In this document: in pieces, positions 1 through 64,000 of the stretch
How positions within the stretch are numbered: position 1 is the first letter of the stretch
Layout of the letters: the number at the start of each line of letters is the position of its first letter
Assembly (NCBI RefSeq): GCF_002735925.1
Contig: NZ_PEDL01000001.1
Location: 372,001 to 436,000 of the forward strand
Direction: 5' to 3'
Origin: Sporanaerobium hydrogeniformans
GTDB taxonomy: Bacteria > Bacillota > Clostridia > Lachnospirales > Cellulosilyticaceae
Length of the DNA stretch: 64,000 bases
The notes under the pieces: model-generated
What the model was told of the DNA's origin: nothing
The model's database searches: none
The model's input: only the letters and a program-made list of their open reading frames with translations
Position numbers and translations under genes: made by a program

Positions 1-1656
1 AGTATTGATTTACCAAAGACTCATAAAAAGATAAAGGGAACTTTAGTTGATATTTCAGTAAGTGGAGCATTAATAAGTATTTCGTCAGCTGATCAAGAAC
101 TTTTGCTTACAGAGAAAGAATATAAGTTGCATTTTAAAATTCCGACAGGCAGTATCCTAGAAGGATATGACCAAAAAGTGCGTATTTATGCAGCTGTTAA
201 GAGAAAAGCAGAGTCTCTTGAAGAAACGAATACATTTTTAGTTGGCTTTAAATTTAGAAAAGATTTAGATAAACATTTTAAATATAGAAGATGGTTTGCT
301 GATTTAACATTTTCTAGCTTCTTTTTAGCCTTTATCGTTTTTTTAATTGCGTTGATGCGAGTAGAAAGCATTATTTATTTTAAGTATGCGCCTTTATTTT
401 ATGGGTATAGTATTTTAACGGCCACCTATCTTTTGACACGTTATTTGTTTGGTGGATTTTATCGTCCTGTACCTATTAATAAGAACTATACACCCGGTGT
501 TTCAGTAATCATTCCTTGCTTCAATGAACAGAGATGGATTCAAAAAACAATTATTAGCTGTCTTAATCAAGATTATCCTACTTCTAAGCTTGAAGTCATT
601 GTAGTAGATGATTGTTCAACAGATGGCTCTGTAGAGGCTATCGAAAAAACCATTGCTCTTCTCAAGGAAAAATGTGGGCAATATGAGCTAGAAGGACGTA
701 TTAAGTTTATTCCTCTTAAAGAAAATAGTGGAAAACGTGTAGCACTTGTTAAAGGGATGGAAGCTGCTACGCATGAGTTAGTGACCTTTGTGGATTCGGA
801 CAGTTTTCTAAAACCCCAAGCTATTCGTCATTTGGTACAGCCTTTTAGAGACCCTAAAGTAGGTGGTGTAACAGGACGAACAGATGTGGAAAATGCATGG
901 ACGAATAGTATTACTAAGATGCAGGCAGTACGTTACTATGTAGCCTTTCGAATGATTAAAGCGGCAGAATCAATTTTTGATGCAGTGACATGTCTATCAG
1001 GTCCTATTTCATGTTATCGTAAAGAATTAGTGGAATACTATAAAGAAGATTGGCTTAGTCAAACCTTTTTTGGACAGCCAGCTACTTTTGGAGATGATCG
1101 AAGTATGACCAACTATATTCTTAAAAATCATCGTACTGTGTATCAAGATACAGCCATTTGTACTACAATTGTACCCTCTGAGTTCAAGGTATTTCTTAAA
1201 CAACAGATGAGATGGAAACGTTCTTGGTTAAGAGAATCTTTAAGAGCTGGAAGTTTTATGTGGAAAAAAGAACCTTTCCAAGCTCTTTCCTTTTATGCAG
1301 GATTTATAGTCCCCCTTTTAGCTCCTTTTGTTATTTTATATAATGTGGTATATGTTCCGCTGACTTATGGGATTTTCCCTTGGGTTTTCTTAATAGGGAT
1401 TTTACTAATGAGTTTTTTGATGAGCTTTATATATCTTTGGTTTAGAAAAAGCAAAATATGGATTTATGGACTATGGTTTTGCCTTTTCTATGAAGGAATT
1501 TTAGTATGGCAAATGCCTATTGCCTGTTTGACCTTCTGGAAATCAACATGGGGTACAAGACAGACCAAGGAAGATGTATTAGCTGAAGCTAAGAAAGAAG
1601 CTAAAAAGATAAAAAGGAGGGGAAATAATGAGTATCAAAGTACAAATGGAGCGTGA
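1..1656 (+). CDS. PilZ-domain processive family 2 glycosyltransferase (5' partial)
   Basis: Membrane polysaccharide synthase predicted to polymerise a nucleotide-sugar at the inner membrane face. The frame is open from base 1, so the start lies outside the window; a TTG at 103 is only an internal codon. Bases 49-66 encode D-I-S-V-S-G, the second c-di-GMP motif (DxSxxG) of a PilZ domain; the RxxxR motif would lie upstream and is unseen. Two membrane segments follow, then a GT2 domain with every motif of processive synthases: VIIPCFNE, VDD, the metal-binding VDSD (790-801), GDDR (1090-1101) and QQMRW (1201-1215), then C-terminal membrane helices. BcsA carries PilZ at the C-terminus; here it is N-terminal. 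The stop lies 29 nt inside the next gene, suggesting translational coupling. The product is inferred to be a hexosamine polymer because the neighbours are NodB-type and GH18-like; cellulose or hyaluronan-like polymers remain possible. Confidence 0.88.
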   Translation, partial: SIDLPKTHKKIKGTLVDISVSGALISISSADQELLLTEKEYKLHFKIPTGSILEGYDQKVRIYAAVKRKAESLEETNTFLVGFKFRKDLDKHFKYRRWFADLTFSSFFLAFIVFLIALMRVESIIYFKYAPLFYGYSILTATYLLTRYLFGGFYRPVPINKNYTPGVSVIIPCFNEQRWIQKTIISCLNQDYPTSKLEVIVVDDCSTDGSVEAIEKTIALLKEKCGQYELEGRIKFIPLKENSGKRVALVKGMEAATHELVTFVDSDSFLKPQAIRHLVQPFRDPKVGGVTGRTDVENAWTNSITKMQAVRYYVAFRMIKAAESIFDAVTCLSGPISCYRKELVEYYKEDWLSQTFFGQPATFGDDRSMTNYILKNHRTVYQDTAICTTIVPSEFKVFLKQQMRWKRSWLRESLRAGSFMWKKEPFQALSFYAGFIVPLLAPFVILYNVVYVPLTYGIFPWVFLIGILLMSFLMSFIYLWFRKSKIWIYGLWFCLFYEGILVWQMPIACLTFWKSTWGTRQTKEDVLAEAKKEAKKIKRRGNNEYQSTNGA

Positions 1657-2590
1657 AGTAAGGAGAAAAAATATAAAAAAGGCTCTACGCAGTGTAGTAG
1701 AGTGGCTCCTTTTGTTAGGGATAGTAATAGGTATAAGTCTGTATTTGCTTTTTCCTAAGACATATAAAGAACCTGATCAAACGTACTGGAAGCAGCAAAA
1801 AGGGTTTTCAGTATTGGCTTATAATGGAGTCACACGAAGAGAAAAAGAAGGATTAATTACTAGAGAGCAGTTAGAAACGCATTTAAAGGCACTAAAAGAA
1901 GCAGGGTATACGTCCATCGGCATACAAGAAATAATAGATTATTATGAAAAAGGAAAACCTTTACCAGAACAAGCGGTGTGTATCCTGTTTGAAGATGGAC
2001 GGAAGGATACTGTAGTTTTTGCACAACCTCTTTTAGAAAAGTATAATTTTAAGGCAGTAATGATGACGTATGCAAGTCAATTTTTATCAAAGGATCGTCT
2101 TTTTTTAAAAGAAAAGGATTTAAAGCGATTAGATAAAAATAGCTATTGGGAGATAGGAAGTAGTGGCTATCGTTTTGCTTATATCAATGTGAAAGAGTCT
2201 GAGCAAACATATAATCATTATTTAATGGATTATTTAAGAGATGGTTATGGCTTAGCTGTAGAGACAACCCAAGAAATGACAGAGCGCTTAAGTTGGGATT
2301 ATGATCAATTAAATGCTGTTTATACAGAAATTCTAGGTTATCAGCCAAGAGCCTATCAAATTATGCATTCAAATAGCTTATATGCTGGTATGAACGAGGC
2401 GGTAGAAAAGGTTAATGATCAAAAGATAAAAGAGTATTTCTCTATTCATTTTAATCGAGAAGGCACTAGCTATAATACAAAACAAGCATCACCCTATGAT
2501 TTGAATTATTGCATAGTAGATGAGAAATGGTCGGCTGAAGAATTGCTTTTGCAATTACAAGAAGATAAAAAGGTTACCTATCAGGAATAA
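1628..2590 (+). CDS. Membrane-anchored NodB-like (PgaB/IcaB-type) protein, catalytically degenerate
   Basis: 320 residues: cytoplasmic basic N-terminus, one membrane helix (about residues 26-42), then an extracytoplasmic domain laid out like PgaB/IcaB deacetylases (FSVLAYNGV near the start, a GY.SI stretch, a ...LP... stretch before strand LFEDG). The catalytic TFDDG motif reads LFEDG (1985-1999), with Glu where the catalytic Asp should be, and the metal-binding H-x3-H region reads GSSGYRF (2156-2176), with both histidines lost. It is therefore probably not an active deacetylase; a structural partner or polymer-binding role is inferred. It overlaps the synthase gene by 29 nt and has ribosome site AGGAGG just before 1628. 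Possible analogue of the accessory subunits that partner BcsA or PgaC synthases. Confidence 0.7.
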   Translation: MSIKVQMEREVRRKNIKKALRSVVEWLLLLGIVIGISLYLLFPKTYKEPDQTYWKQQKGFSVLAYNGVTRREKEGLITREQLETHLKALKEAGYTSIGIQEIIDYYEKGKPLPEQAVCILFEDGRKDTVVFAQPLLEKYNFKAVMMTYASQFLSKDRLFLKEKDLKRLDKNSYWEIGSSGYRFAYINVKESEQTYNHYLMDYLRDGYGLAVETTQEMTERLSWDYDQLNAVYTEILGYQPRAYQIMHSNSLYAGMNEAVEKVNDQKIKEYFSIHFNREGTSYNTKQASPYDLNYCIVDEKWSAEELLLQLQEDKKVTYQE

Positions 2591-2651
2591 GGTAGAAGGT
2601 GTTAAAAAGAAAAGTAAAGGATTAATCTAAAAATAGAGAAGGATAGAAAGT

Positions 2652-3650
2652 ATGAAAAAAAGGATGTTTATGGTAGGAGTAGGCATTATTTGTCTATTTT
2701 TAGTGGGATGCTATGGGTGGATGAAATGGGAAAAAATAGAGTTTGCCGCTTGGATTGTAGATTGGGATAGTGAGCGAGGTATGGAAGAGTATAAAAAAGC
2801 AAAGGATATTTTTGTAAGTAGTGCTCTTTTTGGTGGTTATTTTAAGGAAGATGGAAGTCTCTATTTTCCTGAAGCAGTAGAGAAGATGAAAGAAGAACTG
2901 AAGGCATTAAAGAAGCCTATGTATTTAACTATTGTGAATGATGTATTTTATGATAGTGGAAAAGACATCCAACAAAAAGATGGCAACTTCATAAAGGCTC
3001 TTTTAAAGGATCCTAAAAAGCGTAAGGACCATATTGAGGAACTAGTAAGTGCGGTACAAAAAGGTCCATTTGTAGGTTTAGAACTTGACTATGAGAGATT
3101 AGATGAAGAAGCATGGGAAAATTATAGTGTGTTTATTAAAGAATTAGGTCAGATTCTTGAAAGCAAAAATAAAAAATTACGTATTGTATTAGAGCCCAAA
3201 AGTCCTATTGAAAAGGTAGACCTACCTTTGGCATATGATTACGTGATGATGGCTTATAATCTTTATGGTTACCACAGTGGGCCGGGTCCTAAAGCAGATA
3301 AAGAACTCATTAAAGCTTTGTGTAATAAAATGAAAGCCAATGTTTCAAATAGACAATTAGCTTTTTCATTAGGCGGGTTTGACTGGGTAGAGGGGGAAAA
3401 GCCGCAAGCATTAACTTATAGTGAAGCAGAAGCCTTACGTATAAAAAAGAGGGTAAAAGCAACAAGGGATGGAGCAAGTGGAGCCATATGGTTTCGTTAT
3501 AAAGATGAAAAGGGACATGCACATGAAGTCTGGTATGCGGATAAAATAACACTTGAAAGTTGGGTTAGACAAGCGTATAAGGAAGGTATTTCTCGCTTTG
3601 TCATTTGGCGGTTAGGAGGTAATTTACTAAGTGAAATGAGTGGTTTATAG
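2652..3650 (+). CDS. GH18-like glycosidase lipoprotein
   Basis: 332 residues with a lipoprotein signal peptide ending in lipobox LVGC (around residue 20), so it should be anchored outside the membrane. The body resembles a family 18 TIM barrel: GLELDYERL (3075-3101) corresponds to the DxxDxDxE strand, keeping the last Asp and the catalytic Glu (codon 3093) but losing the first Asp; MAYNLYGY resembles the conserved MxYD/N strand, and a Trp-containing VIWRLGG strand lies near the end. GH18 enzymes cut N-acetylglucosamine polymers by substrate-assisted catalysis, which fits a hexosamine polymer made by the upstream synthase. It may trim or release the chain. Family assignment is by motif only; related YaaH-type peptidoglycan enzymes are an alternative. 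Confidence 0.65.
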   Translation: MKKRMFMVGVGIICLFLVGCYGWMKWEKIEFAAWIVDWDSERGMEEYKKAKDIFVSSALFGGYFKEDGSLYFPEAVEKMKEELKALKKPMYLTIVNDVFYDSGKDIQQKDGNFIKALLKDPKKRKDHIEELVSAVQKGPFVGLELDYERLDEEAWENYSVFIKELGQILESKNKKLRIVLEPKSPIEKVDLPLAYDYVMMAYNLYGYHSGPGPKADKELIKALCNKMKANVSNRQLAFSLGGFDWVEGEKPQALTYSEAEALRIKKRVKATRDGASGAIWFRYKDEKGHAHEVWYADKITLESWVRQAYKEGISRFVIWRLGGNLLSEMSGL

Positions 3651-3726
3651 AAAGAAGCATAATGTATGAATGTAATTTAAAGGATAGATTAAGAATTTAA
3701 AGAGGATATAAATAGAGGAGAGCATA

Positions 3727-5181
3727 GTGATAAGAATGAAAGGCAAAAAAAGAATACTGCTTTTAGTAGGACTCTTGCTGAGCTCGGTAATCGGTTGTCA
3801 AAAAGTAGAAAAGAGGCAGAAATACCCTCTTACAAATGATGGTATCACTAATCGAATAGAAGAAAGTAAAGAAAACTACATCCCTGATTGGCAAGGAGAT
3901 AAGGCAGAAATTATTTCTTATGCTATTACAGAGCAAAAAGTTATGGCACTTACTTTTCAAGGTTTAGGGGGAGAAGAAGAAATGCAAAAACTCTTACAAG
4001 TTCTTGATGAAAGGGCAATTAAGGCTACCTTTTTTGTAGTAGGAAGCAAAATAAATGATCAAGCAGAACAAGCAAAGGAAGTCGTGAGAAGAGGGCATCA
4101 ATTAGGGAATGGGACTGTAAGTGGGTTAGATTTAAGAACAGTAGATTACACTCAAAAAATAATAGAAATAAAAAAATCCCACGAGATGATTGTAAAGCAT
4201 ACTGGGGTAGTTCCCAATGTCTTACGTGTAGGTTATCGTGGGATGGATGAAGAGGTGCAACTAGCAGCAAGTCAATGTGGTTATCCTTATCTTATAGACT
4301 ATACCATTAACCCTCAAGACTGGAAAGGAAAAACACCTGCACAAATAGCTAATTATGTAGATGCGTACAAAAAACGTGGAAGTATTATTGTTTTAAATGC
4401 CGAAAAAACAACACGACTTGACGAAATTGTTGCCTTAATAGACGAAAAGCTAAAGGAGAAACAATTTAGCTGGGTATCATTAGAAGACCTTGTTAAGATT
4501 TATGAGGAAAGGCAAGAAAATCGTTTTGTATTATTAGAAGACTGGTCACAACAAAAGCAAGAGGTATCCAATGGCATTTTTGAAAAAGGACTAAGTGATA
4601 AAAAAAGAGTAGCTCTTACATTTGATGATTGGGCAACAGATGATACGGTGGATCGTATTTTAGATACGTTAGATGCTTATGGGGTAAAGGCTACCTTTTT
4701 TCTGCGTGCAAAGGGGGTAGAAAATAATCCGAGTCTTGCGTATGCCATTTCACAAAGAGGGCATGAGATTGCTAACCATACTTACAGTCATCAAAATTTA
4801 GATACACTTACAAAGGATGAAATCAAGGAGGAAGTGAAAAAAGCCCATGAAGTGATTAGCTGGGCGATTAATAAAGAAGCAAAACGTTATTTAAGGCCTC
4901 CTCGAGGGATCCTGAATGAAGAAATTGCCCAGGCTATTTATGAAGCAGGATATCCTACTATTGTTCAATACGGACCTAGTGCAAGAGATTGGGATTCTAA
5001 TAATAGTGCACAATACATTACTGATTATATGCTAAAAGAGAGCTATAATGGTGCTATCTTACTCTTGCATATATTAGATGATATTCATACACCTGAAGCT
5101 TTGCCAGCTCTTTTAGAAGGACTTCTCAAAGAAGGGTATGAAATAGTTACTGTAGGAGAACTTTTAAATTTATCTTCTTAA
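3727..5181 (+). CDS. Tandem NodB polysaccharide deacetylase lipoprotein (first domain degenerate, second intact)
   Basis: 484 residues with a lipoprotein signal (lipobox VIGC). The GTG at 3727 is preferred: AGGAG at 3716-3720 sits 6 nt upstream, against 15 nt for the ATG at 3736. Two NodB-type domains follow. In the first, TFDDG is replaced by TFQGLGG and NHTYSH by GNGTVSG, so it lacks the catalytic Asp and metal histidines. The second is complete: TFDDW (Asp codons 4624 and 4627), NHTYSH (His codons 4777 and 4789), RPPRG, a DWD strand and LLHIL. This is the only intact deacetylase in the operon and should remove N-acetyl groups from an extracellular hexosamine polymer or from peptidoglycan. 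The degenerate domain may bind substrate. Confidence 0.85.
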   Translation: MIRMKGKKRILLLVGLLLSSVIGCQKVEKRQKYPLTNDGITNRIEESKENYIPDWQGDKAEIISYAITEQKVMALTFQGLGGEEEMQKLLQVLDERAIKATFFVVGSKINDQAEQAKEVVRRGHQLGNGTVSGLDLRTVDYTQKIIEIKKSHEMIVKHTGVVPNVLRVGYRGMDEEVQLAASQCGYPYLIDYTINPQDWKGKTPAQIANYVDAYKKRGSIIVLNAEKTTRLDEIVALIDEKLKEKQFSWVSLEDLVKIYEERQENRFVLLEDWSQQKQEVSNGIFEKGLSDKKRVALTFDDWATDDTVDRILDTLDAYGVKATFFLRAKGVENNPSLAYAISQRGHEIANHTYSHQNLDTLTKDEIKEEVKKAHEVISWAINKEAKRYLRPPRGILNEEIAQAIYEAGYPTIVQYGPSARDWDSNNSAQYITDYMLKESYNGAILLLHILDDIHTPEALPALLEGLLKEGYEIVTVGELLNLSS

Positions 5182-5301
5182 AAAGCTTAAGGTAACCTAT
5201 CAAAGGGTTTAAAGGCAAATAAAGATGAGTCTATAAATAAAAAAGTGGTAAATGTCTTATACTACCAGTAAATAGCTAAATGACAGATAGGAGGAGTGAA
5301 G

Positions 5302-5541
5302 ATGTTTGGTGTAGCATGGGTAGAATGGATAGGTTATGCGGCTTCTTTATTTATTGCCATCTCACTTTTGATGACATCTGTTATAAAACTGAGAGTTATT
5401 AATTCAATTGGATGTGTTTTTTTTATTATTTATGCTTTTTTAGTTAAAGCCTATCCTGTAGCTGTTGCCAATACCATTATTGTATTAATTAATCTTTATC
5501 AGCTTTATAAATTAGATGTCTTTTCAGAAAAAAATAGGTAA
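5302..5541 (+). CDS. Small three-helix membrane protein, YgjV/PQ-loop-like
   Basis: 79 residues, almost entirely three hydrophobic helices (IGYAASLFIAIS, a VINSIGCVFFIIYAFLV segment and a NTIIVLINLYQLY segment). The layout resembles YgjV/Imp-type and semi-SWEET-like bacterial membrane proteins, but no substrate can be read from the sequence. ATG 5302 is chosen because AGGAGG at 5289-5294 is 7 nt upstream; the in-frame GTG at 5296 is too close. It follows the exopolysaccharide genes after about 120 nt and is followed by a hairpin, so it is probably its own transcript or the operon's last gene. Confidence 0.6.
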   Translation: MFGVAWVEWIGYAASLFIAISLLMTSVIKLRVINSIGCVFFIIYAFLVKAYPVAVANTIIVLINLYQLYKLDVFSEKNR

Positions 5542-5586
5542 ATCACCTAAAAGGCATTCAGAAACCAATGAATAAAGAACAAATAA

Positions 5587-5642
5587 AAAGCATTTATAAA
5601 AGTAAGCTAAAAATAGAGCACTTTTGTAAATGTTTTTTTATT
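5587..5642 (+). terminator. Intrinsic terminator-like hairpin
   Basis: Bases 5587-5603 pair with 5620-5636 in a 17-bp AT-rich stem (two G.U pairs) followed by a T run. It lies 45 nt after the small membrane protein gene. Confidence 0.5.
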
Positions 5643-5874
5643 TCAATAAAGATTTTAGAAGAGAATTTAAAGTTTACATTAAATTCCTAAAAAAATTTTT
5701 CTATAACAATAAAAAATAAAGTCGTTTGTAAAGAAATCCTATAAGCCTTGAAAATAGCAATAAGAAGAAAGGTGATCATAAGCTATAAAATGTATACATA
5801 TTAAAAATATTAAAAAATGGAGTTAAAAAGTTTAGTATTAATAAACAAATAAATTAGATAAAATAAGAAAAGTA

Positions 5875-5903
5875 TTGCTATTTATTTTTGGTTATTGTAC
5901 AAT
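5875..5903 (+). promoter_or_regulatory. SigA-type promoter of the polyamine operon
   Basis: TTGCTA (5875-5880), 17-bp spacer, TACAAT (5898-5903). The predicted transcript starts near 5910 and has a leader of about 150 nt before the decarboxylase ATG at 6058. Confidence 0.6.
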
Positions 5904-5911
5904 ATTGAACG

Positions 5912-6025
5912 AAATCCAAGAGGTAGGTCTAACTCATGAGCCAGTAAGTGCAAGGTTTAAATTGTTCTAGAAAATGGCTATTAATACTAAACAAATACTT
6001 TACTATTACCTATACTATTTGGATG
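5912..6025 (+). promoter_or_regulatory. Possible structured leader RNA of the polyamine operon
   Basis: ATCCAA and TAGG near 5915-5928 can pair with CCTA and TTGGAT near 6009-6024, closing a domain with an inner AGCCA/TGGCT helix. It matches no riboswitch class that I recognise; it could be an uncharacterised leader or chance pairing. Confidence 0.2.
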
Positions 6026-6057
6026 GATAAAATTTGATTTGTAAAGGAAATAAGCCT

Positions 6058-7532
6058 ATGTATAAGTATGCGCAAGAAAGAATGCCTATTTATGAAGCCT
6101 TACAAGGTTACAAAGCGAGTCGAATCGTTCCTTTTGATGTGCCAGGTCACAAAAGGGGACAAGGAAATCGAGAGCTTACAAGCTTTTTAGGTGAAGTTGC
6201 ATGGGTATAGATGTGAATTCTATGAAACCATTAGACAATCTATGCCATCCTGTTTCAGTAATCAAAGAAGCGGAAGTTTTAGCGGCAGATGCCTTTGGTA
6301 GTAAGCATGCCTTTTTTATGGTAAACGGGACCACTTCTGCAGTGCAAGCCATGGTTATGAGTGCATGCAAAAAGGGTGAGAAAATTATTATGCCTCGTAA
6401 TGTGCATAGGAGTGCCATTAATGCCCTTATTATTAGTGGAGCTATTCCTGTTTATGTAAATCCAGGTGTAAATAAGGAATTGGGAATTCCGTTAGGAATG
6501 TCCTATGAAAGTGTGAAACAAGCTATTTTAGAAAATCCTGATGCAAAGGCAGTATTAGTAAATAATCCAACTTACTATGGAATATGTTCCCCTTTAAAAA
6601 AGATTACAGAGTTGGCGCATGCACATCATATGCTTGTATTAGTGGATGAAGCCCATGGAACACATTTTTATTTTCATGAGGAGCTTCCACAGTCAGCCAT
6701 GAGTGTAGGAGCAGATATGGCGGCTGTGAGTATGCATAAAACAGGGGGATCCTTAACTCAAAGTTCTTTTTTACTTATCAATAATCAGGTGAAGGAGGGC
6801 TATGTAAGACAGATTATTAACCTTACTCAAACCACAAGTGGTTCCTATCTTTTAATGTCATCACTGGATATTTCGAGGAAAAACCTGGCTCTTAATGGGA
6901 AGGAAATTTTTGATAGAGTGATTGAACTGACTAGATATGCTCGAGAGGAAATAAATAAGCTAGGTGGTTATTATGCCTTTGGAAAAGAGCTTGTTAATGG
7001 AGATACAGTTTTTGATTTTGATGTGACAAAGCTTTCGGTACATACAAGAGCCATTGGCCTTGCTGGTATTGAAGTTTATGATATTTTACGAGATGATTAT
7101 ACGATTCAAATTGAATTTGGTGACATTGGAAATATTTTAGCAATCGTATCTGTAGGGGATAAGGATTTTGCTATTGAACGACTTATTTCTTCTCTTTCTG
7201 AGATTAAAAGGCTTTATAGTAAAGACAAAGCCGGTATGTTAGACCATGAATACATTAATCCTTTAGTAGCTATGACACCCCAAGAAGCTTTTTATACATC
7301 GAAGCATTCAGTTCCTTTAGAAAATAGCAGAGGGAAAATTTGTAGCGAATTTGTGATGTGCTACCCTCCAGGAATCCCCATATTAGCACCAGGAGAATAT
7401 ATCACTCAAGAGATTTTAGATTATATTAACTATGCAAAAGAGAAAGGCTGTTTTTTAACAGGCACAGAGGATCGAGAGGTAGCTCGTATAAATATCGTTA
7501 CTGAGTATGAAGGCTCAGGTGAAGAAGAATAA
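6058..7532 (+). pseudogene. Orn/Lys/Arg decarboxylase (SpeA/Cad-like), interrupted by a one-base frameshift
   Basis: PLP fold-I decarboxylase that would make agmatine, putrescine or cadaverine. The N-terminus starts at ATG 6058 (AAAGGA upstream) and encodes the typical VPGHKRG segment, but stops at TAG 6208-6210. The remaining 443 residues run in another frame from 6201 to 7532 and include VDEAHG, the PLP lysine in SMHKTGG (Lys codon 6738) and the DVNSMKPLDN segment. Adding one G to the GGG at 6203-6205 joins the frames as ...EVAWGIDVNS..., giving about 491 residues, the normal size of short Bacillus-type enzymes. It could be a real lesion, a homopolymer sequencing error, or rescued by internal initiation at ATG 6201 (weak AGGTGA upstream). 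It is first in an operon with spermidine genes. Substrate cannot be decided. Confidence 0.85.
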
Positions 7533-7550
7533 AAACGAAGGAGGAAGGAA

Positions 7551-8396
7551 ATGGAACTTTGGTATACACAGGAACATAGTCCTAATGTAAGGCTTTCCAT
7601 CAAGGTAGACCGTCATATTTATTCAGAGCAAAGCAGATTTCAACGTATCGATGTTATGGAGTCTTATGAATTTGGTACCTTTTTAACACTTGATAGCCAA
7701 ATGATGGTTGCTGAAAAGGATGAATGTATTTATCACGATATGATGGTTCATGTACCAATGGCTACCCATCCAGCTATTCAGAAAGTGCTGGTTATTGGAG
7801 GGGGAGATGGTGGTGCTGTAAGAGAATTAACGCGCTATAAAAGTATTACCCACATTGATGTAGTAGAAATTGATAAACGGGTAGTGGAAGTATGTAGACA
7901 CTATTTACCCCAGACAGCCAGTAAGCTTGATGATGCTAGAGTTCATCTTTATTATGAGGATGGGCTACGTTTTGTACGGGACAAAGAACAGGCCTATGAT
8001 CTTATATTAGTAGATTCGACAGATCCTTTTGGTCCAGGAGAAGGACTTTTTACCAAGGAATTCTATGGTAATTGCCATAAAGCTCTTAAAGAGGATGGCA
8101 TACTCATTAATCAACATGAAAGTCCTTATTATGAGCGTAACAAAGGTTCTCTTCAAAAGACTTATGAACGAGTAAGTGCCTTCTTCCCTATTACAAAATT
8201 TTATGGAGCATGCATTCCTACCTATTCTTCTGGATATTGGTTATTTGGATTTGCTTCTAAAAAATATGATCCTGTTAGAGATTTAAAGAAAGATCAATGG
8301 GAAGCGTTGGAATTAGATACACAGTATTACAATACTGCTATACACAAGGGGAGCTTTGCTCTTCCTAATATGATAAAAAAATTATTTGATAAATAA
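7551..8396 (+). CDS. speE: Spermidine synthase (polyamine aminopropyltransferase)
   Basis: 281 residues, the usual family length. Transfers an aminopropyl group from decarboxylated S-adenosylmethionine to putrescine or a related amine. Visible motifs: GGGDGGAVREL (SAM-binding glycine loop), VVEID acidic residue after strand 2, and DSTDPFGPGEGLF, the catalytic Asp and gatekeeping loop of SpeE. Strong ribosome site GGAGGAAGG before ATG 7551, 18 nt after the decarboxylase. No speD (SAM decarboxylase) is present in the window, so dcSAM must be made elsewhere or the enzyme has a different donor. It sits with a second, dcSAM-independent spermidine route in the same operon. Confidence 0.92.
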   Translation: MELWYTQEHSPNVRLSIKVDRHIYSEQSRFQRIDVMESYEFGTFLTLDSQMMVAEKDECIYHDMMVHVPMATHPAIQKVLVIGGGDGGAVRELTRYKSITHIDVVEIDKRVVEVCRHYLPQTASKLDDARVHLYYEDGLRFVRDKEQAYDLILVDSTDPFGPGEGLFTKEFYGNCHKALKEDGILINQHESPYYERNKGSLQKTYERVSAFFPITKFYGACIPTYSSGYWLFGFASKKYDPVRDLKKDQWEALELDTQYYNTAIHKGSFALPNMIKKLFDK

Positions 8397-8411
8397 GAAA
8401 GGATGATTAAG

Positions 8412-9611
8412 ATGGGAAAAGCATTAATTATTGGAGCGGGTGGTGTAGCCGGCGTAGTGGCACATAAGTGTTGTCAAAATCATGAAGTGTTTGAGGAAAT
8501 TTGTATTGCAAGTCGTACACAATCTAAATGTGACGCCCTCAAAGCTCAGTTAGAGGGGGGGAAAACAAAAGTTCAAACGGCACAGGTGGATGCAGATAAT
8601 ACAGAAATGCTCATTGCACTTATTAAAAGTTTTAAGCCAGATATTGTCATCAATGTGGCCCTGCCTTATCAAGATTTAACCATTATGGATGCCTGTTTAG
8701 CTACAGGAGTAGACTATGTGGATACAGCAAATTATGAACCACTGGATACTGCTAAATTTGAATACAAGTGGCAATGGGACTACCGTGAAAAATTTGAGAA
8801 AGCAGGTATTACAGCTCTTTTAGGAAGTGGTTTTGATCCAGGAGTAACAGGTGTTTTCTCAGCTTATGCTATGAAGCATTATTTTGATGAAATTCATTAT
8901 ATCGATATTTTGGATGCGAATGCAGGAGATCATGGGTATCCTTTTGCAACAAACTTTAATCCAGAAATAAATATTCGAGAGATTACAGCTAAAGGAAGTT
9001 ACATCGAAAATGGACAGTGGATAGAAACAGAGCCTCTTGAAATTAAAAAAGTATATGATTTCCCAGAGATTGGTGAAAAAGAGATGTATCTTCTTCATCA
9101 TGAAGAATTAGAATCGTTAGCCTTAAATATAAAAGGTATTAAACGTATTCGTTTCTTTATGACCTTTTCTGAAAAATACCTCACTCATTTACGTGTCCTT
9201 GAAAATGTGGGAATGACTTCTATTGAACCTATTGAATATGAAGGTAAACAAATTGTACCTTTACAATTTTTAAAGGCAGTACTGCCAGACCCAGCCTCTC
9301 TTGGTCCACGTACCAAAGGAAAAACCAATATTGGTTGTATTATACAAGGTGTAAAAGATGGTCAGCCTAAAACTTATTATGTGTATAATGTATGTGATCA
9401 CGAAGCGTGCTACAAAGAAGTGGGTTCACAAGCTATTTCTTACACGACAGGAGTACCTGCTATGATTGGCGCTATGCTAGTAATGACAGGCAAATGGAAG
9501 AAGCCAGGTGTCTTTAATGTTGAGGAGTTTGATCCCGATCCATTTATGGAGGCTCTTAACAAATGGGGACTTCCATGGCAAGAAAATTTTAACCCTACAC
9601 TTGTAGATTAA
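8412..9611 (+). CDS. Carboxynorspermidine/carboxyspermidine dehydrogenase (saccharopine dehydrogenase family)
   Basis: 399 residues. Condenses aspartate semialdehyde with a diamine (putrescine or diaminopropane) by NAD(P)H-dependent reductive amination, giving carboxyspermidine or carboxynorspermidine in the cytoplasm. The N-terminus GKALIIGAGGVAG is a Rossmann glycine motif, followed by VNVALPYQD and the LGSGFDPGVT segment typical of this Lys9-like family. ATG 8412 is chosen over 8403 because AAAGGA (8398-8403) then has normal spacing. The next gene is the matching decarboxylase, which supports the assignment over lysine-pathway saccharopine dehydrogenase. The amine substrate could also be agmatine, as in cyanobacterial CAPA dehydrogenases. 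Confidence 0.85.
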   Translation: MGKALIIGAGGVAGVVAHKCCQNHEVFEEICIASRTQSKCDALKAQLEGGKTKVQTAQVDADNTEMLIALIKSFKPDIVINVALPYQDLTIMDACLATGVDYVDTANYEPLDTAKFEYKWQWDYREKFEKAGITALLGSGFDPGVTGVFSAYAMKHYFDEIHYIDILDANAGDHGYPFATNFNPEINIREITAKGSYIENGQWIETEPLEIKKVYDFPEIGEKEMYLLHHEELESLALNIKGIKRIRFFMTFSEKYLTHLRVLENVGMTSIEPIEYEGKQIVPLQFLKAVLPDPASLGPRTKGKTNIGCIIQGVKDGQPKTYYVYNVCDHEACYKEVGSQAISYTTGVPAMIGAMLVMTGKWKKPGVFNVEEFDPDPFMEALNKWGLPWQENFNPTLVD

Positions 9612-9621
9612 GGAGGAGAAG

Positions 9622-10755
9622 ATGGGTATACCCTTTGAAAAGATACCGACACCAAGTTATGTAGTGGATGAAGACCTCTTACGAAAAAATTTAGAACGTC
9701 TGCAGTATGTAGAACAAAAAGCAGGCTGTCATATCCTACTGGCTCAAAAAGCTTTTTCTATGTACAGTACCTTTCCATTAATTGCTAAGTATTTGTCAGG
9801 TGTTACATCAAGCTCACTTTTTGAAGCACGTTTAGGTTATGAGGAGATGGGGAAGGAGGTGCATATTTATGCACCGGCCTATAAAGAAGAAGAATTTGAA
9901 GAAATCATGACCTATTGCGATCATATTGTTTTTAATTCGCTCCAACAATGGGGACGTTATAAAGAAAAAGTAGCTAATAATGTTAAAAAAATAGGATGTG
10001 GTCTTCGCATTAACCCAGAGTACTCAGAAATCACAACAGATCTCTATAACCCTTGTTTTCCAGGCTCACGCTTTGGGGAAAAGTCCTCTCAACTTTCAAG
10101 GGAGGCTTTAGAAGGCTTAGAAGGCCTGCACTTCCATACCTTATGTGAGCAAAATGCAGATGCACTTATCCATACGTTGGAGAGAGTAGAGGAAAAGTTT
10201 GGGAAATACCTTTATGATATGAAGTGGCTTAATATGGGGGGAGGACATCATATTACACGAGAGGATTATGAGGTAGAGGCTTTAATAAAGGTGATTCAGC
10301 ATATAAAGAAAAAATATGATTTAGAAATTTATTTAGAGCCTGGGGAAGCAGTAGCTCTTAATACAGGGTATTTAGTTGCCACTGTTTTAGATACGTTTGA
10401 GAATGACAAGCTCCTAGGCATTTTAGATGCTTCAGCAGCATGTCATATGCCTGATGTATTAGAGATGCCCTATAGACCTTTTATAATTGGGAGTGGTAAA
10501 GAAGGCGAATATCCTTATACGTACCGCCTAGGTGGAGCTACCTGTTTAGCAGGGGATGTAATTGGTGATTATTCCTTTAAAAAACCACTTCAACCAGGAG
10601 ATAAACTTGTTTTTTGTGATATGGCCCATTACACAATGGTAAAAAACAATACCTTCAATGGGGTTAATTTACCTTCTATTTTATTATATAGTGAAGAGAC
10701 AGGTTTTCGTCTTATTAAAGAATTTGCATATGAAGATTTTAAATCGCGCTTATAA
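9622..10755 (+). CDS. nspC: Carboxynorspermidine/carboxyspermidine decarboxylase
   Basis: 377 residues, PLP-dependent fold-III (alanine racemase-like) decarboxylase that removes the carboxyl group to release spermidine or norspermidine. Motifs: PTPSYVVDE at the N-terminus, PLP lysine in LLAQKAFSM (around residue 43), LHFHTLCEQ, the phosphate-binding GGGHH, and a C-terminal YTMVKNNTFNG segment typical of NspC. The gene starts 10 nt after the dehydrogenase with ribosome site AGGAGGAG, so the pair is co-translated. Which polyamine it makes depends on the diamine supplied and is not visible. Confidence 0.9.
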   Translation: MGIPFEKIPTPSYVVDEDLLRKNLERLQYVEQKAGCHILLAQKAFSMYSTFPLIAKYLSGVTSSSLFEARLGYEEMGKEVHIYAPAYKEEEFEEIMTYCDHIVFNSLQQWGRYKEKVANNVKKIGCGLRINPEYSEITTDLYNPCFPGSRFGEKSSQLSREALEGLEGLHFHTLCEQNADALIHTLERVEEKFGKYLYDMKWLNMGGGHHITREDYEVEALIKVIQHIKKKYDLEIYLEPGEAVALNTGYLVATVLDTFENDKLLGILDASAACHMPDVLEMPYRPFIIGSGKEGEYPYTYRLGGATCLAGDVIGDYSFKKPLQPGDKLVFCDMAHYTMVKNNTFNGVNLPSILLYSEETGFRLIKEFAYEDFKSRL

Positions 10756-10900
10756 ATAGGGAGTAAAGAAGAAAAGGTGGTAAAAATTAACGATTTTTCT
10801 TTGCCTTAAAAGGTATAGGAGACCTCTAGAAATAAAATGCTAAAACTTATGAGTGCTTGCTAGAAAGACAAGTGATACAGTCAGGCAGAAGGGGAAGAGC

Positions 10901-11644
10901 ATGAAGAGGAAGAAGTACACTGTTTTAGCTATAAGTTTCATGAGTTTTTGTTTATTAATAGGAAGAGCTTGGGCAGCAGATGAAGCAAAGCTGATTGCCC
11001 ACCGAGGAGGATGTACTGCAGGAAGAGAAAATACATTAGAAGCTTTAAGACATGCCATGGAGCAACCTATTTGCGCGATTGAAGTGGATGTACAACTTAC
11101 AAAGGATGGGCAAGTTATTCTTTGTCATGATGAAAATTTAAAGGGGAAGGAAAGGGAAGAGGCACCTATTTATAGTTTAACTTATGAGGAGGTTCTAGCG
11201 CGTGATGAAAAAATCCCTACTTTAAGGGAGGCTTTAAGGCTTACTAAAGGAAAAATCTCACTTTTGATTGAACTTAAGAGCTATGCTCTTCAAGAAGAAC
11301 TTGTAAATGCTGTCATAAAGGAATTGAAAAACCAAAGGGCAATAAACGAAGTGGAGCTCTGCTGCTTTGATCGAGAACTACTTGTAAGGCTTAGAGAAAA
11401 AGAGCCTACCCTAAGGTTAGGACTTTTAACAGCTTCTTATGAAATAGCAAAGGCTGAACAAGATTTTGAGTTCTTAAGTATCCATTATAAAGTAGTAACA
11501 CAAGAACTCATCAATCAGCTACATGCAAAAGGAAAGAAGGTCTATGTATGGACGGTAAACCGCAAGGAGGAAGCTCAGTGGTTAAATCAAATGGGTGTAA
11601 ATCGGATTATTACAGATAGGCCTCTTGAACTAGAAGTTCTTTAG
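10901..11644 (+). CDS. Secreted glycerophosphodiester phosphodiesterase
   Basis: About 247 residues with a Sec signal peptide (basic start, hydrophobic core, cleavage likely after AWA). GDPD family: LIAHRGG, ENTLEAL, EVDVQLTKDG and a CHDE segment carry the catalytic histidines and metal-binding acidic residues, and VYVWTVN...IITDRP closes the barrel. It hydrolyses glycerophosphodiesters to glycerol-3-phosphate and an alcohol, outside the membrane. ATG 10901 is used since AGGGGAAG lies just upstream; earlier in-frame GTG 10853 has no ribosome site and would spoil the signal peptide. Single-gene transcript ending in the strong hairpin at 11698. Confidence 0.9.
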   Translation: MKRKKYTVLAISFMSFCLLIGRAWAADEAKLIAHRGGCTAGRENTLEALRHAMEQPICAIEVDVQLTKDGQVILCHDENLKGKEREEAPIYSLTYEEVLARDEKIPTLREALRLTKGKISLLIELKSYALQEELVNAVIKELKNQRAINEVELCCFDRELLVRLREKEPTLRLGLLTASYEIAKAEQDFEFLSIHYKVVTQELINQLHAKGKKVYVWTVNRKEEAQWLNQMGVNRIITDRPLELEVL

Positions 11645-11697
11645 CTCTATAAAGAGCTATAACGAAAAGTAGGTACTTACTATAAGAAGCTATTTAT

Positions 11698-11753
11698 AAA
11701 ATGTTTTCTTTCTAGGGAAGAGTAGGATTTTCCCTAAAAAGGAAACATTTTTT
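11698..11753 (+). terminator. Intrinsic terminator after glycerophosphodiesterase gene
   Basis: A 22-nt arm (11698-11719) pairs with 11730-11751, only two wobble positions, followed by T residues. A smaller AGCTC...GAGCT palindrome at 11644-11659 lies just before it. Confidence 0.8.
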
Positions 11754-11804
11754 AGCTGCATCATTTATTTTACCTTCCTTATACGAATCCTTCATAGAAG
11801 AGGT

Positions 11805-11832
11805 TTGCAAAACACCAAAAGCGAGCTATACT
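11805..11832 (+). promoter_or_regulatory. SigA-type promoter of Nudix gene
   Basis: TTGCAA (11805-11810), 16-bp spacer, TATACT (11827-11832), about 95 nt before the ATG at 11928. Confidence 0.55.
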
Positions 11833-11927
11833 TATAGAGAAGAAGGATAAAAGTTTTAGATAAAAAAGATTTTTTAGGATAAGAATAAGATGAAAGAAAG
11901 TATCCTGTTTACTAAGAGGGGATTTCA

Positions 11928-12518
11928 ATGGATTTTAAGCAAGAAATAAAAAATTATATCGCAAAAAATGAGCAAGAGAAAAATGACCAACGTCTCATAC
12001 TTGATTATATAAAACAGTTTCCTAATACGATTTTAAAAAGAGAGAATGAATGGGCACATTTAACAAGCTCGGGTTTTATTATGAATCCTGCGTTAGATAA
12101 GGTGCTGATGGCACATCATAATATTTATAAATCATGGGCTTGGACAGGTGGACATGCAGATGGTGAAGCTGACTTGTTGGCAGTAGCACTTAGGGAAGCA
12201 AGAGAGGAAACAGGCATTAAGATAGTTAGGCCACTTGTAAAGGAGATTGCTTCACTGGATATATTACCTGTTTGGGGACATATGAAAAAAGGAAGTTATG
12301 TGAGTACACATTTGCATTTATCAGTAGCTTATATTCTCATTGCAGAGGAAAATCAGCTTTTACAAATGAATGAGGCAGAAAATAGTGGTGTAAGATGGCT
12401 TGGGGTAAGTGAGTTATCTGTTTACTGTAAGGAACCACAGATTTTACCTATTTATGAAAAACTTATTAAAAGGGCAAGGGATTATAAAGAACCCTTTTCA
12501 TTAGAGCAAGAAAAGTAG
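11928..12518 (+). CDS. Nudix hydrolase
   Basis: 196 residues. The Nudix box is GGHADGEADLL...REAREETGI around residues 72-96: REAREETGI fits REUxEExGU exactly, while the first Glu of the Gx5E part is displaced by one position, a variation seen in GGHADGE-type members. Nudix enzymes hydrolyse nucleoside-diphosphate-linked compounds, but no substrate-specific motif is recognisable. A helical N-terminal extension of about 40 residues precedes the domain. Ribosome site AGAGGGG at 11915-11921 lies 6 nt before the start. Has its own promoter. Confidence 0.85.
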   Translation: MDFKQEIKNYIAKNEQEKNDQRLILDYIKQFPNTILKRENEWAHLTSSGFIMNPALDKVLMAHHNIYKSWAWTGGHADGEADLLAVALREAREETGIKIVRPLVKEIASLDILPVWGHMKKGSYVSTHLHLSVAYILIAEENQLLQMNEAENSGVRWLGVSELSVYCKEPQILPIYEKLIKRARDYKEPFSLEQEK

Positions 12519-12571
12519 TAAAAAGCAGTTAGAGTAAACTAAAAATAACAAAGAAAAACAGAGGGACAAAA

Positions 12572-13210
12572 ATGGAACAATTGGAATTTATTTATAAACG
12601 CAAAAGTATACGTCAATTTAAGAAGGAAGCTGTACCACGAGAGGTAATTGAAGCTTGTTTAAAAGCGGCTACCTTTGCTCCTTCGCCTAAGCATCAGCAA
12701 AACTGGCATTTTGTAGTCATTGAAAATAAAGAAATGATTCATAAACTAGGAGAGATTGTAGAACGTAATCATACACGACTGGCACACTTAGCAAGAACGG
12801 AAGAAGAGCAACGTCAATATATGCGTTTCTTAAAGTATTATACCTGTTTTACGGGGGCGCCTACTGTTATTTTAGTTTATGCTAAACCCTATGAGATGGT
12901 AGAAGAAGAAATATTAAGAGAAAGTCAAGTAGATGCGTCTATAATTGAAGAGCTTTTAGCTCCTCAATCAGGTGCACAAGGCATAGGGGCTGCAGTGGAA
13001 AATTTCCTATTGGCTGCAGCTAATATGGGTTATGGGACATGCTACATGACAGGCCCCACTCATTCTAAAAGAGAAATCGAGGAATGTGTTGGATTTAGCA
13101 AAGAAAACTACGGTTTAATGGCCATGATTGCATGTGGCGTGCCGGTAGATCAAACACCTCCACAACCACCACGAAAACCGTTAGAGAAAGTTGTAACATT
13201 TATAGATTAA
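12572..13210 (+). CDS. Nitroreductase-family FMN oxidoreductase
   Basis: 212 residues. KRKSIRQFKKEAVP at the N-terminus (FMN phosphate-binding Arg and Ser), FAPSPKHQQNWHFVV, the AQGIGAAVENFLLAA helix and MACGVP-like strand (IACGVPVDQ) are family hallmarks. Such proteins use NAD(P)H to reduce nitro groups, quinones or similar electrophiles as FMN dimers; the physiological substrate is unknown. It follows the Nudix gene by 53 nt without an evident terminator, so co-transcription is likely. Confidence 0.85.
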   Translation: MEQLEFIYKRKSIRQFKKEAVPREVIEACLKAATFAPSPKHQQNWHFVVIENKEMIHKLGEIVERNHTRLAHLARTEEEQRQYMRFLKYYTCFTGAPTVILVYAKPYEMVEEEILRESQVDASIIEELLAPQSGAQGIGAAVENFLLAAANMGYGTCYMTGPTHSKREIEECVGFSKENYGLMAMIACGVPVDQTPPQPPRKPLEKVVTFID

Positions 13211-13241
13211 AAAGGATCAACAAGTAAGAGGAGTGAATGAG

Positions 13242-13433
13242 ATGACACTAAATTATTGTTCAAGTTGTGGTGAAAGGTTAGTTCGGATTTCAAGTAAAAT
13301 ATCAAGTTATAAGGCTGTTTGCTTGGATTGTGAATTAACTTTTAAGGTATTAAAATTAGAAGGAAATGAAGTCATAACAGTAAAAGATAGCTCAGCTTCC
13401 CAAATGACGGAAGCAGCAATGAAAAAGTCATAA
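13242..13433 (+). CDS. Small zinc-ribbon protein
   Basis: 63 residues with CSSC and CLDC pairs about 25 residues apart, a likely zinc ribbon, then a Ser/Lys-rich tail. No function recognised. ATG 13242 is chosen: AGGAG (13229-13233) is 8 nt upstream, whereas the in-frame GTG 13233 overlaps it. Confidence 0.6.
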   Translation: MTLNYCSSCGERLVRISSKISSYKAVCLDCELTFKVLKLEGNEVITVKDSSASQMTEAAMKKS

Positions 13434-13511
13434 ATTCATATTGCTATAAGGTAAGGGGTGTGCTATAGTCATAAAAGGCAATATATAATGGTTAGTGAAA
13501 GGATTAGTAAG

Positions 13512-13763
13512 ATGAGTTTATTTGAACAATTTACAGAGCTATTACGACAGGTAGAAGAAGAGTTAAGTCTGTCTCTAAAAGACTTTGAGCCAGAAGATTT
13601 TTTTGTATTAGAAGGTGAAATGGAAGAAATCATGTTTAGTGATGATGAGGTGCTTGAGAAACTAAGAGAGTGTGGAGCAGTAGACTCAATTGAAAAGGAT
13701 ATTCAAGCTTCTGTTGTCATTGTACGTTTAGTTGATGGCTGTATAGGAACTTTTGGCATATAA
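13512..13763 (+). CDS. Hypothetical acidic protein
   Basis: 83 residues, very acidic in the middle (a run of E/D between residues 15 and 50) with a hydrophobic C-terminal strand. I do not recognise the family. The ATG at 13512 has AAAGGA (13498-13503) 8 nt upstream; ATG 13488 with AAAGG 9 nt upstream is an equally possible start adding 8 residues. It is followed by a very long terminator-like hairpin and precedes the hydrogenase operon, with no evident functional tie. Confidence 0.5.
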   Translation: MSLFEQFTELLRQVEEELSLSLKDFEPEDFFVLEGEMEEIMFSDDEVLEKLRECGAVDSIEKDIQASVVIVRLVDGCIGTFGI

Positions 13764-13815
13764 ATTTAAGGTGTTTTTTTATTAACAAAATAGAAGAAAA
13801 TAAAGGGTAAGAAAC

Positions 13816-13912
13816 GACCACAAAACAAATCATTAATACAAGAAATAAGTATTCGTTGATAGAATGCTTGTTTTTTAATTGTATTAAATGACGAGTTATG
13901 TGGTCTTTTTTT
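13816..13912 (+). terminator. Very long composite terminator hairpin
   Basis: GACCACA (13816-13822) pairs with TGTGGTC (13899-13905), followed by seven Ts. Inside, TCATT/AATGA, AATAC/GTATT and a 15-bp inner helix (13840-13854 with 13862-13876) make an almost continuous stem of about 35 bp. Its T.G wobbles are pairs only in the + strand RNA. Confidence 0.75.
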
Positions 13913-13963
13913 GTGTTAAACTGCTAATTTTAAAGGTATATATGACAAATAATTTAAAACATA

Positions 13964-13992
13964 TTGACTTTAAAAACTTTGAATTGCATAAT
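13964..13992 (+). promoter_or_regulatory. SigA-type promoter of the hydrogenase operon
   Basis: TTGACT (13964-13969), 17-bp spacer, CATAAT (13987-13992). Predicted start near 13999, just before the Rex-like palindrome. Confidence 0.7.
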
Positions 13993-14003
13993 GAGTATAG
14001 TGT

Positions 14004-14021
14004 TTGTTAATTAATTAACGT
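14004..14021. promoter_or_regulatory. Rex-like redox operator
   Basis: TTGTTAATTAATTAACGT fits the Rex consensus TTGTTAANNNNTTAACAA at all but the last two positions; the central 14 bp (14006-14019) are a perfect palindrome. It lies at the predicted transcription start, a repressing position. Rex releases DNA when NADH/NAD+ is high, which would suit a hydrogenase that disposes of reducing power. Confidence 0.6.
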
Positions 14022-14076
14022 TAAATTTTTTACAAAAAGCATATAAAATGAAGTTAAAGCAAATAAGGAGGATATT

Positions 14077-14574
14077 ATGGAGCAAGTAGTGGAAACCCAT
14101 GTATTAGAAGAAATCCTAGATAAAAATGGAAGAAACAAAAGCAGCATCATTAGTATTTTGCAGGATATTCAAGAAAAGTATAGGTACATACCCAAGGAGG
14201 TTTTTTCTTATTTAGCTGAAAAACTAGATATGAGTACAGCTAAAATCTATGGAGTAGCAACCTTTTATGAGAATTTCTCATTAGAAGCTAAAGGGAGATA
14301 TATCATAAAAATTTGTGATGGAACAGCCTGCCATGTGCGAAAGTCTATTCCCATTTTAGAGACATTATATAAAGAACTCAAACTAAGTAAAGAAAAAATA
14401 ACAACAGATGATTTGTTATTTACGGTAGAAACGGTTTCTTGCTTAGGAGCCTGCGGACTGGCACCTGTTGTAACCGTTAATGATAAAGTGTATGGTGCCA
14501 TGACACCTGATAAGACAATTGCACTTTTAAATGAGTTAAGGGAGGAAGTCAAACATGCTGAAAATGAGAAGTGA
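14077..14574 (+). CDS. hydC: [FeFe]-hydrogenase subunit HydC (NuoE-like, [2Fe-2S])
   Basis: 165 residues, thioredoxin-like fold with CDGTAC (C-x4-C) and CLGAC (C-x3-C), the four cysteines that bind the NuoE-type [2Fe-2S] cluster. Part of the soluble HydABC complex that couples NADH and reduced ferredoxin oxidation to H2 production by electron bifurcation or confurcation. Strong ribosome site AGGAGG before ATG 14077. Overlaps hydB by 20 nt. First gene behind a promoter with a Rex-like operator. Confidence 0.9.
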   Translation: MEQVVETHVLEEILDKNGRNKSSIISILQDIQEKYRYIPKEVFSYLAEKLDMSTAKIYGVATFYENFSLEAKGRYIIKICDGTACHVRKSIPILETLYKELKLSKEKITTDDLLFTVETVSCLGACGLAPVVTVNDKVYGAMTPDKTIALLNELREEVKHAENEK

Positions 14575-16429
14575 TTTAGTGAATTTAAGAGAAATTTATC
14601 AAAAAGCTACCCAAATGCAAAAGGTTAAAATACTCATTTGTTCAGGAACAGGTTGTATTGCAGGAGGTGCAAAAGAAATTCACCAGGAATTTTTAAGGCG
14701 AATGGAAGCACAAGGGGTTAACTGCTTTGTCACTTTAGAAAAAGAACCACATGATAAATCTGTGGGACTTAAACAAAGCGGCTGTCATGGTTTTTGTGAA
14801 ATGGGGCCTTTGGTACGTATTGAACCTTGGGGGTTTTTATACATTAAAGTAAAACCAGAAGATTGTCAGGAAATTATTGATAAGACTATTTTAAAAGGTG
14901 AGTGCATTGAACGCTTAGCCTACCATAAAGATGGCAAAGTCTATCAAACACAAGAAGAAATCCCTTTCTATAAGAAACAAACCCGTCTTGTGCTTGAACA
15001 TTGTGGGCATATTGATGCTACCTCGTTAGAGGAATATTTAAGCGTAGGAGGGTATAAAGCTTTAGAAAAAGCTCTTTTTGATATGGAAGAAGAAGCAATT
15101 ATCAAAGAAATAGAGCTTTCCAACTTAAGAGGACGTGGAGGAGGAGGCTTTCCAGCTGGTCGTAAATGGTCGCAGGTAAGACGCCAAAAGGAGCCTGTTA
15201 AATACATCGTATGTAATGGAGATGAAGGAGACCCAGGTGCTTTTATGGATCGAAGCATAATGGAAGGAGATCCTCACCGTATGCTAGAGGGGATGATGAT
15301 TGCCGCGAGGGCATGTGGTGCACAAGAAGGCTATATCTATGTACGAGCAGAATACCCACTTGCCATTGAGAGACTTTGTAAAGCAATTGCACAGGCTCAC
15401 GCCTATGGTCTTTTAGGTAAAAATATATTAGGAACAGGCTTTGACTTTGATATTCATATTAACCGTGGAGCAGGAGCCTTTGTTTGTGGTGAAGGAAGTG
15501 CTTTAACAGCTTCTATCGAAGGGAAAAGAGGAATGCCTCGTGTAAAACCTCCTCGTACTGTAGAACAAGGTCTTTTTGAGAAGCCTACTGTACTTAATAA
15601 TGTAGAAACCTTTGCCAATGTACCACTTGTTATTTTAAATGGGGCCCAGTGGTATAAAAATATTGGTCCAGAAAACAGTCCAGGTACAAAGGCATTTGCT
15701 TTAACAGGTAATATAGAAAATACAGGCCTTATTGAAGTACCTATGGGAACAAGTTTAAGGGAAGTTATTTTTGATATTGGTGGAGGTATGCGTGGAGGAG
15801 CTGGTTTTAAGGCTGTTCAAATCGGTGGACCATCGGGGGGGTGCTTAACTACCAAAGATTTAGATTTACCTTTAGACTTTGATGCACTAAAAAAAGCAGG
15901 GGCAATGATTGGTTCAGGTGGTCTTGTAGTCATGGATGAAAATACATGCATGGTAGAAGTTGCTCGTTTCTTTATGAACTTTACTCAGAACGAATCATGT
16001 GGTAAATGTGTGCCTTGTCGTGAAGGCACTAAGCGTATGCTTGAAATTCTTGAACGTATGGTAGAAGGAAAAGGAGAACCAGAAGATATAGAGAAGCTTT
16101 TAGAGCTTGCTGATACCATTTCTTCTACAGCTCTTTGTGGTTTAGGTAAAACAGCTGCATTTCCTGTTGTGAGTACAATTAAGAATTTTAAAGAGGAGTA
16201 TGAGGCACATATTTTAGAAAAACGTTGCCCAGCTAAAAACTGTCAAAAACTTAAACAAATTACCATAGACCCTGCACTTTGTAAGGGATGTTCGAAATGT
16301 TCACGTCTTTGTCCGGTGGATGCTATTCATGGCAAAGTGAAAGAGCCTTTTGTTATTGACCCTAATAAGTGTATAAAATGTGGTTCATGTATCAGTGCAT
16401 GTGCCTTTAAAGCCATAAAGGAGGATTAA
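14555..16429 (+). CDS. hydB: [FeFe]-hydrogenase subunit HydB (NuoF-like flavoprotein)
   Basis: 624 residues, as usual for HydB. Domains in order: thioredoxin-like [2Fe-2S] domain (CSGTGC, then a second cysteine pair, residues 28-80); NuoF core with NADH loop RGRGGGGFPAG, FMN motif NGDEGDPGAF and GAGAFVCGEGSAL; SLBB-type segment; [4Fe-4S] motif SCGKCVPCREG with a later Cys; and a C-terminal 2[4Fe-4S] ferredoxin domain (CKGCSKCSRLCP and CIKCGSCISAC). It is the NADH- and FMN-binding bifurcation subunit. Overlap with hydC and a 3-nt gap to hydA show tight coupling. Confidence 0.95.
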   Translation: MLKMRSDLVNLREIYQKATQMQKVKILICSGTGCIAGGAKEIHQEFLRRMEAQGVNCFVTLEKEPHDKSVGLKQSGCHGFCEMGPLVRIEPWGFLYIKVKPEDCQEIIDKTILKGECIERLAYHKDGKVYQTQEEIPFYKKQTRLVLEHCGHIDATSLEEYLSVGGYKALEKALFDMEEEAIIKEIELSNLRGRGGGGFPAGRKWSQVRRQKEPVKYIVCNGDEGDPGAFMDRSIMEGDPHRMLEGMMIAARACGAQEGYIYVRAEYPLAIERLCKAIAQAHAYGLLGKNILGTGFDFDIHINRGAGAFVCGEGSALTASIEGKRGMPRVKPPRTVEQGLFEKPTVLNNVETFANVPLVILNGAQWYKNIGPENSPGTKAFALTGNIENTGLIEVPMGTSLREVIFDIGGGMRGGAGFKAVQIGGPSGGCLTTKDLDLPLDFDALKKAGAMIGSGGLVVMDENTCMVEVARFFMNFTQNESCGKCVPCREGTKRMLEILERMVEGKGEPEDIEKLLELADTISSTALCGLGKTAAFPVVSTIKNFKEEYEAHILEKRCPAKNCQKLKQITIDPALCKGCSKCSRLCPVDAIHGKVKEPFVIDPNKCIKCGSCISACAFKAIKED

Positions 16430-16432
16430 ACC

Positions 16433-18130
16433 ATGAGAGCAGAGTTTATGATGATTGATGATATCCCAGTTGAGATTCAGGGGGAAAAAAATGTATTGGA
16501 GCTTATTCGTAAAGCAGGTATTGATTTACCTACTTTTTGCTATTACTCAGAGCTCTCTGTTTACGGTGCTTGTAGATTGTGTGTGGTAGAAAACAAATGG
16601 GGAGGGATTGAAGCCTCTTGCTCAACCATTCCTAAGGCAGGTATGGAGGTCTATACAAATACCCCAAGATTACGTAAATATCGTAAGATGATTTTGGAAC
16701 TTATTTTAGCAAATCATTGTAGAGATTGTACGACCTGTGAAAAAAGTGGTACATGTAAACTGCAAGAATTGGCAATGCGTTTTGGTATTAAAGAGGTACG
16801 CTTTGAAAATACTAAAAAAGACCTTCCAATGGATACTTCTTCCTGTTGTATTGTAAGAGATGAAACAAAATGTATCCTGTGTGGAGATTGTGTACGTATG
16901 TGTGATGAAGTACAAAATGTAGGAGCCATTGATTTTGTCCATCGTGGTTCAGAAATGCGCATTGGTACAGCCTTCCACCAATGTATGGCAAAATCTAATT
17001 GTGTAGGCTGTGGGCAATGTGCAGCAGTCTGTCCCACAGGTGCTATTGTAGTGAAAAATGACACGGCAAGTATTTGGAAGGAGCTAGGTGATCCACAAGC
17101 CAAGGTGGTGGTACAAATTGCACCAGCAGTACGTGTAGCTATTGATGAAGCTCTTGGGCAAAAAAATGGTAAGAATGTAATGGGGAAAATAGTAGCTGTT
17201 TTAAGACGTATGGGCTTTAATGAGATTTTTGATACTTCTACAGGAGCAGACTTAACTGTTCTTGAAGAAACCAATGAATTTTTAAAGCGTTTAGAAAAAA
17301 ATGAGAGATTACCACTCTTTACTTCTTGTTGTCCAGCTTGGATTAAATACGCTGAGAATAAACATCCAGATCTTCTACAAAACATATCAACTTGTCGATC
17401 CCCTATGGAGATGTTTGGTGCTGTATTAAAGGAACACTATAAACATTCCAATAAACGTGTTGTTGTTGTAGCTATTATGCCATGTACAGCCAAAAAGGCA
17501 GAAGCAGCTCGTGATGAATTTAAAGTAGAGGGTACTCCTTATGTGGATTATGTTTTAACTACGCAAGAACTCATACAAATGGTCAGAGAGTCGGGACTTG
17601 TATTTGATGAGATGGAACCTGAGGCTGTCGATATGCCTTTTGGAGCACCAAGTGGAGCAGGTGTTATCTTTGGAGTAACGGGAGGTGTAACAGAAGCGGT
17701 TATTCGTCGTGTGGCAGATGATAAATCCATTAATATGTTACGTACTTTAGCTTTTAAGGGGGTACGTGGTATGGAAGGTGTTAAAGAAACGAGTATACCA
17801 TTTGGGGAACAAACTTTGCATATTGCAGTAGTAAGTGGGCTTGCTAATGCCGAGGTTTTAATCCAACAAATAAAAAGTGGTGAAAAGCATTATGACCTTA
17901 TAGAGGTAATGGCTTGTCCTGGAGGATGTATTGGTGGAGCAGGTCAACCCTTTGCAGACCGTGAGCAAAAAGCTAAGAGGGGGCAGGGACTTTATGAAAC
18001 CGATCGTATGAGTAGTATCAAACGTGCAGAAGAAAATCCAGTTATACTCTCCTTATACCAAGGATTGCTTAAAGGTAAGGTACATGAACTTCTCCATGTG
18101 GAATATAAGGGAAAGGGGCAGAAGTCATGA
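16433..18130 (+). CDS. hydA: [FeFe]-hydrogenase catalytic subunit HydA
   Basis: 565 residues. N-terminal plant-type [2Fe-2S] domain (CYYSELSVYGACRLC), a His-ligated [4Fe-4S] cluster (HCRDCTTC...GTC), two [4Fe-4S] clusters (CILCGDCVRMC and CVGCGQCAAVCP), then the H-cluster domain with all three signatures: L1 TSCCPAW, L2 MPCTAKKAEA and L3 ACPGGCIGGAGQP. This M3-type catalytic subunit produces or oxidises H2. The active site looks complete. Maturases HydE, HydF and HydG are not in the window and must be elsewhere. Confidence 0.96.
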   Translation: MRAEFMMIDDIPVEIQGEKNVLELIRKAGIDLPTFCYYSELSVYGACRLCVVENKWGGIEASCSTIPKAGMEVYTNTPRLRKYRKMILELILANHCRDCTTCEKSGTCKLQELAMRFGIKEVRFENTKKDLPMDTSSCCIVRDETKCILCGDCVRMCDEVQNVGAIDFVHRGSEMRIGTAFHQCMAKSNCVGCGQCAAVCPTGAIVVKNDTASIWKELGDPQAKVVVQIAPAVRVAIDEALGQKNGKNVMGKIVAVLRRMGFNEIFDTSTGADLTVLEETNEFLKRLEKNERLPLFTSCCPAWIKYAENKHPDLLQNISTCRSPMEMFGAVLKEHYKHSNKRVVVVAIMPCTAKKAEAARDEFKVEGTPYVDYVLTTQELIQMVRESGLVFDEMEPEAVDMPFGAPSGAGVIFGVTGGVTEAVIRRVADDKSINMLRTLAFKGVRGMEGVKETSIPFGEQTLHIAVVSGLANAEVLIQQIKSGEKHYDLIEVMACPGGCIGGAGQPFADREQKAKRGQGLYETDRMSSIKRAEENPVILSLYQGLLKGKVHELLHVEYKGKGQKS

Positions 18131-18378
18131 TTCAATTAAAGGTGTGTATTGGAAGTGCCTGTCACATTAAAGGGTCCTACAATGTGATTAATGTATTTCA
18201 ACAAATGATTGAGGAATATGAGCTTTTTGAAAAGGTTAAGTTGCAAGCTGTATTTTGTCTAGGTAAATGTGCAGAAGCAGTAGCTGTTAAGATAGATAAT
18301 AGTGAGGTATATAGTGTATCTGGTGCAACTGCTAGAAAGTTTTTTGAAAAAGAAGTGATGTCTCGGCTTGATGGGTAA
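18127..18378 (+). CDS. Small thioredoxin-like [2Fe-2S] ferredoxin of the hydrogenase operon
   Basis: 83 residues resembling the C-terminal half of NuoE/HydC: CIGSAC (C-x4-C) and CLGKC (C-x3-C) provide the four cluster ligands. Start overlaps the hydA stop (ATGA), so it is translationally coupled to the catalytic subunit. It could be an extra electron-entry subunit or an independent carrier such as those found beside HydABC in some clostridia. No experimental role can be read from the sequence. Confidence 0.8.
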   Translation: MIQLKVCIGSACHIKGSYNVINVFQQMIEEYELFEKVKLQAVFCLGKCAEAVAVKIDNSEVYSVSGATARKFFEKEVMSRLDG

Positions 18379-18403
18379 AATAAAAAATAACTCTTTATCT
18401 TCA

Positions 18404-18432
18404 TTGTAGATACATAAGGAATGTGATAAAAT
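18404..18432 (+). promoter_or_regulatory. SigA-type promoter of djlA-like gene
   Basis: TTGTAG (18404-18409), 17-bp spacer, TAAAAT (18427-18432), with a TG just before the -10. Confidence 0.5.
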
Positions 18433-18487
18433 GGACGCATAAAATGCAAAAGAAAACATCCGAACAAATGAAGTGAGAGGTACTAAG

Positions 18488-19408
18488 ATGAATCTTATAT
18501 TCGCACTATTACAAGCCATTATTGGACTAAGTGTTGGACTTGTAACTTTAGTTTTTAGATTAGTTTTGACAGTTTTAGCAGTAATGGTGGCTGTCTATAA
18601 ACATAGGAATCCTTGGCTTTGGGGAATGGCCGTTCTTATATTTCCTTGGACGGTTTTGATTCTCTTCCTTTTGCCAAAACACTATCCAAGCATCCCATCG
18701 CATTTAAAACAAGAAGAAGCTTTTAGAGGGAAAAATCCCGTTATTGCATCTATTATGGCTTTAGCGGCTATTGTAGCTAAATCTGATGGAGCTATTACAA
18801 GACAAGAGATTGATCTTCTTAAGAAGTTTATTTCACGTCAGTTTGGTATCACAGGAACGGAGCTTAATGCCTATGCAAGTTCCTTTGACTATGGGAAGAG
18901 CCATCCAGAAGAGTATCAGATCTTTACGCAGATCATAAGAGATTTTTATAATCGTCGTGATGTGATGATTTCTATCGCCTATCTTTTAGTGGCCATTGCT
19001 ATGCAGGATGGTGAAGTGTCATCTAAGGAAGATATACAAATCCGTAAAATTATCCTTGAATTGGGTGTTTCTGAATACGAGTATAAGAGTATTAAAAACT
19101 CATTTACTTATCAGGAATCCTATTCATATTACCAAGGAAATAGGGGGTATAATCAAGGGAGTCATCAAGGCTATGATTTTGGACAAAATAAGGAGAATCT
19201 CCTTAAAAAATATTCTGAAGTATTAGGAGTGAGTGAAGAAGCTCCTATGGCAGAGGTTAAGAAAGCTTATCGTAAGCTGGTAAAAGAATATCATCCTGAT
19301 AAACTAGCAGCTGAAAGTATGCCAGGAGATTATGTGAAGTTTGCAAATGAAAAGATTCGTCAAATCAATGAAGCCTATGAGTATCTAAAAAATGTAAAAG
19401 CAAACTAA
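18488..19408 (+). CDS. DjlA-like membrane J-domain protein with TerB-like domain
   Basis: 306 residues. One or two N-terminal membrane helices (about residues 5-55), a TerB-like acidic helical domain with two repeats ([10 protein letters not shown] and DGEVSSKED), a Gly/Tyr/Gln-rich linker ([11 protein letters not shown] region), then a C-terminal J domain with KEYHPDK carrying the HPD motif that stimulates DnaK ATPase. The architecture is that of DjlA, an inner-membrane co-chaperone. ATG 18488 is preferred to GTG 18473 because GAGAGG lies 7 nt upstream. Confidence 0.85.
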
Positions 19409-19442
19409 AAGTTCTAAAAAAGAAAAGTAAGCAGATGAGTAG

Positions 19443-19513
19443 CACTAAGAAAGCTCTCATTTAGGGAAGCTACTTTAACGTAGAAGCTTCCTTAAGTGGG
19501 AGCTTTCTTAGTG
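19443..19513 (+). repeat. Long imperfect inverted repeat (29-bp RNA hairpin)
   Basis: CACTAAGAAAGCTC at 19443-19456 starts an arm that pairs with the arm ending at 19513. Fourteen perfect pairs are followed by about 14 more with three wobbles, all of which are G.U in + strand RNA but A.C in the other strand. Only a short T run follows. Possibly the terminator of the djlA-like gene. Confidence 0.7.
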
Positions 19514-19534
19514 TTTGAGAGGAGAATCTATGAC

Positions 19535-19563
19535 TTTACAAATGGGAAAGCATTTGGTATAAT
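19535..19563 (+). promoter_or_regulatory. SigA-type promoter of M23 peptidase gene
   Basis: TTTACA (19535-19540), 17-bp spacer, TATAAT (19558-19563). Confidence 0.65.
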
Positions 19564-19672
19564 TTAACGGATTGTAATAAATACGTAATAAATCTTAATC
19601 AAAAAAACATAAATAGAGAAAATAGTCAGTTAGTAAGAATAACTGGAATTAACTAAAGAAGGTGTTGACAAA

Positions 19673-21322
19673 ATGATTACTCAGTTTAAAGCACTGAAAG
19701 ACAAAGTGAAAACTTATGTACATAAGCATTGGAATAATAAAGAAGCTATATCCCATAAAAAAGGAGCAAAAATTGCTGTTGCCCTTACTATTTGTGGGAT
19801 TTCCTTTGGTGCACTAGGAATGCGTAGTAATGCCTATGCTATTTCTGTAAATGGTGAAGTAGTGGCTATCGTAAAAGAAAAAGAAATAGCTAAAAGTGTA
19901 GTAGAAAATGTAGTAGCTACCATCAAAGATGAAGAAGGGGTAGATATTACACTTAATGAAACGCTTGCTATTGAGCAAGTGAATAAAAAGAGCAAAGCTA
20001 TTTCTACAGTAGAAGGGGCAGCTGAAGCTATTAATAAAGCGATTAGTTATCAAATACAGGCCTATGCCATTCAAGTAGACGGTAAACAGAAGGTTATTGT
20101 AGAAAGTAAAGAAGTAGCCATGCGTATTTTGGAGGATATTGCTACAAGACAGTTGCCAGCAACTAAAAAAGCGACTTTAACAACTCAGATAAATGAAGAA
20201 GTACAAGTAGCAAATATCAGAAGTATGGAAACTCCGGTAGAACCTATGGGAGGGGAAAAACAAGAACTCATAGAGATAGAAGGTGCATCTAAAGCACCAC
20301 AAGTTGTTGAAGAAATCCATGTAGGTAACATTGAAGAAAATCCAGAAGCACATGTAGAAGAGCAAGAAAAGTCTTATGTTCAACGTCAATTAGATGCTTT
20401 TGATTTTAATGAAGCTATTGAAGTAATGAATATTTATGTAGAAGCAAGTGACATTCAAACAGAAGAAGAAGCACGTAATGTCCTATTATCTAATACAGAT
20501 GAAATTGTGGAATACGAATTAAAAGAAGGCGATAATATTTGGGATATTGCTATGGCAAATGGTACCACCATGGAACATATTTTAGAAATTAATCCTCAGA
20601 TAGAAGATGAAACTTGTATGCAAATAGGGGAAATTATCAAACTAGAAGTACCTGATCCAGTTGTTTCTTTAGCTATGACAGAAACAGTAACTTACAAAGA
20701 AATGATTCCTATGGAAATTGAATATGAACCATCTGATGACCTCTATAAGGATCAGACAAAGGTAAAAGTAGAAGGTGCTGATGGGAAAAAAGAAATGACT
20801 GTTCTTTATAAAAGTGTGAATGGAAAAGAAATAAGTCGTGAAACGTTAGCTGAAAAGGTGTTAGAGGAGCCTGTAACGAAAGTCATTCTTTATGGAACGA
20901 AAGCAAGACCCAAAAATGGAGCAAGTGAGTCAGTAAAGGCACCTGCAGGCTTATTTATGCATCCTTTAAATGGCAAGGGTAGAATTAGCTCAAGCTATGG
21001 CTATCGTGGTTCTGAGTATCATAAAGGAATAGATATAGCAGCACCAGCAGGAACGCCTATTTATGCGGCAGCAGCAGGAAAAGTAATTTATGCTTCTTAT
21101 AATTCAGGTGGCTATGGAAAAATGATTATCATTGATCATGGCAATGGTTATAAAACTTATTATGCGCACAACAGCAGTCTCTACGTACGTACAGGTGATC
21201 AAGTAAGTAAAGGTGAAAATATTGCAGGAGTAGGTAATACAGGGATGTCCACAGGCAACCATCTTCATTTTGAAATTCGTAAAAATGGAAATCCCATTAA
21301 TCCGTATGGTTATATTTACTAA
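19673..21322 (+). CDS. Cell-wall M23 endopeptidase with LysM and G5 domains
   Basis: 549 residues. Basic N-terminus then a hydrophobic segment (about 31-55) for export or anchoring; a long acidic region with two repeats of an AISVNGE/AIQVDGK type; a LysM domain (YELKEGDNIWDIA ... IGEIIKLEVP, about 280-325) that binds peptidoglycan; a G5 domain (about 335-420); and a C-terminal M23 peptidase with HKGID (His and Asp zinc ligands) and HLHFEIR (HxH). It should cut peptide cross-links in the wall. The LysM-G5-M23 order is common in Clostridia. Own promoter and terminator. Confidence 0.9.
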   Translation: MITQFKALKDKVKTYVHKHWNNKEAISHKKGAKIAVALTICGISFGALGMRSNAYAISVNGEVVAIVKEKEIAKSVVENVVATIKDEEGVDITLNETLAIEQVNKKSKAISTVEGAAEAINKAISYQIQAYAIQVDGKQKVIVESKEVAMRILEDIATRQLPATKKATLTTQINEEVQVANIRSMETPVEPMGGEKQELIEIEGASKAPQVVEEIHVGNIEENPEAHVEEQEKSYVQRQLDAFDFNEAIEVMNIYVEASDIQTEEEARNVLLSNTDEIVEYELKEGDNIWDIAMANGTTMEHILEINPQIEDETCMQIGEIIKLEVPDPVVSLAMTETVTYKEMIPMEIEYEPSDDLYKDQTKVKVEGADGKKEMTVLYKSVNGKEISRETLAEKVLEEPVTKVILYGTKARPKNGASESVKAPAGLFMHPLNGKGRISSSYGYRGSEYHKGIDIAAPAGTPIYAAAAGKVIYASYNSGGYGKMIIIDHGNGYKTYYAHNSSLYVRTGDQVSKGENIAGVGNTGMSTGNHLHFEIRKNGNPINPYGYIY

Positions 21323-21323
21323 G

Positions 21324-21376
21324 AAAAAGACGAGTAAAGGAGAAGCAAGATCTTCTTTTTTACTCGTCTTTTTTAT
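21324..21376 (+). terminator. Intrinsic terminator of M23 peptidase gene
   Basis: AAAGACGAGTAAA... pairs with ...TTTACTCGTCTTT, followed by six Ts. A short distance from the convergent DUF1540 gene, so it may act on both. Confidence 0.8.
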
Positions 21377-21382
21377 ATTGGA

Positions 21383-21541
21383 CTATTTAAGCTCAAAAGA
21401 TTTACAATCCGTACATTCTACTTTTGTAGGATTAAGTTCATGAGTACCTACTTGAATGGAATCAAGTGTACAATAGTTTTCACTACAAGCATGGTATTGA
21501 CATTGTTGTACGCTGCATTTGATACTTGGATTCTTTTTCAT
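21383..21541 (-). CDS. DUF1540-type small cysteine-rich protein
   Basis: 52 residues. Pattern IKCSVQQCQYHACSENYC ... VECTDCKSF with seven cysteines matches the DUF1540 domain, a short putative metal-binding module common in spore-forming Firmicutes; function unknown. Ribosome site AAAGGAG sits 7 nt before the ATG at 21541 (minus strand). The domain usually occurs in one or two copies; here there is one. Confidence 0.8.
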   Translation of the reverse strand: MKKNPSIKCSVQQCQYHACSENYCTLDSIQVGTHELNPTKVECTDCKSFELK

Positions 21542-21672
21542 AAGAAATCTCCTTTCTAAATTGAAAATTAAAAGCTTACTGAGTTAGTATAACCCTTTTA
21601 ATAAAAATGATGAGTGAAAAATTTGGAATTTAGAAATAGAGGATTTGTATGGTGAGATTTAAAAACAGAAGG

Positions 21673-23196
21673 CTATTCTTTAGAAAATATTTGTGCGCGA
21701 TAATTGGAGGGTGTCATACCAGAAGTCATTTTAAAGAGACGACTGAAATAATAAGGATCAGTATAGCCTACCATATTAGAGATGTTTTTTATGCTTAGTG
21801 GTGGAAAAATTAAAAGGAGATTTTTAGCTTTTTCAATACGCTTGTTAATAATATACTCATTAGGAGATATAGCATAATTTTTCTTAAACAGGACACTAAA
21901 ATAAGAAGAACTCACATGAAATTTTTTGCTAATGCTATCTAATGATAATTGTTCTGTAAAATGATTATCTATATAGGTTTTTATATCTGCAATAGTATCT
22001 ATTAAATTCTCTTGTAAGGGAGAAGCTGAGAGTTCAAGAATAAGTTCACCAAAATGAGATTTAAAGTCTTCATAACAATAAGTATTAGTAATTAGCTCAT
22101 CTACTCGCTCCTCATTACTGATACTATGTTTATTGTTTGTCACAATGAGTAAAAGTTGTTTAGCTAATGTTTGAAGCAAAACTTGGGGACATTTTTTTTG
22201 TTTGCATTGATCAAATAATTGGTTAACTTCTCTTAAGAAATCTATCGTAGGATGTGTCTTATTTAAAGCACATAGTATTTTATGTTGAGAATGAGAGTAG
22301 CCTATATCTTCTAATGTTAAAGTTAATTGTTCAGTACAAGAAGAGAAGGAGGTTGTACCATATCGAGTTAGAAGGATAGATGCATATTTAAGGTCGATTA
22401 AGTCATTTTTTAATTCACTGAGGCTAGATGAGGTTTTACCTTTAATAACAGTAAGCGGATAGGGGAGTTGGTGAGATAGGTCTAGAAGTTCATTAGTTAG
22501 GGCATTTAGATAATGGGGCACTTCTGTATCTATACCAAGAATAATAAAGTGTTCATTAGGATTCTCACCTGTAATAAACCAAGCTTGATGAGGAGATTGG
22601 ATATAACGAGTAAAGAGTTGGTCTAAATGGTAGTTGGACCAAAAATCATCAATAGGATTAAATTGATTATTTTTACTACAAACATAAGACCCTGCACTGA
22701 GATAAACACTATAAAAATAAGTAAAAGAAGAAAAAATAGAATGAATCTCCTCAGTTTTAATAGTTAAAGAAACTCCGCGAAAAACATGTAGCAGATAATT
22801 ATATTGTTTAGTTAACTGAGAAGAGAGTAAGCGTTCTTGAATTTCTTTTAAAAGTATTTCTAGTTTTTCTTGATGGATAGGTTTTAAGATATAGTCAAGT
22901 ACTTGATAACGTAAAGCCTTTTTAGCATATTCAAACTCAGAGTAGCCACTTAGGATAACACAAATAGGAATACTGGAAAGTGACTGGAGTTCTTCAAGTA
23001 ATGTTATTCCATCCATTAAAGGCATGCGAATATCTAGAAAAATAACGTCAGGTTGTAAATCTTTAATAAGTTCTAAAGCTTGTAGCCCATCACCAGCTTC
23101 AGCAATAACTTGAAATTGAGGATTGGCTTTTTGGATGCTTGTAATGATATTTTTTCTTAAATAAGGTTCATCATCTATGACTAATACACGAAACAT
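21673..23196 (-). CDS. YesN-type response regulator, AraC family
   Basis: 507 residues. N-terminal receiver domain with VIDDEP acidic pair, phosphoacceptor Asp in IFLDIRMP (about residue 56) and the KPI lysine; a long middle region; and a C-terminal AraC-type double helix-turn-helix (SLDSISKKFHVSSSYFSVLFKK and YTDPYYFSRLFKMTSGMTP segments). It is the partner of the YesM-type kinase encoded downstream on the opposite strand (26532-28358), with the transporter genes lying between them. Expected to activate the transporter/GH95 operon in response to extracellular sugars. Confidence 0.92.
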   Translation of the reverse strand: MFRVLVIDDEPYLRKNIITSIQKANPQFQVIAEAGDGLQALELIKDLQPDVIFLDIRMPLMDGITLLEELQSLSSIPICVILSGYSEFEYAKKALRYQVLDYILKPIHQEKLEILLKEIQERLLSSQLTKQYNYLLHVFRGVSLTIKTEEIHSIFSSFTYFYSVYLSAGSYVCSKNNQFNPIDDFWSNYHLDQLFTRYIQSPHQAWFITGENPNEHFIILGIDTEVPHYLNALTNELLDLSHQLPYPLTVIKGKTSSSLSELKNDLIDLKYASILLTRYGTTSFSSCTEQLTLTLEDIGYSHSQHKILCALNKTHPTIDFLREVNQLFDQCKQKKCPQVLLQTLAKQLLLIVTNNKHSISNEERVDELITNTYCYEDFKSHFGELILELSASPLQENLIDTIADIKTYIDNHFTEQLSLDSISKKFHVSSSYFSVLFKKNYAISPNEYIINKRIEKAKNLLLIFPPLSIKNISNMVGYTDPYYFSRLFKMTSGMTPSNYRAQIFSKE

Positions 23197-23240
23197 TATT
23201 ACCCTCCGACATTATAGTGAGTTATAGTATTGTTAACTTT

Positions 23241-23269
23241 ATTATAGTATGAGTAAGAAAAATTAACAA
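23241..23269 (-). promoter_or_regulatory. SigA-type promoter of the yesN-like gene
   Basis: On the minus strand TTGTTA (23264-23269), 17-bp spacer, TATAAT (23241-23246). It lies in the 200-bp divergent region shared with the transporter operon, whose own promoter is not obvious, as expected for an activator-dependent one. Confidence 0.6.
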
Positions 23270-23401
23270 TTATATAGATTCTATTTAAAAATAATACAGT
23301 CTATTATAAAAATATAATCCATCCTAATAAAAAGATACTCCATTTTTATGAGCAGACAAACTTGGTACACTAATCTTACCAACAAAAAAGGAGAGATGAT
23401 T

Positions 23402-24775
23402 ATGTTAAAGAAATTATGCAAGAATATTACAAGTAGTATCTTGTTAGGTGCTATAACTTTATCAATGACAGCTTGTTCAGTAGATATGGGCAAAAATGAT
23501 AGTACTTCCTTAACAACTACTCAGGAAACAAATAAGACAGAGGAAAAAGCAAAAGAAAAAGCGAATAAGGAAACCTTAACAGTTATGATTGGTTCAGATG
23601 ATGGAGGAGGAGTAGCAACTAAAACAGCATTAGATAAAGCGGCAGAGCTATTAGATGTCAACCTTGAATACAGCATTTTTCCAGCAGATCAATTTTTAAA
23701 TGTTTTAAATACTAAGGGAGCTACAGGCAATCTAGATGATATTATTTTTTGTTCTTACTCCTTATCTGATTTACCTTATACAGAATTTGCAGAGCTAAAT
23801 GGTAGTTGGGTAGAAAAAATTTCGGATGCGACCAAACAATTTACAATTAGCCCAGCAGATGGAAAAACTGTTTTTGCCCCATTTGGTGCTGAAAGCAATT
23901 TTGGTTTAGCCTATAATAAGGAAGTATTAAAAAAGGCAGGTATACAAGTCCCTATTGCTAATTATGAAGAATTTATAGCAGCTTGTGAAAAGATTAAAGC
24001 TATAGGTGTAACTCCTGTGTATGTTTCGGCTCAAGAAAACTGGACAGCGCAAATTTTACTTTTATCATCATTTACGACGACTTTGATGAAAGGGGATCTG
24101 GTAGATCAACTTATTACGAATCAGATTAAGCCACAAGATGTACCTGAAATTGAAAAAATCTGGAGTAATGTACTTTCTTTAAAAGAGTTAGGATATATCA
24201 ATGAAGATCATTTATCTGCTACACATGATATGGGCAAAAAAGCTATTGCCAATGGGGAAGCTGCTTTTTATGCTGTAACGGATGGAGCATATGGTGAAAT
24301 TAAAACAGAATATCCTGAGCTAATTGATAATGTAGGTCTTACTGTTACACCAATGTGGGATAATGCAGAGGATGCATTTGTTATGGCAAATCGTTCTAGT
24401 AGATGTATTGCAGTATCCAAAAACAGCAAAAACTTAGAACTTGCTAAGAAATTTGTTGATATTTGCATTACAGAGCCTGTTCTATCTACATACTATGAGC
24501 TTTCACCAGGTGCTTCACCTTATGTGAATTTAGGATTTGACCTTGATATGAGTCCATGGAATAGTGAAGTGCAAGGGTTGGCAACAACTTTACCTTCTTA
24601 CGGTGACTGGTGTAATGCACTTTATAATGGAAAACCTAAACTTAATCCGTTTTTTGGAGATTTTGATTTGAGAGTGCAATCTATGTTTGCAGGACAAACA
24701 GCAAAGGGAGCTCTTACTGAGTGGTATAATAAATACTCAGAGGATGCTGCTGCAAAGCGTGTAGAAGGTTTTTAA
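23402..24775 (+). CDS. ABC transporter sugar-binding lipoprotein
   Basis: 457 residues. Lipoprotein signal with lipobox MTAC (around residue 19), then a family 1 extracellular binding protein: LTVMIGSDDGGG, FAPFGAESNFGLAYNKEVLKKAG (typical hinge strand region) and a C-terminal Trp/Tyr-rich lobe. AAGGAG is 8 nt before ATG 23402; upstream ATG codons at 23348 and 23396 are badly spaced and would spoil the signal. First gene of a binding protein-permease-permease-kinase-GH95 operon. Ligand inferred to be an oligosaccharide containing fucose or a related L-sugar. Confidence 0.9.
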   Translation: MLKKLCKNITSSILLGAITLSMTACSVDMGKNDSTSLTTTQETNKTEEKAKEKANKETLTVMIGSDDGGGVATKTALDKAAELLDVNLEYSIFPADQFLNVLNTKGATGNLDDIIFCSYSLSDLPYTEFAELNGSWVEKISDATKQFTISPADGKTVFAPFGAESNFGLAYNKEVLKKAGIQVPIANYEEFIAACEKIKAIGVTPVYVSAQENWTAQILLLSSFTTTLMKGDLVDQLITNQIKPQDVPEIEKIWSNVLSLKELGYINEDHLSATHDMGKKAIANGEAAFYAVTDGAYGEIKTEYPELIDNVGLTVTPMWDNAEDAFVMANRSSRCIAVSKNSKNLELAKKFVDICITEPVLSTYYELSPGASPYVNLGFDLDMSPWNSEVQGLATTLPSYGDWCNALYNGKPKLNPFFGDFDLRVQSMFAGQTAKGALTEWYNKYSEDAAAKRVEGF

Positions 24776-24801
24776 AATAAGTTTGAAATAGGAGAGCGGA
24801 T

Positions 24802-25680
24802 ATGAAAAAAAGTACAGAAATTTATACAAAATGGTTAATGTTACCAGCCGTCCTCATCTATACCATATTTTTTATTATTCCTAATATAAGTGGTTTAATA
24901 TTAGCCTTCACTGACTGGAATGTCTACTTTTTTGATGATTTTAACTTTAATGGAATAGATAACTTTGTAAGGCTTTTTAATGAAAAAATTTTTTGGAATG
25001 CAGTAAATAATACTTTTTATTTTGCAATTATCACTGTGATTTTTAAAAATTTAATAGGTTTTGGAATGGCTTTAATGGTTACAAAAGCTTCTAAGTATAA
25101 TACTTATTTGAGAACGGTTATGTTTCTACCTGTAACAATTAGTGGAATTGTAGTTAGTATTATATTTGTTTCTATTTACAATCCTACAACAGGAATTCTC
25201 AATCAGTTCTTAAATGCGGTAGGATTAGAGGTATTAGCTAAGGGATGGTTAGTAGATACTAAATATGCGATGACATCTATAGCAGCAATGGAAATATGGC
25301 AATGGTCTGGCTTTAGTATGGTAGTATTTGTTGCAGGAATACAGTCTATTTCACAAGATTATTATGAAGCGGCTAAAATAGATGGAGCTAGCAGGTGGCA
25401 AGAGTTGCGCTTTATTACTATTCCACTCATGATGCAATCTTTTACTATTACGTTTATTTATAGTATTATTTCTGGTCTTAAAGTATTTGCTCAAGTTTAT
25501 GGAACGACTAATGGTGGACCGAATAATGCAACACAAGTTATGGGAACCTTTTTGTTTAAAAGTTTTTCAAATGGGCATTACGGCTATTCAGCAGCAGTGG
25601 GACTTGTATTTATGCTAATGGTTATGGTAGTAGCAGGTATAATTTTAGTAGTGATGAGAAAAAAGGAGGTTGAATTTTAA
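24802..25680 (+). CDS. Sugar ABC transporter permease (MsmF/LacF type)
   Basis: 292 residues, six predicted helices, with the EAA loop YYEAAKIDGASRWQELRFITIPLM that contacts the ATPase. One half of the heterodimeric carbohydrate importer. Last codon overlaps the start of the second permease (TAATG at 25678-25682). No ATPase gene is in the cluster, so a shared MsmX-type ATPase encoded elsewhere is expected. Confidence 0.92.
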   Translation: MKKSTEIYTKWLMLPAVLIYTIFFIIPNISGLILAFTDWNVYFFDDFNFNGIDNFVRLFNEKIFWNAVNNTFYFAIITVIFKNLIGFGMALMVTKASKYNTYLRTVMFLPVTISGIVVSIIFVSIYNPTTGILNQFLNAVGLEVLAKGWLVDTKYAMTSIAAMEIWQWSGFSMVVFVAGIQSISQDYYEAAKIDGASRWQELRFITIPLMMQSFTITFIYSIISGLKVFAQVYGTTNGGPNNATQVMGTFLFKSFSNGHYGYSAAVGLVFMLMVMVVAGIILVVMRKKEVEF

Positions 25681-26501
25681 TGATAAAAAGAATGATGAAT
25701 TTATTGCCTAAATTTATTATGTTTCTATTCAGCCTCATCTATATTCTACCTATATGGATGGTATTTATTAATTCAATAAAAGATTCAGCCAATGCAAATA
25801 TGATGGGTATTGGATTACCGGAAAAGGGTGTAATTCATTTGGGGAATTACTTTCAAGTAATTCGAGAAGGAGGGATTGCTAGGGCCTTTATGAATGGTAT
25901 AATAGAAGCAACAGGTTCTGTGGTGATTATCATTTTAGCTGCTTCTTGTTGTGCCTTTATACTAGCAAGAAAAAAAGGAAAACTTTATGATATTATTTTT
26001 TATAGTTTTATCATGGGATTAATTGTACCTGTAGCTTTTATTCCAACCTATCTGGTTTTAAATGCTTTAAATTTATTAAATACATATGCAGGAATTATTT
26101 TAATCTTTACTACTTATGGGTTACCCATGTCTGTTTTCCTTTATACAGGTTTTATTAAATCTATACCACGTGAATTAGACGAGGCAGCTATTATTGATGG
26201 ATGTGGCTCACTCCGTTTATTTTTTTCTATTATTTTTCCATTGTTAAAGCCAGTAACTATGACTGTTTTTATTTTATCTTTTATTGGGGCATGGAACGAT
26301 GTAATGATTCCGATGTTCTTTGCTAATGGAAATAAGTGGGCCCTTCCATTGACTGTTTATAATTTTTATGGTGGTTACTTAAAATCTTGGAATTTAATAT
26401 TTGCAGATATTATTATTACCATAACACCCTTACTAATCATTTACTTATTTGGACAAAAATACATAGTTTCTGGTATGACAGCAGGAGCAGTTAAAGGTTA
26501 A
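25680..26501 (+). CDS. Sugar ABC transporter permease (MsmG type)
   Basis: 273 residues, six helices, EAA loop ELDEAAIIDGCGSLRLFFSIIFPLL. Second permease subunit of the importer. Starts in the overlapping stop of the first permease, ensuring equal translation. Confidence 0.92.
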   Translation: MIKRMMNLLPKFIMFLFSLIYILPIWMVFINSIKDSANANMMGIGLPEKGVIHLGNYFQVIREGGIARAFMNGIIEATGSVVIIILAASCCAFILARKKGKLYDIIFYSFIMGLIVPVAFIPTYLVLNALNLLNTYAGIILIFTTYGLPMSVFLYTGFIKSIPRELDEAAIIDGCGSLRLFFSIIFPLLKPVTMTVFILSFIGAWNDVMIPMFFANGNKWALPLTVYNFYGGYLKSWNLIFADIIITITPLLIIYLFGQKYIVSGMTAGAVKG

Positions 26502-26531
26502 AACATAAATAAAGAAGAGGAGAAAGAGCAG

Positions 26532-28358
26532 ATGCTAAAAAAATTACACTTTCAAGGGAGGTTGTTTTTTATTATAGCAATGCTTTTTCTTTTTTCAATT
26601 TTTATGATTTTTGTAGGAGTAAGTATATATATTTATCAAAATATGATGGCAAATAGTAAGGCATTAGCCATAGAAACCACAGAAGCCTATACAACAAAAG
26701 TAGAGCAGCTTATTAAAGATATGAATGTTATTTCTACACAAATTGTAGGAAATGCAACTATTCAAAGTGTATTTATGGAAGCGATTGCTTCTACAGATAA
26801 GAAATTTAATTATTTTTCCCGACATTTAGAAGAACGTAGAAAGGTACAAGTAGAGTGTTGCTCTATTAATATTGCGCAAAACGGAGTAAGTCGAATTAAT
26901 ATTTATCGTAAACCCAATATGTTTATTAGTTATAATGTAGATATTTTAAATAATGATTATATTTATGAGACATTAAATACTCAAAATGAAGAGGAGATAG
27001 TAAAGACTAATGCCTATTATAATGTATTACCGCCACATTTAGATAAATGGAGTGGAGCCAATACATCAAAACTGGTTTTTTCATTAGTAAGACCCTTAAC
27101 TGCTACATATTATACAAAAGAAAACATTGCTACTATTGAAGTAAGTAATGACTATAATAAACTAGAAAAAATTTTTGAAGAAAGTAATGAAAATAATAAA
27201 GAAATGCAAGTTTTAATTATTGATGAGGATTATCAAACGTTAGTTTATCCTTATAACGAAGTAGAGCAGTTAAAGGTAAAGTACTATGCACAGATTATGG
27301 AAGATTTAGATGAAGAGCCAATTAAGTTAATAGGATATGAAGGAAAAAAAGAGGTTATTTGTAGAAGGAAGTTGCAAAGTTGTAATTGGAGTATTTTAAC
27401 AATACAACCTTATAAGATTTATGTAGAACCAGTGAGGAACATGATTACCTTGATTACTCTTCTAGGTATTGTTTTTACTATTATAGGAATATTAGCTATT
27501 TTTATTACTACACGTAAGCTAACCTTACCAATTAGAGATTTAAGAGAAGCATTAAGTGGGATTACTATAGAGAATATTCAATTAGAAGATAATACCTATA
27601 CAAATAATGAAATAGAACTTCTTAAAAATCGATTTGAAGATGTTCTTGAGGCTCTTCAAGCTTCTGCTAATTCTTTAGCATTAGCTCATTCGGCTGAGTA
27701 TCGGGCGAAGTTAAGTGCCTTACAAGCACAAATTAATCCTCATTTTTTGTATAACTCACTAATGGCGATTAGCGCAGCAGGGCAAGAAGCCAATAGCGAT
27801 AAGGTACAGAGCATGTGTAGTCAGTTAAGTGATTTGTTCCGATATGCTTCAAGTGATGGGGCAGAAAGTACTATAGGTGCAGAAATGATTACTATCAAGA
27901 ACTATTTGGATTTTATGAAATGGCGTTACTTAGAGGAATTGCAGTATCACATGGAAGATTATGAAGTAGTTAGTGACGTAGTTATTCCTAAGCTTATTTT
28001 ACAACCTCTTATTGAAAATTGTTTTACACATGCCTTTTATACAGTAAGACCACCATTTTTTATATCGATACAATGCTATAGGGAAGAAAGTACATGGTAT
28101 ATTATTATAAAAGATAATGGTGGAGGATTTAAGCTATCGGCTCTTGAAGAGATCAGGATAGTAAAAGAAAACATTGATGCTGTTTTAACCAATAATCAAT
28201 ATGGTGTTAAATTGGAAACAAAAGATAAAGCTTTAATGAATGTATACGCTAGGTTAAAGATGATTTATAAAGAACGTACTATTTTTGAAATTCAAAATAG
28301 TACTGAGGGTGGTGCCATTATCAAGATAGGAGGATTATGTGAGTATGAAAAAAGCTGA
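26532..28358 (+). CDS. YesM-type sensor histidine kinase
   Basis: 608 residues. N-terminal helix (about 12-35), a large extracellular sensor domain (about 40-300), second helix (LITLLGIVFTIIGILAIFI, about 303-325), HAMP segment, then the His_kinase domain with phosphoacceptor His in QINPHFLYNSL and a GHKL ATPase with LIENCFTHAF (N box) and DNGGGF (G1). Pairs with the YesN-type regulator at 21673-23196. Its position inside the transport operon implies positive feedback. Stop overlaps the GH95 gene by 20 nt. Confidence 0.92.
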   Translation: MLKKLHFQGRLFFIIAMLFLFSIFMIFVGVSIYIYQNMMANSKALAIETTEAYTTKVEQLIKDMNVISTQIVGNATIQSVFMEAIASTDKKFNYFSRHLEERRKVQVECCSINIAQNGVSRINIYRKPNMFISYNVDILNNDYIYETLNTQNEEEIVKTNAYYNVLPPHLDKWSGANTSKLVFSLVRPLTATYYTKENIATIEVSNDYNKLEKIFEESNENNKEMQVLIIDEDYQTLVYPYNEVEQLKVKYYAQIMEDLDEEPIKLIGYEGKKEVICRRKLQSCNWSILTIQPYKIYVEPVRNMITLITLLGIVFTIIGILAIFITTRKLTLPIRDLREALSGITIENIQLEDNTYTNNEIELLKNRFEDVLEALQASANSLALAHSAEYRAKLSALQAQINPHFLYNSLMAISAAGQEANSDKVQSMCSQLSDLFRYASSDGAESTIGAEMITIKNYLDFMKWRYLEELQYHMEDYEVVSDVVIPKLILQPLIENCFTHAFYTVRPPFFISIQCYREESTWYIIIKDNGGGFKLSALEEIRIVKENIDAVLTNNQYGVKLETKDKALMNVYARLKMIYKERTIFEIQNSTEGGAIIKIGGLCEYEKS

Positions 28359-30753
28359 TCCCTATAAATATAGTTTGATAGGAAAAATGCCTGCTACTTG
28401 GTACAAAGACAGTTGGAAAGATGCTTTTCCAGCAGGCAATGGAGAGATAGGTATTTCTGTATATGGAGGGGTAAAAGAGGAAACAGTGCTCATTAACCAT
28501 TGTGAGTTATGGCATTGGGGAAAGAGAAGTGCTTTACCCGATGTAAGTGGAAGCTTAAAACAGACAAGAGAACTTATTGATCAAGGCAAATATCTAGAAG
28601 CAAACGCTATCTCTTCTGCAGCATTACATAATCAAGGCTATGTTGCAGAGCTATATAAACCTTGTCCAGTAGGTGATTTTAAGATACGTATGCATCAAGA
28701 GGGTATTTTTAAAAACTATAGACGTGAATTAAATATGGAGACCGGAGAGATTGTAGTAAGTTGGATAGGTGATAAGATTAATTATGAACGTCGAGCTTTT
28801 GTGTCTCGAGCAGATGAGGTAATTATTTATCAGATTAAAGCAAGTAAGCCTATTTTAGGAGCTGATTTATGGTTACAGATGCACGAGACTGGATATGATG
28901 ACTACACTAAAAAATTAGAACAAATAAAAGATAGTTTAGAGTGTGAGGTTAAAGACCAAGTACTGTATTATGCAGCAACAAATGAGGATGGTAAGGATTA
29001 TGGTATTGTAGGGAATATTTTAAGTTGTGATGGAGAAGTTGTAGTTATGCAAGATAAACTTGTGATTACAAAAGCAAGGGAAATAACTATAGCTCTTAAG
29101 GTATTTGCTTGCACAAAAAGAGAAAGGGCATACTGTGAGGCTGTTGAGCATTTAAAGCAACTGGATAAAGTGTATAATGTACTTTTAAGTAAGCATGCTA
29201 AGTTACATAAAGCATTGTTTCATTCTGCTTCTCTTACACTTTGTGAAAACAAGCCTATGCAAAGAAGTAATGAAGAATTACTTTTAGAAGCCTATAGTGA
29301 GGGAAGCTCGTTACTACTAATAGAAAAACTATGGCATTATGGGCGTTACCTTTTTATATCAGGTACTCGCAAGGATACACAGCCTTTTAATTTGTATGGA
29401 CTCTGGGGAGGACGGTATGAACTTTTATGGAGTCATCATATGGCCAATATTAATATTCAAATGATGTATTGGCAAGCTCTCGTGGGTGGATATAGTGAAA
29501 CAATGAAAGCACTTATAACTTATTATATAAATTTAATGGAAGATTTTAGAGAAAATGCAAAAAAGATATTTGGGCTTCCAGGAATTTATATGTCGGCAGG
29601 TTCTACACCAGGTTATGGTCTTGCTAATCAGGTTGTCCCTGTAATTACTAATTGGATTAGTGGAGCAGGTTGGATTGCAGCTCATTTTTATGAATACTAT
29701 AGGTATACTTTAGATAAAGAAGCACTTCATAAGTACATCTTACCTTTTATGCTAGAAGCCTTAGCTTTCTATGAGGCCTTTATGGTGCTAGATGAAAAGG
29801 GAGATTATACAATTTATCCTTCGGTATCCCCTGAAAATACACCAGGTAATTTAAATAAAAAATCATTCAAGCATATGAGTCATGCTAATCCTACTGCTAA
29901 AAATGCAACAATGGATTTTGCTATTATTAAAGAGTTTTTAAACCATTTCATTGATTTATGTGAAAACTTACCAGATTACCAAGAAAGAGTTATTCGATGT
30001 AAAGAGATGCTAAAACATTTTCCCGATTATCAAGTTAATGAAGAGGGAGCTATCAAAGAATGGATGACAAAAGAATTAGAAGACTTTTATTACCATCGCC
30101 ATCTTTCACATTGTTATCCCATTTTTCCAGGTAGAGAAATGGTAAACGAGAGAGATACCCTTCTAGGCAAGGCTTTTGAAAAAGCAGTAGACTTAAGGAT
30201 ACTAGGAGGGCAATCAGGTTGGTCTTTAGCTTTTATGGCTTGCATAAACGCAAGGTTAGGACGAGGTAATGAGGCACTTTTATGCCTTAATCATCTTACG
30301 CGTTCCTGTTTAACGAATAGCCTTTTTACTCTTCACAATGACTGGCGAAAGATGGGGATGACATTAGACATGTCGCGAGAATTTGAAGATATCGCACCAG
30401 TACAATTAGATGCTAATTTAGGTATAGTGGCAGCTATTCAGGAGATGTTATTGTATGCAGATCAAAAGATATTAAAAGTATTACCAGCATTACCTAATGA
30501 ATGGGAACAAGGCACCTTTAAGGATTTCCATTTTTGTGATGGAGTAATAGCAGTAGAGTGGAATCAAAAAAAACCTTGGTTGAACGGAGTGGTGAAGGCA
30601 AATAGGAGAACAAAAATTTTAATTTATTTTCCTAGTTTTTTAGAAGGAAAAGAGATTAAAATGAGTTTGAATAAGTCTCAAACAATCAGTCTAAGTAATG
30701 GGATTGAATTTGAATTAGAGAAAGGTGAAGCAGTAACATTTTGTATTGAGTAA
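28339..30753 (+). CDS. Glycoside hydrolase family 95-like enzyme (alpha-L-fucosidase or alpha-L-galactosidase type)
   Basis: 804 residues, normal GH95 length, no signal peptide, so cytoplasmic action on imported oligosaccharide is inferred. N-terminal beta domain (W..AFPAGNGEIGISVYGG ... INHCELW) and an alpha/alpha barrel. The family's catalytic set is visible: Asn pair in ANINIQ (codons 29446 and 29452), Glu in SVSPEN (codon 29833) and Asp in QLDANLG (codon 30409), plus HRHLSHCYPIFPG. GTG 28339 has AGGAGG 5 nt upstream; ATG 28345 (11 nt) is also possible. It completes the sugar-uptake operon. Confidence 0.85.
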   Translation: MSMKKADPYKYSLIGKMPATWYKDSWKDAFPAGNGEIGISVYGGVKEETVLINHCELWHWGKRSALPDVSGSLKQTRELIDQGKYLEANAISSAALHNQGYVAELYKPCPVGDFKIRMHQEGIFKNYRRELNMETGEIVVSWIGDKINYERRAFVSRADEVIIYQIKASKPILGADLWLQMHETGYDDYTKKLEQIKDSLECEVKDQVLYYAATNEDGKDYGIVGNILSCDGEVVVMQDKLVITKAREITIALKVFACTKRERAYCEAVEHLKQLDKVYNVLLSKHAKLHKALFHSASLTLCENKPMQRSNEELLLEAYSEGSSLLLIEKLWHYGRYLFISGTRKDTQPFNLYGLWGGRYELLWSHHMANINIQMMYWQALVGGYSETMKALITYYINLMEDFRENAKKIFGLPGIYMSAGSTPGYGLANQVVPVITNWISGAGWIAAHFYEYYRYTLDKEALHKYILPFMLEALAFYEAFMVLDEKGDYTIYPSVSPENTPGNLNKKSFKHMSHANPTAKNATMDFAIIKEFLNHFIDLCENLPDYQERVIRCKEMLKHFPDYQVNEEGAIKEWMTKELEDFYYHRHLSHCYPIFPGREMVNERDTLLGKAFEKAVDLRILGGQSGWSLAFMACINARLGRGNEALLCLNHLTRSCLTNSLFTLHNDWRKMGMTLDMSREFEDIAPVQLDANLGIVAAIQEMLLYADQKILKVLPALPNEWEQGTFKDFHFCDGVIAVEWNQKKPWLNGVVKANRRTKILIYFPSFLEGKEIKMSLNKSQTISLSNGIEFELEKGEAVTFCIE

Positions 30754-30816
30754 AAGATGATGAATAAGGCTTTATGCAAACAGGTTTAAAGGAGTAAAAA
30801 AATAGATAAAAGTTAA

Positions 30817-30857
30817 GAATACCTTCATGTACGAAATAGCATGAAGGTATTCTTTTA
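30817..30857 (+). terminator. Intrinsic terminator of the sugar operon
   Basis: GAATACCTTCATG (30817-30829) pairs perfectly with 30840-30852, followed by TTTT. Ends the binding protein-permease-kinase-GH95 operon. Confidence 0.8.
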
Positions 30858-31028
30858 TAAGAAATGATTAAAACATTAAAAGTACTTAGGAAGAGCTTTA
30901 TATAGACATTATCTTTTTCTTATACTATGATAAAAGATGAAATGAAAGTAGAAATAATAGAATAAGTAATTAAATAGGCTATAGAGAATTTAATGCTATT
31001 AAAAACTTTGAAAGGAATGATTATAAAG

Positions 31029-32216
31029 ATGAATAATTTTGAGTTTTATTCACCTACTAAAGTTATTTTTGGGAAAGAAACAGAGAAGCAGGTAGGTCAA
31101 GAGATAAAAAATTGGGGTGCTAAAAAAGTGCTCTTACATTATGGAGGGAAGAGTGCAATAGAATCAGGGCTTATGAGCCGTGTAGAGGTGGCACTTAAAG
31201 AAGCAGGTGTGGAGTATGTAAGTCTTGGAGGGGTAAAGCCTAACCCACGTCTTAGTCTTGTAAGAGAGGGCATTGCTCTTTGTCAAAAAGAAAAGGTTGA
31301 TTTTATACTGGCAGTAGGTGGAGGAAGTGTTATTGATTCTTCTAAGGCAATTGCCCTTGGTCTTGCTAATCCAGAGATGGATATTTGGGATTATTACTTG
31401 AGGAAGAAGGATCCAGTAGGATGTTATCCGGTAGGGGTTATTTTAACTCTTTCAGCAGCAGGTAGTGAAACCAGTAATTCCAGTGTGATTACTAACGAAG
31501 AAGGGAATATAAAAAGAGGGCGTCCATCTGATTTAACACGTCCTAAATTTGCGATTATGAATCCAGAACTCACTTATTCAGTTCCTTCTTATCAGCTATG
31601 TTGTGGGATTGTAGATATTATGATGCACACGATGGAGCGCTATTTTTCACCAAGTGAAGGTAATGAACTGACAGATGAGATAGCAGAAGGTTTACTTCGT
31701 AACGTCATTAAAAATGGAAGAGAGGCTGTTAAGACACCTCAGGCTTATAAACCACTTTCTGAAATTATGTGGGCAGGGAGTTTATCACATAACAGTTTAA
31801 CTGGTTTAGGAGCTGAAATGGACTTTGCAACGCATCAACTAGGACATGAACTAAGTGGTATGTTTGATGTAGCGCATGGAGCTAGTTTATCAGCTATGTG
31901 GGGGTCTTGGGCACGCTATGTCTATAAACAAAAACCAGCGCGATTTGCTCAGTATGCTACCAAGGTGTGGGGATTGACAGGGCAAGATGAAGAGGTTTTA
32001 GCTTTAGCAGGGATTACAGCAACAGAAAGCTATTTCAAGGAATTGGAGATGCCGGTTCAGCTTCAAGAGCTTTTAGGCGAGTGTCAAGGAGAAGAGACAC
32101 TTAAAGAGCTTGCACATAAATGTTCTTTTCAAGGAAAACGTACTATTGGAAGTTTTATGAAGCTAGATGAAAAAGCTATTTATGCCATTTATAAAGCAGC
32201 AAATGTGAATTTTTAA
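31029..32216 (+). CDS. Iron-containing alcohol dehydrogenase (butanol dehydrogenase-like)
   Basis: 395 residues. Family III Fe-ADH: FYSPTKVIFG start, NAD(P)-binding LAVGGGSVIDSSKAIA, and iron ligands in DIMMHTMERYF and HQLGHELSGMFDVAHGASLS. Most similar in layout to BdhA/YqhD-type NADPH-dependent aldehyde reductases of fermentative clostridia, reducing aldehydes to alcohols. ATG 31029 fits the family N-terminus; ATG codons at 30993 and 31017 would add 12 or 4 residues and cannot be excluded. Confidence 0.9.
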   Translation: MNNFEFYSPTKVIFGKETEKQVGQEIKNWGAKKVLLHYGGKSAIESGLMSRVEVALKEAGVEYVSLGGVKPNPRLSLVREGIALCQKEKVDFILAVGGGSVIDSSKAIALGLANPEMDIWDYYLRKKDPVGCYPVGVILTLSAAGSETSNSSVITNEEGNIKRGRPSDLTRPKFAIMNPELTYSVPSYQLCCGIVDIMMHTMERYFSPSEGNELTDEIAEGLLRNVIKNGREAVKTPQAYKPLSEIMWAGSLSHNSLTGLGAEMDFATHQLGHELSGMFDVAHGASLSAMWGSWARYVYKQKPARFAQYATKVWGLTGQDEEVLALAGITATESYFKELEMPVQLQELLGECQGEETLKELAHKCSFQGKRTIGSFMKLDEKAIYAIYKAANVNF

Positions 32217-32255
32217 TAGCAAATGAAGGAATAGTAGGAAGAAGGGAGAGAACAG

Positions 32256-33212
32256 ATGAAGCTTTGTATTTTAGATGCGGCTACTTTAGGCAAAGATATT
32301 GATATTACACCTCTTAGAAAATATGGGGAATTAGTAAGCTATGACTTAACTACTCCAGAGGAAATTGCAGAGCGCATAAAAGACGTAGAGATTATTATTA
32401 CCAATAAAGTTATTTTAAATGAAAGCAATTTAAAAGAAGCGAGTAAACTCTCTTTAATTGCTTTAACAGCTACGGGTTACAATAATATTGATATCGCATA
32501 CGCTAAAAAAAGAGGGATTGGTGTAGTAAATGTAGCAGGTTATTCCACACAGAGTGTTGCACAACATACCTTTGCTATGCTCTTCTATTTAATGGAGCAT
32601 TTAAGAGCATATGATGAATATGTAAAAAGTAAACGTTATGCGGATAATAGTTCATTTACCTATATTGCGTGGCCTTTTGCTGAATTATCTGGAAAGACAT
32701 GGGGGATTATAGGATTAGGGGCTATTGGTAAAGAAGTAGCTAAGATTGCTACTTCTTTTGGAGCCGAAGTGATCTATTACTCTAGCTCAGGAAAGCATCA
32801 AGATACTACCTATAAAAGAGTAGAGCTGGATACACTTTTAGAAACAAGTGATATTCTCTCGATCCATGCACCTCTTAATGAGAAAACAAAAGGACTTATT
32901 ACCTATAAAGAAATTTCTAAAATGAAAGCTGAAGCTTTTTTGCTTAACTTAGGAAGAGGGGGTATTATTAATGAGGTAGATTTAGCCAAGGCCCTTAATG
33001 AAGGACGATTAGCTGCTGCAGGATTAGATGTTTTAGAAGAAGAACCTATTGACAAGCAAAATCCTTTATTGACAGTAAAGGATTCACAAAAGCTTCTTAT
33101 TACACCTCATATTGCCTGGGCCAGTGTAGAAGCTAGGAGAAGGCTTATTACAGAGATTGCATGGAATATAGAAGCCTATTTTAAAGGAGAGCAAAGAAAT
33201 CGTATTGTTTAA
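32256..33212 (+). CDS. D-2-hydroxyacid dehydrogenase (glycerate/hydroxypyruvate reductase-like)
   Basis: 318 residues. NAD-binding GLGAIGKEVA, catalytic Arg in LNLGRGGIINE, Glu in LDVLEEEP and His in TPHIAWAS, the full catalytic triad of this superfamily. Sequence style resembles HprA-type glycerate dehydrogenases; the substrate is not certain. Starts 40 nt after the alcohol dehydrogenase with AGGGAGAG upstream, so the two are probably co-transcribed and may both recycle NAD(P)H. Confidence 0.88.
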   Translation: MKLCILDAATLGKDIDITPLRKYGELVSYDLTTPEEIAERIKDVEIIITNKVILNESNLKEASKLSLIALTATGYNNIDIAYAKKRGIGVVNVAGYSTQSVAQHTFAMLFYLMEHLRAYDEYVKSKRYADNSSFTYIAWPFAELSGKTWGIIGLGAIGKEVAKIATSFGAEVIYYSSSGKHQDTTYKRVELDTLLETSDILSIHAPLNEKTKGLITYKEISKMKAEAFLLNLGRGGIINEVDLAKALNEGRLAAAGLDVLEEEPIDKQNPLLTVKDSQKLLITPHIAWASVEARRRLITEIAWNIEAYFKGEQRNRIV

Positions 33213-33226
33213 ATGTTATAAATAGA

Positions 33227-33267
33227 GATGCCGCTCAACTAATCTAATTAATTAATTGAGCGGCATC
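33227..33267. terminator. Hairpin between convergent genes
   Basis: GATGCCGCTCAA (33227-33238) pairs perfectly with TTGAGCGGCATC (33256-33267). No good T run on either side, but its position between convergent genes suggests shared termination. Confidence 0.5.
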
Positions 33268-33313
33268 CCCTTGGAAAATATAATTTAATGAACAATCTAT
33301 GGTAATTAATAAT

Positions 33314-34096
33314 TTATTCTTCTAATAAACTTGTAAGTCGATTGACATTACAAAAATAGTTATAAAAATGAGTGATTGTTTCGTGGTGTTCAGAATCAGC
33401 TAATAATGTTAACATGTCATATAGAATTTTATGCATTATTTCGGTTGAAAAATATTTAAATTCAGTTTTACCCCATCGCTTAGGACAATCTGATTCATCA
33501 AAATAATTCCAAAACAGGAGTGATTGGTCTTCTTGAAGTTTAATTTTATAGTTTTCATGACTGTGTATTTTTCCATCTGTACACAAAGCACCATCAAAAT
33601 CGTCCCTCATCATAAAAGCCCCGATAATCTTTCTCTTTTCCTCTGATGTACCGTTGGGGCACTCTGTTAACAGACAAACTGAATTGGGCTTTAATTTATT
33701 AGGGATTCGAGGCTTTCCTTTTGAGTAGCCACTTAGATAGTGCCCAGTAAATACCGTCCAAGAAGAAAACACATCTTGTTTGGAGTTTTCTAAGAAACCA
33801 AATGCCGCCTGTGAATTAGGGGAAAGTCTAAGTGTGCGTAGTCTGTTTAATCGGTCCTGTTTTTCTTGCTCGATCTGTTTACAATGTGCTGTTTCCTGTT
33901 CGTGTTGAAATAACATATCTTTAATACGTTTTTGCATCCTATTATTGTGTAAGACTAAAAATTCAGAGAATGCATCTGGATACAAAAATTTCTTCTCACC
34001 ATGGGAAAAGGAAATAGTAATAATGTTATCCGACATTCCTGTTACAATACCTCTTCCAAATGTTTTGTGAGTGATTGTATTTCCTTCCAACTGCAT
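33314..34096 (-). CDS. Unknown protein with N-terminal Tudor-like (FGxGxV) domain
   Basis: 260 residues. Residues 8-45 (THKTFGRGIV ... ISFSHGEKKFLYP) follow the FGxGxV...I.V.F..G.K.F.YP pattern of small SH3/Tudor-like domains found in nucleic-acid or polymerase-binding proteins. A charged helix (about 50-85) and a globular C-terminal domain (SSWTVFTGHYL ... FYNYFCNVNRL) follow, with no catalytic motif that I recognise. Separated by 91 nt from the L25 gene on the same strand. Function unknown; automated names for such proteins should be treated with caution. Confidence 0.7.
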   Translation of the reverse strand: MQLEGNTITHKTFGRGIVTGMSDNIITISFSHGEKKFLYPDAFSEFLVLHNNRMQKRIKDMLFQHEQETAHCKQIEQEKQDRLNRLRTLRLSPNSQAAFGFLENSKQDVFSSWTVFTGHYLSGYSKGKPRIPNKLKPNSVCLLTECPNGTSEEKRKIIGAFMMRDDFDGALCTDGKIHSHENYKIKLQEDQSLLFWNYFDESDCPKRWGKTEFKYFSTEIMHKILYDMLTLLADSEHHETITHFYNYFCNVNRLTSLLEE

Positions 34097-34187
34097 GTTG
34101 GCACCAACCTTTCTTAAAAGAGTAAATGAAGAATTTATGCAGGAGGCAACAAGATAATGACTATAAGTGCATTGCCTTAAGTTGTTG

Positions 34188-34727
34188 CTAAGCTCTTTTG
34201 TTGTCAGAGACAGTTAAAATTAAACTATCCGCATCTATAAGTAACTCAACATTTTGGGGAATATCAACATCTTTTAGGGTTATACGATTACCTATCTTTA
34301 GGCCTGATAAATCTATAGTGACACTTTCAAAAATATCTGCTGGCAAGGCTATATAAGGGATTTTAAACAATACTTGTTCAGTCATTCCTAAAACCTTGTC
34401 TCTATTTGTAAGAATTACTTTAGCAGTACTATTTACCCTAGTATTAGCGTCTAAAGCTTGAAGATCAATATGTTCAATAGTATTTTTTAGTGTATTATGA
34501 GTAACTTCTTTAAGTAGTACCCATATTTTTTGTCCGTTTAACTCCACTTCCATTTTACTACCTATTCCTTTTTCTCTTAATAATCTTTCTGCAATAGACT
34601 CTTCAAGCTGTGCAGAAAGTGATTCAGGAAGTTGAGGGCCATAGATGCAGCAGGGAATAAAACCTGCTCTTCTTAAGCCTCTTGCCTTAACCTTTGGATC
34701 TCTACTTTTTAATGTTAATGTACTCAT
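34188..34727 (-). CDS. rplY: Ribosomal protein L25 / general stress protein Ctc
   Basis: 179 residues with the CTC-type layout: N-terminal 5S rRNA-binding beta barrel (LTLKSRDPKVKARGLRRAGFIPCCIYG, VLLKEVTHNTL, IEHIDLQAL) and a C-terminal TL5-type beta domain (IPYIALPADIFESVTIDLSGLKIG). Rather short next to 200-residue Ctc proteins. Strong AAGGAGG ribosome site at the start. Preceded by an unusually long leader with an intrinsic terminator (see 34821-34876), suggesting control by attenuation. Confidence 0.9.
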   Translation of the reverse strand: MSTLTLKSRDPKVKARGLRRAGFIPCCIYGPQLPESLSAQLEESIAERLLREKGIGSKMEVELNGQKIWVLLKEVTHNTLKNTIEHIDLQALDANTRVNSTAKVILTNRDKVLGMTEQVLFKIPYIALPADIFESVTIDLSGLKIGNRITLKDVDIPQNVELLIDADSLILTVSDNKRA

Positions 34728-34820
34728 TATGATTCCTCCTTGAAAATAAAATGATATTTTTTAATGTTATGAGTCGCTGTGGGATATTATTGTACGGATT
34801 TGCGCACCTCCTTCAGCTGT

Positions 34821-34876
34821 AAAAAAAGAAGGGCTTTTCATATAGCGCTATAAAGCGCAATACCAAAAGCCCTTCT
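34821..34876 (-). terminator. Attenuator-like terminator in the L25 leader
   Basis: On the minus strand AGAAGGGCTTTT (34865-34876) pairs perfectly with AAAAGCCCTTCT (34827-34838) and is followed by seven Ts, about 100 nt before the start codon. The loop holds a GCGC/GCGC mini-hairpin. A GGAGGTG sequence (34805-34811) lies right after the terminator. Confidence 0.75.
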
Positions 34877-34916
34877 TGTAAAAGACGGTTCTTTATTTAT
34901 TCATTTGTTTAATATA

Positions 34917-34944
34917 ATTATAGCACGAATAAAAAAATAAGCAA
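34917..34944 (-). promoter_or_regulatory. SigA-type promoter of the L25 gene
   Basis: Minus strand TTGCTT (34939-34944), 16-bp spacer, TATAAT (34917-34922) with TG extension. Gives a leader of about 180 nt. Confidence 0.65.
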
Positions 34945-35005
34945 GTATCTAAAAAATAAGATAAATTGTATACAAAGCTCATAATAAAACACTTGCTTTA
35001 AGGTT

Positions 35006-35045
35006 AAAATAATCTCTGGGTATTTAAAGCTCAGAGATTATTTTT
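35006..35045. terminator. Orphan bidirectional terminator hairpin
   Basis: AAAATAATCTCTG (35006-35018) pairs with CAGAGATTATTTT (35032-35044), T-rich on both strands. No gene on either strand obviously ends here. Confidence 0.6.
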
Positions 35046-35270
35046 GTTTAAAAAAAATGGATGTGGGACAAAATAGTTTTGAATGTTATATAGAATAAAA
35101 TTTAAAATATTAGTTATATTATGTAAACAATAAAAAGTTTGAATACAAATGAACATTGCAAGAAAAAATCAATTGGTATCAAAAAACAAAGATAAAAAAT
35201 CACCAACTAGGCTAAAATACTCATGTTTTTCAACTAGTTGAATGAAAAATAAATAAGCTCTAAGTAATAC

Positions 35271-35299
35271 TTGCAAAATAAAGCAAAATATTATATTAT
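35271..35299 (+). promoter_or_regulatory. SigA-type promoter of the opp operon
   Basis: TTGCAA (35271-35276), 17-bp spacer, TATTAT (35294-35299), about 70 nt before oppB. Confidence 0.6.
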
Positions 35300-35371
35300 G
35301 TAAAGTACAATAGGTAGACATAAATGTAAAATTAACTTTAAAATTATCTTACTTAAGAAGGAGGAGAGTAC

Positions 35372-36292
35372 ATGTTTAAATATACCTTAAAGCGAATTTG
35401 TTCGATGCTAATTACTTTATTTATTATTGCAACCATTACATTTTTTCTTATGCATTCCATACCAGGAGGCCCTTTTACAAGAGAACGTGTGTTGCCACCA
35501 GAAGTAGAAAAAGCTCTCAATGAGAAATATAATTTAAATGCACCTCTTTGGAAGCAATATATAGATTATTTAGGAGATGTGGCACAAGGAGACCTTGGTC
35601 CTTCTTTTCAAAAAACAGGGGTACGTGTAAACGACATGATTGGACAAGGCTTTCCAGTGTCTGCTAAGGTTGGATTATTAGCAGTCTTCTTTGTTTTAAT
35701 CATTGGTATTCCTATTGGAATTATTTCAGCGCTTAAACAAAATACAGCTATTGATTATGTGGTTATGATTATTGCAACGATTGGCGTAACTATTCCTAGC
35801 TTTGTAATAGGAGCATTCATTATGTATGTGTTTGGTGAAAAGTTAGGAGTTATTCCGGCAGGAGGCTTAGAAAGCTGGAAAGGCTATATCGGACCTATTA
35901 TTGCTCTTGCAGGATTCTCAGTAGCTTTTGTAACAAGGCTGATGCGTTCGAGCATGTTAGAAGTACTAAGACAAGATTATATACGTACAGCTCGGGCAAA
36001 TGGTTTAAGTAAAGTCAGTGTAATTGGTAAGCATGCTTTGAAAAATGCACTGATTCCGGTTGTGACTTATGTGGGACCAATGGTAGCGAGTATTTTAACA
36101 GGTTCTTTCGTTGTTGAAAAAATATTTGCTATTCCAGGGATGGGTAAATATTTTGTTGAGAGTGTAAGTAATCGTGATTATACCGTTATTATGGGGATGA
36201 CTTTATTTTATGCGGCCATCTATGTGGTAATGGTATTTATTGTAGATATTTCATATGCCCTTATTGATCCACGCATTAAATTACAAGATTAG
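35372..36292 (+). CDS. oppB: Oligopeptide ABC transporter permease OppB
   Basis: 306 residues. DppB/OppB family: N-terminal helix MFKYTLKRICSMLITLF, SIPGGPF periplasmic start, six helices in all and EAA-like loop (RTARANGLSKVSVIGKHALKNAL). Forms the translocation pore with OppC. First gene of oppBCDFA; AGGAGGAG precedes ATG 35372. Confidence 0.93.
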   Translation: MFKYTLKRICSMLITLFIIATITFFLMHSIPGGPFTRERVLPPEVEKALNEKYNLNAPLWKQYIDYLGDVAQGDLGPSFQKTGVRVNDMIGQGFPVSAKVGLLAVFFVLIIGIPIGIISALKQNTAIDYVVMIIATIGVTIPSFVIGAFIMYVFGEKLGVIPAGGLESWKGYIGPIIALAGFSVAFVTRLMRSSMLEVLRQDYIRTARANGLSKVSVIGKHALKNALIPVVTYVGPMVASILTGSFVVEKIFAIPGMGKYFVESVSNRDYTVIMGMTLFYAAIYVVMVFIVDISYALIDPRIKLQD

Positions 36293-36303
36293 GAGGTAAA
36301 AGC

Positions 36304-37503
36304 ATGAATAGTAATAGAGAGTGGGAATTAATTAGCCATGAAATCAAAGAAGAAAAAGAAGTGCCTCGCCCAAGCTTAACTTATTGGCAAGATGCATGGC
36401 GTAGGCTCCGTAAAAATAGTTTAGCGATGATTGGCTTTGTAGCGATTATACTTATTGTATTAGTGGCTATATTGGGGCCTATGGTTTCAAAGGTAAGCTA
36501 TTCTGACCAAGTGTTAGAGCTTGCAAATATTCCTCCACGTTTTGAACGTGTGGATATAGGTGATGGTCATTATGTTTATGTACACAAAGAGTATAAACTC
36601 ATTGAAGTGACAGAAAATGGTGAAATCCTTGGAGTAGCCAATAAATTAAAAGAAGATAAAGTAGGTCGTAAAGTGACCTATGAAATAGGTGGTAAAGAAG
36701 TTGTTCTTGATTATTCTGGCGTTAAAAAGAAAAAGAAGAACGATAATCCTGCTGAGGAAACAGCTAAATATAAAATTTTAGTAGAAGGTAAAGCGGTTGA
36801 TTTAAGTAATAGTAAAAAAGTATTTAACAAAAGCTATCTACTAGGAACAGATGGAATGGGAAGAGATATATGGATTCGAGTGCTTTATGGAGCACGTATT
36901 TCTCTGACTGTAGGCCTTGTGGCTTCACTTGTAAATCTCCTTATTGGTATTATTTATGGAGGAATTGCTGGTTATGAAGGTGGACGCTTGGATAATATTA
37001 TGATGCGTATTGTAGATATTATTAACTCTATTCCTTCTTTATTAATTGTTATTTTACTTATGGTTGTGATTGGTCCAGGATTAAATACGATTATTATGAC
37101 TATTGGTCTTATTTATTGGGTAAGTATGGCCCGTCTTGTAAGAGGGCAAGTTTTAAGTTTAAAAGAACAAGAATTTGTACTAGCAGCTCGGGCATTAGGT
37201 GTTTCTAAGACAAAAATTATTCTCAAGCATCTTATTCCAAATGCAATGGGACCGATTATCGTTTCCTTAACAATGAGTATCCCAAGTGCCATTTTCACAG
37301 AAGCCTTCTTAAGTTTTATCGGATTAGGTGTATCTGCACCAGAAGCATCTTGGGGAACACTTGCAAACGATGCATTAGGCGTGATTCGCTCGTATCCTTA
37401 TCAATTAGTAGCGCCAGCTGTGGCAATTGCTATAACAATGTTTGCTTTTAACTTTTTAGGTGATGGGTTAAGAGATGCTCTAGACCCAAGATTACGTAAA
37501 TAG
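36304..37503 (+). CDS. oppC: Oligopeptide ABC transporter permease OppC with enlarged extracellular loop
   Basis: 399 residues, about 90-100 longer than typical OppC. After the cytoplasmic start and first helix (about 39-60), a domain of about 115 residues lies outside the membrane (VDIGDGHYVYVHKEYKL ... KKKKKND ... KVFNKS), then LLGTDGMGRDIWIR, the remaining five helices and EAA loop AARALGVSKTKIILKHLIPN. The inserted region is rich in beta-type and charged residues and may meet OppA or the peptide ligand. Confidence 0.92.
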   Translation: MNSNREWELISHEIKEEKEVPRPSLTYWQDAWRRLRKNSLAMIGFVAIILIVLVAILGPMVSKVSYSDQVLELANIPPRFERVDIGDGHYVYVHKEYKLIEVTENGEILGVANKLKEDKVGRKVTYEIGGKEVVLDYSGVKKKKKNDNPAEETAKYKILVEGKAVDLSNSKKVFNKSYLLGTDGMGRDIWIRVLYGARISLTVGLVASLVNLLIGIIYGGIAGYEGGRLDNIMMRIVDIINSIPSLLIVILLMVVIGPGLNTIIMTIGLIYWVSMARLVRGQVLSLKEQEFVLAARALGVSKTKIILKHLIPNAMGPIIVSLTMSIPSAIFTEAFLSFIGLGVSAPEASWGTLANDALGVIRSYPYQLVAPAVAIAITMFAFNFLGDGLRDALDPRLRK

Positions 37504-37522
37504 AAAGAGAGGTGTAAAGAAG

Positions 37523-38539
37523 ATGAGTCAAGAGAAATTGCTAGAAGTAAGAAACCTAAAAACGTCCTTTTTTACCCATCTCGGAGAGGTACAATCTGTA
37601 AGAGATGTTAGTTTTGATTTATATAAAGGGGAAGTATTAGGTGTAGTAGGGGAATCAGGAAGTGGGAAGTCAGTAACCTGCTCCTCTGTTATGCATCTTT
37701 TATCAGAACCAGGAAAAATTAAAGAAGGTACTGTACTTTTTAAAGGAGATGACCTTGTAAAAAAATCAGAAAAAGAAATGAGACGTATTCAAGGAAATGA
37801 AATCTCTATGATTTTTCAAGATCCTATGAGTGCGCTTAACCCTGTTTATACCATTGGAAATCAAATGATGGAAGTGATTCGTACCCATAAGAAAATAAAT
37901 CATAAGGAAGCAGAGAAATTAGCCATTGAGATGCTTCGTTTAGTAGGAATTCCTTCACCCGAGGAACGTATTCATAACTATCCTCATGAATTTTCAGGAG
38001 GAATGAGGCAACGTGCGATGATTGCTATGGCGCTTTCTTGTGACCCTGAGCTTCTTATCGCAGATGAACCTACAACAGCCCTAGATGTGACTATTCAAGC
38101 ACAAATCCTTGATTTAATGAAAGATATTAGAGAAAGATTAAATACATCCATTATCTTTATTACACATGATCTAGGAGTTATTGCACAGCTTTGTACACGT
38201 GTAATTGTTATGTATGGTGGGATGATAATGGAAGAAGGAACGGTAGAAGAACTTTTTCATTCACCACAAAATCCGTATACGATGGGACTACTCAACTCCG
38301 TTCCCAATCCTGATAGTGTAACGAAGGAGCGTTTAGAACCTATACCTGGTTCACCACCTGATCTCCTGCATCCACCTAAAGGGTGTCCGTTCTGTAAACG
38401 TTGTCCTTATGCTATGAATAAATGTCTAGAGGAGCTACCAGCGGTATATACCTTATCGCCCACTCAAAAATCTAGATGTCATATGCTTCATCCAGAAGCA
38501 CCTGCACATCCAGCCTTTCAAAAAGGAGGCAAAAATTAA
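37523..38539 (+). CDS. oppD: Oligopeptide ABC transporter ATPase OppD
   Basis: 338 residues. Walker [10 protein letters not shown], signature FSGGMRQR, Walker [14 protein letters not shown]-loop THD, and the C-terminal cysteine-rich oligopeptide-transporter extension ([14 protein letters not shown]) that may bind an Fe-S cluster. Stop and next start overlap (TAATG). Confidence 0.95.
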
Positions 38540-39528
38540 TGACAGTTAAAAAGCAAGATAATCTTATTGAAGTGATGAATCTAAAAAAATATTTTACTAA
38601 AAAAAGTGGTCTATGGGGGCAAAATGAAAGCCATGTTAAAGCAGTAGATGATGTATCCTTTTCTATTAAAAGAGGAGAAACACTTGGTCTAGTAGGAGAA
38701 TCTGGTTGTGGTAAATCTACAACAGGAAGGACCTTGATGAAGCTTTATGAGCCAACAGCAGGTCAAATACTTTTTGATGGTGTGGATATTGCGCCTTTTA
38801 AAGAAAAAGAAATGATGCCTTATCGTAAACGCATGCAAATGGTATTTCAAGATCCTTATGCTTCTTTAAATAGCCGTATGACTATTGCAGATATTATTGG
38901 TGAAGCGATTGATACCCACCATATTGCTAAAGGTACTGAAAAAAATGAAATAATTCATGGTTTATTAGAGCGCGTAGGCCTAATGAAAGATCATGCTAGT
39001 CGTTATCCTCATGAATTCAGTGGAGGTCAACGTCAACGTATAGGTATTGCAAGAGCACTTGCAGTACAGCCAGAATTTGTTATATGTGATGAACCTATTT
39101 CTGCTCTGGATGTATCTATTCAAGCACAAGTAGTTAATATGCTTGAAGACTTACAAGAAGAAATGGGGCTTACTTATCTTTTTATAGCACATGACTTATC
39201 AATGGTTAAGCATATTTCAAACCGTATTGGAGTAATGTATCTGGGGAAAATGGTGGAAATAGGTGAAAGTGATGAGCTTTATGCAAATCCAGCTCATCCT
39301 TATACGAAAGCACTTCTTTCGGCCATCCCTATTCCAGATCCTATTAAGGCTAAGACACAAAGCCGTATTTTATTAGAAGGTGATGTGCCAAGTCCTTTAA
39401 ACCCTCCTTCAGGCTGTAGATTTCGTACACGCTGTGGGTATTGCATGAAAGTATGTGCGGAAATAGAACCACCAGTGACTGATTTAGGAAATGGACATCA
39501 AGTAGCCTGCCATCTTTATAATCAATAA
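38539..39528 (+). CDS. oppF: Oligopeptide ABC transporter ATPase OppF
   Basis: 330 residues. Walker [10 protein letters not shown], signature FSGGQRQR, Walker [13 protein letters not shown], and a C-terminal cysteine-rich segment ([14 protein letters not shown]). ATG 38539 overlaps the oppD stop, with AAAGGAGG (38522-38529) nine nt upstream; the frame is open to 38476 but that start has no ribosome site. Confidence 0.94.
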
Positions 39529-39603
39529 GCTTGTTATAATCTAATGGAACGAGTTGCTAGTTCCTTAGCTTATATAGACATCATGAAAACAGGAGGAAAT
39601 GAC

Positions 39604-41256
39604 ATGAAAAAGAAACTTGTTAGTTTTATCATGCTACTTACTGCAATGAGTATGACACTTGCAGGATGTGGTAGTAAAAAACAAGAACCCTCTACTAACC
39701 AAGAAGGACAAATAAAACCTGGAAATACTTCTTCAGTAGAGCAAGTATTACGTATGAATTTAGGGGCAGATCCAAAAACACTTGACCCTCAACTTAACTC
39801 TGCGACAGATGGAAGTCATATTATTAACAATACCTTTGAGGGCCTTATGCGTGAGGTAGGAGGTGAACTCATTCCAGGTATGGCAGAAAGCTATGAAGTA
39901 TCTGAAGATGGTCTTGTTTATACTTTTAAATTAAGAGATGCAAAATGGTCAGATGGTGAAGCTATTAAAGCTGGAGACTTTGAATTTGCTTGGAAACGTG
40001 GTGCCAATCCTGCAACAGCTTCAGAGTATATTGATATCTTTACTTCTGCAAACATCTTAAATGCAGCCAAAATTGCAAAGGGAGAAGTGGATGTAAGTGA
40101 GCTAGGGGTAAAAGCTCTTGATGAAAAAACTTTACAAGTAACACTTGAACAACCTGCACCTTTCTTCTTAAACTTAACAGCTTTTCCAACTTTTATGCCA
40201 GTTAGAGAAGAAGTAGTGGGAGATGAGGCTTGGGCTAAAACACCTGAGAAAGCACTTTCAAATGGACCATTTAAATTAAGTGAATACAAAATGGGTGACA
40301 AATTAGTACTTGTTAAAAATGAAAACTATTGGAACGCAGAAAATGTAAAGCTTGAAAAAGTAATTTGTGAAATGATTACAGACTTTTCAACAGCTCATAC
40401 CAAATATACAGCTGGTGAGTTGGATATAAACGAATTCATTCCAGTAGGTGAAATTCCACGTTTAATGGCTGAAGATGATGAATTTTATGTTCTTCCTAAG
40501 ATTGGGACATACTACTATGCTATTAATATGAATAATGAACTGATGCAAGATGTAAATGTACGTAAAGCCTTAGCTTTAGCTATTGATCGTACACAAATTG
40601 TAGAACAAGTATCAAAAGGTGGACAAATTCCATCTACAGGGTTTATGCCAGAAGGTATTCAAGATGCACAAGGCAATGATTTTAACGAAAAAGCCGGTGA
40701 TTTTGGGATGAGTGAAACAGCTGATGTAGAAAAAGCAAAAGCTCTTTTAGCTGAAGCAGGTTATCCAGGAGGAGAAGGCTTCCCAGAAATAGAAATTCTT
40801 TATAATACAAATGATGGTCATAAGGCTATTGCAGAAGCTATTCAAGAAATGTGGAAACAAAACTTAGGAATCAATGTAAAGTTAACCAATCAAGAGTGGG
40901 CAGTATTCCAAGATACAACAAACAATAATGCTTTTTCGCATCTTGCGCGTCGTGGCTGGATTGGAGATTACCTTGATCCACAAACAATGTTAGATATTTT
41001 TGAATCCAACAATGGTCAAAATATCGGACGTTACAACAATCCAGAATACGATAAAGAAATGCAACTTTCTCGTACTTCAACAGGGCAAGAAAGAATGGAA
41101 CATTTCTATAAAGCACATGAAATCCTGATGGAGGATATGCCAATTATCCCTATATACTATTATGTAGCCAATGTAATGGTAAACGATCGTGTACAAGGCT
41201 GGGAACTTAATGCAGTAGGAAAGTTCTGGTTTGGTGATGTAGAAATTGTAGAATAA
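39604..41256 (+). CDS. oppA: Oligopeptide-binding lipoprotein OppA
   Basis: 550 residues. Lipoprotein signal with lipobox LAGC (residue about 22), then a family 5 binding protein (LGADPKTLDPQLNS, WSDGEAIKAGDFEFAW, NGPFKLSEYKMGDKLVL, RKALALAIDR). Captures peptides for OppBCDF. ATG 39604 with AGGAGG 7 nt upstream is preferred over 39544, which would put 20 residues before the signal. Last gene of the operon, followed by a strong terminator. Confidence 0.94.
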   Translation: MKKKLVSFIMLLTAMSMTLAGCGSKKQEPSTNQEGQIKPGNTSSVEQVLRMNLGADPKTLDPQLNSATDGSHIINNTFEGLMREVGGELIPGMAESYEVSEDGLVYTFKLRDAKWSDGEAIKAGDFEFAWKRGANPATASEYIDIFTSANILNAAKIAKGEVDVSELGVKALDEKTLQVTLEQPAPFFLNLTAFPTFMPVREEVVGDEAWAKTPEKALSNGPFKLSEYKMGDKLVLVKNENYWNAENVKLEKVICEMITDFSTAHTKYTAGELDINEFIPVGEIPRLMAEDDEFYVLPKIGTYYYAINMNNELMQDVNVRKALALAIDRTQIVEQVSKGGQIPSTGFMPEGIQDAQGNDFNEKAGDFGMSETADVEKAKALLAEAGYPGGEGFPEIEILYNTNDGHKAIAEAIQEMWKQNLGINVKLTNQEWAVFQDTTNNNAFSHLARRGWIGDYLDPQTMLDIFESNNGQNIGRYNNPEYDKEMQLSRTSTGQERMEHFYKAHEILMEDMPIIPIYYYVANVMVNDRVQGWELNAVGKFWFGDVEIVE

Positions 41257-41274
41257 AAAAGCTCTAAAAAACTA

Positions 41275-41312
41275 AAAAAGTAGCTACCTCATACCGAGGT
41301 AGCTACTTTTCA
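41275..41312. terminator. Bidirectional terminator between oppA and SASP gene
   Basis: AAAAGTAGCTACCTC (41276-41290) pairs with GAGGTAGCTACTTTT (41296-41310) around a 5-nt loop, with A/T runs on both sides, serving the convergent oppA and SASP genes. Confidence 0.85.
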
Positions 41313-41324
41313 CTTTACTTCAAA

Positions 41325-41489
41325 TTATTTTGCGCCTTTGTAGCTTTCAAAAACTTTTTGTACGATTGTACCACCGATTTTACCAGCTTCTCTAGCTGTA
41401 AGATCTCCGTTGTAACCTTGTTTTAAAGGTACGCCAACTTCTTTAGCTACTTCGTATTTCATTGATTCAAAAGCTTGTTTGTTTGACAT
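41325..41489 (-). CDS. Alpha/beta-type small acid-soluble spore protein
   Basis: 54 residues. The two conserved SASP blocks are present: MKYEVAKEVGV with the Glu of the GPR protease cleavage region, and YNGDLTAREAGKIGG, which wraps DNA. These proteins coat spore DNA in the forespore and protect it from damage. Ribosome site AGGGGGC 7 nt before the ATG (complement of 41487-41489). Shorter than the 60-70 residues common in Bacillus but normal for clostridial members. SigG control is expected, yet no clear SigG promoter is visible. Confidence 0.9.
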   Translation of the reverse strand: MSNKQAFESMKYEVAKEVGVPLKQGYNGDLTAREAGKIGGTIVQKVFESYKGAK

Positions 41490-41656
41490 AATAATTGCCC
41501 CCTATAAGGTTATAGTTTTTTTAGTAATCATAAAATATTCTATGCTCTTTTAAGAGGTGGAATGTTTTGTGATTACTATGGTATTAATATGTGCAAATTG
41601 AAGTTTATTATTCTGGTATTTTTAACCACAAGTATTGAAAAAAAGTAGAAAGTTGT

Positions 41657-42520
41657 TTAAGCTTTTCCGATAGAACCAAAAAGTTCCATTTTTTCTTTAA
41701 CAGTTGCTTTAATGGCTTCAAAACCAGGAGCCAATAATTTACGAGGATCAAAGCCTTTACCTTGTTGATCTTTACCTGCTTCGATATATTGACGTGTTGC
41801 TTCAGCAAAAGAAAGTTGGCATTCTGTATTAACATTAATTTTAGCTACACCAAGAGAAATCGCTTTTTTAATCATTTCCTCTGGAATACCTGTACCACCA
41901 TGTAAAACAAGTGGTACATCACCTGTTGCAGCTTTGATAGCAGCAAGGGCATCAAAAGCTAAACCTTTCCAGTTTTCTGGATACTTACCATGAATGTTAC
42001 CGATACCAGCTGCAAGCATTGTTATGCCTAAATCAGCAATTTGTTTACATTCTGCAGCATCAGCTACTTCACCAGTACCTACTACACCATCTTCTTCTCC
42101 GCCAATAGAACCTACTTCTGCTTCTAAAGAGATTCCTTTAGAGTTTGTTAAATTTACAAGTTCTGTAGTTTTTTCAATGTTTTCGGCAATAGGATAATGA
42201 GAACCATCAAACATAACAGAAGAGAAACCTGCTTCAATACATTTAAGAGCACCTTCATAACTACCGTGGTCTAAATGAAGGGCAACAGGAACAGTGATAT
42301 TTAATTCTTCAAGCATTCCATTTACCATACCTACGATAGTTTTGTAGCCACACATGTATTTACCAGCACCTTCAGATACACCTAAAATAACAGGTGAATT
42401 GTTTTCTTGTGCAGTTAATAAGACAGCTTTTGTCCATTCAAGGTTGTTAATATTAAATTGACCAACAGCATACTTCCCATCTCTTGCTTTGTTTAGCATT
42501 TCTTGAGCTGAAACTAACAT
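41657..42520 (-). CDS. fba: Class II fructose-bisphosphate aldolase
   Basis: 287 residues. Glycolytic aldolase that splits fructose-1,6-bisphosphate, using zinc. VALHLDHGS holds the catalytic Asp and zinc His, then EAEVGSIGGEEDG, GIGNIHGKY (zinc His) and LHGGTGIP (zinc His), and INVNTECQ for phosphate binding. ATG 42520 has GGAGG 6-7 nt upstream; the frame extends to 42622 but the extra 34 residues do not fit the family. Confidence 0.94.
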   Translation of the reverse strand: MLVSAQEMLNKARDGKYAVGQFNINNLEWTKAVLLTAQENNSPVILGVSEGAGKYMCGYKTIVGMVNGMLEELNITVPVALHLDHGSYEGALKCIEAGFSSVMFDGSHYPIAENIEKTTELVNLTNSKGISLEAEVGSIGGEEDGVVGTGEVADAAECKQIADLGITMLAAGIGNIHGKYPENWKGLAFDALAAIKAATGDVPLVLHGGTGIPEEMIKKAISLGVAKINVNTECQLSFAEATRQYIEAGKDQQGKGFDPRKLLAPGFEAIKATVKEKMELFGSIGKA

Positions 42521-42587
42521 ATTGTACCTCCGATAAATATATTTTAAGAAATAACGTATGAGATGTATTTTACACCTCTCATGTCCC

Positions 42588-42616
42588 ATTATACCGTTAT
42601 CTTGACAAAAAATAAA
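42588..42616 (-). promoter_or_regulatory. SigA-type promoter of the aldolase gene
   Basis: Minus strand TTTATT (42611-42616), 17-bp spacer, TATAAT (42588-42593). Confidence 0.5.
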
Positions 42617-42801
42617 CAGCAAATTGATAATAAAGCAAAAGAAGACATTATAAGGTAAAATGTTTAAAGATAAAAAAGTAAAAAGGATAGCAAATAATAT
42701 AAATAGAAAAAAAGATAAAGAGTTATAGAAAGGAAAATAGACAACAGAGAGAAGGATATATTAAAATAGGAATAAAAGAGACAGAGGAGAAGTAAAACCC
42801 A

Positions 42802-43962
42802 GTGAATACGCAAGAAGAAAGAAAAAGAATCCCTAATTATATGAAAAATTTTGCTTGTATTGGAGGGAAGTGTGAGGACAGTTGTTGCATCGGATGGTCC
42901 ATTTTTATTGATGGAGAAACCTATAAACGCTATCAAAAAGTAAAAGATGAAGCTTTTAAGAGGCGTTTGTATAAAGAATTAGTGCCTAGAAGGCATGGAG
43001 CCACAGCCAGTTATGCAGCAAAGATAAAACTTAAAAACAATCGTTGTGCTTTTTTAAATAGTGAAGGTTGGTGTGATATTTATACTCAGCTTGGAGAGCA
43101 GAAATTGAGTGATACATGCACGTTGTATCCACGTACGATAAATAAAGTACATGAGGTTTTAGAGTATTCATTAGTATGCTCTTGCCCAGAGGCAGCACGT
43201 AAAATTTTATTACAACAGCAATCTATTGTATGGGAAGAGCTAAAGGAAGTAACTTCCAGAAAGGTGATTAGTGCCACAATAGAGCGCGACAAGAAACCTT
43301 GTTTAGCAAATCATCTAGAAAAAATACGTGAAGTAATTTGGAAAATTTTAAGAAATAAAGAGGAAGGTTTTGAAATACGTCTTATACGCTTAGAAAGTTT
43401 TATGAAAGAAATGACTAGGTTAACCCAAAAAGGATACTATGAAAAGTTGGAAGTATTATTTGAAGAAACCCAAAAAAATTTAAATAAACCTTTAAAGAAG
43501 GTGAATTTATCTTTAGAAGAATTACCTAAGGAGATTCAAGGAGGTCTGAAAACATTTAAACAATTAGCGAATAGAAAATTAAAGTCTAAGCGTTATAAAG
43601 CTTGTTTAGAACAGGTGTTAGATGGCTATAAATTACCCGATGAGATAAATAAAGAATACTTAAGAAAACGTTATGAGCAAGGGAAGGAAAGATACCAGGA
43701 AATTTTTTTGAAGGAGAAAGCCTATATACTTGAAAATTATTTTGTAAACTACACGTATGAGCGTTGTGTCCCCTTTGATCAAGTAACACCTATTGAAAGC
43801 TTTAAACTGCTAAAGTGCTACTATGAGATTCTTAAGCTTCACCTAATAGGTCTTTTGCTAGAGCAAAGCTTAGTAGGTGATGAAGCCATTGTTTATTTAT
43901 TTCAAGCTTTTTCAAAAACCTTTGATCATGGTGAGATAAGTGTTCAGATTTTTGAGATATAA
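42802..43962 (+). CDS. FliB-like protein (flagellin lysine-N-methylase family)
   Basis: 386 residues. Cysteine-rich N-terminal block FACIGGKCEDSCCIGWSIFID, then RCAFLNSEGWCDIY, SDTCTLYPR and VCSCPEAA, the hallmark cysteines of FliB proteins, probably binding an Fe-S cluster or zinc. FliB methylates flagellin lysines in Salmonella. No flagellar gene is in the window, so the target is open. GTG 42802 is used with GAGGAG about 12 nt upstream; ATG 42841 would cut the conserved block. Confidence 0.8.
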   Translation: MNTQEERKRIPNYMKNFACIGGKCEDSCCIGWSIFIDGETYKRYQKVKDEAFKRRLYKELVPRRHGATASYAAKIKLKNNRCAFLNSEGWCDIYTQLGEQKLSDTCTLYPRTINKVHEVLEYSLVCSCPEAARKILLQQQSIVWEELKEVTSRKVISATIERDKKPCLANHLEKIREVIWKILRNKEEGFEIRLIRLESFMKEMTRLTQKGYYEKLEVLFEETQKNLNKPLKKVNLSLEELPKEIQGGLKTFKQLANRKLKSKRYKACLEQVLDGYKLPDEINKEYLRKRYEQGKERYQEIFLKEKAYILENYFVNYTYERCVPFDQVTPIESFKLLKCYYEILKLHLIGLLLEQSLVGDEAIVYLFQAFSKTFDHGEISVQIFEI

Positions 43963-44083
43963 AATGCTTTATAAGTTTACAATACAGGAGGACTAGTTAT
44001 TTTTGTTTCTTTGTTTTATTTATTGGCTGTTTTATGATAAGGTATAAAAAGAAGAGTATGAAAGATGAAAAAGGAGACGGAAA

Positions 44084-45073
44084 ATGAAGATTTTATTTGT
44101 GAATATTCCTTGGATGAAATATTATGTAGGAGAAGGGGATGAAGAAAGCTTACCTCCCTTATGCGGTTATAACTTTCAGAATGTAGATGGTTATTACTAT
44201 GGTTATGGTGAAGGACTTGAAGAATTAGCCATTGAGGAAATAGAAGGAGTCACTGCTACTGATCAGTTGGTAGAAGATGTACTTGTCATATGGACAGCTA
44301 AAAATCGTGAAGGTGAAAATAAAATTATTGGATGGTATAAGAAAGCGACTGTTTATCGTCATAAGCAAAGAGAACTAACTTTAGACAGTGACCGTCCAGT
44401 AATGACGTATACTATAAAAGCCAAGTCTGAAAATGGTTTATTGCTTCCACCAGAATTACGTTTACTTGCTATAAAAGACTTTGTAGAAGGTCCTTATTTT
44501 GAGAAAGAGGAGCAGGTTATAAAAGATGTAGCAATGTATACGCATAATTATGCAGGAGATAAAATGAATTTTCTATTAGACCCTAAAGATTTAACGGCAG
44601 AATCTGTGTTGCAGTTTGGGGAATTAGAAATGTATTTTTCAAAGGCGGATGAATTTTTAGCAAAGGATCTTTATGGTAAGGCTATGCGTTGTTTTAATAA
44701 GGCTATTTCTTTAGCGCCAGAGGTAGCAGCTACTTATGAATTTAAAGGAAGTATACTTTTAAGCCTAAAGATGTATAAAGAGGCTTTACAAGTCTATAAA
44801 CAAGTGGTGGCCTTAGAAGAAGACAATGAAGAAGCTGCCTATATTTTAGGCTTACTTCAAGGCCTAACAGGCAACTATAAAGCAGCGGCACAAGCATTAG
44901 ATGACTATATTAGCCAAAATCCAAGAGATAATAATGCTCTTGCAGAGCGTGGAATTATTGCTTATCATCTAGGAGAAGAGGAAAAAGCTAAAGAGTACTT
45001 TGCAAGAGTGTATCAAAAAGAGTGCGATAATGAAATGTTTAGAGCACTTATTGCCTTTGCAGCAGGTGTTTAA
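44084..45073 (+). CDS. TPR protein with an uncharacterised N-terminal domain
   Basis: 329 residues. The N-terminal 150 residues start with MKILFVNIPWMKYYVGEG, a pattern I know from uncharacterised bacterial proteins, and contain VLVIWTAKNREGENKIIGWYKKA, which resembles an EVE/PUA-like or nucleic-acid-binding fold but is not conclusive. Residues 185-325 form about four TPR units (AKDLYGKAMRCFNKAISLAPE, MYKEALQVYKQVVALEEDN, NYKAAAQALDDYISQNPRD). Probably a protein-interaction scaffold. Followed closely by queH. Confidence 0.65.
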   Translation: MKILFVNIPWMKYYVGEGDEESLPPLCGYNFQNVDGYYYGYGEGLEELAIEEIEGVTATDQLVEDVLVIWTAKNREGENKIIGWYKKATVYRHKQRELTLDSDRPVMTYTIKAKSENGLLLPPELRLLAIKDFVEGPYFEKEEQVIKDVAMYTHNYAGDKMNFLLDPKDLTAESVLQFGELEMYFSKADEFLAKDLYGKAMRCFNKAISLAPEVAATYEFKGSILLSLKMYKEALQVYKQVVALEEDNEEAAYILGLLQGLTGNYKAAAQALDDYISQNPRDNNALAERGIIAYHLGEEEKAKEYFARVYQKECDNEMFRALIAFAAGV

Positions 45074-45090
45074 AACATAAGGAGAGTTAA

Positions 45091-45729
45091 ATGGAAAAGC
45101 AAGAAAAAACTTCTAGACAAAAGGTGAACTATCAAAAAAAATTAGAAGCTACCTTAGTACAGTTAGAAAAGGAATCTAAAGTACCCACACTACTTTTACA
45201 TTCTTGTTGTGCACCGTGTAGCACTTATGTCATAGAATATCTTTCGCAACATTTTTATGTTACAGTATTTTACTACAACCCCAATATTGATGAAAAGGAG
45301 GAATATGCCAAGAGGAGTAAAGAACAAAGACACTTAATCGAGGTAATGCCTACTCGTTATCCTGTTCAATTTATAGAAGGGCCTTATGAAGTAGAGGCTT
45401 TTACAAAAAAAGCTCAGCCACTTCGTGAAGAACAAGAAGGTGGAGCACGTTGCACAATGTGCTATGGCATGCGCCTTGCTAAAACAGCTCAGTATGCCAA
45501 AGAAGGAAATTTTGACTACTTTACAACGACTTTAAGCATCAGCCCTTTAAAAGATGCTATAAGACTTAATGCAATAGGAGAGGCACTGGGTGAGAAGTGG
45601 GGTGTATCTTATCTCCTTTCGGATTTTAAAAAGAAAGAAGGGTATAAACGCTCAACTCTCTTAAGTGAGACTTATGGTTTATACCGCCAAGATTATTGTG
45701 GATGTTCGTATTCAAAAAGACAAAGTTAA
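45091..45729 (+). CDS. queH: Epoxyqueuosine reductase QueH
   Basis: 212 residues. Non-cobalamin enzyme for the last step of queuosine synthesis in tRNA. LLLHSCCAPCSTYVIEYL at the N-terminus, CTMCYGMRL in the middle and YCGCSYS at the end hold the cysteines that bind a [4Fe-4S] cluster and an adjacent metal. Starts 18 nt after the TPR gene with AAGGAGAG, so the two are co-transcribed. No other queuosine gene is nearby. Confidence 0.9.
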   Translation: MEKQEKTSRQKVNYQKKLEATLVQLEKESKVPTLLLHSCCAPCSTYVIEYLSQHFYVTVFYYNPNIDEKEEYAKRSKEQRHLIEVMPTRYPVQFIEGPYEVEAFTKKAQPLREEQEGGARCTMCYGMRLAKTAQYAKEGNFDYFTTTLSISPLKDAIRLNAIGEALGEKWGVSYLLSDFKKKEGYKRSTLLSETYGLYRQDYCGCSYSKRQS

Positions 45730-45767
45730 GAAATAGAGAGCACACCTATAAATAAACCGAAAGGTAT

Positions 45768-45819
45768 AAAAAAGACACCTTAGGAAGTCATTAGAACTGT
45801 CCCAAGGTGTTTTTTTTAT
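45768..45819. terminator. Bidirectional terminator after queH
   Basis: AAAAAAGACACCTT (45769-45782) pairs with AAGGTGTTTTTTTT near 45804-45817, with GG/CC and AGT/ACT inside, between the convergent queH and aminotransferase genes. Confidence 0.75.
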
Positions 45820-45849
45820 ACGTAGGCAAATGAAGAAAGAAGACTCTTT

Positions 45850-47046
45850 TTAAAGTGTATGTTTGGTTTCTAAAGTGTAAATAGCTGTAGCTAACCGTTT
45901 AATACCTTCGCGAATAGTCGCAGGATCTGAATTGGTATAATTAATGCGCAAGGTATTGGGCTGCATGTCATTTGCATAAAAGGGTTCCCCTGGCACAAAG
46001 GCTACATTGGCTTTAGAAGCTAAATCAAAAAGCTCTAAGGCAGACATATAAGCAGGAAGAGTGACCCAAAGGAACATGCCACCCTCAGCTTCAGTTACCT
46101 CTACATTTGCAGGGAAGTATTCTTTGATACTGTCTAGCATAGTATTACGCTGCTTTAAATAAAGTGCTTTAATTGTTTGAATATGAGCATCTAAATCATT
46201 ATGTATTAAATAATCATGTATAGCTACTTGAGAGAAATAATTTGTGTGTAAATCAGCAGCTTGTTTAGCTGTAATGAGTTTATCCATAATTTCTTCATCT
46301 TGTGTACATATCCAACCAATGCGCATTCCTGGTGTAACAATTTTAGAAAAGCTACCTAAGAGTACAGAACGTTTAGCACCAAAGAAACCGCTGTAAGGCA
46401 AGTCTTCTCCCATAAAACGGAGCTCACCATAAGGGTCATCTTCAATAAGTACAGTGTCTTTGTCATGAAGCAACTTACCAAGAGCCTTGCGTGTTTCTAA
46501 AGAATAAGTAAGACCTGTAGGATTTTGAAAATTGGGTACAGTATAAAATAGCTTTGGCGCATGGTGAGTGAAAATTTCTTCAAGTGCTTTTAAATCAGGA
46601 CCTGATGGGGTCAGATTAACTTCTAAAAAGGTTGGTTCACTCATGCATAAGGATTGAATAGCACCTAAGTAAGAAGGTTTTTCAAGAAGAACTTCATCTC
46701 CTTCATTAATAAGGATTTTACCTAAAAGATCGAGAGCTTGTTGAGAACCACTAGTAATTAACAGGTGTTCAGGTTTGATGTCTAAACCAAAACGTTTAGT
46801 GTAGCGTTTAGCGATATATTCTCTTAAAGGTAAATACCCTTCCGTTGTCGCATATTGAAAAATACTGGTGCCTTGTGTTTGAATAATGCGATGAATAGAG
46901 GCTTCTAAGGCTTCAATTGGAAATGAGATAGGATTAGGTAAACCACCAGCAAAAGAGATAATCTCCTTATTGCTTGTTACTTTTAAGATTTCACGAATAA
47001 AAGACTTTTTAGTGTTTAAAATACGATTTGAAAACAGGCTACTCAT
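45850..47046 (-). CDS. PLP-dependent aminotransferase (2-aminoadipate/LysN-like, fold I)
   Basis: 398 residues, no DNA-binding domain, so a stand-alone enzyme of the MocR-related aminotransferase group. ISFAGGLPNPISFP at the start, ITSGSQQALDL cofactor loop, PNFQNPTG, IEDDPYGELRF with the PLP-ring Asp, and PLP lysine in LLGSFSKIVTPGMRIGWI. Substrate probably an aliphatic or aromatic amino acid; not decided by sequence. Confidence 0.88.
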   Translation of the reverse strand: MSSLFSNRILNTKKSFIREILKVTSNKEIISFAGGLPNPISFPIEALEASIHRIIQTQGTSIFQYATTEGYLPLREYIAKRYTKRFGLDIKPEHLLITSGSQQALDLLGKILINEGDEVLLEKPSYLGAIQSLCMSEPTFLEVNLTPSGPDLKALEEIFTHHAPKLFYTVPNFQNPTGLTYSLETRKALGKLLHDKDTVLIEDDPYGELRFMGEDLPYSGFFGAKRSVLLGSFSKIVTPGMRIGWICTQDEEIMDKLITAKQAADLHTNYFSQVAIHDYLIHNDLDAHIQTIKALYLKQRNTMLDSIKEYFPANVEVTEAEGGMFLWVTLPAYMSALELFDLASKANVAFVPGEPFYANDMQPNTLRINYTNSDPATIREGIKRLATAIYTLETKHTL

Positions 47047-47121
47047 TGCAATAAATCTCCTTTAGATAGTATAGGGTAAAAGGTTGTAAAAGAATACTCT
47101 ATTAAAAATAGCCTTATTGGG

Positions 47122-47478
47122 CTATTCTTGTACATGTTCCAGGCCAATATTAAGGATGTGCGTAATATGGTCATCTGCTAACGAATAATAAACCACCTTA
47201 CCTTCTTTACGTGCCTTGACAAGATTATACATTTTAAGCAATCTGAGCTGGTGGGAAACAGCGGAGTGTGACATATTTAAAGAAGCAGCAAGATCACATA
47301 CACACATTTCAGAAATGAGAAGTGCACTTAATAAGCGAATGCGTGTAGAATCTGAAAACATTTTAAAGAGTGCAGATAATTGAAGAGAGAGTTCTGTATC
47401 TAACATTTGTTTTATAACCTTTTCTACGATGTCTTCATGAATAATCGTACAAGAACAAGTCTCTAATTTATTAGCCAA
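47122..47478 (-). CDS. ArsR/SmtB-family metal-responsive repressor (CadC-like)
   Basis: About 118 residues. N-terminal ETCSCTIIH and the helix motif EMCVCDLA supply Cys ligands like the CadC/ELCVCDLA site, the winged helix has NMSHSAVSHQLRLLKMYNLV, and the end DDHITHILNIGLEHV resembles the alpha-5 zinc site. Expected to release DNA on binding a thiophilic metal. The start is probably TTG 47478: GGGGGTG (47485-47491) is 6 nt upstream; TTG 47493 would overlap it. No metal pump is adjacent, so the target is unknown. Confidence 0.82.
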   Translation of the reverse strand: MANKLETCSCTIIHEDIVEKVIKQMLDTELSLQLSALFKMFSDSTRIRLLSALLISEMCVCDLAASLNMSHSAVSHQLRLLKMYNLVKARKEGKVVYYSLADDHITHILNIGLEHVQE

Positions 47479-47669
47479 CTTTTTCACCCCCAAGCATTTA
47501 TAACTTATAGACTACTTTTTTTTGTTAAAGGTGTCAAGTCCATGGCATAAAATACATATAAATTTTATTTTCGATATTGCGTAAGAGAAGGGTTAGTTGT
47601 ACTATAAAAATAGAATATTTTACAAATTATTTATAGATAAAAACTTATTATTTTTAAGGGGGAGAAAAC

Positions 47670-47828
47670 GTGATTGATTTTAAAAAAGAACTTGAGAGAT
47701 ATAAATCTATATTAGATGTAGAACACATCGAAGATAAAATAGATCGTGAAGATATGAAAGACCTCATCGATGTTTTAAAAGAATTTAATAAAGCAGAGGA
47801 AAAGCATAAATTTGGGGAAGACCAATAA
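47670..47828 (+). CDS. Small charged hypothetical protein
   Basis: 52 residues, mostly charged helix (FKKELERYKSILDVEHIEDKI ... LKEFNKAEEKH). GTG start with AGGGGGAG (47656-47663) 6 nt upstream. No recognised family. Lies between divergent ArsR and the zinc-ribbon/TPR gene, probably co-transcribed with the latter. Confidence 0.55.
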   Translation: MIDFKKELERYKSILDVEHIEDKIDREDMKDLIDVLKEFNKAEEKHKFGEDQ

Positions 47829-47905
47829 GGATAAGGCTCATAAAAGGATGAAAGTCTGCAAAAGTAATAAGTCAGTAACAGAATAAAGAGAGAAGGAGCA
47901 ATAAA

Positions 47906-49285
47906 ATGGAAGGTAGATGCCCCTATTGTGGAGAACTCATTTATGAACGTCCCTACTGTTTAAATTGTAAACGTGATGTAAGATGGGTTCAAAAGATATA
48001 TACTATAAGTAAAGCTTATTTTTATAAAGGTTATCAAGAAGCAGAAAATCATCATTTAACGAGTGCAGAAATTTATTTAAAAAAGGCAGTTTATTACAAT
48101 AAATATAATAGTGCAGCGAGAAATTTATTAGGTCTTATTTATTATGAATCAGGTAAAATAAGTTTAGCTTTAAAGGAATGGATTATAAGTGAGGCTATTT
48201 TAAAAGAGGATAATTTTGCAACACACTATATTAAGCAAATTCAAGAACAACCTAAGTTACTTGTTACAGCCAAGGACTCTATACATTTATATAATAAAGC
48301 ACTTCTTTATTTGCAACAGGGAAATGAAGATGTAGCTATTATTCGGCTAAAAAAAGCAGTAAGTCTTAATCCTAATTTAGTAGAGGCTAGAAATTTATTA
48401 GCATTATGTTACATAAAGGGAAAACAGTTTTTCAAGGCTAATGAGCAGATAAAAGAAGTACTACGTATTGATCCTACGAACCCTAAGGCACTTACTTATT
48501 ATAAAGAAGTGAGCAAGGAAGACATTGAAAAGATTATGCCCTATGAAATAGAGTATGTTCCTAGACAGTCTAAAAAGCAAGTACAACCTGCTAAAATTAT
48601 TAATAGAGGACCTACCCTAGCAAAGTATGTGGCAAATTTTATAGTAGGAGCTCTTTGTATGTTTTGTGTGCAAACAGCACTTATTTTACCTAATGAAATT
48701 CAAAATTACAAAAGCGATTTATTTAAAGCAAAGGAAGCAGAAGAGAAATTAGAAAAACTTTTACAAGAAGAAAAACTTATGAATGAAGAGATGATTGCGC
48801 AGCTTAAAGCTGATAATGAAAAGATAATGAAAGAGAAGGCAAGTGCAGAGTTAAATGCTTCTAAAATAGCTCAAAAAACAAAGTTAACAGAAGCTAATCA
48901 GTACTATCTTGAAAAAGATTGGATTAAAGCAGCAGATACACTTTATAATATAGCAGCCTCTCTATTAGAAGAAGAGGATGCTCTTATTTATGCTAATCTA
49001 AAACAAGAAGTATATGAACGTGCTGCAAGTAAACTTTATGAAGAAGGCTATAGTCAATATCGCATAAAAGATTTTGTGAATAGTAGGGTGAGCTTGGAGA
49101 AAGCACTTGTTTATGAGCCTACTGAAGCAGTTTTACGTAAGACACTCTATTATTTAGGGTGTATAGAAAAAGAAAATGCTAACATAGAAAAAGCTAAATA
49201 TTATTTTGAAAAAGTAGTAAAAGAGTATCCTCAAACAAATGAATCCAGTTGGTCAAGTAATCAACTAAATGCCCTCAATTCTTAG
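47906..49285 (+). CDS. Zinc-ribbon and TPR membrane protein
   Basis: 459 residues. N-terminal zinc ribbon CPYCGELIYERPYCLNC (residues 5-21); TPR units at about 30-200 (SAEIYLKKAVYYNKYNSAA, AIIRLKKAVSLNPNLVEA); one membrane helix near 240-260 (NFIVGALCMFCVQTALILP); a coiled coil at about 265-330 rich in K/E; then more TPR units (WIKAADTLYNIAASL, FVNSRVSLEKALVYEP). TPRs on both sides of the membrane suggest a scaffold linking inside and outside. Function unknown. Confidence 0.7.
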   Translation: MEGRCPYCGELIYERPYCLNCKRDVRWVQKIYTISKAYFYKGYQEAENHHLTSAEIYLKKAVYYNKYNSAARNLLGLIYYESGKISLALKEWIISEAILKEDNFATHYIKQIQEQPKLLVTAKDSIHLYNKALLYLQQGNEDVAIIRLKKAVSLNPNLVEARNLLALCYIKGKQFFKANEQIKEVLRIDPTNPKALTYYKEVSKEDIEKIMPYEIEYVPRQSKKQVQPAKIINRGPTLAKYVANFIVGALCMFCVQTALILPNEIQNYKSDLFKAKEAEEKLEKLLQEEKLMNEEMIAQLKADNEKIMKEKASAELNASKIAQKTKLTEANQYYLEKDWIKAADTLYNIAASLLEEEDALIYANLKQEVYERAASKLYEEGYSQYRIKDFVNSRVSLEKALVYEPTEAVLRKTLYYLGCIEKENANIEKAKYYFEKVVKEYPQTNESSWSSNQLNALNS

Positions 49286-49302
49286 GGCATTTAGTTCTTT
49301 TT
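49262..49302 (+). terminator. Intrinsic terminator of zinc-ribbon/TPR gene
   Basis: AACTAAATGCCCT (49262-49274) pairs with AGGGCATTTAGTT (49283-49295), followed by TTTTTT. The hairpin overlaps the stop codon (49283-49285). Confidence 0.8.
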
Positions 49303-49406
49303 TAAAATATAAATGTAAATACCTGGAAATTTATTGACAATTAATACCAATTATAATATTCTAAAGATGTTCAGAAATATTTTATAAAGAAAAGGAAGGG
49401 TATGCG

Positions 49407-49745
49407 GTGAAGATAGATTTCTTAGTAGCAGATCGTACGTTAGTTGTTATTTTACAGGGAGAAGTAGATCACCACACTTGTGTACAAATTAGACAGCAGG
49501 TGGATCATGAGTATCAAAAGAAAAGAGCTAGAAATTTAGTGTTTGATCTTGAAAAGGTAAAATTCATGGATAGTGCAGGTATAGGTATGTTGATGGGAAG
49601 ATACCGTAATGTAGCTATCTGTGGGGGGAGTATTGCACTTATCAACGTTCGACCAGAAACAGCGCAGCTTATTGAGATTTCTGGTGTTAATCGTTTAATG
49701 AAGATTTATGCCAGTAAGGAACAGGCACTAGAAGCATTAGCCTAA
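49407..49745 (+). CDS. spoIIAA: Anti-sigma F factor antagonist SpoIIAA
   Basis: 112 residues, STAS domain. Phosphorylatable Ser in FMDSAGIGML (around residue 56), which SpoIIAB phosphorylates and SpoIIE dephosphorylates to free sigma F in the forespore. GTG start at 49407 with GGAAGGG 6 nt upstream. First gene of the classic spoIIA operon. Confidence 0.94.
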   Translation: MKIDFLVADRTLVVILQGEVDHHTCVQIRQQVDHEYQKKRARNLVFDLEKVKFMDSAGIGMLMGRYRNVAICGGSIALINVRPETAQLIEISGVNRLMKIYASKEQALEALA

Positions 49746-49768
49746 TGGAACTATAAGGGGGACCAAAA

Positions 49769-50197
49769 ATGCAAGAGAAAAATAGCATGAAAGTACAATT
49801 TGTCAGTCAATCTATTAATGAAGCCTTTGCACGTGTGGTTGTAAGTGCCTTTGTAGCACAACTTGATCCCACAGTAGAAGAGATTAATGATATTAAGATG
49901 GCTGTTTCAGAGGCTGTAACTAATAGTATTATACATGGCTATAGAGGAAAGGAAAACGGTGTGGTTGAAGTGCACTGTTCTTATGAAGGACGAGTAATCA
50001 GTATAGAAGTAGTGGATTATGGTTTAGGCATTGCCAATATTGATCAAGCAATGGCGCCTCTTTATACCACCTCTTTAGAAGAAGAACGAGCGGGGTTAGG
50101 ATTTACAGTAATGCAGTCAATGATGGATGAACTAGAGGTCTATTCAGAATGCCATAAGGGGACAACAGTAAAAATGAAAAAATCTCTTGGAGAGTAG
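49769..50197 (+). CDS. spoIIAB: Anti-sigma F factor and kinase SpoIIAB
   Basis: 142 residues, GHKL ATPase/kinase that binds sigma F and phosphorylates SpoIIAA. N box EAVTNSIIHGY, G1 box VDYGLGI and G2-type RAGLGFTVM are all present. AGGGGGA precedes the start; 23 nt from spoIIAA. Confidence 0.94.
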   Translation: MQEKNSMKVQFVSQSINEAFARVVVSAFVAQLDPTVEEINDIKMAVSEAVTNSIIHGYRGKENGVVEVHCSYEGRVISIEVVDYGLGIANIDQAMAPLYTTSLEEERAGLGFTVMQSMMDELEVYSECHKGTTVKMKKSLGE

Positions 50198-50228
50198 CAT
50201 ATGCTGTCTTAGAGAAAGGTGGGATAAA

Positions 50229-50945
50229 ATGGATCATACCCTAGAGCTTATAAGAAGGGCGCAAACGGGTGACAATGAGGCCAGAAACCTTTTAGTACAA
50301 GAGAACATGGGACTCGTTTGGAGTTTGGTAAGAAGGTTTGGGAATCGTGGTTATGAGATGGAAGATCTTTTTCAAATAGGGAGTATTGGTCTTCTAAAGA
50401 GTATAGAGAAATTTGATTTAAGTTTTAATGTAAAGTTTTCGACGTATGCAGTGCCTATGATTGTTGGGGAAATCAAGCGTTTTTTAAGAGATGATGGGAT
50501 GATTAAAGTGAGTCGTTCTTTAAAAGAAACAGCGTATCGTGCAAGGATACTTAAAGAACAATTAGTCAAAGAATTAGACCGAGAGCCTACCATTAGTGAG
50601 ATAGCAGCAGGTTTAGATATAGCTGTTGAAGAAGTTGTAGAAGCTATGGAGTCCAGTGCAGAAGTAGAATCTTTAAATGCAGTCATTTATCAAGGAGATG
50701 GCAAGGCTATTACTTTAGAGGATAAAATTGACCAAGACCCTAAAGAACAAGGGGGATTAGTAGATAAGATTGTACTTATGGAGCTGATTGAAACACTTCT
50801 GCCAGTTGAAAAACAGATTATTACTTTACGTTATTTTGAAGACCGTACACAGACGGAAATCGCGGAGCTTTTAAATATCTCACAGGTTCAAGTATCACGT
50901 ATTGAAAAACGTATTTTAAAAAAGATGAGAAACTTGATGCAATAA
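50229..50945 (+). CDS. sigF: Sporulation sigma factor sigma F (SpoIIAC)
   Basis: 238 residues, first forespore sigma factor. Region 2 (GYEMEDLFQIGSIGLLKSIEKFDLSFNVKFSTYAVPMI), region 3 (SRSLKETAYRA) and region 4 helix-turn-helix (RTQTEIAELLNISQVQVSRIEKRIL). ATG 50229 follows AAGGTGGG at 6 nt; the frame is open to GTG 50187 but that start has no ribosome site. Terminator follows directly. Confidence 0.94.
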   Translation: MDHTLELIRRAQTGDNEARNLLVQENMGLVWSLVRRFGNRGYEMEDLFQIGSIGLLKSIEKFDLSFNVKFSTYAVPMIVGEIKRFLRDDGMIKVSRSLKETAYRARILKEQLVKELDREPTISEIAAGLDIAVEEVVEAMESSAEVESLNAVIYQGDGKAITLEDKIDQDPKEQGGLVDKIVLMELIETLLPVEKQIITLRYFEDRTQTEIAELLNISQVQVSRIEKRILKKMRNLMQ

Positions 50946-50946
50946 G

Positions 50947-50973
50947 AGTAGCTTTTTATAAGCTACTTTTTTA
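50947..50973 (+). terminator. Intrinsic terminator of spoIIA operon
   Basis: AGTAGCTT (50947-50954) pairs with AAGCTACT (50960-50967), followed by six Ts. Confidence 0.85.
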
Positions 50974-51261
50974 TTGCGCCTTTTTGAAAAAAGAAATAAA
51001 TGCTGTGAGTAAAAAGTGAACGATAAAGAGGAAGGAGAGAAATGAAAATGTTCGGCTAATACACCTATTTATCTGAAAATAAAACGTATAAGATAATTTA
51101 AAATACCATTTCAAGGGAAAAAGGTCAAATACAATAATTAAAACCGAACCTTTATAAAACATATTATAATAATGTTCGGTAAAAATATTGACTACACTTA
51201 GGATGTATGATAACCTTTAGAAGATAGGAATAAGGTAGATACTTACGAAAGGGGAACCACA
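50974..51261. promoter_or_regulatory. Regulatory region of the purine operon
   Basis: About 290 bases with three CCGAAC/GTTCGG cores (51050-51055, 51144-51149, 51174-51179) and AT-rich promoter elements, including TATAAT at 51165-51170 between the last two boxes and TTGACT at 51188-51193 without a well-spaced -10. No purine-riboswitch core was recognised. Confidence 0.55.
51140..51183. promoter_or_regulatory. PurBox pair (PurR operator)
   Basis: AAAACCGAACCTT (51140-51152) and, inverted, AATGTTCGGTAAA (51171-51183) each fit AWWWCCGAACWWT at 12 of 13 positions and are separated by 18 bp, close to the 16-17 bp of Bacillus subtilis PurR operators. A third, weaker box is at 51047-51059. Confidence 0.65.
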
Positions 51262-54200
51262 ATGAGTGTTTTCAGAGTCTATGTAGAAAAGAGAAAAGGT
51301 TTTGATGTAGAAGTAAGACGTATGAAACAGGAATTAAAAGAGTTTTTACATATAGATACTATTAAAGAGATACGTATACTGAATAGATATGATATTGAAC
51401 ATATTACAAAGGAAGCTTATAAAAAAGCTTTACATACTATTTTTTCAGAACCTCAATCAGATATTGTATTAGAGGAAGAGCTTGACGAGATAAAGGGTCA
51501 TGCTTTTGCGGTTAGCTTTTTAAGAGGACAATATGACCAACGTGCAGATTCTTGTGTACAGTGTATTCGTACGATTGATAGTTCTTTAAAACCTCTTGTA
51601 AAGACGGCTAAAGTGTATATTATACAAGGTGATTTAACAGACGAAGAACTTCAAAAAGTGAAAAAAAGTGTGATTAATCCTATTGAAGCAGAAGAGGTCA
51701 GTTTAGATAAAGAAACAACCCTTGATATGAGTTATCCTACACCTAGTGATGTGAAGATTTTAGAGGGGTTTACAAAACTTAATAGAGAAGAACTGGAAGC
51801 CTTTAGGAAGAAGGAAGGCTTAGCCATGAATAGTGATGATTTAATCTATTTCCAAGACTATTTTGTGAAAGAAAACAGAGACCCTAGCTATACAGAACTT
51901 AAAGTAGTAGATACCTATTGGTCAGACCATTGCCGCCATACCACTTTTATGACAGAGCTTACTAAAATTGAAATTGAAGAAGGTGAGCTTGCAGTACCTA
52001 TTGAAGCAGCATTAGAAGAGTACTATGCAATGCGAGAAGAGCTTTACAAGGAGAAGAGTAAGAAAGTTTCTCTTATGGACATGGCTACCCTTATTGTGAA
52101 ATACCTTAAAAAGAACGGAAAAATGAAAGAATTAGTAGAGTCAGCTGAAATTAATGCATGTACGATAGAAGAAGAAATTACAGTAGGAGATAAAAAAGAA
52201 GAATACCTTATTCTCTTTAAGAACGAAACCCATAACCATCCTACTGAAATTGAACCTTTTGGTGGTGCAGCTACTTGCCTAGGTGGGGCAATCCGTGATC
52301 CACTTTCAGGAAGAGCTTATGTATATCAAGCGATGCGAGTAACTGGAAGTGGAGATCCTAATGAAGCGATAGAAGATACTTTGCCAGGTAAGCTTCCACA
52401 ACGTGTTATTACAAAAACTGCTGCTAACGGTTATAGCTCTTATGGCAATCAAATTGGGCTTGCAACAGGTGAGGTGAAAGAATATTACCACCCAGGTTAT
52501 AAGGCAAAACGTCTAGAAGTAGGTGCAGTGGTAGGTACCGTAAAAAAGACCAGTGTGAAACGTGAAGAGCCTCTCCCAGGTGATGTGATTCTTTTAATTG
52601 GAGGAGCTACAGGACGTGATGGATGTGGTGGTGCAACAGGTTCTTCTAAAGAACATACAGAGGACTCATTAAAAGAATGTGGTTCAGAGGTTCAAAAAGG
52701 AAATCCAGTAGAAGAAAGAAAACTTCAACGTTTGTTTAGAAATCCTGAATTCTCTAAACGTATCAAACGCTGCAATGACTTTGGTGCAGGTGGTGTATGT
52801 GTAGCGATTGGTGAAATTGCAGAAGGTCTTCGCATTGATCTTGATAAAGTGCCTGTTAAATATAAAGGATTAGATGCTACAGAACTTGCTATCTCAGAAT
52901 CACAAGAACGTATGGCAATTGCGATTGAAAAACAAGATTTAGAATGGATGATAGAAGAAGCAGCAAAAGAAAACTTAAATGCAGTATGTGTGGCAGAAGT
53001 AACAGAAGAGAAAAATCTTATTATGACTTGGAGAGGTAAAGAAGTTGTACGTATTAATCGTCACTTCTTAGATAGTGCAGGAGTCACCCAAAAAAGAGAA
53101 GTTAAAATCACAGCACCTACTCTTGTGATCACAGAACAACCATTCACAAAGGAAAGTATTTTTAAAACCTTAACAGATCTTAACGTAGGACTTCAAAAGG
53201 GTTTAGGTATGCAATTTGATGGGAGTATTGGAGCAAATTCTGTGCTGATGCCTTATGGTGGTAAAAACCAATTGACAAAAGAAATGGGTATGGTAGCCAA
53301 AATTCCAGTATTAGAAGGAGAAACAACAGCAGCAACCTATATGACACATGGTTTTGATCCAAAGCTTTCTGAAAGTTCACCTTTCCACGGTGCACTTTAT
53401 GCCGTTGTAGAAAGTGTTGCAAAACTTGTAGCACTTGGTGCGAATTACAAGAAAACCTACTTGTCTTTTCAAGAATATTTTGAACGCTTAGGAGAAGATT
53501 CTAGCAAATGGGGTAAACCAGTAGCAGCTCTTTTAGGTGCACTACGTGCACAAAAAGAATTAGGTATTGGAGCAATTGGTGGAAAAGATAGTATGTCAGG
53601 TACTTTTGAGAATATCAGTGTACCCCCTACACTTATTTCTTTTACTTGTAATGTTGGAGATGCTAAAGAATGTGTAAGTGGTAGCTTGAAAGCACCTAAC
53701 AATCAGTTAGTGCTCCTGAGCATTCCGAAAGATGTGGCATTTATCCCAGATTTTAAAGTGATGCACAGGGGATATGGTGCTATTTATGAGCTTGTTCAAA
53801 AAGGAAAAGTGCAAAGCGCCTATGCTATAGGCAAGGGAGGGATTGTAGCAGCACTTACACAAATGGCTATTGGTAATGAAATAGGTGTAGAGGTAGACCT
53901 AAAAGAAATGAAACCTTTTGCAAGTAACTATGGTGATATTTTATTAGAAGTAAGTAAAGAAGTAGCAACAGAGCTTCCCTCTTCTCTTTTTCAAGTTATT
54001 GGAAAAACTACCGAAAAACAAGAAATAACCATTAATGATGTAAGCTATGCTATTTCATGGGCAATAGAAGCGATGCTCTCACCTATTAGAAAGGTATTTG
54101 TTCAAAAGGTAGATAGTGAAGAAGATGCAAAAGATGTAACCTTTAACAAAGACCGTCAGATTTATATTGCTAAAAATAAAGTCGCTCAGCCGCAAGTTAT

Positions 54201-54984
54201 GATTCCTGTATTTCCTGGTACAAATTGTGAAATGGATACACGAAGAGCATTTGAAAAAGCAGGAGCTAAGGTAGAAGAAGTTCTTTTTGTAAATCAAACA
54301 CCTACAGCTATCGAAGACTCTATGAGTCGCTTAGAAAAGGCCATTAAAAGTGCTCAAATTATAGCTTTTCCAGGTGGTTTCTCAGCTGGAGATGAACCAG
54401 ATGGTAGTGGTAAGTTTATCGCTTCTGTTTTTAGAAGTGAAAAGCTTAAGGTAGCTATTCATGAGCATCTCTATCAAAGAGATGGCTTGATACTAGGTAT
54501 TTGTAATGGTTTTCAAGTATTGGTAAAGCTAGGTCTTTTACCCTATGGTGAAATTCGTGATATGGATGCCAATTGCCCAACACTGACTTACAATACCATT
54601 GGTAAGCATATATCTTTAATGGCTAAAACAAAGATTACGAGTATTCAATCTCCCTGGCTTAACAATGTAAACTTAGGTGATTTACATGAGATTCCCCTTT
54701 CACATGGTGAAGGACGTTTCGTAGCCCCCCAAGATGTTTTAGAGGATTTAGCAGCTAATGGACAAATCTTTAGCCAATATGTTAATGAAGCTGGTTTCCC
54801 TAGCAAAGAGGGTACTGTGAACGTGAATGGAAGTATGCTTAACATAGAAGGAATCCTTTCAAAAGATGGTCGTATTATTGGGAAAATGGGGCACAGTGAG
54901 CGTGTAGGTAATTATGTACACAAAAATATTCCAGGTAATAAAGAGCAAGGTCTTTTCTTATCAGGTGTCAATTACTTTAAATAA
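51262..54984 (+). CDS. purL: Phosphoribosylformylglycinamidine synthase, single-chain form
   Basis: 1240 residues, the large one-polypeptide form with its own glutaminase, as in E. coli and many clostridia. Converts FGAR, glutamine and ATP to FGAM. N-terminal PurS-like and linker domains, two AIR-synthase-like halves (TYWSDHCRHTTF, LIGGATGRDGCGGATGSS, FGAGG), and a C-terminal glutamine amidotransferase with PVFPGTNCE, FPGGFSAGDE, nucleophile Cys in LGICNGFQ and His in SHGEGRF. Heads the purine operon. Confidence 0.96.
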   Translation: MSVFRVYVEKRKGFDVEVRRMKQELKEFLHIDTIKEIRILNRYDIEHITKEAYKKALHTIFSEPQSDIVLEEELDEIKGHAFAVSFLRGQYDQRADSCVQCIRTIDSSLKPLVKTAKVYIIQGDLTDEELQKVKKSVINPIEAEEVSLDKETTLDMSYPTPSDVKILEGFTKLNREELEAFRKKEGLAMNSDDLIYFQDYFVKENRDPSYTELKVVDTYWSDHCRHTTFMTELTKIEIEEGELAVPIEAALEEYYAMREELYKEKSKKVSLMDMATLIVKYLKKNGKMKELVESAEINACTIEEEITVGDKKEEYLILFKNETHNHPTEIEPFGGAATCLGGAIRDPLSGRAYVYQAMRVTGSGDPNEAIEDTLPGKLPQRVITKTAANGYSSYGNQIGLATGEVKEYYHPGYKAKRLEVGAVVGTVKKTSVKREEPLPGDVILLIGGATGRDGCGGATGSSKEHTEDSLKECGSEVQKGNPVEERKLQRLFRNPEFSKRIKRCNDFGAGGVCVAIGEIAEGLRIDLDKVPVKYKGLDATELAISESQERMAIAIEKQDLEWMIEEAAKENLNAVCVAEVTEEKNLIMTWRGKEVVRINRHFLDSAGVTQKREVKITAPTLVITEQPFTKESIFKTLTDLNVGLQKGLGMQFDGSIGANSVLMPYGGKNQLTKEMGMVAKIPVLEGETTAATYMTHGFDPKLSESSPFHGALYAVVESVAKLVALGANYKKTYLSFQEYFERLGEDSSKWGKPVAALLGALRAQKELGIGAIGGKDSMSGTFENISVPPTLISFTCNVGDAKECVSGSLKAPNNQLVLLSIPKDVAFIPDFKVMHRGYGAIYELVQKGKVQSAYAIGKGGIVAALTQMAIGNEIGVEVDLKEMKPFASNYGDILLEVSKEVATELPSSLFQVIGKTTEKQEITINDVSYAISWAIEAMLSPIRKVFVQKVDSEEDAKDVTFNKDRQIYIAKNKVAQPQVMIPVFPGTNCEMDTRRAFEKAGAKVEEVLFVNQTPTAIEDSMSRLEKAIKSAQIIAFPGGFSAGDEPDGSGKFIASVFRSEKLKVAIHEHLYQRDGLILGICNGFQVLVKLGLLPYGEIRDMDANCPTLTYNTIGKHISLMAKTKITSIQSPWLNNVNLGDLHEIPLSHGEGRFVAPQDVLEDLAANGQIFSQYVNEAGFPSKEGTVNVNGSMLNIEGILSKDGRIIGKMGHSERVGNYVHKNIPGNKEQGLFLSGVNYFK

Positions 54985-55013
54985 AAATAAATAGAATTTA
55001 AAGGAGGCAAGTT

Positions 55014-55502
55014 ATGAAAGTAGCATTTGTTATGGGTAGTGATTCCGATTTGCCAGTAGTAGAAAGAGGCGTGAAAACAGTTAAGGATTTTGGGGTAGAA
55101 GTAGAAGTGCGTGTTATTTCTGCTCATAGGACGCCACAAGTAGCAGAAGCGTTTGCAAAGCAAGCTGAACAAAATGGGATAGGCGTTATTATTGCTGCAG
55201 CTGGTAAAGCAGCTCATTTAGGAGGCGTTTTAGCTGCTTATACTACATTACCTGTTATTGGGCTTCCTATTAAGTCGAGTACGCTAGATGGATTAGATTC
55301 TCTTTTATCCATTGTACAAATGCCTCCAGGTATTCCAGTAGCTACAGTAGCGATTGATGGTGCTGAAAATGCAGGGATTTTAGCGGTACAAATTTTAGCA
55401 ACAGCTAATAATGAACTAAAAGAAAAGCTTAAAATGTACAAGGTAGAGATGGCTAAGAAAGTGGAAGAAAAAGACAAAGCAGTACGTGAAAAATTTATTT
55501 AA
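55014..55502 (+). CDS. purE: N5-carboxyaminoimidazole ribonucleotide mutase
   Basis: 162 residues. [24 protein letters not shown] and a [13 protein letters not shown] segment are typical. The class I enzyme normally needs PurK, which is not in the operon; a class II (direct carboxylating) activity is an alternative. AAGGAGG before the start, 29 nt after purL. Confidence 0.94.
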
Positions 55503-55535
55503 AGAGAATAAAAGCAGATGGAGGAGTCAAAGGTT

Positions 55536-56240
55536 ATGGAAAAAAGAGAGCAACTTTACGAAGGAAAAGCAAAAAAAGTATTTAAAACAGAGGATGAAAG
55601 ATATTATATTGTAAGTTATAAAGATGATGCAACAGCTTTTAATGGAGAGAAAAAAGGGACCATCGTAGGTAAAGGGGTTGTTAACAACCGCATGAGCAAT
55701 ATTATGTGTCAAATGCTTGCAGAACATGGAATTGAAACACACTTTGTAGAAGAGTTAAATGAGCGAGAAACAGTCGTAAAAGCAGTTGAAATTGTACCAC
55801 TTGAAGTAATTGTCCGTAATGTGGCTGCTGGTTCTTTCTCTAAACGTTTTGGAGTAGAAGAAGGAACAGAGCTTCAAAGTCCTACTTTAGAATATTGTTT
55901 AAAAGATGATGCACTTGGCGACCCCATGATTAATGAGTATCAGATTTTAGCTCTGGGTCTTGCAACAGAAGAAGAACTCAAGGTAATGAGTGAAATGACC
56001 TTTAAAATTAATGCTTTACTAAAAGAATACTTCTTAAAAATTGGCGTAAAGCTGATAGACTTTAAAATTGAATTAGGTCGCATGGATGGTAAAATTATTT
56101 TAGCAGATGAAATTTCACCTGATACTTGCAGATTTTGGGATGCTCAAACGAATAAAAAATTAGATAAAGACCGTTTCAGAAGAGATTTAGGTGGTGTAGA
56201 AGAAGTTTATCAAGAAATGCTTGCTAGAGTAACAAAATAG
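55536..56240 (+). CDS. purC: Phosphoribosylaminoimidazole-succinocarboxamide synthase
   Basis: 234 residues. [31 protein letters not shown] and [21 protein letters not shown] are SAICAR synthetase motifs. ATG 55536 has GGAGGAG 9 nt upstream; the frame is open from ATG 55518 but that codon precedes the ribosome site. Confidence 0.95.
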
Positions 56241-56252
56241 AGGAGAGGTTAC

Positions 56253-57644
56253 ATGAAATTTTTACAAGAGGATTCATTACATGAGGAATGTGGTGTCATT
56301 GGCATTTATAGGCAAGAAAAAAATGCTGCTAGACATGCCTATTATGGACTCTTTGCCCTGCAACACAGAGGGCAGGAAAGTGCTGGTATTGCTGTAAATA
56401 ATGGGGGAGATGTTGAGGCTATCAAAGGGATGGGACTTGTTAGTGATGTCTTTAATGAAAAATCTTTGAATGAATTACAGGGAAATATTGCCATAGGACA
56501 TGTACGCTATTCAACAGCAGGTGATAAAGATATACGCAATGCACAGCCTCTTGTTGCTAAATACAAAAAGGGAGACATTGGGCTTGCCCATAATGGTAAC
56601 CTTGTTAATGCAGAAAATATTCGTGAAATCCTTGAGGATAGCGGGGTTATTTTTCATAGTACAACAGATACAGAATCTATTTTAAATCTTATTGCACGTT
56701 CTAGTAATAAAGGTATTGAGATAGGGATTAAAAATACGATGAGCCTTGTAAAAGGAGCCTATGCTCTTGTACTGACAACAGGTAATAGCTTAATGGGGAT
56801 TAGAGACCCTCATGGTTTACGGCCTCTATGCATCGGGAAAATGAAAGATGGTTATATACTTGCATCAGAAAGCTGCGCCCTAGATGTATTAGATGCTGTA
56901 TTTATAAGAGATGTAGAGCCAGGTGAAATTGTTGTCATTGATGAAAAGGGATTAAGAAGTATTGAACCTACAAGCATGTGTCAGAAACATCTTTGTGTAT
57001 TTGAACTCATTTATTTTGCACGCCCAGATAGTATTCTAGATGGAGACAGTGTGTATGACTTTAGAGTGAATGCAGGGCGCCTTCTTGCAAAACAACATCG
57101 TATTGAAGCGGATATGGTGATGCCTGTTCCGGATTCAGGGATTCCATCTGCCATAGGTTATGCAAAAGAATCAGGTATTCCCTATGGTGAAGGTTTGGTT
57201 AAAAACCGCTATATCGGTCGTACTTTTATTCAACCAACCCAAGAAATGAGGGAAAATGCTGTAAAGATTAAGCTTTCTCCTCTTAAACAAAACTTAGAGG
57301 GAAAACGTGTCATTATGATTGATGATTCCATCGTAAGGGGAACAACTTGTAAACGCATTGTGGAACAAATTCGTAAGGCTGGAGCGAAGGAAATTCATGT
57401 TTGCATTACTTCACCACCTGTACAATACTCTTGCCATTTTGGTATTGATACACCTTATCGTGAGTTTTTGATTGGTGCACAAAAAACAGTAGGTGAGATT
57501 TGTGAATACTTAGGAGCAGATTCGCTTACTTATTTGGGAGAAGAAGAATTAAGAGAAGCTTGTGGTTACAAAAGCCAATATTGTAAGGCGTGCTTTAATG
57601 GTAAATACCCAATGGAAGTTCCCATTAGTAATGTACCATGCTAA
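56253..57644 (+). CDS. purF: Amidophosphoribosyltransferase
   Basis: 463 residues. Propeptide of 12 residues before catalytic Cys (HEE-CGVIG), N-terminal nucleophile glutaminase, PRPP-binding IMIDDSIVRGTT, and four cysteines for the Bacillus-type [4Fe-4S] cluster (CVFE, CHFGID, YCKAC). Commits PRPP to purine synthesis. 12 nt after purC. Confidence 0.96.
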   Translation: MKFLQEDSLHEECGVIGIYRQEKNAARHAYYGLFALQHRGQESAGIAVNNGGDVEAIKGMGLVSDVFNEKSLNELQGNIAIGHVRYSTAGDKDIRNAQPLVAKYKKGDIGLAHNGNLVNAENIREILEDSGVIFHSTTDTESILNLIARSSNKGIEIGIKNTMSLVKGAYALVLTTGNSLMGIRDPHGLRPLCIGKMKDGYILASESCALDVLDAVFIRDVEPGEIVVIDEKGLRSIEPTSMCQKHLCVFELIYFARPDSILDGDSVYDFRVNAGRLLAKQHRIEADMVMPVPDSGIPSAIGYAKESGIPYGEGLVKNRYIGRTFIQPTQEMRENAVKIKLSPLKQNLEGKRVIMIDDSIVRGTTCKRIVEQIRKAGAKEIHVCITSPPVQYSCHFGIDTPYREFLIGAQKTVGEICEYLGADSLTYLGEEELREACGYKSQYCKACFNGKYPMEVPISNVPC

Positions 57645-57725
57645 AAATCATTCATTTTAAATAAGAAGATTGCTGTAGGGTATGAAAGCTCTATGGCAAT
57701 TCTTTATGAATAAGAGGAGGAAATT

Positions 57726-58766
57726 ATGTCGAATAAAATCACCTATAAAGATGCTGGTGTAGATGTACATCGTGGGTATGAAGCAGTTGCGCAGATGAAA
57801 GAGCACGTTAAATCCACTTTTACTAAAGGGGTACTTATGGATATCGGAAGCTTTGGAGGTGCTTTTTCTTTAGCAGCCTTTAAAGGAATGGAAGAGCCTG
57901 TTTTAGTATCAGGAACAGATGGTGTAGGAACAAAACTCAAATTGGCTTTTGACTTAAATAAACATGATACCATAGGGATTGATGCGGTTGCTATGTGTGT
58001 CAATGACATTATCTGTGGGGGAGCAGAACCCCTTTTCTTCTTAGACTATATTGCAACAGGACGTATTGCACCAGAGCATATTGCAAGTATTGTAAAAGGT
58101 ATTGCAGATGGCTGCAAGGAAAGTTTTTGTGCCCTTGTTGGTGGTGAAACAGCAGAGATGCCAGGCTTTTATCCAGATGGTGAATACGATGTAGCTGGTT
58201 TTGCGGTAGGTATTGTGGATAGAGCAAAAATGATTGATGGAAGTACGATTAAGATAGGAGACGTCATCATTGGACTTCCTTCTACGGGCGTACATAGTAA
58301 TGGTTACTCTCTTGTTCGTAAATTAGTAGAAACTGCAGGAGTTGATCTAAAGGAATATAGGCCAGAGCTTGGTGAAACTTATGGTGAAGCTCTTTTGAAA
58401 CCTACCAAGCTTTATGTAAAAGCAGTTAAAACAGCGAAAGAAGTGGCAAACATTAAAGGAATTGCTCATATTACAGGTGGTGGTTTTATTGAAAATGTAC
58501 CACGTATCTTACCAGAGGGTGTAGATGCCAAAATCAACATTAAGAGCATTGAAAAACCTCCTATTTATGACTTTTTAGAAAAAACTTCAAACTTAGATAG
58601 TGGGGAGCTCTATAATACCTTTAACATGGGAATCGGCATGATGCTGGTTGTGGCAAAAGAAGACAGTGAAGCTGTACTTGCAGCTTTAACTGCAGTAGAT
58701 GAAAAAGCAGGCATTATTGGTGAAATCGTAGAAGGTTCCAAAGGAGTTATTTTATGCGAGGACTAA
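57726..58766 (+). CDS. purM: Phosphoribosylformylglycinamidine cyclo-ligase
   Basis: 346 residues. YKDAGVDVHRGYEAV, SGTDGVGTKLKLAF, GIDAVAMCVNDI and TGGGF motifs of AIR synthase. Strong ribosome site; 81 nt after purF. Its last codons overlap the start of the purN-purD fusion by 13 nt. Confidence 0.95.
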   Translation: MSNKITYKDAGVDVHRGYEAVAQMKEHVKSTFTKGVLMDIGSFGGAFSLAAFKGMEEPVLVSGTDGVGTKLKLAFDLNKHDTIGIDAVAMCVNDIICGGAEPLFFLDYIATGRIAPEHIASIVKGIADGCKESFCALVGGETAEMPGFYPDGEYDVAGFAVGIVDRAKMIDGSTIKIGDVIIGLPSTGVHSNGYSLVRKLVETAGVDLKEYRPELGETYGEALLKPTKLYVKAVKTAKEVANIKGIAHITGGGFIENVPRILPEGVDAKINIKSIEKPPIYDFLEKTSNLDSGELYNTFNMGIGMMLVVAKEDSEAVLAALTAVDEKAGIIGEIVEGSKGVILCED

Positions 58767-60592
58767 GATGTGGTGTTTTAGTATCGGGCAGTGGAAGTAA
58801 TTTGCAAAGCATCATAGATGCCACTCAAAATGGCACCCTTCATTCAAAGATTGTTTGCGTTATCTCCAATAAACAAGAAGCTTATGGCTTAGAACGTGCT
58901 AGAAAGCATCATATTCCAGATTACTTTGTGAATCCGAAAGAAGAAGGCTATGACGAAAAAGTCCTAGCCCTTCTGCAGAAACATAAGGTAGATCTTGTAG
59001 TTTTAGCAGGCTATCTTAAGATTTTAAATAATACGTTAATCGATGCGTATAAAGGGCGTATTATCAACATTCACCCTTCGCTACTACCTAAGTTTGGTGG
59101 AAAAGGCTTTTATGGGATTCATGTGCATGAAGCTGTTCTTACAGCAAAGGAAATAGAAAGTGGTGCAACTGTCCATTTTGTAGATGGTGGTATTGATACA
59201 GGCTCTATTTTACTTCAAAAAAAGCTTAAGATAGAGGAAAATGATACACCAGAAAATCTTCAAAAACGTATTTTAAATCAAATTGAACATAAAATTTTAG
59301 TAGAAGCTATCGGGCTTTTAGAAGAAAGAGAGGCATCTATGAAAGTACTTGTTATCGGAAACGGTGGAAGAGAATCAGCTATTGCTCATACAGTGAAGCG
59401 CTTTCATCCAGAAGCAACCCTTTTTGTTGCACCGGGTAATGGTGGCACGGCAGGAGATTTTAGTAACGTACCTATTGGTGTAGAGAACATAGAAGAATTA
59501 GGTGCTTTTGCCAAAAAAGAGGGTATTGATCTAACCATTGTAGGACCAGAGGTACCACTTGTTATGGGTGTGGTAGACCACTTTAATCAATTAGGCCTTA
59601 AAGTGTTTGGGCCCAATAAAGAATGTTCCCAATTTGAAGGGAGTAAACGTTTTACAAAAGAGTTTCTTATGCGTCATAATATTCCTACTGCACGCTATGC
59701 TAGCTTTGAACGTTATGAGGTAGAAGAATGTATTGCAGAGATGAAAAATTTTAAATTACCTGTTGTCGTAAAAGCAGATGGTTTAGCAGCAGGTAAAGGG
59801 GTTCTTATCTGTGAAAGCTATGAAGAGGCGGAAACAGGTATTCGGGAGATTTTTAGCGGAAAATTTGAAGGTGCAGGCGAAACCATCGTACTAGAAGAGT
59901 TTCTAACAGGTAGCGAAGCTTCTCTTCTTTGCTTTGTAGATGGCAAAACCATTGTACCGATGGAAACAGCGCGTGATTACAAACGTGCTTTAGATTATGA
60001 CAAAGGATTAAATACAGGGGGGATGGGTGGTTTCTCACCCAATCCAATCATCACAGAGAGTGTTAAAAAAGCTATTGATGAGCAAATCCTAACTCCTATT
60101 ATTGCTGGCTTCCAAGCTGAAAAGCTAGACTTTAAAGGCGTTCTATTCATTGGACTTATGATTGAAGCAGGACAACCTAAAGTGCTTGAGTTTAATGTAC
60201 GCTTTGGGGATCCTGAAACGCAAAGTGTACTACCAAGACTTCAAACAGATCTTATAGAGATTATGGAAGCCTGTATTGCAGGTAGACTTGATCAAGTAGA
60301 AATGAAGTGGGATAAAAAACAAAGTGTAACTTTAGTACTTGCTAGCAAAGGTTATCCAGAAACCTCTCATAAAGGTGACGTCATTCATGGGCTTGAAAAC
60401 TTAGAAGAATCTACTTATTTATTTCATGCAGGAACTAAAAAGGTAGAAGATACCATCCAAACAGATGGCGGTCGTGTACTTGCCATTACAAGGCTTGCAG
60501 ATTCGCTAGAAGAGGCAAGAGTGGCTATTTATGAAGAAGTAAAGAAAATTAGCTTTGATGGTATACAATACCGTACAGATATAGCGAAATAA
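58754..60592 (+). CDS. Fused PurN-PurD (GAR transformylase - GAR synthetase)
   Basis: 612 residues in one uninterrupted frame. Residues 1-195 are PurN: CGVLVSGSGSNLQ, formyl-folate site NIHPSLLP and HFVDGGIDTGSI. Residues 196-612 are PurD: VIGNGGRESAIAH, ATP-grasp VVKADGLAAGKGV, LEEFLTGSEAS, TARDYKRALDYDKG and EFNVRFGDPETQ. The two enzymes act on successive steps (GAR formation, then formylation). The junction keeps AGAGAGG (59327-59333) 5 nt before an internal ATG (59339), so separate PurD may also be made. No purH follows, unlike most Firmicutes operons. Confidence 0.93.
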   Translation: MRGLRCGVLVSGSGSNLQSIIDATQNGTLHSKIVCVISNKQEAYGLERARKHHIPDYFVNPKEEGYDEKVLALLQKHKVDLVVLAGYLKILNNTLIDAYKGRIINIHPSLLPKFGGKGFYGIHVHEAVLTAKEIESGATVHFVDGGIDTGSILLQKKLKIEENDTPENLQKRILNQIEHKILVEAIGLLEEREASMKVLVIGNGGRESAIAHTVKRFHPEATLFVAPGNGGTAGDFSNVPIGVENIEELGAFAKKEGIDLTIVGPEVPLVMGVVDHFNQLGLKVFGPNKECSQFEGSKRFTKEFLMRHNIPTARYASFERYEVEECIAEMKNFKLPVVVKADGLAAGKGVLICESYEEAETGIREIFSGKFEGAGETIVLEEFLTGSEASLLCFVDGKTIVPMETARDYKRALDYDKGLNTGGMGGFSPNPIITESVKKAIDEQILTPIIAGFQAEKLDFKGVLFIGLMIEAGQPKVLEFNVRFGDPETQSVLPRLQTDLIEIMEACIAGRLDQVEMKWDKKQSVTLVLASKGYPETSHKGDVIHGLENLEESTYLFHAGTKKVEDTIQTDGGRVLAITRLADSLEEARVAIYEEVKKISFDGIQYRTDIAK

Positions 60593-60605
60593 AAATTTAA
60601 TGTAG

Positions 60606-60632
60606 GGGGCGATTCCATATCGCCCCTTTATT
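60606..60632 (+). terminator. Terminator of the purine operon
   Basis: GGGGCGAT (60606-60613) pairs with ATCGCCCC (60619-60626), followed by TTTATT. Confidence 0.7.
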
Positions 60633-60683
60633 AAGTATTAAAACATTAAATAAGCAGGACGAGTAAGCTTAGAAAGCTGTCAA

Positions 60684-60712
60684 CGTGGGAGTAGGTACCC
60701 ACGCTTTTTATT
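60684..60712 (+). terminator. Second terminator hairpin
   Basis: CGTGGG (60684-60689) pairs with CCCACG (60698-60703), then CTTTTTATTT. Lies just before the stop of the convergent gene. Confidence 0.65.
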
Positions 60713-62421
60713 TAGTAATTACTTTTTACAGCTTTTAAGACTTTATAACAATGAGAAAGTAAGGAAAGCTCAAAAGAAGTTCCTTGACCAGTAGGAGTAC
60801 CCAAAATGACTTTACCACTTTCCATATCCAGAAGTTCACTGTAGCCCTTGGGTAAGAGAAGGGTGTAGAAAGTTGTATAGTCTGCAAAGGAGTGTATGGC
60901 TAAATAGTCATTGTCGTAGAGGAAGAGACTAAAAGGTGTTGGACCATTTATTTGCAGTGGCAGATGAGCCATAAAAAGCTGACGAAGTTTATTGATAAGT
61001 GGAGCAGGAAGCTGATAGAGATCTCCAAAGGTATCTGGTAGGTTAAGAATATAGAGTTGTCCTTTAGCGTAGTGAGAAGAGATAAGAAGTGGGATACTTC
61101 CGGCTTCTGTAAAACCACTTATACTATTCATAGCATCATTGGTTGCAAAGTTTAATTGAGTAAATAAAATGGGCTTACTACTTTGTGTGTAATGTTTAAA
61201 AGCACAAACTTCCCATTCATAACCGAATTCTTGTAAAAAGCTTTTCTCTGTTGGAAAGTCTAAGGTAATGAGTTCTTCTAACCCTTTACCTTGCAAAGCA
61301 TGGGCAAGACTACGGGTGAGAATAACAGTATGACCCTGATAAAGACTTTTTATTATGGCATCAAGGAGTAAGGGGTCATGAGCAGCATGTGCAGTTAAAA
61401 ACAGAGTAGGTTCGTTAAGAGGATAAGAAGCATAAGCTTTGAGTGGAAGCCCTAACATGCCTAAATAGCCTTCTAAATAATTTTCGCCATATGAGTGTAA
61501 AGGTTTATAAGTGGCAATACCTATAGGATTTCCTAAATAATTTATAAAGTGATTAAATTGCCTATACGTATGACCTAAAAGAGGTGTAAAAATAGAGAGA
61601 TCCCCATCTAAAAGATCCCCTAGATTATAAAGAGTTATTTCCTTGGCTTTGCCAAATAAGGAAAGGCGAGCCTGCTCCACAGCACTATTCAGATTATAAG
61701 TGCAATCTAAAAGATCAAACCATGCTCCGGCATTTTGATGAGGAGCAAGTCCGTTAAGGTAATCCATGAGAAAATAGCTGTTATAACGTTGGAGATTTTG
61801 CTGAGTATAGTGGGGATCACGGGTTTCTGTACCGGTGTAAATACCATCAAAAGCAGAGGCGACTTCAAGATTATAGCCATTGGTTTGATAAGCTTCGTAC
61901 CAATTGGGATATTTAATAATAACCTTCACTTTAGGATTGGTCTTTTTAGCCTCTCCTAGAACCCATTGTGTTGCAACAAACTTCATTTTTTCGAGACGAT
62001 AGGTTTCCCAAGTTTGATTTCCTTTTTCTTTAATGCAAGCAGGGCATTTACAATGGGTAAAAAAGAAATCATCTAGGATAATTTCATCAAATAAAGAAGC
62101 AGTAAAATGAACAATCTGTCTAATTTTTTTTTCGGTATCAGGATGAGCATAGCAAAAAGTATCAAATAAGGTGTCGCTTGTGCTGCCACAGGTGAAAGTA
62201 ATAGCCCCCGATACATGTAGGTTATATTTTTCAAAGAGTTTTCTTAGTTGAATAAGTATTTTTTCAGAGATAAAGATACCGCTACGATGACTTTCTACGT
62301 AGACATGATGAAGGGGCATCAGGGTTAAGAGGTTCTGAAGTTGTTGTTCAAATAAAGTAAAATCTTTGATGGCTTCGATGTTAAATTGAGTAAGAAAAGC
62401 AGCAGATTGGATGGGTGCCAT
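60712..62421 (-). CDS. Putative glycoside hydrolase-like TIM-barrel protein
   Basis: 569 residues, no signal peptide. Residues 1-330 look like a TIM barrel: VYVESHRSG, FDEIILDDFFFTHC with possible catalytic or metal acids, CKCPAC (a Cys cluster that could bind zinc), VIIKYPNWYEAY and GIYTGTETRD. Residues 340-470 resemble a glutamine-amidotransferase-like domain as in GH42-type trimerisation regions (SYPLNEPTLFLTAHAAHDPLLLDAI), and the end is a beta domain. I do not recognise an exact family and no substrate can be named. Confidence 0.5.
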   Translation of the reverse strand: MAPIQSAAFLTQFNIEAIKDFTLFEQQLQNLLTLMPLHHVYVESHRSGIFISEKILIQLRKLFEKYNLHVSGAITFTCGSTSDTLFDTFCYAHPDTEKKIRQIVHFTASLFDEIILDDFFFTHCKCPACIKEKGNQTWETYRLEKMKFVATQWVLGEAKKTNPKVKVIIKYPNWYEAYQTNGYNLEVASAFDGIYTGTETRDPHYTQQNLQRYNSYFLMDYLNGLAPHQNAGAWFDLLDCTYNLNSAVEQARLSLFGKAKEITLYNLGDLLDGDLSIFTPLLGHTYRQFNHFINYLGNPIGIATYKPLHSYGENYLEGYLGMLGLPLKAYASYPLNEPTLFLTAHAAHDPLLLDAIIKSLYQGHTVILTRSLAHALQGKGLEELITLDFPTEKSFLQEFGYEWEVCAFKHYTQSSKPILFTQLNFATNDAMNSISGFTEAGSIPLLISSHYAKGQLYILNLPDTFGDLYQLPAPLINKLRQLFMAHLPLQINGPTPFSLFLYDNDYLAIHSFADYTTFYTLLLPKGYSELLDMESGKVILGTPTGQGTSFELSLLSHCYKVLKAVKSNY

Positions 62422-62616
62422 AGAGGATCTCCTTTCCTTTAAATAAGTATTTGCATTAACTATAGCGTATCTTTTGACTAGAAAAAATGGAGATTTTCAT
62501 ACAATACATGGCATTTATGATACAATTAAAATAGAAAAATAGATTATGAAAAGATGTAGTGCTTTAATTACAGTGACTACATATATAAACTAAATGATCC
62601 TATTAGTCCTTATTAT

Positions 62617-62665
62617 AAAAAGAGTTATAAAACGAGAAATTTAAACACGTTTTATAACTCTTTTT
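62617..62665. terminator. Perfect 18-bp orphan hairpin
   Basis: AAAAAGAGTTATAAAACG (62617-62634) pairs perfectly with 62648-62665; terminator-like in both directions. No gene on either strand ends here. Confidence 0.65.
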
Positions 62666-62744
62666 GTTGGAAAAAATTAATATTTGAAAGTAAGATAAAA
62701 TATGTGTGGAAGGTTTCAATAAGATAACAAAACAATGACAGATA

Positions 62745-62774
62745 TTTACATTAATGATAAAGTGTTTATATAAT
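62745..62774 (+). promoter_or_regulatory. SigA-type promoter of the GHL10-like gene
   Basis: TTTACA (62745-62750), 18-bp spacer, TATAAT (62769-62774). Confidence 0.6.
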
Positions 62775-62832
62775 CAAACAAGATAAGTCTTTTTAAGGTA
62801 ACAAATAAGGATAGCGAGAAGGAGGAGAATAA

Positions 62833-64000
62833 GTGAAAAAATTTATTGGATGGCTAGTGGCAGCCAGTGTTAGCTTAGGAAGCTTTGTCATACCAACCTG
62901 GGCACAAAGCACCACTCAGGATAGGCGAGCAGTTTGGATTTCTACAGTCAATAATTTAGATTATCCAGCTAAAGCCAGTCAAAACAATATAGCGGCACAA
63001 AAAAAAGAATATACTGATAAACTCGATGCCTTAAAGGCACTAGGAATGAATACGGTAGTAGTACAGGTTCGGCCTAAAGCGGATGCTCTTTACGAGTCGG
63101 CAATCAACCCTTGGTCAGATGTTTTAACAGGAGAACAGGGTAAGTATCCAGGTTATGATCCTTTAGCCTTTATGATTGAAGAAACACATAAAAGAGGAAT
63201 GGAATTTCATGCATGGATGAATCCTTATCGTGTGACAACAACAGGTACGGATGTGAATACTTTAAGTAGTAGTCATCCTGCAAGACTTCACCCCAACTGG
63301 ACGCTTACTTATAAAAATGCTCTTTACTACAATCCAGCCTTACCAGAAGTAAAGCAGCATGTTGTGGATAGCGTTAGTGAATTAGCTCTTAACTATGCAG
63401 TAGATGCCATTCATTTTGATGATTATTTTTATCCATCGGGTTATCCACTTCCGGAGGGAGAGGGCAGAGACGGGCAAGAGGCCAATCAAAGGCGTGCCCA
63501 TATTAATGATATGGTATCTCGAGTAAGTACTGCTATTAAAGAAATCAATTACACAACAGGAAAAAAAATCCTCTTTGGAATCAGTCCTATTGGTATTTGG
63601 AAGAATCAAAAATCAGATAGTACAGGTTCTAATACAGGAGGAAATGAATCCTATTATTCTGTTTGTGCAGATTCTCGCACTTGGATAAAAGAAGGCTGGA
63701 TTGATTATATTGTACCTCAAATTTATTGGGAGACAGGCCATAAGCTGGCCGATTATGAAACGCTAGTGAAATGGTGGAGTAATGAAGTAAAGGGAACCCA
63801 AGTAAAACTTTACATCGGACAAGGTGTTTATAAAGATGAAGTGGCAACAGAGATAGACAAACAGCTTCAAGTGAATGAAAAGTACAACGAAGTAAAAGGG
63901 AGCTTCTATTTTAGTGTGAGAGATTTATTAGGTAATCGCAAAGGTGTAAAAGATAAAGTAGCTACATACCATGCATTAAAACCTTTAAATAATCTAGGCG
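62833..64000 (+). CDS. Secreted GHL10/DUF187-type glycosyl hydrolase-like protein (3' partial)
   Basis: At least 389 residues; the frame is open to the window end. GTG start with GGAGGAG 5 nt upstream. Sec signal peptide (MKKFIGWLVAASVSLGSFV ... WAQ). The body begins RRAVWISTVNNLDYP and has VVVQVRPKADALYES, FHAWMNPYR, DAIHFDDYFYP and DYIVPQIYWE, the typical strands of YngK-like GHL10 proteins that are thought to act on cell-wall or plant polysaccharide. The C-terminus is outside the window. Confidence 0.88.
   Translation, partial: MKKFIGWLVAASVSLGSFVIPTWAQSTTQDRRAVWISTVNNLDYPAKASQNNIAAQKKEYTDKLDALKALGMNTVVVQVRPKADALYESAINPWSDVLTGEQGKYPGYDPLAFMIEETHKRGMEFHAWMNPYRVTTTGTDVNTLSSSHPARLHPNWTLTYKNALYYNPALPEVKQHVVDSVSELALNYAVDAIHFDDYFYPSGYPLPEGEGRDGQEANQRRAHINDMVSRVSTAIKEINYTTGKKILFGISPIGIWKNQKSDSTGSNTGGNESYYSVCADSRTWIKEGWIDYIVPQIYWETGHKLADYETLVKWWSNEVKGTQVKLYIGQGVYKDEVATEIDKQLQVNEKYNEVKGSFYFSVRDLLGNRKGVKDKVATYHALKPLNNLG

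Follow-up and report, generated by a model that had tools for sequence, protein, structure and literature searches.

Several described polysaccharide systems resemble parts of the operon analyzed here. The Class I hyaluronan synthases (HAS), such as Chlorella virus HAS, Xenopus HAS1, and streptococcal HasA, have in common with its synthase the GT2 fold and the SGP, GDDR, QxxRW, and WGTR motifs. In the Has operon, the HasA synthase is partnered with the HasB dehydrogenase, and the pairing of a synthase with a nucleotide-sugar 6-dehydrogenase is found in relatives of the present operon as well. Unlike Class I HAS, however, the present operon has an N-terminal PilZ domain, NodB and GH18 partners, and, in relatives, a dehydrogenase of the HexNAc rather than the UDP-Glc type and c-di-GMP riboswitches. 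The Pga and Ica poly-GlcNAc systems (PgaB, IcaB) likewise join a GT2 synthase to an extracytoplasmic NodB and a GH partner, and our NodB protein N1 is predicted to have the PgaB-type fold. They differ from the present operon, in which N1 is without the catalytic and metal residues (one Asp apart; see below), PgaA and PgaD are missing, the only intact deacetylase comes from a separate CE4 array, and a GH18 protein replaces the GH domain of PgaB. The likeness to rhizobial NodB/NodC lies in NodC being the top family model of the GT2 and in NodB being the deacetylase fold; to our knowledge, rhizobial NodC has no PilZ domain, and NodB/NodC come without tandem dead NodB domains or a GH18 partner. 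Finally, Bcs, the clostridial Ccs cellulose synthases, and Romboutsia RiGT2 provide examples of processive GT2 enzymes with PilZ in Firmicutes. The PilZ domain of our synthase is N-terminal and without RxxxR, whereas that of RiGT2 is C-terminal with RxxxR (PMC10374906).

Organization of the locus

The DNA analyzed, hereafter the window, comprises 64,000 nt of the Sporanaerobium hydrogeniformans assembly GCF_002735925.1 (contig NZ_PEDL01000001.1, positions 372,001-436,000, forward strand; G000:C11:372001-436000). Four plus-strand genes follow one another in the order PilZ-GT2, N1, GH18 lipoprotein, and N2 (Table 1), and both this order and the coordinates agree with those proposed in an earlier note on the same DNA. 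The start of N1 overlaps the 3' end of PilZ-GT2 by 29 bases. Since the window edge cuts the first open reading frame (ORF), a reading of its PilZ domain from the window alone was dropped in favor of the assembly sequence: the full-length protein has 634 residues and starts at G000:C11:371752, 249 bp (83 codons) before the window. Pfam recognizes both PilZ and Glycos_transf_2 on this ORF, confirming the proposed fusion of an N-terminal PilZ domain to a complete GT2; further domains above the Pfam cut-off are GH18 and, in N2, two stretches of Polysacc_deac_1. Upstream of PilZ-GT2, C11:371663-371692 matches a sigma-70-type promoter at 12/12 positions, a consensus match only.

Directly downstream of the operon, window positions 6201-10755 hold a polyamine-type gene set, named from the translations only, with Orn/Lys/Arg decarboxylase-like, spermidine synthase-like, saccharopine dehydrogenase-like, and carboxynorspermidine decarboxylase-like ORFs.

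Table 1. Features of the operon, in window coordinates
Feature	Position	Strand	Remarks
PilZ-GT2 processive glycosyltransferase	1..1656	+	C-terminal 551 of 634 aa inside the window
PilZ domain	1..276, begins ~26 bases before the window	+	DISVSG motif; canonical RxxxR absent
GT2 catalytic domain, hyaluronan-synthase/NodC-like	493..1221	+	
N1, membrane-anchored PgaB-type NodB pseudo-deacetylase, short form	1628..2590	+	
GH18-type lipoprotein	2652..3650	+	lipobox LVGC; D146-x-E148 conserved
N2, tandem NodB lipoprotein	3727..5181	+	lipobox SVIGC
N2 domain 1, dead	3919..4509	+	Q, G, G, G at the D, D, H, H positions
N2 domain 2, intact CE4 active site	4588..5169	+	D, D, H, H, R, D-W, H

The synthase and its GH18 partner

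The DD, DSD, GDDR, QQxRW, and WGTR motifs of the GT2 are invariant in its orthologues. The residues concerned include those that mark a processive GT2 (D286/D287, D348/D350, G447-D448-D449-R450, and Q484-Q485-x-R487-W488), and the HAS-type S416-G417-P418 and W600-G601-T602-R603 are invariant, too. NodC is the top NCBIfam model, followed by PgaC. Equivalog status was rejected for both, the scores being 184.7 bits against a cut-off of 550 for NodC (TIGR04242) and 128 bits against 422 for PgaC/IcaA (TIGR03937). The best PDB sequence matches are hyaluronan synthases. The AF2 model is nearest to XlHAS1/CvHAS (best E value, 1e-21, versus 3e-13 for BcsA and 1e-11 for Chs1), and its first 13 Foldseek matches are all HAS. 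Judged by sequence and modeled fold, the GT2 is hyaluronan-synthase-like.

In the GH18 lipoprotein, D146 and E148 (D-x-E) are invariant in 74/74 orthologues. Set against DxxDxDxE, the window motif VGLELDYE does not keep the first two Asp residues, and the catalytic Glu is present.

One live deacetylase domain per N2 array

Most N2 arrays comprise between two and four NodB domains. At the four catalytic columns scored, 82 of these domains are intact and 152 are dead. Exactly one intact domain is found in 72 of the 78 loci, in last place, and none of the 143 non-last domains is intact. The exceptional loci have a second N2 gene (L016 and L082), a NodB gene standing separately downstream (L028, L038, and L088), or a contig end (L011). 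Among the 152 dead N2 domains, partial ones included in the count, 147 have Gly at the metal Asp position, and the dead domains show no conservation at the His positions. In the window, N2 domain 1 is without the residues expected of a CE4 enzyme, and domain 2 has them all (Table 1); PgdA, PdaA, and PdaC structures are among the PDB matches. The earlier claim of one active and two dead NodB domains is thus borne out, N1 and N2 domain 1 being degenerate and N2 domain 2 intact. This dead/alive pattern is a rule of the family, far beyond chance. Sequence comparison supports the view that the degenerate domains are kept by selection, and it is plausible that they have a putative binding or structural role.

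In the Sporomusa loci, the additional intact NodB gene lies about 4 kb downstream of the GT2 (L028:15806-16645, L038:15691-16545, and L088:15781-16620).

N1, a degenerate PgaB-type protein

The window N1 scores just under the Pfam cut-off (22.2 versus 23.1 bits) and matches PgaB in NCBIfam (2.5e-13). Its AF2 model (pLDDT, 92) has an N-terminal membrane helix and is closest to the PgaB/IcaB de-N-acetylases, the NodB fold giving target TM scores of 0.74 to 0.83 against isolated PgaB-type domains. The protein has FEDG instead of FDDG and Asn at the PgaB H55-type His, and the metal His pair is absent. All 78 N1 sequences are degenerate, with E122 in place of the catalytic Asp in 78/78 and no MT2 His pair. 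The loss of the catalytic Asp and of the metal histidines noted earlier is therefore correct; the metal-type Asp, D123, is kept, as the sole remaining member of the set formed by the catalytic Asp and the metal D-H-H. Besides, R125, G180, Y181, R182, N187, H197 (75/78), D201, R204, E212, R220, H247 (72/78), and N249 are nearly invariant, and such residues of its own argue against decay.

The same conservation could reflect a new active site. N1, perhaps together with the first N2 domains, would then be an enzyme with changed chemistry, N1 employing E122, D123, H197, D201, and H247, which are nearly invariant in the 78 sequences. H197 and H247 would be the candidates for metal histidines provided elsewhere in the chain, the case that the earlier note had named as a refutation. 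The NodB-fold protein 3CL6, which lacks both the MT1 Asp and the second MT2 His and yet is a metal-independent enzyme, offers a precedent (PMC10967932). The Gly substitutions and unconserved His positions of the dead N2 domains speak against this idea, which we regard as unlikely; we prefer to see N1 and the dead domains as binding or structural parts.

N1 measures about 320 residues in the window and in Clostridium bornimense, compared with 560 to 640 in the long forms. Most orthologues have an extra C-terminal domain of about 230 to 280 residues that is absent from the window N1. In long N1 proteins (L037, L049, and L013), this domain gives only weak concanavalin-like matches (PF06439 at an E value of 5e-4 in one protein; lectin and alginate lyase at E values of 0.01 to 0.14).

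Distribution and gene neighborhood

A GT2-based scan of 84,980 genomes yielded 80 loci, and the operon genes are clustered at nearly all related loci, most commonly in the order N2-GT-N1-GH. Carriers are found in Clostridium, Butyrivibrio and other Lachnospirales, Sporomusaceae, Selenomonadaceae, Acidaminococcaceae, Veillonellaceae, Lysinibacillus and relatives, Paenibacillus, and three Desulfobacterota, whose loci have GT and N1 but no N2 next to them. The GT tree mostly mirrors taxonomy. Carriage is patchy, with 7 of the 294 genomes from the window organism's order having the operon. The window and C. bornimense sequences are sisters that have in common a short N1 and a downstream N2. A "Gram-positive" system, as the earlier note had it, is too narrow a description, since diderm Negativicutes and the three Desulfobacterota carry the operon. 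The same note took the assembly to be undescribed: we found no publication on the operon in the open-access literature (preprints and most subscription journals lay outside the search), but the assembly is not isolated, being conserved in many genera. As proposed, BcsB-, PgaA-, and PgaD-like genes are lacking; none recurs near the operon across the related loci.

Diderm relatives have an extra outer-membrane-barrel-like gene in the operon, the product of which is possibly an outer-membrane exporter. In diderm Negativicutes, this gene (L013:4413-5918 and equivalents) has no Pfam or NCBIfam match and lies downstream of a c-di-GMP riboswitch, and most of its products end in the aromatic residue Phe. 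At another locus, a short UvrC-like GIY-YIG ORF of 332 residues lies just upstream of the operon (L004:15635-16633).

The live NodB domain scores best against PdaB (1.3e-81), and the GH18 matches include the spore cortex enzymes YdhD and YaaH, as would befit a sporulation or peptidoglycan-modifying operon. However, the carriers include Butyrivibrio, Selenomonas, Acidaminococcus, and Megasphaera, which are usually described as non-sporing. A role in sporulation was rejected on this distribution; nor would it account for a processive synthase, a sugar dehydrogenase, and c-di-GMP riboswitches, and we consider it highly improbable. The operon is best read as a conserved system, a variant of the synthase-dependent exopolysaccharide systems.

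A linked dehydrogenase and the nature of the polymer

In 37 of 81 loci, an operon gene is adjoined by a nucleotide-sugar dehydrogenase of probable UDP-HexNAc type (TviB, WecC, Cap5O-like), a substrate type drawn from its HMM and PDB relatives only; a UDP-glucose dehydrogenase type was rejected in its favor. The two genes overlap or lie within about 60 bp, often about 10 bp. This linkage spans Negativicutes, Bacilli, and Clostridia, including Lysinibacillus and the nearest relative of the window, C. bornimense; in Paenibacillus, the dehydrogenase is placed between N2 and GT. The window operon has no linked dehydrogenase, and the closest homologue in its genome, 60% identical to the C. bornimense protein, is on contig C61, away from the operon. 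Unlinked homologues occur in all 15 other carrier genomes checked (46 to 61% identity in nine and 34 to 38% in the rest), those of Clostridium sensu stricto being 35 to 38% identical. As a control, the dehydrogenase was also found in 5 of 22 related genomes (family) without the operon.

A hyaluronan-synthase-like GT2 together with a linked HexNAc-type dehydrogenase in many relatives makes a uronate-containing polymer likelier than the plain hexosamine polymer put forward in the earlier note, of which the assignment to an exopolysaccharide synthase operon stands. The main alternative that keeps to hexosamine is a PNAG or chitin/chitosan-type homopolymer, for which the GT2 would make poly-GlcNAc, the live NodB would deacetylate it, and the GH18 would cleave it, with no uronic acid. 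NodC and PgaC as top GT2 family models, the PgaB-like N1, and the lack of a linked dehydrogenase in the window operon are all in its favor. GH18 enzymes, moreover, usually act on N-acetylhexosamine polymers. Since the structure and PDB sequence matches of the GT2 favor hyaluronan synthases and the tight linkage of the HexNAc dehydrogenase extends over several classes, we consider a homopolymer rather unlikely, and prefer a polymer that would contain aminouronate.

Evidence for control by c-di-GMP

The PilZ domain of this operon has the [D/N]xSxxG motif as DISVSG (D/N in 80, S in 81, and G in 80 of 82 sequences). The RxxxR motif, whose absence upstream of the window the earlier note had set as its own refutation, is indeed absent: position -4 is Glu in this protein, and Arg occurs there in 0 of 77 scorable sequences. 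The arginine pair RR 65/66 is conserved in 76/77, yet lies 10 to 27 residues away, and R76 is also conserved; an insertion separates the arginines, so gating through this PilZ domain would be atypical. Two other PilZ proteins in the window genome carry RxxxR. For Romboutsia RiGT2, with its C-terminal PilZ and RxxxR, no c-di-GMP binding was nevertheless measured (PMC10374906).

In C. bornimense (L012:10019-11839), the PilZ region is without DxSxxG and the conserved arginines, and the GT2 motifs remain, which suggests that PilZ control was lost in this lineage.

When 50 loci were scanned with Rfam, 12 had a c-di-GMP riboswitch ahead of the operon. Eleven Sporomusaceae-clade loci have a c-di-GMP-I riboswitch, with the first gene 101 to 193 bp away in ten and 812 bp away in L088; the genes behind it are tightly packed in the order barrel-like gene, dehydrogenase, N2, GT, N1, and GH (L031 is without the dehydrogenase there). 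In Clostridium carboxidivorans, a c-di-GMP-II riboswitch lies 63 bp before N2. Because the Sporomusaceae set counts as one lineage, the independent links number two, each through a different riboswitch class. The Rfam scan gave no riboswitch for the window operon, and one c-di-GMP-I riboswitch is present elsewhere in the genome. GGDEF proteins, found in 25/25 carrier genomes checked, add weak support, such genes being common. Control of the operon family by c-di-GMP is therefore supported, the riboswitches in relatives being stronger evidence than PilZ; of the gating claimed earlier, the family-level control is retained, whereas the PilZ route, without RxxxR, would be atypical.

A model for synthesis and processing

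The mechanism that we judge probable for this operon is as follows. The PilZ-GT2, a HAS-like enzyme, would polymerize an N-acetylhexosamine chain, probably with aminouronic acid supplied by the HexNAc 6-dehydrogenase, and would extrude it through a membrane channel of the enzyme itself. On the outer side, the chain may be held by the non-catalytic NodB folds (N1 and N2 domain 1), which would bind sugar or keep the polymer in position. The last N2 domain, the one NodB left intact, would de-N-acetylate part of the chain, and the GH18 lipoprotein would trim or release it. In relatives, c-di-GMP riboswitches would control the operon, to which PilZ probably adds control at the enzyme level. Points that weigh against this mechanism are the missing RxxxR, the lack of a riboswitch and of a linked dehydrogenase in the window operon, the dehydrogenases of operon-free genomes, and the low identity of the unlinked homologues in Clostridium sensu stricto.

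A bolder and more tentative proposal, which we put forward as a possibility, is that the operon represents an undescribed, widespread c-di-GMP-controlled system for a hyaluronan-like polymer made of GlcNAc and an aminouronic acid, with partial de-N-acetylation yielding a zwitterionic chain. The series of dead NodB domains would then serve as a processing track, and N1 would be either a binding protein or a new enzyme.

With a single live N2 domain accompanied by one to three dead ones, and with a dead N1 besides, the family offers a clean natural test of pseudo-enzyme domains in polysaccharide export. The operon recurs in at least five Firmicutes orders, including rumen Butyrivibrio, acetogenic Sporomusa and Clostridium, and Lysinibacillus. 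From this recurrence, together with the linkage to c-di-GMP riboswitches, a biofilm polymer is predicted for bacteria in which little is known about the polymers of the matrix.
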